Shown here piece after piece: positions 1 to 64,000 of a stretch of 64,000 nt of DNA (positions are counted from its first letter, which is position 1; each line of letters opens with the position of its first letter). Under the pieces are notes generated by a model, which saw only the letters and a list, made by a program, of their open reading frames with translations, made no database searches and was not told the origin of the DNA. The position numbers and the translations under genes are program-made. This stretch comes from Tubulanus polymorphus (Eukaryota; Nemertea; Palaeonemertea; Tubulaniformes; Tubulanidae), in contig NC_134032.1 in NCBI RefSeq assembly GCF_964204645.1, positions 12,704,275-12,768,274 of the forward strand. The letters are read 5' to 3'.

Positions 1-3000
1 GATATAAACATACGTTTGTGTTCTACAACTGTGGAACAATAAGAATCTAGGATTAGGAATATTAAGAATCTGAAAGATCGTCATCTACTTTCGATTTAAT
101 TCTATATGCCCTTCGATAGTTTTAAGTTTTTAAGAGGTTTGCTTTGACCTATTCCACGAATATCAACGATGAACTAAAGATTAAGATGACCGCTGAACGA
201 CGAATGTTTGCCTTATATGAACGATCCCAGAATTGATGATTTCTGAAATCTATAATTCTGACCGTTTTAGATATTCCGGGAGCCTACATTGTGTTCTACA
301 TTTTGAGAATTATCCAGTCTATCCACAATATCGTCCTTGGCGGTGGCCAGCAATCGAAAAGGTTCGGCCAAAATATCTTAATTCATATGGCGCTGAACCA
401 CACCAAAATTACGTTTTGTAATAATATGAGACAATATATGAAATTTAAGTTATTTCACAATTCTAAGTTAATCAATTTATATTGGATATGTTCCCTATCA
501 AACCCTTCTTGCATCGGTGCAACAGTTCAGAAATCTCGGTCAAATGGATCAAATACCCATCGTTACATTTCATGGGTGAAATCATTTTCACTCAAATAAA
601 AAGGGGTTGTAGATCTAGGGGATAAAACACCCTAACGCAATCGTAAATTTTGGAGAAAAAATGACAAAACATTTCAGTCACCTTACCTCTACCTTCCTGC
701 TCGGCACAAAGTTAAAATACCAGCCGGTATCACGACAGTCCTACTTGTCAGTGGAAAATCTAGATAGGAATCGATGTCTATATGAATTTCTAATGCCCTG
801 CCGCACGGTGTAGTGCAGGAGAGCAAAGTACAAATTCGCCTACTTGACACATAACTACGTTCATAAAATAAGATCGTATACGTCAAAGTACCACTCGTGT
901 GCAGTGACTATATGCTACATACATGTATAGACTGTTAAAAACATGTTTAGATAGTTTGTCGGGTGAGAAAGATGGTAATTTGTTCAAAATCGAGCGTTAC
1001 AAAAATTAAAAGATTTGAGAGGTTTAGCACGCGAAACACTGAGAGCTTGGCATGAAAATTTGAATAAAAATTATTCCGTACATGATTAAAACTTGCGTGT
1101 GTAAAGGGAATTGTTTTTAGACTGCACAATAAAGAAGATGTTTGAATTCATTGATTTCTAAATAGATTTTGCGCTTAAGTTTCTAGGAAATTTGCAAGAA
1201 ACCGAAGAACACGACGTAAACATATAGTTTTTTTCCAGATAGTGAATTACATCGTTAATAATGAACTGGTAATTAAGACTAATTGATTAGTATATAACCG
1301 TTAATAAGAATGTACGATTAATTCAATTCATTACTTTTTAAAGATGCAGAACAACAGTATGACGGAGAAGGATGTATGGAACTTTATGATTACGTTTGAT
1401 AGGAAAACATAAATCACGAATGCATATTGCATTAATCCTTAATGATAATTAAATCAATAAATCTCAGTAATATTGTAAGAAAAAGATTTGTTAATATTTT
1501 TGCCTTGTTATTCGTATAGTTTTTAGCAGCTATTTAAGATGTATCGTGTGTATAGGTATGTATTTTATGTACGTTACGTAGGTTAAAAGTATCGTTAACA
1601 AATACTATACGATTACCTCCCCAGTAAATTTTATGCAGGCTGCCAATCTACTTGTCGGCATCCGACCCCTACAGCAGTTCACCCAGTCCTGGAAGTTGAT
1701 GTATCCACACTCAGTGTTTTATGTCGCTCTATGCGATCCTAGTGTAACCACCTGTGGTACACAGACAGACACTAGGGTTCTCAATGAACCCCTCAAGATT
1801 CATCGGACTAAACCGACACCCTTGCCAATTGCCCTGCATCCTATATCAAATCAACGCGAAAATCGCGAATAAACTAACGACTTGGCTAGACATTCAATTC
1901 ACTCTTCGTGGAAATATTCAAGGTTCAACCCCTAGAGATTTCCCCAATGATTGGTCGACGTTAATTCAAATAACTGCGGACATACATCGTCGACTTCCGG
2001 TGCAAATATTTATTCCAATTTACGCGTGTCGTACGACCTTGACATCCGAATCTCTCGGGAAACTAGATCGCATCAAAACCGCCGGAGTGTCAGGCTTAAA
2101 TACATCAGAAGTATTTTGGACTAGGAATTTGTTAACGGCATCAAGGCTGTATGCATGTCATCGCGCTCGATGAGACCGTTGCTTGGCAACAGTTTTCGTT
2201 GATTGTCGTGGATTTGTAGCGGGAACAGGCAGACAGCTGCAGACAACTCGCTAGAGGAGAAACGTTTCGGGCAGCAGCCGACTAGCATCCATCAAGATTG
2301 TAGGCTGAATAAAAAGACTATACCTCCTGAAAACTACCTGAATAACTCATTCAAATGATAGCATTATTCATGAAGACTTAAGTGACCATTTTTTTCTGTG
2401 ATAGGCGGACAGGGCTAGGTGATAAGTGGCTTCTGAGCTAGAGGTCCTCAGATCAGACTCACAAATTCATCCTAGATGGAGGTCAGTTACAGCACGGGGA
2501 GTCCTTGATCAGGAAGCCCAACTGCTCCTCGTGGGTAGAGAAAGGGATGGTGTATTGCCGGGTTTGATTTATTATTTTGTAAATAGATTCAAAAATAGGT
2601 TCAGGAGAGAGTGGTTGAAAGCGAGCTTACAGAAATATTCTAGAAAGGTTCGACATCTCTGGTCTGCTTATTACAATAACGGAAATTATAATATCTACCT
2701 GCCTCGTAACGGAAGTCAGAGCTAGTTAGAGTGTGCACGTTGGATGTGAAACGGTCGCTGATTGGCCCGAAAAGGAGATAAACCAGCTAATTCACCAATC
2801 ACAACTTAGAACTCTGAATTGCTTATCAACGAATGTGGCTCTGATAACCAAATCAATACGAATTCCCGAGTCGAGACATTTCATGAATCTATATGAATAT
2901 GAACCGACTAAGGCCACATAACCAATTCGAGAAATCAATACTTGTCCCATATATGCAAGTCAAGTCAGACTTATAAATTCCAGGTATAGTGTCCCTTCTC

Positions 3001-4960
3001 GAAATCTGGTCAGCCATCCTTAAACGAAGAAAACGTCGATTCAAAGTTGAAGCCTTCCGCGAAATTCTGCAGAACATTGAACCAGCGTCATCCGAATATG
3101 ACCTGGCAAATTCCGAAAAAGGATTCAGTACGAAATCAAGTAATCACATTTAAAGAGTTGAACTTGTCCGCGAAACTGGGTGGGGCGTGGTGATTCTATA
3201 AGCCTTCTCGCGAGAAGGTTCGAACTCGTCAATTTCCAATGTCTCCGAGATGTAAATCTTCCCCACCCATATTAGATCTAACTATAGTAGCACATAATAT
3301 CAGATATATCAAATATCATGGACGAGTCCACCATCATGCAGTGACGTCTGGACGCTTCCAGTAAGTCGTCTGCAGATTCTACTGCTCCACCCGTTTTTAA
3401 ATCTTTCGTCTGCTATTACTGAGCATGTACACTGATTGTATTACGAACACCCCTGGACAGTTTGTTTGCTTATTTCAGGTGTAAACGTACAACAAATAAA
3501 ATTGGTGATAATACCGTGAGTCATATACTCGCGCTGGGATTGCGCATCCGGAATGATTTTTCTCGATGAACTAGAACTTATACTGTGTAACTAGAGATGC
3601 CTTGATTCTGACTAACATAACCTAGTCAATATATGTGGAGTATCTTAGAGGGGATATCGTGAGGTACATTAAAGGGATGTCATCGTGTAGGGATTCTAGA
3701 CGGAGTGTAATTGGACCTCAATCTACTCATATCCATCTTATTTACATGGTTACATACCTATTACCCTATAGAGCGCTGAGCTAACCGTAGATAACCCCAG
3801 AGGGTATGCGTGTATAGGGTATTCTATGGTAAAGTCTATCCCAGTGGTTATGATCGCGGTGCATCAAACAGTTCATATCATCGCAGATCTGGAACCCTGT
3901 GGTTTCTATGTGCTCAACCCTGCAAGTAACTGAGGTCAGGCAACTACTACATTCAAGAGTGAATAATACTAAAGTTTTCCCATCCTGGTCATTCACTTCT
4001 CTTTATTCCTCTAGATTTGGTTTTTTCTTGTATATTCTCAAAGAACACCGATTACTTAAAATGTATTTAAGCATGGAATTTCGTGGATTAATTTCTTATT
4101 TAAATAGTGTATGGGGTACCGGTACCTTCACTTATTCAAACTGCGTGGTCTTCTTCAGAATCAAACAATAGAGGAGATGCCATGGATGCTAGGTGCTGAG
4201 GTACCTTAAAGGGATTGTCTGTCAGATTAGCAGTAGTCTGATAGAGTGTGAACTTATCGATTCACACTACCAGACATTTTTGAACATATCTTTATAACGA
4301 ATACGTAATAATAGTTGTCTGTATCATCAAACTGAATCTGTTTGAACAATAAGTTGTGAAGTGCACGTGAAAATAAAAACCTGGTCAATGAAACGTTGTT
4401 GAGACGAGACGTAAAAATGATATTTCCCAGGCACCCGGTTTTAAGTGGTAGTCTAACTTACAAAATGTATATAATAGTACGCATGTACGTATATTTTATA
4501 GGCACTATTATATAGAGATGAGGGTCAGAGGGAAATTTTGATTTGCGGTCCTTGTCCAACTATGAGGCCACTTCAACGGGCAACAATCAACGGGCGAACG
4601 AATTGAAATTTCTCCGTCAAAGTTGTAGTTTCACATTTCTGAAACGACGCACGCGCTATCGTCAGACCCTGCGCGTAAAACTCGAGTGTTTGTACGTATC
4701 CTGAGATAATACCTATAAATTCCCCGACAGTTGTATGTAATACCAGTGCAGGTACTGAGTATAGTATATCAGTTAGTCTGTATTTATTTCGCTGAAGGTC
4801 ATTGTACGTGTGAGGTTTGAAGGTACTGCCGGAGGTCAGGTATGGCTGGTATTCATTGCCGGTGACATTTGTATTTATTAGTTAGTCAGACATTTTACCA
4901 AATGCATGGATTGCGGATACAGTGACTGCATAATTAAACGTTTTCGTCGAATCGTCGTGG
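1..4960. other. Intergenic, no gene supported
   Basis: AT-rich sequence without a convincing exon on either strand. The longest open frames (about 1754-2173 and 2426-2725, +) resemble no family I know, have no plausible splice borders and sit in sequence of non-coding composition. I see no clear repeat array here. Confidence 0.5.
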
Positions 4961-5660
4961 AACGCGTGACCTTGGCGCGTGACCTTGGTCTGTGTGCGGA
5001 AGACTGTATCAGTTCTAAACAATAGGTGCAATAATTCAGGCATTTAGCCAAAGTATTTAGAAAATCTGTGGAAAATATCTAGAATGTTTGTCATTTTTCA
5101 AGAATTTACCCTAAGAAGAATTCGTTCCAAGATGTTTTACTTACTCAGGACGACGCCGCTCTGTGGCTTTTGTCCCATCGACACTCTTATGCCTTTTACA
5201 AGTTAGAATACGTCGCCAATTGAAGAAGGAAAACATATATTATATAGGCCTAGAGCTACCTCCATGCCCCAATGGCATCACCAAAATAATTTACGAAATG
5301 CTAATTTCCAGGTGTTAGAGGCAGTCATATTTCTGGGAAGATCTATTGACACATTAAGCAACTCGATTACTACATAAAGGATTTATGTAGAGTAACCTTT
5401 CCTGCGGGTTTTATGGAGTAGAATAATCTATTCCAAACACATAGTCTTATTGGCAGGTTTTTATGTAGGCGGTAGCCTTCTATACTTGACCATAGAGCTT
5501 CGAACTATTACCCTGGCAGGCGATGCTGGTAGAGCAATGTACGTAGTCTATATCTTAAATATATCTACATAAACAAAGCGGCTTTTCTTCGGGTAAAATT
5601 AGTGCATTCTTACGTAATATGGAACAAAATTTCGTCTGCAACAGCTGTAGGTGATGTTGC

Positions 5661-5661
<1 letters not shown>

Positions 5662-5695
<34 letters not shown>
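5662..5695. repeat. (GCT)n trinucleotide microsatellite
   Basis: About eleven uninterrupted GCT units. No open reading frame with coding features surrounds it, so this looks like a non-coding microsatellite. A shorter (CTG)n run occurs at about 11699-11716. Confidence 0.9.
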
Positions 5696-5696
<1 letters not shown>

Positions 5697-6879
5697 GTGA
5701 AGATACACCTCCAGATCTATGATGGATTTCATCTTATAGCCAATAAATAATTAACCAACCGGAGGCAGGTTCCAGAGTTACCGAAGCGATATGGCTGTTA
5801 ACCAGGTGTGCTTGACACCAGAATGAAAAACAAGGAAATAATCTTGTAAATATGATTATTCTTGACAATTTCGTTGACCTGTCTTCGATGTTAGTTGTAA
5901 AATGGGCGAATGGCTGAATTAGGAAGGGAATTGGTTAAGAAGTAGGAAGAGAGGATAGAGAGAAAGAGCGGTCCATGTGGAATGAGAGGAAAGAGGGAGA
6001 TATACGTGTGGAAATTAGGAAAGCAGTGGAAAAAGAAAAATGGAAGGGTGACACTAAAACAAATCTCTGAGGAAGGAAAGACATTTCGATGCTTTACATA
6101 TACAAATCAATCTTCGATAACGGAAATGTTAACTCCGCATCATTCATATCTTCGCCGGAAGTAATCTGAGCAGCGCCCCACTGGAAAACTCGCCGGAAGT
6201 AATCTGTGCAGTGACCGACGGAAATATATTTAGCATTAGCAGAATACACTGGTCTCCAGAGAGTCCGATACATTCTGTCATTTGATAAGAATATTTTCGT
6301 TTTTAATCTCATTATTTAAATAAGGTCGGTTCTCGTTACGTATTTTTTCCTACGTCTGTGTGACTATTCCGCTACCAAAAAATTCCTACTACTACTCCTT
6401 CTTATTAGATTATGAGATTTCCTCGGCGGGGGCTGTATTTCCTCGGCCACTCATCACCAGCAAGAACAAGACATTAACAAAAAATTCAGAGAATTCCCTG
6501 AAGTCAGAATTCCCTGATAAATCTGGAATTCCCCGCGTTGATTTCAGTTTCTCTCGTCTGCTCGAAGTCGGGCGTTAATTACTGATCGCGTGTTCGAGCG
6601 GAGAGCAAAATATCGATCGATACTATAGACAGAAATGGATGAATAACTTCTTTATCTGATACTCGAGGAGGATAAGTGAGATTGCAGCGGGGGTTCTATA
6701 CAAAAATACACTCTCGTTACTCCAAATACTCACAGATTAACAGCAATTACTTTCGCATGGTCGTTTTTATATTCATGCCAAGGTGAAAGTCGTCGGAAGA
6801 AATGATCGATGTTTTCAAGGATAAGAGAAACCGCAGTCAGTGATAATTACTGCAATATCAATGGCAGTACGGCTCATAG

Positions 6880-7065
6880 TAATCGCGGATCCATCAGGTG
6901 TGCTAGTGTGCGGTAGGACATAAACTACTACAGGCAAAGGGGATTCCACTTGTGGCAAGTGAGGATCCACCAGGTGTGCTACGATGCAGTACGACATCAA
7001 CAACTGGCAATAGAAGATTCCACTTGTGGCCAAGTGAGGATCCGCTAGGTGTGCTAGTGTGCACC
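6880..7065 (+). repeat. Minisatellite family C (about 75-base unit)
   Basis: Three degenerate tandem copies, with GGATCC near 6886, 6962 and 7038. The core reads GGATCCACCAGGTGTGCTAG, followed by a 'cagtaggacatcaacta' segment and 'ttccacttgtggcaagtga'. The same family recurs at about 16670-16905, 35610-35745 and 55100-55300, the last two in inverted orientation and inside introns. Confidence 0.8.
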
Positions 7066-10000
7066 TAGAAGCCTACACAAATATTGAGTACGAATTATTT
7101 CACTTTCCCACACATCCCCCTTCATACGTCACGTGCTCATGCAATTTTAAAAACGATCGCACATTTTCATACAAAGAGCTATATTAGAGGAGGGGGGGGG
7201 GGGTATTTTGATTTTACAGGTGAACAGTATCACTTCAGAGATACACCGCGCACGTGTAGCTTACACCGCACCTGACAATGTTTCAGAGATAGCAGATAAT
7301 ATTCTACATCGCGCCGAGTTCTAAATTCATCGAGAAAGTTTTTATTCTACAATCAAGTTTCTACACATCTCGCATACCAGAGGGGTTCCTATCCCTCGAC
7401 TGACACAGGTTTGTTCTATCGGTTTTCGAGTGGCGAATCGGAACGTAGCCAATTCCAGGTACGTAGTATACTTGACGAGTATTAGTGTCTAAATTTGTGA
7501 GTATACTTTGTGGATAACTGGTTCTGCTGCAACAGATATGGCCGAAGTGTACATATGAATGGCCAAAATATTTTTCTAGGACGTACTCGTCGTTTCCAAG
7601 GAAAGAACAACACCTAAAATCGAGTTTGATAAATGTGTCAAGTACCATGCTTGAAAGCGGGTGCATTTGCCAATAAAACACAGTTGGGGTACTTAGAATT
7701 GGGTCCGTTTTGATAAACCCGCCTCACATTCACCATAGATATATGTTCGCTGCTTGCCTCTCAATTGCCAGGTTCTTATTCTCGATGACTTTCACGTTTC
7801 ACGATTCTTTGGACAATATCGACATGTATATTTCGATACTAATTACTGATACGTTTTCGATACATTTTCTACGGAGTTTGACGAGGATTTATAGTGAGGG
7901 ACCCCGGGTGAGGGTCACATGTGTTAAACCGCAGCAAGGTTTTAGTAGACACACCACCACAGTGAGCGGTTAGTTACATGGGCCCCCATGAGTTTAAATA
8001 AACCAATTAATACACGGTGTGTCTCTGTTATATTATATAGATTCAGATATTCGTCGCTTTCATCAAATATTAACTCGTTGATGCAAGTTCCACTCAATAG
8101 ATCTGAATAGATCTAAGGGATATCTATATTTCCGATATAACAGGACTCGATTAGGGGTCAGTTTCATAACAAAGCAAATTCGAAATTATGATTAGTTACC
8201 AATGACAACTCGTCAATTGTGAATCAATATCCTGATTGGTTTTGTGGAACTGAATAAAGTGAAAAACTGGTAGGTCTAGAAAACGAGCAACCTTTCAAGT
8301 TTAAACTGGTCAAAGTTAGGAATTGCCAATGAAACCAATTATTGGGTTATATGAAATCAAAAACGGTGCATCAGCCACTGAGGCTAAGGACAGGCAGGCC
8401 CTGGAAAATTCAACTTCCCTTTGGATGTCATCGTCAGAACAAGTTAATTGGGGATCATTTTCGAAATCTAACGGCTATTTTCGGCATCTTCTCCACCGCG
8501 ACGTTACCATGGTAATTGGCTCACCCTGGAGTGGATTTTTGTCAATGTTGTTATATAAATCAGGTCTTACGGCAGGGATCATTCCATTTAGTACTATATC
8601 AACTATTTCTGGTATATTGATTTACATGGAGGATGCTGTCAGATGATGCTCCGTATCTTCCATCTGCTGTAGCAGTAGCTGAGATGCAGCATCCGTCAAT
8701 CCATCATATTACTCACAGAAACTGCAGTTGGTTTCGCTGTGCTGTTGTTGGGGGGTGAAGGAAAATTTTGGGTGACTCACTTCGCAAGATAGACGATAAT
8801 AAAAACGGTTCACCAACTAATGCACAGTACCATCACAACCGCCATATTGAATTCCCACATTTAACCGCGATGAAAACAGTTTGCCAACAATCATCACCTT
8901 TCTACGATAGCTGACTTTATTTCATCACATTTATTTAGTTCAACTCTTGAATTAATTTAAGTCTGTTCGATGTCTTCATCAATTCGGTTCATCTTTTTGG
9001 TTAATCTTTTTTTTTACCATAGACGCCATCCCTATACGTACACATACGGACTGGATGTCAATATTGTATCAATGCTGATAATTGTTTTGAAATATATCGA
9101 GCTTATGTGAAAAATAGAAGATTTCACAAGAATTTAGCTCAAATTTTGGGCGTCGAAAGCCTTGTTACTTCAGCAGCCACGATGTCATACACTTAACAAT
9201 GAATGCAGCCCCTTTCCAAAATTCCAGCATAATTTCGGCATATGGAGAACACTGACGTAACATGTTTACTTCGGCCACCGGCTCACTCTAGCTGCCTTCA
9301 TACCCCTATACCCTGTACCGATGTGTACCGTATTGAATCAGTAACATCAGAGACTGCTGAATAAATATAGACTTTGATCGGGAGAGTTTATTTGCCCCAC
9401 ATGTGTGGATTAATCGACGAAAAAGTCGCCACATAAACCATGTGAATATAGCTGCCGGAATGGGTCCAGTTTCAATCAGTGTCCATTTCAATCGTTGAAG
9501 TTATTGATCGAGGATGTGAAGGTCGTCATTAGTAACTATTCATAATTTTACTGAATTTCTCTTTAAAGTGATCGAAAATGAGAAGATCGTCGTTTGCAAT
9601 GAAATGCCAGGTCGTCATTTTGATTCGTGTCACAGTAGGATTTGGGAAGTTTACAACTGGGAGACGGAGACAAGAATTTAGGGAACTAGAAAGATTTAAA
9701 TCGGTTAACTGAATGACGGAAACGTGAACTTGAACTTGGAAACGGTAAAAATATTTCTTTGACCGAAGAGTTTACTCTATGACACATTTTATTGCGGTTT
9801 TCGAAATGAGTTACTGGCGGTTACTAATAGAAATACCGCGGCTATAAACCGTAGACTCCATCCATACCGCTCTGAACCAGCCAAGAATATTTATTAAGCG
9901 CGTGGCTTGTTTAAATGATTCCGATGATGTTGGTGCGGCTGGAATTTTTAAAACCGGAGGCTCTCGGAGAAAATACCGGAGAAACCGTTTTAAAGATGAT

Positions 10001-10289
10001 AGAGCAGATATAGCCGGGTATCTATGTTATATAGATGTGTTCTAAAACATCGTATGAATCATGATCTGGAGTTCTTCTTCTAACGTATCAGCAATAACCG
10101 TACATATCAAAAGTATGAGGTATTTTAAAATTATTTTTGTGGCGATATCATTCAGTTACCAACGATATACTGGCCCCATTCCGCAACGTGGACCCCAACT
10201 CCCAGACAATCGTTACATATATACTTTATCCCAATTTTTTCCAATATTGAGTTGGCGTCATCATGTGTTTAGGACTTCACATGTGATAT

Positions 10290-10620
10290 TTTGAATTGCA
10301 AATGAACTACAAACACCAGGCATTAGATATTCTATCAGCGCACTCTCAAAAAGTGATCGTACACTTTAATCTGAGAATTCCTAATTGAAAACGAACTACA
10401 AACACCAGGCATTAGATATTCTATCAGCATACTTTCAAAAAGTGGTCCTCCACACTTAAGATGTTTTTCAGGACTTCGCCTAAGAACTTCTAATCGAAAA
10501 TGAACTGCAAAAACCGGAAATTAGATATTTTATCAGCCACTTTCAAAAACTTTCACAACTGAACCAACAAATGAACTCAAAACACCAGAAGATACCAGGA
10601 CACTTTCAAAAGGCAACCAA
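10290..10620 (+). repeat. Minisatellite family D (about 90-110-base unit)
   Basis: Three to four degenerate tandem copies built on 'aatgaactacaaacaccagg', 'cattagatattctatcagc' and 'actttcaaaaagtg'. Related copies occur at 30360-30560, 33955-34140, 44480-44800, 57360-57690 and 61110-61290, in both orientations. Confidence 0.8.
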
Positions 10621-11964
10621 ACTTCACTCGAGGCAAGTGTGTTTTCTAGACCTGTGCAAATTCAGTGTGTCCTGTTAATCGCATTAATTCCTCTGATGTG
10701 TCTCCTAACTATATCTGTAAACATGTGTCTAGTGTTGACTTTGATTAATGTACGCCCGCTTTACTGGATATTAAACATTTAAAACGGTGACCTGCGCAAC
10801 CTTCCAGTACTGGATACATATTCAAACATTCAGATCACAGATTCCAGTATATACGTCGTCCATATCATAACGAATACGTAATGAATAGAATGACGTAAAG
10901 TTCTTTTTTTGACGCCGTAAAAACCGTTACAATAATGTTTATATATACATTGATACATAATATGCGTTATTTAAGGGGTTCTGTGTTCGAGTTGATGTAC
11001 ACTACGTCATCAATATTGGCGTTTCATATAACAACTATAATATATACGATTATTAACTTTCTGGCGTTTATTTTGTAATCAAAAATATTTCATAACTCAT
11101 AATTTTCTTTCTAAATCTTAATAGTTTATTCTTAAGACGATGTGCGATACGCCCCAACTTTTAAGGGTGAACTCGATTTTTAGAATTATGCCAAAAAGAA
11201 CCACTCGGAACGATGAGGATTAAAGCATGTGCATACATCTCTTTTCTTGTATGTTTCAGCTTATCTAACCCATCTCTAGCTATCATTTTATACATGTATA
11301 TTTGTATACCATTTATCCTTATCTCTTTATACAAACAATTATAAAAAAGTATACAGCATTTTCAAAAAATATTGTTATCTTGGGTAATGTATAAAGATAA
11401 TGGACGAGTTGATTCCTATGGCGATTTGGTGCTTGTGTTCCAGTATAGTGTGTGCTACTTTCTCCCGTCATCAACCGGGAGACTCTTCCGATCTCTTCCT
11501 ACACAACAGTTACAAATATTTAATCTATCATAACACAGACGTTTGATTGATATCTGAATGTCTGCATGAAACATCGTCTGCTAGAAATCGTCTGCTAATT
11601 CGGTCTTGAATTCCATCGACATCTGAAAATCAAAAAAAAAGTTGTATGTCTTACCTGCGAACAAGACGGGAGTAAGAGTTAATCCACAGTGTATAACCGC
11701 TGCTGCTGCTGCTGCTACTCGAGTTTGGGAGTAAACGACGCGAAAATGAAAAGCAGCGCATGCGCGTTGAAACGCCGCAATAATTCCAGATGCGTCAAGC
11801 GGCTTCGGCATCAGCAACTGCGACACACTCGCCCTCTATCGGAACTTCCTGAAAACATGAAAATACAGCTTCCTTTTCAAAGAAATTATTTTCATAAAAG
11901 CGTAAAAATTCATTGTACACTTTTAACGGAACTTAAAACAGAATCAACATTCCAGATTCAGTCC

Positions 11965-12175
11965 TGCAGTTTAATTTGACTTCGGATTTAGGTCTGCAGT
12001 TCGTTTGGGTTTTAAATAACTTGACTCGGGATCCATTTCCACGGTTTTGTGGGCTAAATTCGATTTGATTCTGGATCCAGTTCCACAGTTGCGTGGGTTT
12101 AATTTGACTGGATCCAGTTCCACAGTTGTGAGGGCTTTCAGGAATTTGACTTTGGATTGGAATTATTTGACTTTG
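11965..12175 (+). repeat. Minisatellite family A (GTTCCACAGTTG core)
   Basis: Degenerate tandem copies of about 40-60 bases with the core GGATCCAGTTCCACAGTTG followed by 'tgggtttaatttgact'. The same family lies at 13800-13990, 16256-16375 and, as a long array, at 59335-59815. Confidence 0.8.
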
Positions 12176-12661
12176 AATCAACTGTTAGGTGAAAGCCATT
12201 TTGATTATCTATAAATTCTGTTCGCTCTATTTTGATTTAAATGACTCAATGGGCGGATAAAGAGTATAGCAACAAGAGGTTGAATCATAAATTCGCACGA
12301 AAATCAAAATTCCAACTCGCTGTGGGAGGTTAATTTACTAAAGCATTTTAAGCTAATGTTATACTTATTATTACGCAATTATGCGTTAGAACAATTTTCG
12401 ATCGTACAATTTCTATGGTGATTATTGTCAGGGGTACCGGAGCGATTCACGCGCAGTCGTTTCGAATTGAAAATAGCAAAAACAAGCAACCATAAAATTT
12501 GTCGAAGCGCGGATAATTCCCGACTCGAAACAATACTTTCACAGACGATCGTTCATCGTGACCAAATTCGTTTTTGAAAGGTTTACTAATCAAATCCGCG
12601 AATCGCGTTGAGGCGAGTTCTTTTCCGTCGGTGAGCGCCGACAAGCACGCGTAGGCCGGCT

Positions 12662-12668
12662 TATAAAA
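12662..12668 (+). promoter_or_regulatory. TATA box of the small membrane peptide gene
   Basis: TATAAAA in a locally GC-richer stretch. An initiator-like CAGTTAG lies about 30 bases downstream (12696-12702), the expected distance. A CT-rich 5' leader follows (12730-12750). If transcription starts there, the leader holds one short upstream ORF, with ATG at 12704 and stop after seven codons. Confidence 0.6.
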
Positions 12669-12918
12669 CCCGAACTTCTCGCTGGACGTTCAAGCGCAGT
12701 TAGTATGGGATTCTCAATACACGGTTGACACACTCTCTCTCTCCCTCTCTGGTTCTAACCGGCAAGGCGTGTCTCGGAGTAAACCGCATTAGACTATATC
12801 AAAGACGGTGATTGCTGTGATTTTGTAACTAATTCAGTTACTGAAAGAACTCTCATTACCGACAAAACGTCTCAAGAATTCTGGTCTACTTACAGTCAAA
12901 ACTCGGAAAGCTTTCAAT

Positions 12919-14160
12919 ATGGTAAGACATCAAATTCTATTCTTGTTTCAAGGGAGAAAGATAGGAACATAGTGCTTTGTGAGCCTGCGTGACGAATTTG
13001 GTGCTTCTTTAATATAACGGACAAGCCATTTCTTGTACCTTTTCCGTGTTAAAAAGTACCTGAAGTGCATGAAGACTTGGTCGCCTATTGTATAGAACTC
13101 TGGTAATATATCTTGAATTTGCAAAAAGTAACATCCTGGAATGAAATGGAACTCGCCTGCATATATTCATATTGCACTTGTCGCATTTAACGTTCATCCC
13201 TTGGAATATTATGGAAACGACCGACCTCAATCATAAATTTGTGGTTTGAGCATTTGAATTTACACGTTAGTCGAATTCAATAGTATATGTAATTTATGTA
13301 AATTCTGCCCTGAAAACGCGTATCGTATTTGTAATTTTCCGAAGCCTATTAAACGGACGAACTTTGCTTTAGTTCACGAATTCGACAGATATTTGACGAA
13401 CTTATGAACTTTAATAATGAGAGTGGGCGATATAGTTTTATTTCACGGGTGACTCAGTTACCAATGAACAATTCCGAATTTCCTTTGTGCGCCTATTTAC
13501 GTCATATACGACTAATTTGTAAACAGATATGGCCCTATAGTTAATACAAATGTGATTTTTATCCTATATGAATGTCTTAGGGGCAGTTAGGTTAAACAAC
13601 GTCCAATCGAACTCTCGGTAAAAAACTTAGACGGAATCCATTCGGGAACTATTGCCGAAGGCTCGCTTATTTAATCAATATTTTTTCTATATTTTCAGAT
13701 GTCCATACCGTTCATTGTTTTCTTTGGAATTCTCGCTATTGGTAAGAAAATAGTTGATTCATTCTCCAAAGTGTTGGGTTTGACATTAGATCTTCCTCCA
13801 GAACCTCCGGAATCAGTTCCACAGTTAGGGTGGAGTGTAGGGCTGCAGTACTGCAGTTGGGGGTAGATTGTGGGGCTGGACCCAGTGCTGCAGTCGTGTG
13901 TTGGGTTCAATTTGTTTATGGACCCGTTTGTACAGATGCATGGGTTTAATTTGATTATGGACTCAGTTCCACAGTTGTTTAGTACACTGGGCCCATTCCC
14001 ACTTTCTGAATTCTTTAAGACTTGACTTGACAAACTCAATCTACTGCACTGAATTTATACAATATTTGAAATGAGACGACGATCATTTTCAGGATTTACT
14101 GTCGTTGCGTTGATGAATAATTGCGAAAAGAAGCGGATGAAAAAATATGAAAAGTCGTGA
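12919..14160 (+). CDS. 37-residue single-pass membrane peptide (smORF gene)
   Basis: Function unknown. Three coding exons can be read: 12919-12921 (the ATG alone, followed by GTAAGA), 13699-13741 and 14093-14160 (stop TGA). Both introns have good GT-AG borders and phases join. The product starts MMSIPFIVFFGILAIG, continues as one hydrophobic helix to about residue 23, and ends in a lysine-rich tail (NNCEKKRMKKYEKS). Context supports a real gene: a TATA box at 12662, a CT-rich leader, and AATAAA signals at 14280 and 14284 about 120 bases after the stop. Layout (short luminal end, one helix, basic cytosolic tail) resembles small regulators or subunits of membrane complexes such as OST4 or SERCA peptides, but I see no sequence match. 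The hydrophobic segment could instead be a signal peptide, which would leave almost no mature product. Intron 2 holds family A repeats. Confidence 0.55.
13800..13990 (-). repeat. Minisatellite family A copies in intron 2 of the small peptide gene
   Basis: Several degenerate copies of the GTTCCACAGTTG-type core at about 13815, 13850 and 13965, some altered to 'ctgcagt'. An open frame on the minus strand here (13695-14039) is explained by the repeat. Confidence 0.65.
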
Positions 14161-14279
14161 TAGAAATCGTGATAATGGCGAGAAAGCGAATCGAAGGCGA
14201 TCGTGAATCTGTTAGAATGAAGAGGCGGCGCATGAGTGCGAAAATGAATGTTCATTGTCAATTTTATTATATTAATATA

Positions 14280-14289
14280 AATAAATAAA
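14280..14289 (+). promoter_or_regulatory. Poly(A) signals, small peptide gene
   Basis: Two overlapping AATAAA hexamers (14280 and 14284). A TTTATT, which is AATAAA on the minus strand, lies at about 14293 and could serve the convergent sulfotransferase gene. That would make the two 3' ends meet tail to tail. Confidence 0.6.
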
Positions 14290-14416
14290 CTCTTTTTATT
14301 CGTTATACGAATTGATGACAATTTTTCTTCATTTTCTCTCGAGGTTCGTCTATATAGATCTTCTCCTCAGGAACATCATTAACTTGAATTGAAATTCTGA
14401 ACTCAGTTCCACAGTT

Positions 14417-14532
14417 CTAAAGCCGGGCGTAGGTCGGCCTTGCGACGCGACGCGATCGTCGCTGGCAGTCGCAGTGAGTCGCGTCGCAGTGAGTCGCAAG
14501 CCGTCGCAAGGCCGACCTACGCCCGCCTTTAG
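14417..14532. mobile_element. Short MITE with 31-base terminal inverted repeats
   Basis: The left end (14417-14447, CTAAAGCCGGGCGTAGGTCG...) is matched in reverse complement by 14502-14532 with one mismatch. Between them lies GC-rich sequence with repeated 'cgcagtgagtcg'. At 116 bases it cannot encode a transposase and is a non-autonomous foldback element. Confidence 0.8.
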
Positions 14533-14964
14533 TTAAGATCTATCAAACTCTAATACAGCTGTGTAAGTGGATCCCGTATCATATGGTAGGAAATCTACGA
14601 AAATGCTAAATTTTGGGCGGTTAGAATACAGAAAGAAATCCAACAAGAAATCGAATTTCTATGACTGAATCCTATTTTAAGGTTTTCAACACAACCGCAG
14701 CACAGATTCGTATGGCACGCATTGCACAGTCGTTCCACACCCCCGAGACGTCTAGAGTTGGTCTTTTTGTCATTTAAGTGCTCGTGGGAACCTGGAAGCG
14801 CAGGGTAAAACCGGCAGCCATTCTGTTATAAAGATCTGGGAAAATTTGAATAGCAGACGCTTTTTCAGAAACTACGTATGCATGAGGTTAAAGTAGCGGA
14901 CGCTTTTTAGAAAAATGGAATCGGGTATCAGAAAACGCGGAAGATAATTTTCCGCAAGTGTGGA

Positions 14965-16590
14965 TCAAGGTAAAAATGGCGGACAATCGTAATTAAACAT
15001 TTCAAAATCCCATTTGTATTCGTCATAAACGCGTTGAATGATATCACCGGGAATGTCGCGATAGAATTCGTCAATCATCGCCGGATTGGTTTTGCGTTTT
15101 CGCTGTCTACGCGACTGTTCAAACACCTCCGTCACATTACTGATACCCGCCTTACGAATCACGTAGTTCAAATCGGTCGCCAGCGTTTCGAATCTACCGA
15201 TAAAATCGTACTTAAACTCGCACGGTTCACAAAGTTCGTGGTACTGGGACCAATGATCGTTGAAACAGTTGATGAAATCGTCCCTGGTATCTTCTCGGTC
15301 GTTGCGCGGAGCCAAATATCGCAAAAACTCTCCGAACGTCGCTGATCCCTTTTCGATTTCGTCGTCGCTGGCAGACGATCGGAACGATTTGACGATCTTT
15401 CGGCCGTAGACGCGTCGATAGTAAAAATCGTCGGTTCGGTTGAGAAATTTATCCCGGTAACACGAAAGCAGGCGAGAGAACGGGTCCCGTACGAATATAA
15501 AGCGGTAGTACTTTTTATATTTCTGTTCGAATAAAAGTGCGTCTGGCTCGTCGTCTGAATATTTGTTCCACTGGTCTTTCCGTAAACCGTGGTTGACGAT
15601 GCTGCCTAAAAACAAATACAAATAAACACATTATAAACACGTGAAATAGATATAGCAAAAACATTAAAATTTCTTAAAATTTTGATTGTGTCCTTTTAGA
15701 GAATCTAACTATGGTGTCAGATCAGTCATCCATCTTTACAGAAAGATCTATTTTTAGAATTCTTGCCGGAGGCAGCAAAGAATCCTTACCACCAGAAGGT
15801 TAAGAACATTCAACCAGTAAGGATTTTGTACCGATATCACGAAGGCAGCCATTGCTTCTAGACGCCGGATATGTTATATCTAAAACTTTTTTTTAGAACT
15901 AAAACGCCATTGGGGGATCTATGTGGTGGACAGCTATTGCGGGTCTACTATGCGATAGGTCGGGTTCACTTACCTATATAAGAACAGGCGGATTTCGGTA
16001 CAAAACAAAACATCACTTTCCTAGCATCGTTCACTAGCACGTGTCGAGTTCGAACGAAGTGGTTACTTTTCGGAGGTCTGTGACCCTGTTGTTTACATAG
16101 GGCTCGTAAACGACTCTGTCGCCGCTTCTGTTCGCGTTCAATAATCTCATCGGGAACCTGGAGAAGTAATATCGAAGAATATTACTCACTAAATCTGTTA
16201 TTACAGCGGAGTCGAAATCCATTTCTTCAGTTACGCGGTATTAATCTATATGTTTCTGGACCCATTTCCACAGTTGGTGTGTGGGTTTCTGCATCCAATT
16301 CCACAAGAGTGTATGGGTGATCTGAGTCTGAATTCAGTTCCACCAGTGTGTGGGTTTGATTCCCGGGGTTTGATTTGACCGTAGTTACCTTATCGTTGGG
16401 TGTGGTTGGATATTGCCATTGCTGTTCGCATTTCCTTCTTTTTTCTACGTTCCTGAAAATAACCTAACCGCGTAAGATGAAATTGTAAATAGTTATCATT
16501 TTTACTATGTTTTAACGTTACACTTACCAAGCCTTTTGACTGGATGAAAATCGTAGCTGTTGCGACGCATCTTTCATCACTGAATTGAAT
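14965..16590 (-). CDS. Carbohydrate sulfotransferase, HNK-1ST/CHST8-14 family (5' end missing)
   Basis: Transfers sulfate from PAPS to a sugar of a glycan or chondroitin/dermatan chain in the Golgi lumen. Four exons join in phase: 16528-16590, 16389-16452, 15974-16157 and 14965-15605 (stop TGA). The third encodes VPDEIIEREQKRRQSRLRAL, the lead-in typical of the family, then HVLVNDARKVMFCFVPKSAC, the 5'-phosphosulfate loop. The last exon has the 3'-phosphate motif FIFVRDPFSRLLSCYRDKF, the CEPCEFKYDFIGRFETL block and the usual VYDEYKWDFEMFNYDCPPF end. The loop reads PKSACSYIG rather than the common PKVACTNWK, so activity may differ or the substrate be unusual. The exon with ATG and the membrane anchor of a type II Golgi protein is not identified and should lie above 16590. 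The two upstream exons rest on phase and splice sites only. Confidence 0.85.
16256..16375 (+). repeat. Minisatellite family A copies in a sulfotransferase intron
   Basis: Three degenerate copies of a 'ccattccacagttggtgtg' type core lie between the exons ending at 16157 and starting at 16389. Confidence 0.65.
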
Positions 16591-16669
16591 CTGAAAATAA
16601 GTAAATGACACCTCATAATGGTATCTCGATAGTACTACAGTAACAGTAATTTTAGGAAATTCCAGTTGT

Positions 16670-16905
16670 GGCAATGGGGATCCAGCATGCTAGTGTGCAG
16701 TAGGACATCAACTACCGTGGTAATTCAAGATAATTCCTTTTGTGGCAATTGAGGATCCACCAGGTGTGCCAGTGTGCGGTAGTACATCAACTACTGCAAC
16801 AATAGAGATTCCACCAGTGGCAAGTGAGGATCCACCAGGTGCGCTAGTGTGCAGTAGTACATCAACTATTGTGGTTAAGGAGGATTCCACTTGTGGCAAG
16901 TGAGT
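16670..16905 (+). repeat. Minisatellite family C array
   Basis: About three copies of the 75-base unit, with GAGGATCC at 16751 and 16826. The core, GGATCCACCAGGTGTGC, is as in the 6880-7065 array. It lies just upstream of the most 5' sulfotransferase exon I can place. Confidence 0.8.
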
Positions 16906-19846
16906 GCGCAGTAGCGCTTTAAGTCAAGTGATTTCGATAAAAAATTCGATAAAAAGTGATTTCGATTTTCTCCCCGAGGTGATAATTGATTCATTTTCAC
17001 CTAAAATTCACCGCTGGCTTGTAAAAACAGACCCTATACACCAGACCCCAGTATCTTATCTTACCTGGTTTTGTCACCATTCTTGTCTCCGAGATCTCTG
17101 ACAACCGCGTCGTGTGGCCTCCTCGGTGTCGTGTATTGAACTAGTGAAATAAACAACTGACACGTGACGAATCCGCTGATGAAATAAACAGCATATTTAG
17201 CCGTTATCCGTCTCCAAAAATACATTTAACCCGTATTTCACTGTCTACTGTCTCTCTCGAGTTCCACTTTCTTGTTCACGGTAGAGTTCCACTCGTTTGT
17301 CCTATACTTCTCAAGGTGTCAAAACCTTTATCAAATTTTGAATCCTTGTCCACTTGCCAGAGCTTCCACTAATACCACACAGTTCCCACGCGTCTTTTTC
17401 TAGATTAAGACCCCGATTCTCGTACACTTTTTCCGATTAGTTGTCCATATTCCTGAACTGTCATCTGCGTGAATCAGTTGCCAGCAGCACCTCAATGTGT
17501 CCAGTTTTTCAGAGTAAATTGATGGCCACAGTAGCAGGTGCCTGACCCGTCGGGGTACTGCGGAATCACCAACTGTATTATAATAGCCAACAATCGATGC
17601 AGGAAATATGCGTAAATGAAATCAAGCTAGCACATGTTAGCATTGATTTTGTAAGAGGATATTTTAGCCAACTGACGAGGTTTACAAATCGTTTTATACG
17701 CGTAATTCACATCGCGTTTACACATCTAAAAGAAATCACTCAGGAAATGAAAATCAAATCAACATTCAAATTCATTCATCCCTTTTCATAAATCTGGCTG
17801 GAATTGAAACTTGATTCGACCTACAATATAATTTAGTTGCCAAAACGACGACGGACATTTTTCGCTAACTCAAACATGTTTAGAGATTTTTTGGACTGAC
17901 GTCATATTGGCCGTCAAAAGAAATTTGTTATAGATGTCAGTTAGCGCGTCTGGTATAAACATGGTTTTAGTTTTGACCCAACTACAGTTACGTATTTTTT
18001 CATGACTTCAGCAAAGCCCGAACCAGCAAAACGTCATAATGGCATCAAAGGCATCGATCAGTAAAATATTGGATCCTCATTCTAAAATTCTAGGACGCCG
18101 TGCTGGGCATATTGTTTGTAAACTAGTTTCATACTGATTATCAATATCTAATCACCTGAAACTGGGAGCAAAAGTTCGCAAAATCGATTTTGAAATACCA
18201 ATTTCTCACGGCGCCAACGAAACGAGGTTGCAGCAAAGAACAACAGGGACAAAAGTGATAATTTCACAGACACATTTCATGAGGCGCAATTATCTATGTC
18301 GCTTTTAGGATTTTTTGCGAGTCAATTTTCCGATCGAATATTGAAATCAATTTCTTTTTGTTCGATACGTACTTAAAAATTCCTTTGTCCAAGCCGAGAA
18401 AGAGAGAAGGATAGAGTATTATCTCAAGCATGAGCTTATTTATAAAGTCGAAACCATTCCTATACAGACCGGCCTTTGCTCGTAATCAATTGAGAACGGT
18501 ATCCGGGTGGGTAGCTATGAACCAAAGCTGTTCGAAAATTCAAACCTTGACTTCTCAATCACCTGATCTCTGGAACATGTTCAAAACTAAGATACCACGA
18601 CCGTCGCTAAAAAATTTGAAACAAATCTGATAACAATGCAGTAGACAAAACGTTGCGGAATAACGATCACGTGGAAACGGGCTGTTTTCACGTGACCGAC
18701 GCCATATTGACGGCCAATAAATTCATGACAGACCCCCGAAATTTGTCAATGACCATATTATCTGCTGTAATATATGACACATCTGTGTGTGCATTATTCC
18801 ATATTTTTGAAAGTATTTGGTAATCGAGAGGCTCTAAGTGTAGCATTGATCATCTAATTTGGGGGAACTCTAGACGTCTACTGCGATTGATTCTTTGTTT
18901 CCAGTAGGTCAACCCGCCAGGTGGTGGTGTTGGCCAAGACCAGAAGTCTTTCCCATCTGACTGGGCAAACGATCTATGACATCACTCGCACGACGTCTTA
19001 ACCAAGCGAGTCCATTAAAAATGTTTTATACATAAATTCATATATATGTGCCCGTTCGCTGAAATGTGTGTATCAAATAATTTAAGAAAATATTTCTTAG
19101 ATTATTCATTCTAAAAGCCTGCAAGGCGCATTAGTCCACGCTATCAGAAAATTGAAAAATGTAGTTTTCGCGTTTATGCAGACACGCATTTCGTTCTGAA
19201 TAATATTTTCTCGGATGAAAGAAAAAATGTCGGAAATTCGTCGTATAAAAATTTCCGTTAATTTGAAAATAACGTCTGCCTATTGGTCGTCGGTGATTGG
19301 TTAAAATGTCCGCAACATTTTCGACTATTATGCGCGAGTTCTGATTTGTCAATCAATCACATGATTTTATACAAATAACACAGTGTTAATCTAACAGAGG
19401 TTCCTGGTGCGGAGCGACAGGTGCATTTATGTTCTCTATATTTTCTACTCGCCAATGCAATATTTCACAGTATATTCACGTCTGGCCTCGTCGTTTCGGG
19501 TAGCGGAATATTGTTACTCTGCAACTAACTTCGCATTTTACAACTTTGCAACTGTTGATTTATTAGTCATTCTAGTGATCACTCACCGGTGGAACAAGCC
19601 AGCAGTCCAGTATTCGTTACTGTCATCAACGCAATCTTTCAGCTGGGCAAAAAATACTTCGTTCCAACAAACTGTAGTTCAGATTTTGCCATAATTCTTC
19701 TTCGTCGACACCGCTTCGAAACATCTCCCAATAAAGTTCCATGAGTGTCAAAATATAGACGTTGGAATAAAGCATCGTAAAATTTGAATCTACATCTGCT
19801 CTGCGTTCGTTTCTACACTAGTCGGTTATAGCCGTTATTTTCAAAT
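16906..19846. other. Gap between sulfotransferase and GPCR
   Basis: No exon is convincing on either strand. The missing first exon or exons of the sulfotransferase (-) and the 5' leader of the GPCR (+) should lie here, but I cannot place them. The sequence is AT-rich with no obvious array. Confidence 0.5.
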
Positions 19847-20851
19847 ATGACGGCCACCGGCGATGGAAATAACCAATCGGCGACGGTCGTTTTCTACAAA
19901 GTTCGAACTATTCGTTATTGGGGCGCGTTTCTCGATTCGAGCAACACGGCCAGCTGGTTACAACCGATAACCCTCGGTCTATTCGTTATTATCTACGTCA
20001 TGGGTATGGTGGGCAACTCTTTATCGTGCGCGGTAATGGTCTTCACGCCTATGAAACGACATTCGTTCAGCGTTTATATATTTTTCCTCTCGGTCAGCGA
20101 CACGCTCGTCTTGAATATATGCCTTTTACGTTGGCTGTCGTACGGTTTCTTCCTGACCGGCAGACCCACTCCGATCAGAATCGACAGTTTCATTCGCTGT
20201 AAACTGATCGAATACCTACCGATAGTCGTGACTATGATCAGTTCTTGGCTGATCGTGCTCGTTTGCCTGGAGAGACTGGTCGCCGTCGTCACGCCGTTCC
20301 TGGCCAAACAAATCTGTCGCCGGCGAACTTCGCTCATCGCTTCGTGTTTCGTTTTCGGTTTCTGTTTTACCTCGACCGCCTACATGGCCGTCTGCGTCGG
20401 CTATGATCACGTGATACATTCCTGCGTGTTCGAATGCGACATCGATTTCGCCACGAATTTCCTAGTAACTTCGATAATCTGGCAGTATCTACCGATGTCA
20501 ATCATTTCCGTATCGAACGTGTGCATCATTGTCGTTTTATGCAAATCAGTTCGCAATAGTAGTAAAATGGGCGGGGCTGGCGGTTCGAAAAATGAGAAAT
20601 CCCGACAAGTGACGGTAATGCTTTTAGTAACTTGTATCGCATTCATTATTTTCATAGCTCCCGACACGTTTTTGCACATAATCTATCCGACGGGCGATTT
20701 AGAAAACTGGTTTACGATCGACGAGTTTTTGTCGTTGTGGTGGTTGCTGAACTACACTGTCAACTTGTACCTGTACGCCATAACAGGTCGCGAGGTTCGA
20801 GAATCGTTGAAGAAAATGTTTCAACAGATTTTAAAGCGCTTATTCTCGTAA
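19847..20851 (+). CDS. Class A (rhodopsin-like) G protein-coupled receptor, peptide-receptor type
   Basis: Single-exon receptor of 334 residues with seven hydrophobic segments. An in-frame TAG at 19829 precedes the ATG and supports the start. N-terminus: NQS glycosylation site at residue 9. TM1 has the conserved GN (N57). TM2 has SVSDT (D85). Cys118 at the top of TM3 can bridge to Cys193 or Cys197 in loop 2. The DRY box is ERL (142-144). TM7 reads NYTVNLYLY (302-310), so NPxxY has lost its proline. A basic tail with two Phe-containing amphipathic turns ends the protein. TM patterns suit the FMRFamide/neuropeptide-like orphan groups that are expanded in lophotrochozoans; the ligand cannot be told. 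AATAAA lies at 21060. Confidence 0.92.
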   Translation: MTATGDGNNQSATVVFYKVRTIRYWGAFLDSSNTASWLQPITLGLFVIIYVMGMVGNSLSCAVMVFTPMKRHSFSVYIFFLSVSDTLVLNICLLRWLSYGFFLTGRPTPIRIDSFIRCKLIEYLPIVVTMISSWLIVLVCLERLVAVVTPFLAKQICRRRTSLIASCFVFGFCFTSTAYMAVCVGYDHVIHSCVFECDIDFATNFLVTSIIWQYLPMSIISVSNVCIIVVLCKSVRNSSKMGGAGGSKNEKSRQVTVMLLVTCIAFIIFIAPDTFLHIIYPTGDLENWFTIDEFLSLWWLLNYTVNLYLYAITGREVRESLKKMFQQILKRLFS

Positions 20852-21059
20852 TTACGATTTTAGAAATTTTGCGCCCGTGCGTCCAATCGACGAAAAAAAA
20901 AATAGAATTCCCAATCAAAACAGCAGGACGTTTCTTTTAAACACATAGTAAAATACCCCTGGCATCTACGAAAGCAAATCGACAAATCGGACCAGTTCGA
21001 TCCTTATGAAAACGACCGTCCAGGCTGCGAATTTAGAGTGATAAGACCTGACGCCCGAA

Positions 21060-21065
21060 AATAAA
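21060..21065 (+). promoter_or_regulatory. Poly(A) signal after the GPCR
   Basis: AATAAA about 210 bases after the GPCR stop codon, the first such hexamer downstream. Confidence 0.55.
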
Positions 21066-21136
21066 CTAATGTTAACTCTCCCCTACACGTAGATACTGTT
21101 GTTTCTTCATATTGACTACTCATTTTGCCGACGAAG

Positions 21137-21277
<141 letters not shown>

Positions 21278-21568
21278 TACGTACTTTCAAATAAAACCAG
21301 TTAACCTACGCTGTAATACTACCTGTTAATTCACTGACAGTAAATCTTTTACAACTCACTGGCGATGGAACTGAATACGAAACATTATTCATCAAAAAGC
21401 ATCTTTTTAAATAAAACAAACAAACAACACCATTCTCGGAAGTCAACAGAAAGACTCGTAGCTTCGTCATCTCACCCCGAGATTGGCAAGCGAGTTCACG
21501 AGTTACTAAATCTATTCCGACAAACACCGGCTCCATCTTTCGTCTGCAAGTGGGGGTAGGGTGTAGGG

Positions 21569-21576
21569 TATATAAA
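21569..21576 (+). promoter_or_regulatory. TATA box of alpha-tubulin
   Basis: TATATAAA about 175 bases before the tubulin ATG, followed after about 25-30 bases by a CT-rich stretch suitable as the start site. This leaves an uninterrupted 5' leader of roughly 145 bases. Confidence 0.7.
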
Positions 21577-21746
21577 CTGCTGTAACTCCAGCATCTCTCT
21601 CACTCCGATATCTCACACGCTGACTCTTCATACAGTCGACTTTGTGTGAGAGGAATCTAAAACACAACTAACATCAGCCGCTCTTCAGAATCTAAATATT
21701 CTTCTTTCTATATCGATTAGAGACAGAACAACTCGCCGAAAACATC

Positions 21747-24615
<2,869 letters not shown>

Positions 24616-26160
24616 AAAAAGGCGTAAAAAAGGAAAATCGAAACTTATCCGCACCAGAATCGAGTTGACTGAGTATTGATGTAAAATCTCTGGGGCCAGT
24701 TTCACAGTCATGGCTAAATCTATCTAGCTAAAGAGTACGAATTGATGTTTCCAATTTTTCAAGTCTAATCGGTCAAATTCAACGCACAATCGTGGAACCG
24801 AGTGCGGTTCAATAGTTATGGGTTAAGTGGATTTTGACCAAATGAATATTTGAATAGAAAACGTACAGTGGAACCTCGTTGTAACGACTTGAAGTTCGTC
24901 GTAACGAGGTTTCAATGTATTTTGGCAGAGAGCTGACGCTTAGACACAATTAGTGTGGAACTGGTTCGTATGGGTTGGATTAGACCCGAATGCCCAGTCG
25001 ATAAATCGAACCCAAAATTAACCTCTGTAGACTGTAGACGACTGGTGTAGACGACGCTACAAAAAACCCTGAACACCACAGACCTCAGTTACCAAGTATT
25101 AAATCTTGTTGCACATTCGTTTTTTTTAGAAAATGAATATGATACGTTTATGTCTTCCAATAACCACGAACATTTTCTGAGAAAGATATCTCTGGGATTT
25201 TTTTATGAAACGAAAGTAAAATGACATAAAAGTTTTAAAAAAAGCACTTCGTTAGAAATTCGCACACGAAGAAAACTGTAATTTCTTTTTTTCAAGTTAA
25301 GTAAGAAAAACATTGATTTGTGAACATTGTTGTGATTTTTTTTCGAAGAATGTCTTCCAGCATGCATGAGGTACAACAAATGAAATAAAGACAAATTAGT
25401 TGAAATAATAAGTGTTCAGCATTTTGGACGTCCATTGTTAACAGACGTAATTTGTGAATTAATTTTGGATTGAAAATATTTAGAGTCGGGGAAATAAGAA
25501 GGAAGTCGATGAAGTGTCGATCATATGATGGCGGTAGGTCCAGGGTGCCGATTGGTGGTTCCTGTTTAGGGTATGAAATAAGATCTTTGCAAAAGAAACA
25601 ACGGTTTCTCCGCAGAATTGTGGATATTTATTCGAAAAAAGAACATTTTAAATACTAGGTTAAGTCAGATCTTAAATGGAAGCGAATGAAGTATCCGGTC
25701 CGATGTCCGTAGCAGTCCGGCGGGAAAGCCGAGTTCGATTTCCGGTCAACTCATTTCTAAAATAACAAAACGTGGAGACGATTTGAAAGAAGCATTTTAT
25801 ATCGTTGAAACTCAATTTGAAGTTGATGTTCACACAGAACGTCTCAATAAATAGGAAAATGAACAATTTGAAACAAACTGTCACACAGTTATATGTAAAC
25901 ACATTTAACATGAATTAAACTTTTTAGTTTCCGGGACATAAGAAATGTCCCACATGTTTGCGTGGGGTGGTGCGTGGGAAATATCCGCAGGACGCCACAA
26001 TTTCGGATGTAACGACAAACTTATTTTCACGTGTTAAGCGAACAATGAAAGAACCTCAGAGTTCGATGAACCGTTAAAAATCCAAAACAAATATTTGATG
26101 TTTGGCTTATGTTACAACTATATCTGTCAGAAAATCGATCGCGTCTGAGTTTTTGTTGGC
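24616..26160. other. Gap between tubulin and the EGF-like gene
   Basis: Tubulin 3' region, then repeats: a GTTCCACAGT-type foldback remnant (about 24690-24810), a short pogo/Tigger-like palindrome (24864-24920) and a possible tRNA-derived piece at 25690-25745. AATAAA at 25384 is a candidate distal tubulin poly(A) signal. No gene seen. Confidence 0.55.
24864..24920. mobile_element. Short pogo/Tigger-like foldback element
   Basis: TACAGTGGAACCTCGTTGTA at the left end and an inverted 'tcgtcgtaacgaggtttcaa' to the right form a near palindrome. CAGTGGAACCTCG resembles the ends of pogo/Tigger (Tc1-mariner superfamily) transposons. At under 60 bases it is only a non-autonomous remnant. Confidence 0.5.
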
Positions 26161-26166
26161 TTTATT
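26161..26166 (-). promoter_or_regulatory. Poly(A) signal of the EGF-like gene
   Basis: TTTATT on the plus strand (AATAAA on the minus), 39 bases after the stop codon at 26205. It supports the compact gene end chosen there. Confidence 0.6.
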
Positions 26167-26204
26167 TCTCAGTGGAATAAAAACGCAGAGGTCATCAGCC
26201 TCCC

Positions 26205-29200
26205 TCACTGACGCCCATCCACACCTGTCGTAGGCTTGGTGCGTGCGTACTTACTTGACCAATCGGGAAAAATTATTTGGTATTCCTGACAACGGTTTCC
26301 GGTGAAACCCTCCGGGCAGCTGAAATATTCAAGAGGAAAATCAATCTCGAAAGACGTGAGTATAATGTGTTTCTTTTACTTTTATATTCCTCCAATTTCA
26401 AGTTACTTTGAATATGTTTTTGATACCACGACTGTTCAGCTGCGCGGCCGTTGTGAATCGTTACGGCGTCAATAATAAAAAGATTTTTTCATTGTAAGGT
26501 TTCACTTTGCTTTAAGCTACTCCGCATAGCCGTCCCCAAGAGGGTACCGGTATGTGGGTGGGAACGACCACTTTTGGCCCCAGAGTGTTTTCAAATGAGG
26601 AAGAATGTATCATTTATACTTAATAAATTACGCGATTTGTCAAGTATAAGAAGAATTTAGATTTGAATGTATTTTTAGAACGGGAACACAGCTTTAACCT
26701 ATTAATCTATCAAACACGTACGTAAGAACGTAATAAGAGCCTTGGTTGTTTTACTATATTCGACCCTTGGACGCCCTTGCTCTATGACAAAACTTACTGG
26801 CAGCCGAGGACTCGAGCCGATCCTAACTGAATAGCGAAACATTTCCCTCCGTTCAGACAGGCAGTTTTGGGGATTTCTTCCGGAATGCATTCATCCCTGT
26901 AATTAGGCGGATGCGTCGTGACGTCATCACTAGTCGTGACGTCACCACCGCCACTCCCGTTGTCGTCGGTGGCAGACGGGTTTTTGTAACCGTCTATGAC
27001 GTTTTTAATCATCTCATTGTATTCTCGGTCGTTGGCAGTTTTATATTTCTCGTTCATCGTCGATTCTTCTACAGCCGCATTATCTTCGTCGTTTCTCGTA
27101 TTTGCCGAATCTAGAATTTCTTGTGTGATGGAAAAAGAATGAATTCAAAATCAACTAGATATTATGTATATAATTGTAATTCTGTATGAAGAAATTTGTA
27201 GTTTCGTGGGTTTTGAAAATTCAGTTCTACAAAATTCAAATATTCTCTATCGAAATCTCTTTTTTCTCTATTACAAAAATCCATTGAATAATGTGTCGAA
27301 AAACTTCACGTGAACTAAAATCAATGAGAGAGGATAAACTGTGTCCGCTTACGTCTGTCTACGCTGGCAGTTCGACTCAATTTGTCGTGTATGGATGTCA
27401 AATGTGTCGGTTTATTATAGAAATTAATAATGATTTTACTATATTGAGGAACAGCTGTGTTGCTGAATCAATCTATCGACCTAGAAATACTGATTTGAGT
27501 TGAATCTAAATGTCAGCTGCTAATTAAGATATTGACAATAAATGTGCGTCATCAGCTGATTAAATAAATCGAAAAAAACTAGCGTTGAAAAATAACTAGA
27601 TCGATTACAAAATGCATGGGATCCTGTCATTATTGGGGCTGATATCGTGAAATACAGTAGGCTCGGTCCCTTAGTACGGTAAAAAATTGGGACTGGAGAA
27701 ATTCTACCCCGAGTTGGTATCAAATAGTTAGTAAGCTTTTGTGCGAGTAGACTCTGTCTCTTACTGCGGTTAAATTGCGACTGGTGAAATTCTAGTCCGG
27801 GTTGGGGTCATATACTGGAGTAACAGTTTGTAAGAGTTTGTGAAATACAGTAGAATATATCAAGCTTTAATTGAAGATTTTGTTATTGTGTAATATATAT
27901 CTCCCCTATTGACAACCTTGGTGATATAATCCTCTTGACATCCTCACCGACAGGGATTCGAACCTGACGGTATCGAGATTGCCACGGTACGAAAGGTTCG
28001 TGCCGTGGCTGAGTGTAGCGATGCCACCAGGTTTGAATCCCTGCCGTGGGAGGATGTCCTCTTGGGTGCGCAAACAACTTTTAACTGACGACTTCAATTT
28101 GCATCATACATGATTTTCTATGTTAGATAAATGTAAAAAAGTGTGATTATCATCAAAACCGTATCTTTATTGGCAATAAAGTCTGATAAATGTGGTTAGG
28201 ATGTGATTAGGGGATAAAAGATATAATGTGTTCTTTTCTCGTTTGTAAAAAACTTACCAAATATTCTTTCATCGAAGGTCTGTCGCTAAAAACGGAAATA
28301 TTTGATTTTAAATCGGGAAAAACGGGTCACAAAGCGCTTGAGTCGCTTCCCCTGTGCACAGCTTCTGCCGTTACAAACGAACGAACCCTCTAGAATAAAA
28401 CATTCTACACATGAATAGGATAAAAACCACTATGTACAATTATGAGAATTTAAAATCGAGAATTTATTTCTAAAATGTAAAAAACACGACGTTTCGATCT
28501 CACACAAGAGATCATCGTCAGGTGTGAGATATTGACAGTTCTCGATTTTTAATTATTTTTATTTTACATAGGGGGTTTTTATCCTATTATCCGTTCACCA
28601 CGTTTGAGTGTGGTTATCGTGCTATTATAAGTTTTAAGTTTAAGTTTATTGAAATAGACCATCATGGTCCTTAATTTCATACAATAAATTTCTACGAATA
28701 CTGTACGTTCAGAACTATACATTACATTTCGGAAAATATAAAATATAATATGTCCATCTTACTCGAGTTGGTGTCAAATACCAGAGTGAGAGTTTGCGAA
28801 ATGCGCTAGACCCTGTCTCTTACTCGGTACAGATAAATTCCACCCCGAGTTGAGATCAAATCGAGTAGAAGTGCGAGAAGTCTCTTCTCAGGGTATAAGT
28901 TGAGACTGGTTAAATCCTACCCCGAGTTGGTGTCAGTTACCTAGTAAGGGTTTGTGAAATACATTGGCCCTGTCTCTTACTGCGGTCAAGTTTGTCCGAG
29001 TTGCTTTCAAATACTGAGTAAGAGTTTATGAAGTACAGTAGACTCTGAATCTTACTGTGGTAAACTTGAGAGCGCGGTAAAATTCTATCACGAGTTGGAG
29101 TAAAATACTGAGTAAGAGTTTAAGAAATACAGTAGACTCTGTCTCTTACTGCGGTCAAGTTTAGACTGGTAAAATTGCAACCCGAGTTGGTTTTGAATAG

Positions 29201-29508
29201 CGAGTAATAGTATGAGAAATACAGTAGACTCTGCATCTCTTACTTATAAAGGGTTAAGTTAAGAATGGTAAAATTCTTCAAATACTAGAGCATAGAATTA
29301 TAGCAGGGTGATTGAAGATCGTGTTTGATATAATTAGCAATAAGACACTTTTTTTCAATGAATACTGCTTTCAGTGCAGAGATTGTAATTCAGTAATGTA
29401 GTGTTTATCCGTACAAAACACACGTACCTTGTTAATTCCAGAATCGGGAACACATGTCACCAACAGGAAACATACCACGAGCACCGCAAACCGAAACAAA
29501 ATCCTCAT
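26205..29508 (-). CDS. Secreted EGF-like protein (growth-factor type)
   Basis: Likely a secreted ligand or extracellular protein of 178 residues. Four exons join in phase: 29428-29508, 28258-28285, 26798-27110 and 26205-26319 (stop TGA). Exon 1 starts MRILFRFAVLVVCFLLVTC, a clear signal peptide. Residues 37-107 are acidic and polar (repeated DD, VTTSDDVTT), without a domain I know. Residues 111-151 form one EGF domain with six cysteines: C111-x9-C121-x5-C127-x12-C140-x-C142-x8-C151, including CLNGGKC and PEGFTGNRC. The CLNGGKCF spacing is like neuregulin or Spitz-type EGFR ligands. No transmembrane segment follows, unlike most EGFR ligands. A strong donor (GGTCAA|GTAAGTAC, exon end 26255) inside exon 4 could splice to a membrane exon that I did not find. 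AATAAA lies 39 bases past the stop. Ligand function is inference. Confidence 0.78.
27931..28065. mobile_element. Foldback element with tRNA B-box-like arms
   Basis: Lies in intron 2 of the EGF-like gene. The left arm (CTTGACATCCTC...CAGGGATTCGAACCTG) is repeated inverted at the right (CAGGTTTGAATCCCTG...GAGGATGTCC). Both arms contain a pol III B-box-like GGTTCGAATCC. It is probably a foldback formed from two inverted tRNA-derived SINE pieces; A and B boxes are too close together for a functional tRNA. Confidence 0.6.
28414..28589. mobile_element. MITE with about 27-base terminal inverted repeats
   Basis: Lies in intron 1 of the EGF-like gene. The left end AATAGGATAAAAACCACTAT and the right end 'ataggggg...atcctatta' are inverted copies. 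The centre holds 'cacgacgtttcgatctcaca' and 'gatcatcgtcaggtgtgaga', a motif pair that resembles one at 37095-37145. Too short to be autonomous. Confidence 0.7.
28755..29285 (+). repeat. Minisatellite family B (about 92-base unit)
   Basis: Five to six degenerate tandem copies in intron 1 of the EGF-like gene. The unit contains GTCTCTTACTGCGGT, 'gactggtaaaattctacccc', 'gagttggtgtcaaatactga' and 'aagaaatacagtagactct'. A better conserved array of the same unit is in CAND1 intron 23 (60090-60560). Two divergent copies lie at 27640-27850. Confidence 0.85.
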
Positions 29509-30359
29509 AGCCTTGAATTCGATATCCAGGCCGGTAGGTCAAGTGTAACGAGGATAGAAATCCGGCGTGATTTCAGATATGTCGTCAGGACCAATTGAAA
29601 ACGGCACCTTTCATAACGACGTATTGTGTACGTAACTCCGAAATCGATTTTCCCCTGATAACGTACTATTTAACACGAACTCGTAACGGTTGACGGTTAA
29701 TTTCAAATTTCAAAATTTTCATAATTTCGATATTTGAAATCATCCGCGCATACGCGAAAAAAAACCTCGAAAGTGTCGAAGCTACGAGCGATGTCTTTCT
29801 AATACGTCCGACGCCATCGACGAAATCGATTTCGGCTCCTTTTCCCGATTCGAATAAGTAAAAATAACCGACTTATTTAATCATTTGTCCGTTAAAATTT
29901 AGATTTCAAATATTATACAGCTCGCATATGTGGTACCTAAACAGCCAGATCGAGCAGCTGGCAGCTTTCCCTTTATTCAAGAGAGATCTGTGACGTTAAT
30001 GCGACTGGATTGTTTATATCGTATTGGCCTTTATGAATTTATACTGAATATAACAGTAATATGCATATCGTAGAGCATCGGGATTTTTGGATTATAATGA
30101 ACAAATTTGAATAACATCCGCCTATTTCAGCAAATACGGGCGACATGTCTGGAAAACTTCCGTCTTTCATATACAAAGTATACTTCGATGTAAAATTGGA
30201 TCCGTGAAATCGAATTTGATAAGGAAAAAGCCAGAATTCGTTTGAATGAAAAATTATTATTTCCATGAATTGAAAAGGGGAAATGTTGTTTTCACTAATA
30301 GCCCTCATCCCGGTTCAAAATATCCGTATTTAAGACAAACCTGGTCATGGCTTCACGAA

Positions 30360-30560
30360 TCAGGACTTCACCCGAGACACATGGCTGTGGAATCGAACTG
30401 CAGCAATAGAATTGTCTCACAAACCATCGATTTTTGAAACTTCGTTGATAAAATGTTTAATGTCTGGTGTTTGTAGTTCATTTGCAATAGAAAATAACCC
30501 AGGTCAAAGTCCTGAACACATGTGAACTGTGGATGATCAGTTTTTGGAAGCGTGTCAATA
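30360..30560 (-). repeat. Minisatellite family D copies (inverted)
   Basis: Reverse-complement copies of the family D words 'ggtgtttgtagttcatttgc', 'gataaaatgtttaatgtctg' and 'cacatgtgaactgtggatga'. Confidence 0.6.
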
Positions 30561-31249
30561 AAAGAAAGCAACGATTTTTTTTCACAAAAATTCTAAATGG
30601 AAAATTCATTACTGATCATTGAAAAATCGGATATGTTTTTTTCTGAATACGCAGATTTTTAGGCCAGTTTTCTGTTTTTGTTTTTCACTGGTTTTCTAGT
30701 CCCAACTGAAAAAAAATAGTTTAACAAAATCTGCTTTCACAAATTTTCTGAAAAATGAATATTCAAACCCGCAACATCAGACTTTCGCATCCTTGGTAGA
30801 ACTCTGACACGTGGTATTCAGTAGCCAATAGACTTACCATCGTCGTTATGCCGTTAGATGGGAGGAATTTGCTTCTTAGGGAATGATCAATTTAACTTAC
30901 TAAAAAACCTAGTTACTGACTAGGTGTCTCAGTCATGGCTTCGACGGACGGCAATATCACAACACAACACATGAAATGCTGGTCCAGAATTCATACAATA
31001 TGTTAGTACGATATATGGATATATTTACCTGGTACTTCTTTGATGCACCGGACCATCATACTGCAATGTTTACAACCGTTGGAATAACAACTCTCAGTAA
31101 AGATCATCATCACCGCATTTACAAATTTATGACTGTTCCTAAAAAAACCATTTTCAACATCGAAATATGATGTTCAAACCCACGATAATTATAAACCGCG
31201 CGATCCAGATGCACAAAACTGCTTTTTGTGAAAGTGGGTCCGGTTTACG

Positions 31250-31360
31250 ACCGGAACCAGTTCCACAGTTGCCAGTTGGATTCGACTGTGAATTTCAAAC
31301 ACTAACTACTTCTAACTGAAAGTTTAAAACTCATGACTCGCAACTGTGAAACCGGGTCCT
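31250..31360. mobile_element. Foldback element, GTTCCACAGT family
   Basis: Left end CGGAACCAGTTCCACAGTTG and right end CAACTGTGAAACCGGGTCC form inverted termini about 110 bases apart. Same family as 46290-46545 and 63438-63656. The outer core is the same word as in minisatellite family A. Confidence 0.6.
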
Positions 31361-31854
31361 GATAATGACTTACGGAGATCGTAGCGCACAGGCAACTGCG
31401 GTCCATCCAGAAGGGCACCGAGCTGATGGGTCTTTCTTCATATTACTGAATTCCCCTATCGTCAAAAATTGTCGCTGCGGACTTTTAGGTATACACTCGA
31501 TAATCGCCTGTACCGAAGAAAAACAAGGATTTATGAATACAAATTGATCAGGAAAACCACATGTTGAAAAGAACCATATTTCGTGAAAAACAGCGTTTTT
31601 TAGTCCGGCGAAAAAAGAATCACCGATACCGAAAAAAACTTACAGTTTATACCATATCATATCATAATTTACCGTCAATTGAAGGCCTGTGACTAGACAG
31701 CCTCTTGCTTTGAAACTAAGTGTATTCGTGAGTGCCCTCTTAGTGTTCATATGAGGGTGCTGTCTACCATTTTTCTTGGTGATTTAAAGTTTTCTTTTTT
31801 AATTTCGTAGTCAAATTTCTTCTCAGAAGTCCTGATGGCTATTCTCTTTAGATT

Positions 31855-33004
31855 CTAATGATGAATGAATTTATGACCATAGGCACAAGACCCCCTTAGA
31901 CATTGATCATAGAAGCAAATCTGCTGTAGGCGACCTACCCGGGTAGTTCCCTTTGGTGACTTAGCGTTGCGGGAAGTACACGTTGAGTTGTCGGATTCGA
32001 AAAGGGCACCGTCGCACCTGTTCGAGCACCTGCAGCTAACCATCACCATATCGCTCGGGCAGCTCACTGAACTGAAAGAGCTGTCTGCCTCTGTTGAGGG
32101 TTCACCTTCGTAAACAGTGGTGTTCCAACCTGTTCAAAATACAAGGAAATGTAGGGGTTCATAGTTCGAACTTTAAGACTCGCACTGCCTTGTCTCTCCA
32201 TTCAGGGGCAATTATTGGGGGCACCTAGCCTGGACTCCTGAACACAGAGTTCTGTAGCTCAGATTAAAACTTGGGGAATATCATTTTGGAGAACAAACCC
32301 TAGACAGCATCTTTTCTTTCCTTTTTGAAGATCAAAATTTTCCACACCTGTGGGGTTCGTGCATTTAAACGACCGTAAGACAGCTGTATAGAGCGAGCCG
32401 ACGCAGTTTTAGCCCAGCGCGTCGAATCATGCAGACGGCTCCGTTTAGAAATGATCCATCTTAGCAATGATGAATTGTACATCGATATACGTAGCCACAA
32501 AATAGCAAAGCAACATTTTGAACATTTTCACACAGAGAGTGACAAGAGATTACAAACATTGTCCTTTCATCGTTCAATACCGATTTATAGACAACGCGCG
32601 CCTAAACAATTGCGAAATGTTACTCGGAACTATGTAGTTGGGTTGAATCAGTTCATCTTAGAAATAATTACACAAGAGTCGATTTCAAATCAGAACGGTT
32701 AGTACGAACTAATGTTCGACTCGATGTTAGTTAAAATCTATGCGGATAAAAACCTGGGCCGAATTTCAGTTGCGATTTAAATTCTACTCAATCTGAGGGT
32801 TTAACGATAACGATCCCTGAAAAGTTAAAAAGTTAAGCTGCTAATAGAATGTGTTTGAAAAAACTTACGGCCGAAGTAGGCAGGCTGAGTCAGCGAGGCT
32901 CCCGTTCGAAGTGCATGTTCCAGACGCCACGCCGCGGTGAAATTAATCAACAAGTAAAAATAAATCGCGCCAATAAAAAACGCCTGCGAATATAACTGTT
33001 TCAT
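31855..33004 (-). CDS. Small secreted eight-cysteine protein
   Basis: Predicted extracellular protein of 136 residues from two exons, 32869-33004 and 31855-32129, that join in phase with good donor (GTAAGT) and acceptor (AACAG) sites. The first exon starts MKQLYSQAFFIGAIYFYLLI, a signal peptide running to about residue 24. The second encodes a compact cysteine domain with Cys at 69, 78, 80, 84, 96, 117, 122 and 127. The opening SCPSDMVMVSCRCSNRCDGA, followed by a CTSRNA turn and a late C-x4-C, is reminiscent of the cysteine-rich V-domain modules at the C-terminus of PCSK9. I offer that as a weak comparison, not an assignment. NST at residues 93-95 is a possible glycosylation site. An ATG further upstream in the same frame at 33061 would bury the signal peptide, so 33004 is preferred. 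Function unknown. Confidence 0.6.
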
Positions 33005-33699
33005 ATTTTCACTAGAATTTTGGAAGAATGGTTGGACGTTTTTTGGGCATAGCTCGGTCAATTTTGGGACTATACACCCGAAATAAGTTTTGAACTGATC
33101 GGAACAACATAGCGACGACGTATCGAAGCCGTTACTGTATCGACGGATTGCCCAAAAGACATTATTGAATTAGGTTGGAAGCGTTTTTTGAGATTTTTAC
33201 GTTTTGTCGAGGGGACAACTTCAAACTCTTCACCCTCAAAAAAAACCTTGAAAACATGTAAAACGGTGTTATCCTGACTGTTTATTACGATACACATTTT
33301 GCAATCCGTCAAAACAGCTTGAAACACCGATAAAATTCTGCTGGCTATGGCACACCGCCATTACCCCCGTGAAGCTGGCTCCCGGTTCCTATCAGTTTAA
33401 GACCTATTCCGGGTGTAGTGCTACCAAAAATGACCGAGCTATGACCAAAATCAACTCATAAAGCACGTAAATGGATCGTGTACGACTGAAATGTCACGCG
33501 ACCACTGGTAAGCTAAACGTCAACTCGTTACTATCGAGTTGACGTCATTCGTTCTCTCCATGAAATATTCATTTTTTCGTTTTCGAGACATTTTGCCGAT
33601 AATTTCCTTTTTTCGGAACAGATATATCGAAACACACAGCAACAACCCGATGCCGAACAGAAATTGGAAATGTCAATAGCAAGTTCATGAAGTGCTTTG

Positions 33700-33842
33700 T
33701 ACACTATATCCTGGACCTGCTGCCAGGGCCTGCAACCCTCAGCTATTCTGCAGCCTGGACCTGTACCCCTCAGCTATTCTGCAGCCTGCACCTGTACCCC
33801 TCAGCTATTCTGCAGCCAGCACCTGTACCCCTCAGCTATTCT
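33700..33842 (+). repeat. 31-base tandem repeat
   Basis: Four copies of a unit that reads CTGCAGCCTGCACCTGTACC then 'cctcagctatt'. Each contains a PstI-type CTGCAG. Copies differ by only a few bases, so the array is young. Confidence 0.9.
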
Positions 33843-33954
33843 AGCTAATGTCAGGTGTTTGTATATGCAGTACATTTTCAAAGTTTTCTTGGATAATGTG
33901 CTGAACAGATTCTCAAAGAATGGGGATGAAATGATTTATAACGCCTCGTGTGTG

Positions 33955-34140
33955 TAGATCATTTTCAATTGAACACAGATGTGAAGTGTGGACGATCAGT
34001 TTTTGAAAGTGTGCTGATAAAATGTCTAATGTGTCGTGTTTGTAGTTCATTTTCAATTGGAAATGTCTCAGCAATAGTTCTGAACACATGCGAAATGTGG
34101 ACGATGAGTTTTTGAAAGTGTGCTGAGTGGCTGTTTTTCG
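33955..34140 (-). repeat. Minisatellite family D copies (inverted)
   Basis: Two copies in reverse complement, with 'gtggacgatcagtttttgaa', 'agtgtgctgataaaatgtct' and 'gtttgtagttcattttcaat'. Confidence 0.7.
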
Positions 34141-35229
34141 ATATTGGAAATCTCATTGATTTCATAGTAGAAATTGTGAGTAGAATTCTAACACGCACGC
34201 ATGCATGTACACGCACACGGACACGCACACGGGCGTCTTGACGAATACAAATATTCCAAACAAATCATAAAATCAGATAAGAACATCTTGATCGTATTTG
34301 GTTTTAAGTTTTTACCCTGATACAAATGTCATGCTATAAATGAAATAATAGATGTGGTCATATTTTCCAGGAAAGTAGATTCCTCAGATTTGGAAACTAT
34401 GCCGTTGATTCACATTGGACATAATTGCTAAAACAATTTTCATTTTGTTTGTTTCTTTTGTTTTATTAGCGAAAGTTTATTCATGCTATTGCTCGATTCA
34501 GCTCAGCATCATAAGTCCACTGTTCACTTTTTACTGGGATGAATCCCGCATTATGCTGTTCGCGGTTATAACTGCTTCTATGGGGCGAATCATTTCTTTT
34601 CGTCACAACCGATTTACGTGATAACACACCGCACCGGACACAGTTAAATCACTAGACATAGTGATTCTTTAAGTCATATTCGCCGTTCACACTTTTCTCC
34701 GACGTCCCAACCGTACCTACAAAATAAATATAGGAGATTGTCGTAGTAGCTATCAGACGGAGACGATTTGGACCGTGTCAAACTGGCCCGTTCCAGGCCA
34801 GAGTCAAATTAAGCCTAGCGCGTTCACACGAAAATCACTCAATCGTTACTACTATACCAATTTGGCCCGGTTTGAAAATATCTTATATCTTATTAGATCA
34901 GTGCTGCAAGCACTGGAGGGGATATCAACAACAAAGCCGGAGGTGACACAATCCATTTCCTCCCCTCGCGGTAGGAGTGAAAAACTGAGTCAAAGTACTC
35001 ATAGCGAGTCATCTATACAGCGGCCAGGTAACCCTGATTGCTCCTGGGACGGAGAGGCGGGTGAACCCCACAGTTCAGAAGTCAGGTGCTTACTATAAAA
35101 GACCAACAGTATATTTGAAGATTTGATAACGAAAATCTGTTACACTGACGTCACTTCAGCAGATTTTGGTAGTTAAATCTGTAATATCGTCGGTATTTCA
35201 CTTTATAGACTGCCTTCTGAAATGACTTA

Positions 35230-38200
35230 TCAAAAGTCCAATTGCTCTTCACCGACGATAGTAAAGTATCCCAAATATTTACCATTTTGCGGTAAATTCT
35301 CTGCCCCCTTTTCTTCTGTAGCCCCTGGCGATATTTCGTGTAGAGATATTTGCGATTGAGTGTTCGATTCGTCAAACGGTTTATAGTCAGACGACCCCAG
35401 ATCGACCGCGTCCTGTTCGTCGTCCGTTGACGTCACTGGTATGAAGTAAGCTCGTCTGGCGAGGATCGCTAGCAAGAACGTTTCAGCTATCAACATGATA
35501 TTGTGAATATCTGAAGAAAACTAAATAATGTAATGAATCTCGCTATGACATGACTGGGTTAAAGAAAATAACGAGTTAATGACCGTCTAACTACTAGCGC
35601 AACACGTGGATCCTCACTTGCAACAAGTGGAATCCTCTATTGCTACAGTAGCCGATGTCCAATTGCCCACTAGTGACACCTGACGGATCTTCACTTGCCA
35701 CAAGTGGAATCTTCAATTGCTGCAGTAGTTAATGTCCTACCTCACGGATCGCAAATAGAATATTAGGTATTAGGCAACAGGCCGATACTCACTTGCCGCT
35801 CTGGACTGCGTAGCGAGCAGTCCAGTTTGACAGGGAATTCCTCCAAATCTCTGAATCGTCTTCAAAATCACCGAACCTTGTAGATTACTGAACACGATCA
35901 GTAGCTGCATGCAGATAAATTTGCCGGCGATACCCCTTGATTTAAGGTAAGGTCTGGTAGTACGATAGATCATTGCTAAGCCCCACATAGCGGTAACTGT
36001 AGACAGTGCCGTTAGCACTGATATTGCCGTGTAAGTGTCACCAACAGCTCTCTGTAAAGATTATCAGTTTCTAGTTGAATAAAATATTGGTACATTTTTC
36101 AAATTTGAAAAAAAGAAACCGTTAATTACCGTTTCGGCAACGATCAGCGAATGGATGTAGGTCAGTATCGGCCGTACGATAATTAACTGACCCACGACGT
36201 AAACAATTCTCTTTAGATTCTGTCTGTAAAAAAAAAATCAAGAAACGTTACTAAAGTTCAACAGATATTGCAAAAAAGAAAATCAATAAAAACTTATAGT
36301 TTTGCACAAGAACTTTTGGGTTATTGATATCTTAATCTCAAGGTCGTCTGCTCAATAACCATATCAGTTCAAGGTCAAATAGGGAAAAACGCCTCGTCTG
36401 TCAAATTGAGTTTGGAGTGAGAGTTTAATTTTGATAACCTATCGTAATCTAATTTCGTGAAATTGGTCAAAGGAGTATAAGATGCTAATTCTTTTGATTC
36501 TGTAAATGAAGAAATCCTTACGTGGCACGTTTTCGCATTAACGCTTTTCAAAACTTTAAAACATGAAGGGCTACTAACCCGAGTAGTAAGTATCGGATGG
36601 GTTGTGCTTACCTCGTCAGTTTTACCAAAGGTAAGCAGATACAACAGCAGCAACAAGGAGGAGTACTCATTGACAGTTTATCTTGAGACAGCATCTGTAC
36701 ACAGCCCTCCGGCCCACCCATATAACTTATCATTAAATCTACGAATTTGTAGATACACAGCGATAGATACCTGAAAATTCAAGCGAAGAATAGTTTACTC
36801 GGAGGAGTCCGTGGGCCGTGGTCGTGAGAATTGGTCGGGCCAATTTGAAAAAGCAATTATAATCCAAATGGCAAAATAACAATTACTTTCAGGTCATTGA
36901 AATGAATTTTTTCTTTATTTCGGCGCAAACAGTAAATCGTAAATTGTTTTGCGAAACTGCGACCGTGTGGTTAGAAAGTAGGACTATAACCATTATGAAA
37001 ACCGGTCGAGACCACGGACGACTGAATACACGGCAGGCGATAATAGAGGAAGTCTCCTACGCTGAGAAAATGTTTCGTTGTAGCGAATGATTTATTTTCG
37101 ACGTTTCGACTTTATATCCTAACAGCCAACTTCAGTATTCCCGAAGAGGACTGTTTATCAATAGTGATTATATGGAAGACTCACATTGAAGCTACGATAG
37201 AATTCAGGAATATCGAACGGGGAATGCATACGGCTAATAATGAAGTGAAACTCGTCATCTGAAAATTCAAGAAACATGAGAAAAATATAATTTCAGAAAA
37301 AATAATTCCAGGATATTATTTTCTAGTTATTATATATCAGGAGACCATGACCCTCAATTTATTCTTTTCTTTCAGATCATTTTTTCATTCTCAAGATTTC
37401 AACTACAGATAGGAATGAATCAATACCACTTTTACAACTATCTTAAAGCAACATTGAGTGAGTAATTGAACTTTGAATTACACGATTCTTGAAACCTATG
37501 TCGAAAAGGATGTCGAATTGGAAATACTTGAAATAGTTAAGGGTCTTGAATCGATATACGAGACTTCAATCGATACTTCGCCACTTGCAGACACTTACGG
37601 GATAAAGAAAGAGTAGGAAGGTGATTTTACTACGTTTCACCAGTCCGCCTGTCGTCTGGTTGATCGTCTGGTCGAGCGCTCCGTACAGTTGATACATCTC
37701 CTCGAAGAACAAAACGAACGTGGCGAAAACGACCACTGAACAGACGATCAATCCGTAAAACTCCGGAGAAGGAATCACTACACGAAAAAGGATGCTCAGA
37801 TCAGTTCATCGTCACATTTTAGGCGCGATCACACGTAGATGATTTGGCCCGGACCAGACCCCGAGTCAAATTTGATCCGTGCCTTAATCAGAGAGTGCGT
37901 TCACTCGTAAATCACTTTATTCTTCATTATAGGCAAAAAGATGCTGCGGTAGGCAATGTCAATCATTTCCTAGTCAGTGGAATCATTTGACCAGCGCTTA
38001 AATTTGGCACGGGTCTCTACCGACGTTTTCGGTCGGTCCAAACCTTTGGCCAAACCTTTTTAAAAATCCCGACACGGGCACACTTAGCACAGATATGAAA
38101 AATTGAATTTGGTGGCCCGGATCAAAGACGCTCCAGTGTGATGGCGGCTTTAGCGGTGATCCCATTAAGGGGGAAACCCCACTGACGAAACCCCTTCATG

Positions 38201-38291
38201 ATAGGAGAAATTACGTACCTGTGAAAAATTGAGTAATAGTTGGTAGTTCATCCGTGCAATTGATGTCTGCTTTCGTTTTTGATTCGTTCAT
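35230..38291 (-). CDS. SLC51A-like: Organic solute transporter alpha-like protein (SLC51A family)
   Basis: Seven-helix membrane protein of 372 residues. In vertebrates SLC51A pairs with SLC51B to export bile acids and steroid conjugates across the basolateral membrane; the substrate here is unknown. Seven exons join in phase: 38219-38291, 37599-37777, 37185-37258, 36612-36770, 36130-36223, 35793-36051 and 35230-35510 (stop TGA). An in-frame stop just upstream of the ATG (38342) supports the start. Diagnostic blocks: FTSLLAVCIPRS (TM2), the palmitoylation-type cysteine cluster PPCCCCCICLP (148-156), RIVYVVGQLIIVRPIL, and IHNIMLIAETFLLAILARR near the end, all matching family positions. NQT in the first loop may be glycosylated. 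The acidic C-terminal tail is variable in the family. Minisatellite C copies (35610-35745) lie in the last intron. Confidence 0.88.
35610..35745 (-). repeat. Minisatellite family C copies (inverted)
   Basis: Two copies in the last intron of the SLC51A-like gene: 'ggatcctcacttgcaacaag', 'tggaatcctctattgctaca', then again from about 35690. Reverse complement of the 6880-7065 and 16670-16905 arrays. Confidence 0.7.
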
Positions 38292-38957
38292 CGTGAAAGC
38301 TTTGGTGTATTTCGGCTCTCGCTTATTCTGCGACACACTCCTTTAAACAAACCGAACAATTGTATTTTTAACTTGTGGCGGAATATATCTTTTTAATCGG
38401 TGTTTTCCCAGCCAGGTTTGGTTTAGTTTATAAGCCTACGTCCGGATTGGTTCACGGAATAATGAAATGACCAAATTTATACATTAAACTCTCTGGTATA
38501 TACGACTAAACTGGTTCGTGGTGATTAAATCGAACAATATGGTTATAAGATTAATTATAGAACCCCAAAAAACTACGGCACCGTGTCGAATATCTTCTAT
38601 ACCGACTAGAAGCAGGGGTCTATTGGTTATCCCTTCGTCACGGTCAGGAATGGTCGGTCTTCTTAACGCAACTTCACACGACCACCAGCAGAGTAAATAA
38701 AAAGCCGGGAAAGGGAGATTTGAATGCGGAAGTGATTATGAGATTGAGTTCTGTAGTACATTCACAAGCATATTGTGATATTTCTCGCGCAAATTCACTG
38801 CTTAATAATGTTTGTTCCTGTTTTCGGCCGTGTACGTACGTACTTTGGTTTAGTTTAGTTTTTGCTCAACAAAAACACATTTGCTTAGAGCGCAGAAACA
38901 TCTACAATAAATGTGTGAATACATGCATGTATATGTGTAGGGTGGGTAGTTCTCTTA

Positions 38958-39861
38958 ACGCGGAAAACGGAATGACGGAAACGGAATAGCGGAGGGAGTA
39001 TCTATGAAGGCGGAATGGTGGAATCAATGTATTTTCAATACCTCGTCGTCAACGCAACAGCATAAAATTAATATACATACAGACATGCATCTGTTATATT
39101 TAGCTACAAACATCACACAGTGGATCAAAACCGCCAATGTAGATAAAAAAAACTTAATCAATTAATTAAAATTTAAGAATTCACACAGTTTTGATCAGTT
39201 AAACAATTCTGTTTTTAATCCTTCGATAAATTATTTCATATAGTGGGTTTATCTTCCACTGATTGTTGACTCTACAGTTTAATTTTATCCTTGAAATTTT
39301 GATATTCCATCGAATTCCTTTAAATTACGCTACATTGAATTTCGTACTATTGATTACTCTTACTGGTACCCGGTACGTAATTTGTGTTGTTTTGATTTGT
39401 AAATAACCCTACATGTAGTCTATGCATCATTCTCCGTTCGGTTGAGGAATGAAATATTTTTTTTGTGATAATGATTGGTCAGTCTTTGCATATTTATTGA
39501 GAAAATTTTTTGTCTGCACAGCGTATAGGCTAGTCACTACTAATGAGCGGACATTCACGAGATTAGTAGGCCTATTTACTTGTAATGAGGTTAAGGGCCT
39601 ACACTCACTCCTTGGGCTTTATCCTGACGAGTATGGTACTGAAACACACGCCGGCTGAACACGGCCATATTTATATTATACTGAACCTGGATTTTACTGC
39701 ACGCGGTAGACCCGGGGTAGGTCTACCGCGTGCAGTAAAATCCAGGTTCAGTATAATATAAATATATGTTTTCTGTATAATCCACAACCGAATTTTAGGC
39801 CATTCCGCCTTCATAGATACTCCCTCCGCTACTCCGTTTCCGCCATTCCGTTTTCCGCGTT
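38958..39861. mobile_element. Non-autonomous DNA transposon with about 60-base terminal inverted repeats
   Basis: The left terminus (38955-39016, CTCTTAACGCGGAAAACGGA... to GAAGGCGGAATGG) is matched in reverse complement by 39799-39864 with only a few mismatches. About 900 bases long, AT-rich inside, with no transposase. Target duplications are unclear: TTAA occurs in the left end but the right end has TTTA. The right part contains the hairpin 39667-39765. Confidence 0.85.
39667..39765. repeat. 45-base perfect inverted repeat (hairpin)
   Basis: 39667-39711 and 39721-39765 are exact reverse complements separated by nine bases. The arms contain GAACCTGGATTTTACTGCAC and a GGTAGAC/GTCTACC apex. 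A perfect stem of this length can form a cruciform or a microRNA-like hairpin if transcribed. It is either a nested younger foldback insertion or part of the host transposon. Confidence 0.95.
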
Positions 39862-40016
39862 TAGAGATGGGCATAAACAAGGCTATAAAAAATTACACTA
39901 TAGATTTAACCCTTTACCTTTTACCCTACGTAATTGCGGTAATTGAACGAACAACTTGTGTCCTAAAGTCACCCGGCGACCAACTCACATTAGATCTCCA
40001 TTCTAATCTACAGAAT

Positions 40017-40127
40017 AGAGCATTTTCACTTAAATTCCAGAGGGACGTGTTGATAAAAAAGCATTTTTTTGCATCGACTGTTAACAGGTTCAACAGAAAC
40101 AGGCTGTTACCGACAGTAGTCGATTGG
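40017..40127 (+). pseudogene. Fragment of a LINE (non-LTR) reverse transcriptase C-terminus
   Basis: Within an open frame from 39867, residues 51-87 contain RAFSLKFQRDVLIKKHFF and TVNRFNRNRLLPTVVDW. This resembles the block R-x-SLKL...KxFFxxRVVNxWNxLPxxVV found after the polymerase domain of many CR1/RTE-type LINEs, with an apparent small indel at the WNxLP motif. Only the tail of the element is present. The assignment is by pattern and modest. Confidence 0.4.
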
Positions 40128-40875
40128 CGCAGCTGTTATCGACTGCCACCAGTTGACTGGAACAAAGCAGCAGAGGTCGAGGTCGATCAAGTCTCCTCCG
40201 CCCGCAGGCCATTCTATACACGACACGCCCCTGCGACACTAACGGCACGCTTATGCGTGGTCGCAATTCAAGATCAAGATCGAGATGTTAACAAGCGCGG
40301 CTGCAAGTGCTTAACCGTGGTATAAGCCCACAAGGAGGTTAGCCTAATCCCGGGTAAGCATGGTTAGGATAACCGGGTTTCTTGCATGGGACCCCGCAGT
40401 ACGCCAAATTTTGATCCAAATTTCTATAGTGATATTGAAACCAAGGTATGGTCACTTGCATTGACAGTGTGGAAACTTTAAGACGTTGACTTTACATGGC
40501 CCGACTAAACGCTCAATTGCGAGCATATCATGGAATCGAACTGAAATTGACTCATATTTAACTTACACGATGAAACTGGAGCTACGCTAGGTCCCAGGTT
40601 GACAGTAAAACAACCATTCAGTAACTGCCCCTGCTAAAGTGAAGTATATCTAAACTTGTTGTTAACCTCATTTGTACATAAGCTCTACAAGTAAATTAAA
40701 GGTTATTCGTCTGATTTTCGTTGATAATTAGAGACACTAAGAATTAGGCATTGACTTATCAGTTTCTTATACCTAAAGGTTCCTGTCCATAGTACTAGTG
40801 ATAAGATCGCAGATAATGATTCCCCGAGAATGTCTGAGCGCTCGAAAGAACCTCCCGGGTACTTGATCAACGTAC

Positions 40876-41094
40876 CTGTTTATTCGGCCTACTGATCAAC
40901 TTTTCTTTGCGATTCATTTTCAAAGTTTGGATAAAACGCCGCCAGAACCCGGCGCGCATGGGTATACTCTTGTACGGACTGTACTGGGATTTGGAGAATT
41001 CCTGAGGTTTATTCAGTAACTCGGAATAAACTAAATTTAATTTGTAGTATTCCGACTGAGCTAACTCAAAATTATCCTCGAAAATCACTTTCAA
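40876..41094 (-). CDS. Isolated candidate internal exon, unknown gene
   Basis: 219 bases open in one frame (73 codons, phase 0 at both ends) with a strong acceptor (TTGTTTTCTCAG|TTGAAAG) and donor (AACAG|GTACGT) on the minus strand. It would encode a charged, Tyr-rich soluble stretch beginning LKVIFEDNFELAQSEYYKLN and ending KEKLISRPNKQ. No family recognised. No partner exon found on either side: upstream lies the zinc finger gene, downstream the transposon zone. Joining it to the SLC51A-like gene is possible by phase only through a weak acceptor near 38327, which I do not accept. It may be a remnant exon. Confidence 0.35.
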
Positions 41095-41112
41095 CTGAGA
41101 AAACAAGATTTT

Positions 41113-41260
41113 GCGCGAGTTTAAATATGATTTCGAATCATTCGAAACCCGTCCACATCTTAAATCCTACTGTGGCAAGCGAGCCGATTCGTGAGTTTAA
41201 ATATGGGATTCGAAACGTGGCACTTCTAAAATCCTACAGCGGCAAGCGAGCTCCGCTTAT
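41113..41260 (+). repeat. Direct duplication upstream of the zinc finger gene
   Basis: Two imperfect copies of about 75 bases: 'gcgagtttaaatatgatttc' ... 'aaatcctactgtggcaagcg' and 'gtgagtttaaatatgggatt' ... 'aaatcctacagcggcaagcg'. They sit about 400 bases ahead of the zinc finger start codon. Confidence 0.75.
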
Positions 41261-41638
41261 TCGGTGGGTGTAGCGACGACGCCATTTTCGGGTCCACAAT
41301 CTCCACAAAATTGGAATTTTTATAAAATTTGATTTGGGAACCGCGAAGATTTCTCTTTTTCACGTCAGTTGATTATCCAAGAACGATTCAATTAAAAGCG
41401 GCTGTATTCTAGATGTAATCGGGACTGGTTAGTTCAGAAATCGGGTTAAAATACGCTTCAAATCACCGAGAATTGAATCGAAAAACGCTCTTCTGACTAC
41501 GAAACTTTTTAGTCTGCTCAATCAAAATCGTTAATTAACTCTGCGTATATATGATATTTTCTTTGGATATTTTTCAGATTGATGAAATAAACTTTTGAAT
41601 TCTGCATTATTCATTTAGTTAGGATTAATTCTAACAAA

Positions 41639-43498
41639 ATGGATCATTCTGGTGGTGAGTATTTATGACCGACAAAAAGAAATAAATAAAAAAACTGGAT
41701 GATAGCGCTCAAATTTTGTCATTAATTCGTCTTTTGAAGTATTTTATTACTTTCGGCCCTAGTGTTATCCAATTGTCAGTATGAATGAATATCTAGGAAA
41801 GTGTTATGGAATTACCCTGGGATATATGACTGGTCTACATGACTAGTGTCCATAGATCACTGGCTAATTAATAAGTTAATTAGTTGTCTATATAACACCT
41901 CACTGTAAAGGTCATTCAATCAGATGAACTGATTGACGGCCACAAAGTAATTAATTCAATAGGATGAATGTGGGTGATTCAAAAAAATCGAATTTTCATA
42001 AAATTTAGTTGAATGTTTTCTCAGTTTTCTTAAGTGCAAAAAATTGAGCTGCACACTTTTATGAAGGAATTTTACTGGAATGTACTTCTTTCACCCAGTC
42101 AAAAAGTCCTGCCATTTATGTTTATATAATTGTTTCTGCCTTCTTTTTATATTAGCCATACCACACTTTTCAGCAACCTTTTAATAGAAATAAGTTGATA
42201 TTTTAGATCCCCACGAAGTCGTGATCAATGAGATCGTCATCGGAGAGACTTTAGTTGAGATGTCGGAGGGTGAATTCCGTCGATCGGCGTCCCCGGTGCG
42301 AGCGTTAGATCTACAACACCTCGTCAAGCGTTTAGCGGCGCGGGAGGCGGTCGGTATCGGTACGCAATCGGTCGCGCCCGCGTCACCTCCGACGTCGACG
42401 CCGTCTACCGGCGCGTCGTTAAACCAAAACGAGATATCGTTAACGCGTCCACGACGACCTAAACCTTCCCCGGCGCTTACCGAAGTCGCCGTGGGTGTCG
42501 ACGTGTTATCGTCGGGTATCGCTTCGAGCGGTCGCGGCGCGAAGAGTTTCTTCTGCGATATGTGCGGCCACGAATTCAGCTGCCGTAAGAACATGATGCG
42601 CCACCAGGTGATTCACAGCGGCGAGAACCCGCATCGGTGTCGGCTGTGCGACAAGGGTTTCAATCGGTCGGACGCGTTGAAACGACATATGAAAACACAC
42701 GACATCCACCGCCTGTATAAACCGGGCGCCACCGAACCGGGCGCGATCGGTGACTTGAAAAATCTCGAAGAAGGCGAGGTGATCATTCGCGAGAACGGTC
42801 GGCCGTTGATCTGTCATCGGATGAACGACGGCGAAACCGACGACGAATCGTTGTACATTATGGAGCATAATCCGAATCGCGGCGATCCGAATATTTCAGC
42901 CGCAGTCAACGGGATACCGCGTATCGACGTCGGCGCCGATGATGATGAGGACGACGATGAAATTAGCGACACGAACGCCGAGGATTTGATCATCGAAACG
43001 ATTCGTAAAGCGAAAGTTCAAGATTTAGCCGAGAAGGGCATTTCGTCGGAGATCGTCGAGCAACGCGTCGCCGAGGAGGCGTTGGCGTTGCGCGTGAAAC
43101 GCGAGAGTCGCGCGTACGAAGAGGCGCAGCGTCTGTGCGAGGAGCGGCGTCGACGTCGCGAGTCGAAACGCAGAACGATCGCCGAGCGAAGAAAGCAGCG
43201 GCTGCAGCAGCAGCAGCAACGCGACACGGCCGACGCGCGGCTGCAGAAAACGAAAAACTTTCGACGAATCGTGAAAAGAAATCCGCGTGAATCGAACATT
43301 TTGAATCGTGGATTCCCGGCCGAGTTGTTGCCGTCCGGGGAGACCGGTTCGCAGGCGGCGCCCTCTGCGTCGCATTCGAAGTTATCGTCGATAAATATTT
43401 TGACTCCGCGACGAGACTCGCGAACGCGGACAGGTGAAAACGATGACTTTGTGGCGTCGCAAGTGATTATGATGTTGGACGCAGCGTCCGATGATTAG
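41639..43498 (+). CDS. C2H2 zinc finger protein (two fingers)
   Basis: Probable nuclear DNA-binding protein of 435 residues. Exons 41639-41654 (MDHSG) and 42207-43498, joined in phase; a non-coding first exon may end before the acceptor at about 41578. Residues 122-142 and 150-170 are two tandem C2H2 fingers, CDMCGHEFSCRKNMMRHQVIH and CRLCDKGFNRSDALKRHMKTH, joined by a SGENPH linker close to the Kruppel TGEKP. Before them is a Ser/Pro/Thr-rich region. After them come an acidic patch (DDDEDDDEISD-like) and a long Arg/Glu-rich helix with a poly-Gln run, likely a coiled coil or nuclear localisation region. The acceptor-side GTG at 42221 is not the start, since the small first exon supplies an ATG. 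Target genes unknown. GC-rich coding exon in AT-rich surroundings. Two AATAAA follow at 43799 and 43809. Confidence 0.85.
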
Positions 43499-43798
43499 CT
43501 GTGAAATATTTGAAATATGTTTTTTGTCGAGACGATATGTTTTATGAATGATATTCCAGCTCTTAGTTTACTCCAGATTTTGATCTTTGCCAAGTATTAC
43601 AGCCAACCCCTCTTAACTCTTTCAGTGCTTCTACATTTGAATTCGACTTGAAAATCTTTTCTCATCTAGTTTTTGAACGTTATATTGATCGTTGGGTTTT
43701 CTCTTCATTGGAACTTTTTTTCATTTTAGCATTTCATTTTTCTTCTCTGCTCGGAAATCATTTCTGACTGTAACATAACAGTTGTATGAGTCACACTA

Positions 43799-43814
43799 AA
43801 TAAATGTAAATAAA
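43799..43814 (+). promoter_or_regulatory. Poly(A) signals of the zinc finger gene
   Basis: AATAAA at 43799 and again at 43809, about 300 bases after the stop codon. Confidence 0.65.
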
Positions 43815-44162
43815 TTTGACAAAATAGAATTTTGTTATTCTGTTTAAAGTCTGGATAATCACAAGTGTGGATTGCTGGTTGTAGGGTCCTCTCTATCTCT
43901 GCCTACAAGACACTAAGGAGGTCTGGACCGGGTCTTTGCGTTGGTTCGTAGCCAGTCTATTAAGTGCAACTCCTTTACAATTTTTGTTTGCAAAATAAGA
44001 TTCCTCTTAGGACGTCGTTGGCGTCCTCATGTGGAAACAAGTTCTTTTACATGGAATTGGGACAGATGGATTGTGGTTGACCCGGTCGAAAATATTCATA
44101 GGAAAAAAGTAAAAGAAAGAAGACTTTTTTACATGTAAATACAATATTTTCCCCCCAAATAT

Positions 44163-44168
44163 TTTATT
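44163..44168 (-). promoter_or_regulatory. Poly(A) signal of ABHD13
   Basis: TTTATT on the plus strand, AATAAA on the minus, about 85 bases past the ABHD13 stop. Confidence 0.55.
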
Positions 44169-44252
44169 ATTTTATCCCTTCAAATTTAGAAGATATGAAT
44201 AAAACGTAATAACATCGAAATTTTTCCCAAAAAATAAATGAGATAATAAATT

Positions 44253-47200
44253 CTATAACGATTTAATGGTTTGATTTCTGCCACCATCGTCGAATGGTAT
44301 TTCTACAGTTGTCTCGTGGCTAGTTTTATTGCGTTCTGGTAAATACTGCGACACTCTGTCCAACTGAAATATCAATTCAAATCATAGGCCATTTAAGATA
44401 TGAAATATATCAAGTATATATTGAATTTGGTGCACGTATCAATCTGCAGCCTCCTGAAATTATAGCCCCATCAGATATTCAACCATTGTTCAACAAAGTG
44501 TGGATGATCACTTTTTGAAAAATGTCTGATGTTTGTGTAGTTCGCTTTTAACTAGGGTGAGGTCATGAAAAAAATATGAAGTCTGGTAGTCCCCCCCCAC
44601 AACATTCCCAGGACTTTAACCCAAACATTTTCAATTGAAAATGAACTACGAAGACAAGGAATTAGACATTTTATCGGCATCTAAAATTAATTGTCCACAC
44701 TTAACATGTGTTCAGGACTTCAACCGAGACATTTTAAATTGAAAATGAACTACAAACACCAGACATAAGACATTTTGTCGGCACACTTCAAGAAGCCAGA
44801 CATTCAAACAGTGAGTGAGGTGCTCCAGGCCGCTGCATGAACTCGGAGAGCTATAATTTCAGAACTGGTATAAATGAAACACTGACCTCTTGAAGAAATT
44901 TACTGATTGCCTCGAAGTAACCTTGAACCTGCCACGTTTCGTTGTGCGTGCCCGATTCAAATCGCGCGATTCGTTTATGAGCGCTTCCACATGCCTGAAA
45001 GAGACACCGTCGTTAACTACCGGTTACTCGCAAGAGACACCGTGAATACATTTTGAACTTGAACGATTCGTTTCTTACCTCGTAAAGCTGAGCCATCATC
45101 GATGGCGGAATTAAAGTATCGGATAATCCGGATAAAAATAACGTCGGCACATTGCATTGACGGATGCAGCACTTGGATGGAAACTGGAGCAAAAATTAAT
45201 AGGTCATGTAATTCTTTTCTATACAAAAACGGAGTAGGTTTTTTGTTTCGATTAAGTAGCTGATGGTAAAATCATTTTTCGTTAATTCTAGTACTTCTTA
45301 GTATGATTTCTAACCGGAATGCCTCGTGAAACTACCATGGTACCAGCACAAACCCTTGCCCTAGGACACAACCCCTCATTAGATATTCCTTATTTGACTT
45401 GCTTTATCCTGACATTTGATCTAGCAATCTCAAAACATCTCCCAGTGTCCCCTGACTTTTAGCTTTAATACAAAATTTCCTGACTTTTTCAATTCAAAGA
45501 AGAGAAAATTCCCTGAATTTTCCCTGGTTACCAGGAGGTAAGTGACCAGCCTGTTCAACAACAGCCCCGAAAAACTCTTGATTTATTCCTCAAAATTTTA
45601 CCTGATTTTTAAAGCACCAATCGGGAAGAAAATTCAGCACCTTGAAGTTGAAAATATTACGACCGATTTCCGGCAACGACGTGAACGTATTTTCGATAAT
45701 CACGGCCCAAATATTCTGACACATCGCGCCGTTCGACGCTAGATTTATAGCTACAGCGCCGCCTAGTGACCGCCCGAAAACTACGATGCGTTTAGTGTTA
45801 ATGTCCGTCCTTTGCATGAGGTACTCCAACGCAGCCTGCGCGTCTAAATAAATTCCTGAAAAACGAACCAACTATATAGATAGGCTAGGTCTTGTAATGT
45901 CAATGTATGAGAGATAATGATCGCATGAAAATGTTCAAAATAATTGAGTTTTTGTCGCGTACCTTGTTCGCTCGGAGATCCAGAACTCTTTCCATATCCT
46001 CGATATTCGACCAATAATATATTAAAACCTAACATGTTGTATAAATAGTACGCATTCGGTAACCTGCAAAACAATACGAGCATTATGTAAATCACTGGAT
46101 TTTAGAAAAGGCAGGACATTTAAATTGTGTCATTCTTAATATTTATCTACCAAATTGAGACAAGTCTTCAGCCCATTTCTATGCAGTTGTCAATCCGCTG
46201 CCTGTACTCACTGATACAGTCATTCAGTTATCGTTATCTTATAGCCTAACTCAAAGATTGATACCTACACCAAACCTAAGTCTTCACTTTAAGGGCCAGT
46301 TGCACAGTCGAGGTTTCTAGATCTTGAAACCGAGTCTATGCCAATCCTGGTCATAACTTAACACAAGTCTAAGCCCACTTTGTTTCTATAACTTAAGATA
46401 AGTCCTTGGGCCGATAACTTCAGTTATGGCTCAGATTAAAGACCACAGTCCAATTCAGTTCTATAACCGATCTTAAAAGTTAAGACCTGTCTTAAGATTT
46501 TAGAGTTACCGGTAAGCCACAATTGTGCAATCGGGGTCACCACCAGCTGTTGTTCCCAAACAGCTGGTGTCAGGAAACCCGTTCATCGTGAAGCATTCAG
46601 ACGAGACTGTGTACATTACCTGTGCCCGATATTTCCAGCGTTTCCATGGAGAAGCAGCATTGTAACCGCGTGCTGTCGCTGGCCGTTCGGTCGCGGAATG
46701 AACTGCATATTAATACGCACGTTATCGCGTGTTTGAATGTTTATATTCTCGTACGGCAGTCCTAAAGTTTGAGGAGATTCGACGTAGAGTCGCGCGGTCG
46801 GCGGCTGCTCCGGGTAAAATAATAATGTGTCCTGAGCGTTGTATAGAAAACCTACAAAATAGGAAATAGAAGTTAGGACGAGGGTGCTCTTCATCCTCTA
46901 GGAAAAGCTGTTCTTCGACTTGTCCCTGTGGTATAGTAAGCTTTAATAATCAGATGGGTTTATACCAAATGCAATTTGTGAAATCATCTAAAGTGTAAAC
47001 CACAGACGACAGGTTTATTGGTCTAGCCAGGAAACCTATCAGTAAGTAATTGAGTTTCAGTGATCAGATATTTCAACAAACCACATATTGGTATAACTCC
47101 AGTTATAAAAGCTAGCCACAATAAAGTAACAGCTGAGCAGTGGAACTGTAGCAACTGCATTAACGAAAGCCGCTGCAATAATTGATTGAATGATGCTTTT

Positions 47201-47538
47201 TTCATGTTTTTGACGAAATTATAGCTAATTTTCAGTGGCAATATAAGAACCTATCTAGAAGACTATCTTATTTTTCAATTGAAAAAAAAATTTTCAAAAT
47301 GTCACTGAATTGGATACTCACCAACAACTGCAAAACAGAGCAGTAAAAATGCTGCCACACTTCCGTATAACCAATAGAATAGAAACAACGATAGTAACAT
47401 CGCCATACAAAAAGCCCATAACTGAACGGCCGCTTGCCAGACTAGTTTTCCTGCGACGTACAATATTGACACTAAAACTCGACATTTCGAGGGTTTTTTA
47501 TCTATAACTTGCATTATCCTGTATCTGCCACGAGCCAT
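44253..47538 (-). CDS. ABHD13: Alpha/beta hydrolase domain-containing protein 13
   Basis: Membrane-anchored serine hydrolase; the family's physiological substrate is not settled. Seven exons join in phase: 47322-47538, 46620-46851, 45963-46063, 45602-45855, 45079-45183, 44887-44994 and 44253-44363 (stop TAG), 375 residues against 337 in human. Residues 36-73 hold hydrophobic anchor segments. [13 protein letters not shown] (138-150) is the oxyanion loop. FGRSLGG contains the nucleophile Ser213, [11 protein letters not shown] the Asp290, and SGTHNETW the His320, which completes the triad. [10 protein letters not shown] and [10 protein letters not shown] also match family positions. The extra length is mostly a C-terminal tail. 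A candidate AATAAA lies at 44163. Introns contain family D and foldback repeats. Head to head with CAND1. Confidence 0.95.
44480..44800 (+). repeat. Minisatellite family D copies in ABHD13 intron 6
   Basis: Two clear and one partial copy with 'caggactttaacccaaacat', 'ttcaattgaaaatgaactac' and 'ttagacattttatcggc'. Confidence 0.7.
46290..46545. mobile_element. Foldback element, GTTCCACAGT family, in ABHD13 intron 2
   Basis: Starts 'gggccagttgcacagtcgag' and ends 'gccacaattgtgcaatcggg', inverted to each other, with inner words 'aagtcctta' and 'tctataacttaaga' that also occur, rearranged, in 63529-63656. Confidence 0.5.
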
Positions 47539-48026
47539 TAGACTACGTTTAGAAATATGTTACGATTTTAGTCACGTCCCGACGTCGTAGACGCCAGTTA
47601 ATCGCGTTGAAAAACCGAACTCGGAAATTTTGTTTTTATTTTTGAACCCTGGGCGCCGCCATTTTAAAGTTCGGAATTCGGGACGGACTGCTCGTCCGCG
47701 CCGCAGATTATAAACGAACGGATTCTCGTTTCGTGTAAGAATCTAAAGCCTAAAAAGGCCAGATTTTAGATCATTTTTACATAGCTAAATGTTTGAATAA
47801 GTAGCAAGAGCACCTAGATGAAAAACTAGGGTAAAGTCCTTCTCGAGACAGGGCGTTCTGAAACAGGCGTCCGTTTCGCAATCCGCAGCTGCGTGTCACG
47901 TGACTTAAACTTCATTTTCAGGGTCTAGTGAATAAAGCCGGTATTTTCTGACCCCCGAAACTAATTGAGCGCGCCATTGAAAAAGGAATTCGTTCGGTTT
48001 AATTGGATATTTGAGAAATTTGCAAA
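47539..48026. promoter_or_regulatory. Probable bidirectional promoter, ABHD13 / CAND1
   Basis: The 488 bases between two divergent start codons are locally GC- and CpG-richer than the flanks and lack a TATA box. A palindromic E-box TCACGTGA lies at 47896-47903, a site type bound by MITF/TFE/USF factors. Both genes are housekeeping in character, which fits a shared CpG-type promoter. Start sites are not determined. Confidence 0.5.
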
Positions 48027-51000
48027 ATGGCGAGTGTGTCGTATCATATCGCTAACCTACTGGAAAAGGTCAGTTTGATGTCAAAAAAGTCCAGAAAACA
48101 GAACCTTCTCATTTTCTCTATTTTGAATGAATTTGAAAAGTTGCTTGTCATCTATCTTTTTGGTTGAATGTAGGCCTAAGGTACGATACTGTACTGCAGT
48201 TTAGTCAGTATCCGGACTGCAGTTTGGTTAAATCAGTTTGTAGTTCAGTTAAAATAAGTGCAAACCCAACTGCACCCGCTGCGGTAGACCGGACTGCAGC
48301 TGTCATTGTCAGCTTCCTTAATCAGTATCTGGGTAGCAGTTTATTAGTTAGCTGATTGCAATTTGGTTTAGTCGATAATCGGATTGTAGTTCATTCAGTA
48401 ACCGGACTGCGGTCAATAACTGGACTAACTGTCAGTGGGGTTGGAAATGTAGCGACTGCAGCGTTGTAAGCCGTAGCAATAATTTACTCCATGACGTTTT
48501 TTTTCTTTGAATTCCACGTTAAATGATGAAATTGATTGAAGTGAATTCACCGCGGCATTATTAGAACCTGTCAAAAATAGGCCATTAGCCGCGGCAAGAA
48601 AAAAATTGCTTCCAAACATGCTGTAGCGTGACTGCAATAAAGACAAGTCAGTATCCGAACCACTGTTTAGTCAGTACCCGTTGGTTATGAATAAATTTGC
48701 TATTTCAGATGGGTTCGGCCGATAAAGATTTTCGTTTCATGGCAACGAACGACTTGATGGCCGAACTTCAGAAAGACTCGATCAAACTGGACGACGACAG
48801 CGAACGAAAGGTCGTGCGTACTTTACTGAAACTTCTCGAAGATAAAAACGGCGAAGTTCAGAATCTGGCCGTGAAATGGTGAGTGCACGGGAAAAATAGT
48901 TGTTTTAAAGATTTGAAATATAGATGACTTGTTACTAGATTTAACTGGAGACCATGAAAATCAGGGAATTTGAATTGTTGGTGTATTGTTGTTCTTGCTC
49001 ATGATGAGTGATACTAAGAACCTCTTGATAAGAAATAGACCCCTCTGAGGATATCTAATATAGTCTAGAAAATCAAGGAATTCTTATTCCTTTCTTGATT
49101 GAAAGTCAGGGAATTATAATTTTTGGTGTGTCGTTGGTCTTGTTCTCCCCCACTGAAGATTTTGATAAGTTTTTAATTCCCCAAGCTGTAACAACCCTGC
49201 TGTATTAATTCATGTCTTTCAGTCTCGGGCCACTGGTGAACAAAGTGAAGGAATTTCAAGTGGAAACTATCGTCGATACGCTGTGTACGAATATGTTATC
49301 GGAGAAAGAACAATTGAGGGATATTTCCAGCATCGGTAAGAAAGAGTTTAGACTTTTTCTGATTACCATTATTTGGTTGATAATGTCTATGCAGTACTGT
49401 TTAGCTGAAAACCCAGCTATCCCACCAGCCGCATCTTTCTACAGTGGATCTTCATTACAATGAACATTAGGAGACCAGAAAATATGTTTGTGTGTTTAAT
49501 TGAAAGTTTGTTATATCCAGTATGAAATTGTTAGAATTTTGACTCAATCTTGATGGAAGTATTGAGAAATTGAGTTAGGCCTATCATTAGCAACACCTCA
49601 TGAATCCTCGCTTGCCACATGTTGCCTAAGTCATGGTTTGTTTCGTTCATTTAGGATTGAAGACAGTGATCGGTGAATTGCCGCCCTCATCAACGGCGCT
49701 CGCTGCGAGTATTTGTAAAAAGATCACCGGTAGACTTACTAGCGCTATTCAAAAGGTAAAATATCTCAATTCAGCTCCCTTTCTCCGGTCTCTGACCCAC
49801 AATTCAGCTCCCTCCCATCTCTCTCCCTCTCTTCCATTCTCTACCGCCCCCATTACAACCAAAAAGGAATCACCTCAATCTCAAATAAAACTTTATGAAA
49901 TCTGACCCCTGATATTTCAAATCTATGTGTGTGTCTGTGTTTCAGGAGGATGTGTCGGTGCAGTTAGAAGCGTTGGATATTTTAGCCGATTTGCTCAGTC
50001 GCTACGGTGGATTATTAACGAGTTTTCATCAGGCGATTCAACAAGCTTTACTACCGCAACTCGCTAGCCCGAGATTAGCCGTCAGAAAACGCTCGATCAT
50101 CGCTCTAGGTACGTAAGTCTATTCCGGTGATCAACGTCGCAATCATCCGTATTATTGTCAACCTTGATAGTCGCCACTCGGTCTTTGGCCGATCAATTCA
50201 AAGTCATTCACTTCATGAACAGGTTGGCCACTTACCTGGAAATCAGGGATCATTCATTTATTACGTATGCATAAAATTTGAATTTTTCAACCCCCTCTAC
50301 ACGCAAAATCGGCTATTTTTCATATACATTAAGCATTACAGTAAGCAATTGCACTGACCCCTCCCCCCTCCCCTAATGCGTACGTAATAAATGAATGACC
50401 CCTAAGGTAATTTTGAGGCTATGTCAGGGGAAATATGTTGAGATTGCTAGTAACATCATGTGTATAATCAAACAGTTTCCGTCTATGTCTTACATATTTG
50501 ACTGCGTTAAATGATTGGATTCTTAGCTGATCAAGTCGGGGAAAACAATGTTCATGTCGGGGGGGGGGAAAGCTGGTCAAATAAAAATCGCCACCCTGAT
50601 TGAGAAGCCATGTTTTAGTCTTCACGCGAGTGTATCAAATAGGAGTTGCTCCGGAAATATTCAAATCACAGCGTTCAGACTCATCCGTTTCTCGAATGGT
50701 TGGCTCCGGGTAGATTTACTCCCTTTTTTCTAAGGATAGAGTTCGAATAAAACTGATACTGGGGAATTTTGTGTTTTTCAGGTTTCTTAGTAACGAGTTG
50801 TAGTAACAGTTTATTCATCGAACTGATCAGTTTTCTGTTGACTGAATTGTCGAAAAATTCAAACATTTCAACAACGCGAACTTATATACAGTGTATGGGA
50901 GCTATCAGGTAAAATATCATCAAAGGCATCACGACACCAAAAGCTCAAACCTCTCCATTGCAAACACCTCTCTCCACTGCATTTGATATCCATTGTAGAT

Positions 51001-54000
51001 ATGTTTTACTGTGTGTTAATTGTTTTTTTGTTTGTTTTGTTTTTCAGTCGTCAGGCGGGTCACCGTATCGGTGAACATCTCGAGCGCATCGTGCCGTTAG
51101 TGATTAAATTCTGTAAAATCGAAGACGACGAACTGAGAGAGTTTTGTATCCAGGCGTTTGAATCGTTTATACGCCGCTGTCCGAAAGAGATATCGCCGCA
51201 CGTTTCAGCTGTACGTATCAGAAACGGGAATAGAAACCAATTGTTAACACTTTCAGTGCTGACTAATTAACACCCTATAGTGCTGGAGATAATTTGAAAA
51301 TTCTGAAAAATTCCACCCATGTGTGTTGAATAACAGGAATACCACTATAGTGCGACTACACCGCGGCGCAGTGTAATGTTAGTTACTAATATTTCACTAC
51401 GTTTGACAGGTGCTGCCATTTTTCAAGAGAGATAATTACTAATTACATCAATACACCGCAGTGCGGTGTACTAGCAAAATCTATCTCTGATTTATATACC
51501 GCATTGCGGTGTAGACGCACTGAAAGCGTTAAGAGTTTTAGTATATTGATATAGAATCCACACGAATGCTAAGGAATGAAAGCCCTTGTATTATTAAGCC
51601 CTTAGTATGATCCCGTGGGATAAGCATATCTGAAATTTTGCTTGCTCCCTCAAAAATCAACTTGCCCTACACAGCCAGTCCTACTCGACGTGGCACAATC
51701 CTCCGTTGTGATAATGATAACCTACTTGCCCTAATGAAAATATACTTGTCCCAAGCAATCGGACCAGTGCTTACATGATGTTAAACATGTGAAATTTTTC
51801 CTTTGAGCTAATGATGTATTGCAGGCAACATTTCTGCTATCATAGGCCTAATCTAAAACTGAAGGTAACTATCAGGTTACAGCCAAAGCCTGAATGAAAT
51901 AAGATAGCTCAAAGGAATTGATTTATCATCATTAGTGTGCAGGGGTTCCATACATGTATATTATCATCATAAGATATGGATATTTTAGTGTTTCATCAAT
52001 GGTTTATAATCATTACCTGGTTAGTTTGATCATCTCGCCCTATAGATAATCGAACTGTGTGAAGAGTATTTGTGCTACGATCCGAATTATAATTACGACG
52101 AAGAGGAAGATGAGGATGCGATGGATGTGAATGATGAGGAGGAAGAGGGGTAAGTGTTTGTGAGGAGTAAGAGGGAAATCATCGATGTGTTTTACGTGGT
52201 TCCCACTGTACCGGAAAATCGGGAAAACTTAGGGAATTTTAAAATGATATTTCCCGGTTTTTAGATATTGCAGAATTCTGATTGATTTCCTCTGATGGCG
52301 GAAATATTTTTGAAAATCATTTTATACTTCGTGTAGCTTAGTTGTGGGATATCAGTTGCTTGCTGAACCGCGACTTCTGTCGCAATCTTTTATGAAAATA
52401 ACCTTTGTCAACTACAGGATGGCATCTGTTTCTAGTTGGAAAACAATCCATGAGGTCCTCGGGAAATACTTAGGAAATTTTGAATTAATCATGGTAATAT
52501 TTGTGTTTGTGGGGGAGGGGAGTGGAGGGGGTTTGTGTTTGGAGGGGAGTGGATGGGGTGTAGAGGGGAGTCACTGATCTATTGTTTATGTTTGTCTAGT
52601 GAGAGTGATGGGGAGAGGTGAGGGGAGTGCAGGGGGTGTGGAGGGGAGTCACTCACTGATCTGTTGTTTATGTTAGTCTAGTAGTGAAAGTGATGACGAG
52701 AGGTGAGGGGAGTAGAGGGGAGTCACTCACCGATCTGTTGTTTATGTTAGTCTAGTAGTGAAAGTGATGACGAGAGGTGAGGGGGTGTGGAGGGGAGTCA
52801 CTCACTGATCTGTTGTTTATGTTAGTCTAGTAGTGAAAGTGATGACGAGAGGTGAGGGGGTGTGGAGGGGAGTCACTCACTGATCTGTTGTTTATGTTAG
52901 TCTAGTAGTGAAAGTGATGACGAGAGGTGAGGGGGTGTGGAGGGGAGTCACTCACCGATCTGTTGTTTATGTTTGTCTAGTGAGAGTGATGATGAATACA
53001 GCGACGATGATGATATGAGTTGGAAAGTTCGTCGCGCGTCTGCGAAATGTCTCGACGCGATCATCGCCACGCGACACGAGATGCTCGTCGAATTCTACAA
53101 GATCATCTCTCCCACTCTTATCAGTCGATTTAAAGGTAAACTATTCTAAAATTGAAATTAGTTTCTGTCCAAATACTGAAGTTCTTATTTACTCTTGGAA
53201 CTGTTTAGAACAGTCTACTGGCCTGCAATTGAAAGAGATTTTAACATACAGTAAACCCCCGATATACCACCCTCCCATATACCGCCACCCCCCGCTTACT
53301 GCCAAATTTTCTCATTGTACATCTCTATACAAATACCTAGTAAAACACCCCCAATATGCCGCTATACTCTCGATACGGGATCTAGATTTCTCCAAAATTG
53401 TTCTGCACCGATGTGGGGGGTATATCGGGGGTTGACTGTGTCATAAATTTTTGCTGTCTGAATTATCTACATAAAGGGTCTTAAGATTCGAACATACTTA
53501 CTGTAAGTAAGTAATACAGACTTAGAAATTCTTTAACTGGGCCTCAACATTATATGTATATATTTTGTAGAGAGGGAGGAGAATGTAAAAGCCGATATAT
53601 TCCATGTTTATATAACGTTACTGAGGCAGACGAAACCGAGCGTACTCACTGAACCCGACGCTATGGAAGAGGACACCGGGTAAGTAGTACTGATTTCACT
53701 TAAAGATTATCATCCACCAAAAATGATCTTGAAATTCCAAATTTTCCTAAAGTGATATATGCTGTATCAAAACTCTTTGATCCTAGAGATGAAATATGAA
53801 ACCAAGGAACAAAATTTGCTACTTCTTTTTAAGTTCATTAATCATTTGATTAGTCTTGATTTTCTTTGACATTTTGATCAACTTCTTGAGTACATACCGT
53901 AACTAATTGAGGTCTTACCCTGAGTAAGTCTGAGATATCTGAGATATGGTCTGAACCCATGTTCTGCACCCGTTGCCAGCGAGTCAAGTTGAATCTGAGA

Positions 54001-57000
54001 AAAAGCTTCCATTTTGTGAAATTTCTTGAATTTTGATGTTGTTACCATATGTGTAGAGAGAAATAACACCCCTGAAGGGTCTGTTTCACGAATGAATTAT
54101 CTTTCTTACATTCTATCTATTTTTAGACCGGTGAGTCTGTTACAGTCACAGATACCGACGATCGTGAAAGCGTTGCATCGACAGTTGAGAGAGAAGAGTA
54201 TTAAAACTCGACAGGGCTGTTTTCTGTTGCTCACCGAGCTGGTGCAGGTGTTACCCGGGGCGCTCACCGATCACATCGGTATACTCATACCCGGCGTTCA
54301 ATTCTCACTAGGGTAAGTATGATCTCCATTTAGGACCTTATGTACAGTCAACCCCCGACACGCCGCCCACATCGGTGCAAAACGATTTTGGTGGTATAGA
54401 GAGTATGGCGGTATATCGGGGATGTTTTACTATGTATTTGTATAGAGATGTACATTGAGAAAACCTGGTGGTAGGCGGGGATGGTGGTATATCGGGGATT
54501 GACTGTACGTTGGTCTATGCTCCCTCGGGGGGGGAAAGGGTCAAGGCTTTTGTCTCTGACCTAGAACCTAGAGTGCTATGGTCTCTATGCTGCTGCAGAT
54601 GGTTCACCTAGAGCTGGTATTGCTGTGGTCTCTACGCTAATCCAGGAGGCTGACCTAGAACCTATAGTGCTGTGGTCTTTACCTACACTTCCCAGGGAGG
54701 TTCATCTAAACTGATAGCGCTGTAGTCTCTATGCTCCCCCAGTGAGTTCTCCAGGCACCTTAAATTTCTTCCATGGGTGGCTCTGAGAATATAAGAATCA
54801 CTAGTACATATTGTCGGTCAGCCTAATCGAGTAGGCAGAATTAGTTTCAGCTGTAGCTTTGAATATCCGTCACTGAAATAATGTTTGTATCTGTTTTCAG
54901 GGATAAGAATTCTAATATGAAAATCGACACATTAGCGTTTGTAAATTGTTTATTGACGACGCATGCACCGACAGTTTTTCATCCCCACATCGGAGCTCTT
55001 ATTACTGTAAGTATCAATTTTTGCTTCAGAAAGTATTTCTCGGTGGAAGTTCTTAAGACCCAGGTTCGGTTTGTTTCAATCATTGACATTGAACTCAAAT
55101 GATGTCCAAACACACCTGGTGGATACCCACATAGTATAAATGGAATTCTCTATTGCTATAGTAGTTTGTGTTCTACTGCACACTAGCAACAGTGGATCCT
55201 CACTTGCCACAAGTCGATTCCTCTTTTGTCACAGAAGTTGATGTCCTACTCGCTGAACACCAGCAAACCGGGAGGATCCTCCCTTGCCACAATAGCTGTT
55301 TACATATCTTAAATTCAGATTTATATATTTCAGCCGATAGTTCACGCGGTTAGCGACCCGTTTTATAAAATCACATCGGAAGCTTTGTTAGTTACGCAAC
55401 AACTCGTCAAAGTTATCCGACCGCTCGGTCAGTATCTCCTCCCTATTGTCAACTACTCGTAAAATTCGAAAATGAAAATTATTTATTCGTACTTTTTCAG
55501 ACGTCGAGGTGTCTTTCAATTTCGCTGTTTACGTGAATGAATTGTACGACTGCGCTCTGAACAGACTGCAGGCTTCAGATATCGACCAAGAGGTGAAAGA
55601 GCGCGCGATTTCATGCATGTACGTATCATCGAACCTCCTACCTCTTATTACACCTTATTAGAGAGAATAAGACATGTGTTTATTAATTCATACAACTATT
55701 TAATTGATGGTTAACTGCTCACCATCTGTTTCATACTGCGAGGGTCAATATTCTATTTACCCGCCTATAAATGCCAACCAATTCTTACCCTTAAGTGCTG
55801 GAGATATACTTCGGGTATTTCAGACAATTTCACCCCCCCCCCCCCCCCTCATTGCGTTTGGTATAACGGGCATTCCGTGTATCTTCACCACAGCGCGGTG
55901 TATCGTTAGTGACTCATGGCTGCGTTGCTTCGAGTCAGAAAATCTTGCCATCATCTTCATAATTTATATATGAGATTTAATTTTGTCTGCTCTCTTTTAC
56001 GTTCTAGGGGTCAGATAATTTCGAACGTCGGCGACACGTTGACGTCGGAGTTGACGAAGTGTTTGCCGATATTCCTCGAGCGTTTGAAAAACGAAATCAC
56101 GAGACTGACGACGGTTAAAGCTTTGACGATGATCGCGTCTTCGCCGCTGCAAATCAGTCTTCAAACAGTACTCGTACGTATTGTAAAAACATCTAGTTAT
56201 TAATAAATCAATACTTCAGTACGAACTCAGTGCCACGGTTAACTTAGAATTTTGTTCATGGCAGAACTGTGTCTGGTTTTATTAGCGATATCGATTGTTT
56301 GTTGAATTCGAAATTTCAGGGCGAAGGAGTACCGATTTTAGCTTCGTTTCTCAGGAAAAATCATCGAGCCCTGAAACTTTCAACCCTGACGTGTTTAGAC
56401 GTGCTGTTTATTAATTACGGTAAGCAGATGATGCAGGGTTTCTACGACTCCTTAAAAAGTCCTAAATGGAAAATTCTTTTAAAGTTGCATGAAACTCCTT
56501 TAATTTGAGCAAAATATCTGAAACTCCTTCAATTTTGAGAAATAGGAAATTAGAAATTTTTGTCTAGTTTGTAGTTGTAAAGTTAACTACACCTTAATCG
56601 ATACAGTTTGGATTTGTTTTTACCCTGATAGGTTGGTTGGTAACTGTATTAGAAACCTAGTTTGGGTAGAGTTAAGAATAAAAATGTACTTTTAAAACCA
56701 CTGAATTAATGGTTTACCGTAATGAACAGTTCCGACTTGGGAGGAGTCTACTGTAATGGATATATGAAAGCGATGCAAGCACTTCCTCAAAATTTGGAAT
56801 CAAAACTCATTTTCTTATTGAAAACTCATCGTATCCAGGAATGACTGATCTGTAGGGACCCTGTGATAGTGTTTTTCAAAGCTAGGGTTTATTACGGGCA
56901 TTGAATGAGTGCAGTGAATTGAAAGCGTTGAAAAACTTTATCATTGCTTTGAATCGGCGTGAATTTACACGGAAGGCCTTGAAAATACAAAGTACGAATT

Positions 57001-60000
57001 TGAATTGTAGGTGACGCGATGACGCAATCGATGGTAGCAGACGTAATGAAAGAAATTCCGTCGCTGATTTCCGACACTGATTTACACATTTCGCAGTTAA
57101 CTCTCACGCTGTTGACGTCGATTTGTAAAGGTCACAAATCTTGTACGACGAGCATTCAAACGTCGGTACTGCCGCACTTACTCACCCTCATCAAATCACC
57201 GCTTTTACAAGGTATGTACGTACGTTCTCTAGACCAACGATTCTTTTCGTAAATAGATTGAAATCGTTAGTTTCTTCAGGGGTAATTATACCGTATTTGA
57301 ATTCGTTGAGGTATAATATATCATTATGCAGCTTGAAACCATCCCTTCAGTTAGTTACGTAGAAGTGTGGACAATCAGTTTCTTTCTAAAGATAAGCTGA
57401 TAAAATGTCTAATATCTGCTGCTGTTTGTAGTTCATCTTCGATTAGAAACCTCTCAGAGAGAGTCCTTGTGAAGTGTAGATGATAAGTTTTTGAAAGCGT
57501 GCTGATAAAATGTCTAATATCTAATTTTCACTGAGAAATGTCTCTGGTGAAGTCCTGAACACATGTTAAGTGTGGACAATCTGTTTCTGAAAATGAGTTT
57601 ATGAAATGTCTAATGTCTGGTGTTTGTAGTTCATCTTCAATTAGAAACCTCTCAGATAAAGTCCTTGTGAAGCCTGGACGATCAAAAATAGGAAGAATAG
57701 TAATAGAGTATTGAAGTACTGAAGGGTGGGTCCTGCATTACGTACATTTGACCCTTTGTACCCACTCATGAACCATATAAACACCAATAGAAATTGTCGA
57801 CTCCAGTTACTCCATCACTTCACGACAAAATTGAAATTTCAGTTGATGATATTTTTCGTTTGATATTTACGTAGGTGGAGCGTTGAACGCGATGTTAGAA
57901 TTTTTCCAGGCTCTCGTCGCGACGGGAACGCAAAAATTGGGCTTCAAAGATCTTCTGCAGATGTTGTTATACCCGATTTATAGTCCGACGCAGGACAATA
58001 CAGCTCAACTTCATAAACAGGTTCGTAGAAGAGAACAGCGTTTCAGAATTTTTCATCAGGGGTACCGGTAACTAGGTTTTAACAGATCAGGGAGTTCTGG
58101 ATTTACTTTTCCATTTCCCTGCTGGGAAAATCAGGAAATTTTTACTCTTTCTTGAAAATCGGGGAAAAGTATGCAAATGTTAGGTGTTTTGTTGTTCTTG
58201 CCTGTAAATGAGTGCACCGTGCATCTGTTGAGTAAGATATAGCCCACGATGAAGATATCTGCTAATTTGATCGGGGAATTTTTGGTCTTTGGTCAGAGAA
58301 GTCTCGAAAAAAGATAGAAGAATTTGGATGTTTGGTGTTTTGTTGTTTTTGCTGGATGGTCCTTTATATTAGAGGGGGTTTGCGAGAACTTGACCATTTG
58401 TGGCATCTAAAACTAACTACTTGTATTTCTATATATTTCAGGCTTATCATTCAATAGCGAAATGTGTCGCCACGTTAACGGTCGTCTGTGAAAACGAGGC
58501 CTCGGCCGTAGTCACTCAATTCATCAATGATATCAAGGTAAATTTCTAAATCTTGCGCTTTAAACGCGTCAGCTCGCGTGAATTCCAATGAATCTATTGA
58601 ATCCGTGATTCCTTTCAGAACGCGAAATCTACCGATTCGATTCGATTGTTCGCTTTGCTCTGCGTCGGAGAAATAGGAAAATTCATGTGAGTATTTTATT
58701 TGTCGAGTAACAAATTTTAACAAATTTTAAGTATTTGCCCGGGTTTCAGTATGTATTCAGTTCAGTTTAGTCGAGTCAATTATCTTAACCCTATTGAACT
58801 GGGATGTAGCTTTTTAGCGAAACATACATAACCCAGCTCAAAACTTGTGATTTCAAACGCTTATGAGTTTAATTTTCGTTAACGAGAAAATAACCTAAAG
58901 CAATTTCAATTCGTTGAATGTGAAATTCGGGAGTTAGAAATTGAAATGAGTGAAATTCGTTTGTTATCGTTTTGTAGAGATTTAAGTCATCACAACGACC
59001 TTCAGAATGTGATATTAGAAGCGTTCAGTTCACCGAACGAAGATGTGAAATCTGCTGCATCATTTGCTTTAGGTACGTTAGCTAGCAGACGCAGTTTTCC
59101 TGAACTCATCCGGTGAAATCAATAAGTTTTATGAATATTTTTGTACTCGGTGTATGTTCTAGGAAATGTAAGCGTTGGTAACCTGCCGACGTTTTTACCG
59201 TTCGTTCTCAACGAAATCGAGAATCAACCGAAACGTCAATATTTATTGTTACATTCGTTAAAAGAGATAATTAGCTGTGAATCGTGCAACGCGAGCGGAA
59301 TCAGTGATTTACAACCTTACGTCGAGTCAGTTTGGTAAGTAGTTGCAGTTCCACAGAAGTGTGCGGTTAATTTTGACTGTGGATCCAGTTCCACAGTAGT
59401 GTTTGGTTTATTTTGACTGGATACAGTGCCACAGTTGTGTAGGTTTGATTTGACTGTGGATCCAGCTCCACAGTTGTGTTTGGTTCATTTTGACTGGATA
59501 CAGTGCCACAGTTGTATAGGTTTCATTTGACTGTGGAGGTGGATCCAGTTCCACAGTAATGTTTGGTTTATTTTGACTGGATACAGTGCCACAGTTGTGT
59601 AGATTTGATTTGACTGTGGATCCAGTTCCACAGTTGTGTGGGGTTTATTTTGACTGGATACAGTTGCACAATTGTGTCGGTTAGTTTGGTGGGTTTATAA
59701 TTTGACTGTGGATCCAGTTGTCAGTTGTGTGCTTATTTGACTCTCAAACCAGTTCCACAGTTCAGTGGACTTGATTTGACTCTGGATCCAATTCCACAGT
59801 TTGTGCTGAATTAAACCCCGTGGTTGTATGAACTTTCTAACAATTTGTTAATTGTATTTCGTCAGGAATTTGCTGTTGAGTCATTGTGAATGTCCGGAGG
59901 AAGGAACGCGTAACGTGGTCGCGGAATGCCTCGGTAAACTGACGCTCATCGATCCGGAGATGTTGCTGCCGAAATTGAAAAGTTATCTAAATTCGAATTC

Positions 60001-62733
60001 GGCGATGACTCGTAGTACGGTCGTTACAGCCGTGAAATTCACCATCTCCGACCAGGTCAGTATTGTATAAATAATAGTTTAGTCTTTTAGAATACAGGTA
60101 AACTGCGGTAAAGTTGAGATTGGTAAAATTCTACTCCGAGTTGGGATCAAATACTGAGTAAGAGTTGAGAAATACAGTAGACTCTTGTCTCTTACTGTGG
60201 TAAAGTTGAGATTGGTAAAATTCTACTCCGAGTTTGTGTCAAATAATGAGTAAGAGTTTGAGAAATACAGCAGACTCTGTCTCTTACTGTGGTTAAGTCG
60301 AGATTGGTAAAATTCTACCCCGAGTTGGTGTCAAATACTGAGTAAGAGTTTGAGAAATACAGCAGACTCTGTCTCTTACTGTGGTTAAGTCGAGATTGGT
60401 AAAATTCTACCCCGAGTTGGTGTCAAATACTGAGTAAGAGTTTGTGAAATACAGTAGACTCTTGTCTCTTACTCAGTTAACTTGAGACTGGTAGAATTCT
60501 AACCCGAGTTGGTGTCAAATACTGAGTTAGAGTTTGAGATTCTGTCTCTTATTGCCTATAGTTTAAGGTCTATATGATTCAGATACCGGTAATCTATAAG
60601 AATTGTTACTCTATTTTCAGCCACAACCGATCGACCCGTTGTTGAAAGGCAGTATGGGTGATTTCCTGGCGACGTTGCAGGATTCGGATTTGAACGTGCG
60701 TCGTGTGGCGTTGGTCGCGTTCAATTCGGCGGCTCATAACAAACCGTCGTTGATACGCGATTTACTGGAAGCCGTTTTACCTCATCTCTACCACGAAACA
60801 CAAATCAGAGTAAGTTTTGAAAATGATCCACGGTTCCCGGTTAACTTCGATTTTAGACAGTGATTTCTAGAGGAGTTAAAACTCAACTGCGTCGGAAATA
60901 ATTTTTAGCAATTCATTGTGGTTCTTATTGTTTCCTTTAAAATTTTTTAGCGAGAATTAATTCGTGAAGTTGAAATGGGTCCATTTAAACACACAGTCGA
61001 CGATGGTCTTGATATCAGAAAGGTAAGACGTTCTAAATGACTCGAGGTGGGCTTAGGGCAGAGTTTTAGGCCGAGATGGTGGGGTGAGGGTTAACATTTT
61101 AGATCGTCCTACATCACGCATATGTTCAGGACCTCATCCAAAACATTTTCATTTGAAAATGAACATTAGACATTTTATCAGCACACTTTCCAAACTTATT
61201 GTCCACACCTGACATGTGTTCAGTGCTTCACCTGAGACATTCTTAATGAAAAGTGAAATAAAAACACCAGAAATTAGACACTTTATAGTAATGGCGGGCG
61301 ACAATTTAGGTACATTTTCGTGAAATTTTAGTGCATATTACTGCTTTAAGAAGTATTGTGGACTTTCGTCATAGATCAATGTCGGGTGGAATTTTTCACC
61401 TGTCATTTTCAATAGGGTTCCTGGTCAGAATAGGGTTGGTTTGAACCCCCACTGGGTCCACCGCTGATGGGGCTATAATGCAGGGATATATCATATCCTG
61501 GCCTGATTTTCACCGTTTATTATCTGATATTTCAGGCTGCATTTGAATGTATGTACACGTTATTGGACGCGTGTCTCGATCGTATCGACATTTTCGAATT
61601 TCTGAACAACGTCGAGGAAGGTTTGAAAGATCATTACGACATAAAAATGTTGACGTATTTGATGTTGGTTCGTTTGGCTCATCTGTGTCCGTCTGCCGTT
61701 CTACAACGTAAGAATCGAATCGAATCATTTTTGGTTCCTTTGCAATTGGTTAATATATACGAGTCAATCGAGGCGTCAGTTGTGCACAGTAATGACTAGA
61801 TCATCTTAGTTCTATAGCTAATCAAAACTAATCTTTAGATCTAACAGTGTGGCTACTGACCTGGAAAAATCTGGAAAAACAGGGAGTTTAACAAATTTTT
61901 TGACCCAGTTCTGGAAACGGTTTTAACTTGGATCCCTCGGGCCAGTTTTATAGACCAATTTCAACTATAAACTAGTTTTATTGACGAATACTGGTAATAT
62001 AAAAGAAAAAGTGAAAGTCTGAATTTGTGAAATTACACAAAGTTTTATGATTTCTTGTTGTCAGGATTGGACCGTTTGGCCGAGCCGCTGAAATCGACGT
62101 GTACGGCTAAAGTGAAAGCGAATTCGGTAAAACAAGAATTCGAGAAACAAGACGAATTAAAACGCTCGGCGATGAGGGCTGTAGCTGCTCTGCTTACGAT
62201 TTCCGATGCAGGTGAGATTCATACATATTTTTTTTGAATCGATTGAATCGAAATTGTCGGTTCAGTTGTCATCAGATAATGCGTCACGGAGTTCAATAGA
62301 ACAGTACATATGTTTATAGCTTACGATGAATACGCTTTGGGTTAATTTCGGGTGTTTTAAAGGGAATGAAAGTTTCTTAAATTCACTTATTCTCGCGATT
62401 TGTTCCCGCGATGATCCGCCAAAATTGCGGAGGTCCTGATAGTGGCGGATAACTGGGAGTTGTCTCTCTATATTTAATTCCATTTACCAAATGTAAGTCG
62501 TCATTTCGACAGGTGGCCGGCACGATGACATTTCTCCGACCAAACAGAGTTCAGCTATATTAATGACATTTCACAAATTTTTTGTTTGTTTTCTTGTTGC
62601 AGAAAAAAGTCCGCCGATGAACGAATTTCTGACGCAGATCAAATCGAATCCGGAGTTGAGTTATATGTTCGAGAGTATTCAGAAGGATACGTCTGCTTCG
62701 AGCTCGGAGACGTCGCTAATGGATACGAGTTAA
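48027..62733 (+). CDS. CAND1: Cullin-associated NEDD8-dissociated protein 1
   Basis: HEAT-repeat solenoid that binds un-neddylated cullin-RING ligases and exchanges their substrate receptors. I read 28 coding exons, all GT-AG and in phase: 48027-48068, 48709-48878, 49223-49335, 49655-49755, 49946-50108, 50782-50908, 51048-51210, 52046-52149, 52981-53135, 53571-53679, 54127-54312, 54901-55006, 55334-55427, 55501-55618, 56008-56173, 56320-56419, 57011-57211, 57875-58020, 58442-58537, 58619-58686, 58978-59072, 59163-59334, 59866-60055, 60621-60809, 60951-61022, 61536-61707, 62065-62211, 62603-62733. Together they encode a full-length protein of roughly 1,230 residues. It is near-identical to vertebrate CAND1 in many blocks, such as [72 protein letters not shown] and [20 protein letters not shown]. 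The acidic loop is encoded by exons 8 and 9 ([18 protein letters not shown] then [14 protein letters not shown]). Introns carry many repeats, described separately. No AATAAA seen after the stop. Confidence 0.97.
48170..48440 (+). repeat. Degenerate minisatellite in CAND1 intron 1
   Basis: Repeated words of the type 'gtcagtatccggactgcagt' with variants at about 48200, 48225, 48290, 48320, 48370 and 48400, in units of roughly 25-60 bases. Confidence 0.55.
50246..50402. mobile_element. MITE with about 28-base terminal inverted repeats, CAND1 intron 5
   Basis: Left end GGGATCATTCATTTATTACG with 'tatgcat', right end 'taatgcgtacgtaataaatg' with AATGACCCC, inverted copies. About 157 bases with no coding capacity. 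Confidence 0.85.
51244..51532. mobile_element. piggyBac-type MITE, CAND1 intron 7
   Basis: Begins TTAACACTTTCAGTGC and ends GCACTGAAAGCGTTAA, 16-base inverted termini with one mismatch and TTAA at both outer ends, the hallmark of piggyBac target sites. Inside are three near-palindromes of the type CACCGCAGTGCGGTG. A related fragment with 'taagtgctggagatat' is near 55790 in intron 14. Confidence 0.75.
52500..52980 (+). repeat. 75-base tandem repeat spanning the CAND1 intron 8 / exon 9 border
   Basis: CTGTTG anchors at 52661, 52735, 52810, 52885 and 52960 give spacings of 74, 75, 75 and 75 bases; a diverged first copy has the equivalent at 52579. Each unit holds a G-rich stretch (GAGGGGGTGTGGAGGGGAGT), the acceptor region GTTTATGTTAGTCTAG and a copy of the first 18 bases of exon 9. 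The array ends exactly at the real acceptor (52979-52980). Copies are nearly identical, so expansion is recent. Confidence 0.95.
53248..53439. mobile_element. pogo/Tigger-like MITE, CAND1 intron 9
   Basis: Left end ACAGTAAACCCCCGATATAC, right end GTATATCGGGGGTTGACTGT, flanked by TA/TG. CAGTCAACCCCCGATATACC-type ends belong to pogo/Tigger relatives of Tc1-mariner. The 54344-54507 element is an inverted copy of the same family. Confidence 0.8.
54344..54507. mobile_element. pogo/Tigger-like MITE, CAND1 intron 11
   Basis: Begins ACAGTCAACCCCCGACACGC and ends TATCGGGGATTGACTGTA; the inside matches 53248-53439 in reverse complement (for example 'tttgtatagagatgtac'). Confidence 0.8.
55100..55300 (-). 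repeat. Minisatellite family C copies, CAND1 intron 12
   Basis: Inverted copies with 'ggatcctcacttgccacaag' at 55195 and 'tcctcccttgccacaatagc' at 55267, about 75 bases apart. Confidence 0.7.
57360..57690 (-). repeat. Minisatellite family D array, CAND1 intron 17
   Basis: Three inverted copies with 'ataaaatgtctaatatctgc', 'gtttgtagttcatcttcaat' and 'gaagtgtagatgataagttt'. Confidence 0.8.
59341..59815 (+). repeat. Minisatellite family A array, CAND1 intron 22
   Basis: About nine to ten tandem copies of a roughly 45-base unit: GTGGATCCAGTTCCACAGTT, 'gtgtgggtttgatttgact'. It fills most of intron 22 and is the longest family A array in the window. Confidence 0.9.
60090..60560 (+). repeat. Minisatellite family B array, CAND1 intron 23
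   Basis: Five copies with GTCTCTTACTG at 60187, 60279, 60371 and 60464, a period of 92-93 bases. The unit is the one seen at 28755-29285, 31 kb away. Confidence 0.92.
61110..61290 (+). repeat. Minisatellite family D copies, CAND1 intron 25
   Basis: Two copies with 'catatgttcaggacctcatc', 'ttttatcagcacactttcca' and 'gacatgtgttcagtgcttca'. Confidence 0.75.
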
Positions 62734-62882
62734 ACCGGCGCCCGAGTTGAGCAGACGGAATTTCGAATTAGGCGTCGGTTTTGATGATGGTGACGACGAT
62801 GAACTGTTACTCTTCGATTCAAACTGACCTGCTTGTAAATATAGACTGGAGAAGTGCTCGCATCGGGGTCGCGCTTCTGTTC

Positions 62883-63065
62883 ACCTGACCCTCTCTCACT
62901 TTGTTCCCTAACTCACCTATTCTCACCCCCCTATCTTCCCGACCATCCCACTCTTCACCTCTCCGGGCGCTCATTACCTTGCTATTTCCCGCTTCCTACA
63001 TCCCTGTCCCCCTTCCCTCTTCTAGCTCCTCCCACTGTCTTCACTCTCTCCATCTCAAACTTTCA
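62883..63065 (+). other. Polypyrimidine tract in the CAND1 3' region
   Basis: About 180 bases strongly dominated by C and T, with words such as CCCCCTTCCCTCTTC, without a regular period. It could bind PTB-type proteins if part of the 3' UTR. Confidence 0.6.
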
Positions 63066-63437
63066 GACCTCTATCGGAAGAGTACGGACGAAACTTACAA
63101 ATGACATCGTCATCATTTCCATGTTCTCAAAGACTTCTTATCGGCTAGTAACGTGTCAATTAGAGATATCACAGATAATGTGCTCTTCTTATGGCTGATA
63201 TTTTGGAGTTGAACTTGAGAACGAAAGTGGAATTTGAAATGCTTTGATTGTGTGTGACATGTAGTTTTTGACCACGTCAGATGTGTTGGTTCCATTGTTT
63301 GTTTCAGTTTACGTTATAAAAGACGTTGTTTTCTTGGTTCAGAATTTCGTGAATGAGTTGAGACAATTATGTGTTAGGTTGAATGTGCAGAGGCTCCTTA
63401 AACGAAAGAAATCAACTACTACGGATCCTCAGAACTT

Positions 63438-63656
63438 TGAGACCCGGTTCCATAGGTGCAGTTGTGAGTCAAGATGTGACTCTTGAGTTAGCGCATTTAA
63501 AATGAACTTGCCTCACAACTGTGGAACAGGGGCCGGGTTCCATAGTCTTGGCTTAGACTTGACCATGTTAGTTCTATAGCCAATCTAACAACTTGAGACC
63601 AATCTTAAGACTTAAGCCCACTTACGGACTTGAGTCTCGACTGTGGAACCGGCCCC
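63438..63656. mobile_element. Two adjacent GTTCCACAGT-family foldback elements
   Basis: The first runs from GACCCGGTTCCATAGGTGCA to 'cacaactgtggaacaggggc'. The second, 63529-63656, begins GGGGCCGGGTTCCATAGTC and ends GACTGTGGAACCGGCCCC. Each has inverted termini and no coding capacity. Confidence 0.7.
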
Positions 63657-64000
63657 TGGAGTTGGAGGACCTAAAATTCAGTGAGGATACTAGTAGGGCA
63701 GGGTTTTGTACTGTGGTAGAGTCTTACATTGCCAAATCCCTGTGAGTGAGAATGGGTCTTGTAGTGCAGAGATCTTACAATGTGAGGGAGTATGTTCATT
63801 CACAAGGCTCCAGTATAAAGTTATTAATTTCATCAAGATGTTAAGTTGTCTTTTTTGAGAAGGAAGGACATTCTGTGTATAACTGTATGATATTAGCATT
63901 TTCGTTAACTTTTCGCGCTCCGCAGAAAAAATTCTTGTGTGCTTTAGATTCGTATGTGCTTCACGCGTCGTCTGTCGATGGCTATTATATTATCATTTAT

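Follow-up and report, generated by a model that had tools for sequence, protein, structure and literature searches.

A boundary-spanning minisatellite with micro-exon-like segments in intron 8 of the CAND1 gene of Tubulanus polymorphus

Introduction

Intron 8 of the CAND1 gene of Tubulanus polymorphus ends in a tandem array whose units each carry a copy of the junction between the intron and exon 9. This raises the question of whether the copied exon starts are exons themselves or are discarded with the intron. A preliminary description of this DNA had proposed five in-phase micro-exons, which might together build a graded acidic insert in a regulator of cullin ligases or else act as a splicing decoy. 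The answer matters in either case. If any copy is spliced in, variation in repeat number would feed into the protein sequence of a conserved gene by way of micro-exons; if none is, the array is a useful warning for gene predictors. We examined the gene model, the anatomy of the array, its splice sites and their spacing, and the chance of such an arrangement in the window, i.e., the whole stretch of 64,000 nucleotides, which is placed in a 16.7-Mb contig of a 267.8-Mb genome, and in its surroundings.

Results

The CAND1 gene and intron 8

A tblastn search combined with a spliced model placed a complete CAND1 gene at 48027..62733 on the forward strand, with 28 coding exons and a product of 1231 amino acids. 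Twenty-four of its 27 introns were closed by a script and the other three by inspection; they range from 73 to 835 bases, the shortest of the 27 being 73. The product contains the Pfam domains TIP120 (E 2.2e-67) and TPR_CAND1 (E 1.3e-57), and in the model that skips the array residues 1-1230 align with the CAND1 chains of the PDB. Exon 8 (52046..52149, forward strand) encodes the first half of an acidic loop and ends at 52149 in phase 2 with the donor GGG/GTAAGT (the slash marks the exon-intron boundary). Intron 8 of the standard model covers 831 bases (52150..52980, forward strand), and exon 9 (52981..53135, forward strand) starts with TGAGAGTGATGATGAATAC, which the spliced model translates as ESDDEY, in agreement with the preliminary description.

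A genome-wide search for a CAND1 retrocopy, as a possible record of splicing, matched exon 9 at one place, its own locus. Among the best candidates scored in a genome search for TIP120 there were five matches; the three above the cut-off all lie in CAND1, and the two below it lie outside the gene. In a single scan of viral contigs, none of 129 pattern matches encoded a CAND1 relative, and one search of a single literature library found no paper combining CAND1, alternative splicing and microexon. A codon-usage search for short introns over 284 kb was discarded, its calls being mostly false by eye and many of them lying antisense to coding ORFs; three introns of CAND1 are shorter than 100 bases, and only the one of 73 bases appeared among the 45 calls listed.

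Anatomy of the array

The 3' end of intron 8 is a G-rich minisatellite built of units of about 75 bases, confirming the tandem 75-base repeat placed there by the preliminary description. TRF reports it at 52631..52981 (forward strand) with a period of 75, 4.7 copies and 96% matches, and successive units are spaced by 75, 74, 75 and 75 bases. Each unit consists of a G-rich spacer, a branch-site-like CTGAT or CCGAT, the acceptor TCTAG, a copy of the exon 9 start and GAGAG/GTGAGG, so that every copy holds both intron (acceptor) and exon 9 sequence, the latter over 11-15 bases. The unit had been described as the intron 8 acceptor plus the first 18 bases of exon 9. The acceptor is indeed copied, but the identity with exon 9 is shorter, covering 11 bases in copy 1 and 15 bases with two mismatches in copies 2-5. 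After its 11-base match, copy 1 continues with GGGAGAGGT, for which the parent has no counterpart at that place, and the sequence beyond GGGAGAGGT aligns to a G-rich tract 5' of the array (52500..52572, forward strand), which according to the alignments is partly the template of the spacers. The GT of the donor lies in this junction sequence, beyond the identity with exon 9, and the suggestion that a changed base of exon 9 created it has to be abandoned. Two features of intron gain are thus present in the sequence, a new donor GAG/GTGAGG and an inherited TCTAG acceptor.

Near-identical tandem copies assemble poorly, and units 4 and 5 are identical, so an assembler could have inflated or collapsed the copy number. 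However, substitutions or indels distinguish copies 1, 2 and 3 from one another and from units 4 and 5. These differences indicate that most copies are probably real, and we regard an assembly artefact as the least probable of the explanations considered. The spacers might alternatively be the functional part of the array, as an intronic splicing element for exon 9 (a G-run enhancer or quadruplex) in which the acceptors are passengers. Two relaxed G4-like stretches, with loops of up to 12 bases, lie at 52511-52568 and 52610-52646, but neither conforms to a loop limit of 1-7, and the plus strand of the window contains no motif that does, leaving this explanation highly improbable.

Candidate micro-exons and their reading frames

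Five 18-base segments, each with AG before and GT after it, are located where the preliminary description had placed them, at 52600..52617, 52685..52702, 52759..52776, 52834..52851 and 52909..52926 (all on the forward strand). Copy 1 has a single AG at its acceptor and a length divisible by three. Copies 2-5 offer exons of 18, 21 and 26 bases, the 21-base forms starting at 52682, 52756, 52831 and 52906 and the 26-base forms at 52677, 52751, 52826 and 52901. Inserts of copy 1, of copy 2, of copy 2 in its 21-base form, of all five copies, of copies 1, 3 and 5, and of copy 1 with the four 21-base forms were translated; all of these 18- and 21-base inserts kept the phase and contained no stop, as had been claimed. 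The peptide had been given as ESDDE followed by R or S. Copies 2-5 do encode ESDDES, but TGAGAGTGATGGGGAGAG of copy 1 encodes ESDGES, and the R arises only when the donor is left unused, in which case a TGA follows immediately. Likewise, the spacers are G-rich as described, but they measure 67, 56, 57, 57 and 54 bases and not 54-57 throughout. The anatomy of the array, the phase of its segments, the duplication of the acceptor and the sequence identity are direct observations, and the segments could in principle serve as in-phase micro-exons. An extension of exon 9 back to the array acceptors was considered and rejected: acceptors 1, 4 and 5 were translated in this way and each meets a TGA, giving a stop after 334 residues when the donor is not used.

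The candidate donor

Paired with the 5' end of U1, GAG/GTGAGG reaches -10.2 kcal/mol, a stability shared by 5 of the 26 other CAND1 donors and by none of 663 decoy GTs inside CAND1 introns. On a matrix trained on the 26 other CAND1 introns, which is a small training set, the same site scores 3.28; one of the 26 real donors is as low, and 10.7% of the 663 decoys score at least as high. A generic matrix gives it 5.81, equal to or better than 22 of the 26. The gene-trained and generic scales disagree, and we lean on U1 pairing. GAG/GTGAGG is a good donor by base pairing, yet of a type that is rare in CAND1. The donors of this gene have C at +4 in 6 of 26 cases (e.g., GTACGT) and G at +6 in none of 26, a pattern that we take to differ from the human consensus. 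Each of copies 2-5 also contains TAT/GTTAGT, which scores 5.3 on the gene matrix, above the 3.28 of GAG/GTGAGG. In RNA folding the accessibility of the candidate donors is 0.23-0.33, compared with a median of 0.37 over 27 donors, and the five units show no unusual stability (z -0.05 to -1.17).

The normal junction of 52149 with 52981 itself re-creates a strong donor, AGG/GTGAGA, with a U1 stability of -9.0, the most stable of the six CAND1 junction GTs listed. Recursive splicing through this site was rejected because its use would drop one base. The exon junction complex is reported to repress donors re-created at or near exon junctions (PMC6224609).

Acceptors and the additional AG

Copy 1 and exon 9 have identical acceptors over the last 14 intron bases and the first two exon bases. 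With a score of 2.95 the site is weak: 2 of 26 real acceptors are as low, and 15.5% of 541 decoy AGs reach or exceed this value. As the exon 9 acceptor must nevertheless work, nothing in the sequence forbids the use of copy 1. Intron 8 has stronger-scoring AGs elsewhere, for example before 52274 (11.1), which indicates that the matrix alone fails to pick the true acceptor.

The TTTGTCTAG of copy 1 and exon 9 is replaced by TTAGTCTAGTAG in copies 2-5. This T>A change adds a third AG (TTAG), absent from copy 1 and exon 9, at 8 bases before the start of the 18-base form. Its score of 6.35 is the highest among the AGs of the units that were tested, the others reaching 1.68-2.95; 6 of the 26 real CAND1 acceptors are as low as 6.35, and 2 of 26 are as low as the in-frame acceptors of the array. 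Used as an acceptor, the third AG would produce a 26-base exon, a frameshift and a stop after 348 residues (translated for copy 2). At all 27 CAND1 acceptors of the model, the 15 bases upstream are free of any other AG, the nearest being at -17, whereas in copies 2-5 two more AGs lie within 10 bases of the acceptor. Of 49 human NF1 variants interrupting the AG-free zone, 24 led to exon skipping (PMC7317903). Closely spaced AGs (less than 12 bases apart) are given as an exception, where the base before the AG plays a part, and an AG that lies no more than 12-15 bases from the branch point can be passed over (PMC1431707), so that by this account the in-frame AGs of copies 2-5 would still be usable in principle.

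These sites could also make the array a poison or decoy, capturing the spliceosome and destroying some CAND1 transcripts through 26-base exons or an extended exon 9, with repeat number setting the output. That the first AG of copies 2-5 scores best is consistent with such a role, as are the premature stops on both routes (after 348 residues for the 26-base exon of copy 2, after 334 for acceptors 1, 4 and 5 without the donor) and the weakness of the exon 9 acceptor, with which upstream copies could therefore compete. However, selection would probably act against losing a cullin exchange factor in an unregulated way, and there is no sign of regulation; the 26-base exon requires the same short-exon recognition as the other forms, and the folding of the units is unremarkable. 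We therefore consider a poison or decoy function quite unlikely.

Spacer geometry

The best branch-site match lies 42 bases from the donor in spacer 1 and 31-32 bases from it in the other four; taking the nearer TTTAT as a possible branch site would add about 11 bases. Serial inclusion would require introns of 54-67 bases, compared with 73 for the shortest CAND1 intron. In a mammalian in vitro test with E1A, a distance of 50 bases permitted early spliceosome assembly and 35 abolished it, and the mutually exclusive exons of alpha-tropomyosin are cited as affected by the donor-branch distance (PMC6692369). Judged by this mammalian in-vitro result, 31-32 bases are too short, and serial inclusion of all copies, or a graded insert of one to five, appears unlikely. 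The graded acidic insert of the preliminary description is thus unsupported, given the frameshifting extra AG, the short spacers and a coding constraint that, with few changes, is not measurable. By arithmetic, single copies 1, 2, 3 and 4 spliced to exon 9 would leave introns of 363, 278, 204 and 129 bases, respectively.

Inclusion of one copy at a time is a different proposal. The array could be a nascent micro-exon cassette, in which copy 1, or a single one among copies 2-4, is included in some tissues. It would add six or seven acidic residues to the acidic loop of CAND1, with an SDDE site that we take to be a CK2-like motif, and since the short spacers would make neighbours mutually exclusive, the copies would be alternatives and not a sum. 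The strong U1 donor, the in-phase and stop-free 18- and 21-base forms and the identity of the copy 1 acceptor with that of exon 9 speak for such a cassette, and the introns from copies 1-4 to exon 9 (129-363 bases) lie within the CAND1 range of 73-835. The 31-32 bases from donor to branch site, below the 35 that abolished assembly on E1A (PMC6692369), fit the exclusion of neighbours. However, the extra AG of copies 2-5 makes skipping or a frameshifting 26-base exon more likely, the acceptors of the in-frame forms have weak scores (1.68-2.95), and constraint between copies is not measurable, so that we consider the cassette unlikely. A more elaborate version, in which the 75-base spacing makes neighbouring copies sterically incompatible, would be a ladder of mutually exclusive micro-exons. 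One of the five near-identical acidic hexapeptides, or two non-adjacent ones, would be inserted into the acidic loop, and repeat-number polymorphism would tune splicing and cullin-ligase exchange; we hold this to be very unlikely.

Chance, origin and selection

Five independent coincidences were rejected as an account of the array, the copies representing one event that was amplified. In 4,000 random sequences at the composition of the G-rich tract, a GT as stable with U1 as the candidate donor occurred within 55 bases in 17.6% (6.3% in phase); such a GT occurred in 1.7% at that of the pre-array part of intron 8 (0.4% in phase) and in 0.8% at that of the other CAND1 introns (0.3% in phase), the in-phase share being counted irrespective of stops. 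We also simulated 12,100 simple two-breakpoint duplications on intron 8. On the gene matrix, 3,551 had a donor of at least the observed score within 60 bases, and 118 of the 12,100 (1.0%) were in phase and stop-free; on the generic matrix, none gave a donor this strong. This rarity suggests that the junction needed filler or mutation. In boundary duplications simulated for 23 other CAND1 introns, an in-phase, stop-free donor of the observed strength arose in a mean of 7.2% by the gene matrix, compared with 0.0% by the generic matrix.

In 284 kb we found 26 minisatellites (period at least 30, at least 2.5 copies), four of them in CAND1 introns and 13 in a single block of satellite DNA. When the 26 were considered on both strands, 14 of the 52 strand-arrays had an acceptor-donor pair at least as strong on the gene matrix as that of intron 8, and in three, the CAND1 array included, the length was divisible by three. 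By the generic scale an equally strong donor was present in 1 of 52, the intron 8 array, which is locally the best of its kind but stays within what G-rich composition allows.

Other repeats were noted in the region. The further minisatellites in CAND1 introns, at 54559-54682, 59372-59682 and 60102-60539, have units of 47, 77 and 92 bases, and the 92-base unit resembles by eye a 94-base unit at 28996-29244. An uninterrupted (AT) run of 68.5 copies occupies 21140-21276. In a block of about 32 kb at approximately C8:12859949-12891765 (loci L018-L021), the unit lengths of the 13 tandem arrays are 33, 41, 59, 118, 304-306 and 476 bases. TRF found no array in locus L012.

Copies 2-5 are identical across the bases of the 18- and 21-base candidate exons. 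By our own count there are about five changes among these copies, none in the 18 exon bases compared with about 1.2 expected (P(none) ~0.25). Copy 1 differs from copies 2-5 in one synonymous and one amino-acid-changing codon. Over the ESDDE codons, copies 2-5 differ from exon 9 by three synonymous changes only, as would be expected from constraint on exon 9 by itself. With few changes and low power, no coding constraint on the copies was measurable either way.

Discussion

The array is probably a minisatellite that spans a splice boundary and carries micro-exon-like pieces as bystanders, mostly removed with intron 8. With the array skipped, the product is a complete CAND1 whose alignment to the PDB chains extends along its length, exon 9 had a single match in the genome, minisatellites are common in the 284 kb, and the donor is ordinary on the gene matrix. 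Against this stand the strong U1 pairing, the identity of the copy 1 acceptor with that of exon 9 and the finding that 0 of 12,100 simulated duplications gave such a donor on the generic scale. The purely synonymous difference of copies 2-5 from exon 9 over ESDDE points the same way, although constraint on exon 9 would account for it.

The order of events and the splicing outcome that we infer are as follows. One tandem duplication would have copied the 3' end of intron 8 (G-rich tract, CTGAT and TCTAG) together with at least 11 bases of exon 9, and its join with the G-rich tract may have produced the donor-like GAGAG/GTGAGG. Slippage or unequal exchange would later have amplified a variant unit, with a TAG insertion, the T>A change that adds the third AG and a CACT duplication, to a total of five copies. 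In most transcripts exon 8 would be joined straight to exon 9 and the array lost along with the intron. Since the loop is acidic and variable, it would tolerate the rare inclusion of copy 1 or of another single copy. The array thus offers a snapshot of how duplication of a splice junction can give an acceptor, an exon stub and a donor at once, and of how a minisatellite can multiply such elements.

A boundary-crossing duplication amplified as a minisatellite belongs to a class that is already published, with precedents in which boundary duplications create new splice sites (PMC4974935; PMC2812944). In the potato RdRp gene (PMC4974935), as in CAND1, the duplicated segment runs from the 3' part of an intron into the beginning of the following exon; the copy kept the branch site, pyrimidine tract and acceptor of its source, and a cryptic donor within the small piece of exon became active. 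The potato case is a single duplication, supported by 106 RNA-seq reads and placed on a phylogeny, whereas the CAND1 array has five minisatellite units and a donor from junction sequence, as seen in genomic DNA. In human genes within segmental duplications (PMC2812944), minisatellites on exon-intron boundaries likewise alter gene structure and can form novel introns; those cases have paralog comparison and transcript support, in contrast to one gene read here from its DNA.

The human CBS 31-bp VNTR, c.1444_1467+7(16_21) (PMC2630376), also runs, by its name, from coding sequence into an intron, with 16-21 units between people, and each of its units could presumably offer a splice site. It lies on the donor side and has a 31-bp unit, whereas the CAND1 array lies on the acceptor side and has an added donor. 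The schistosome micro-exon genes (MEGs; PMC4671649) share with the array a series of short exons, 26 of 33 in the new MEGs being divisible by three, a length that permits frame-safe alternative splicing there. The MEGs are transcribed and the central coding part consists mostly of micro-exons, whereas in CAND1 the series lies in an intron of a conserved gene and its members are candidate exons only.
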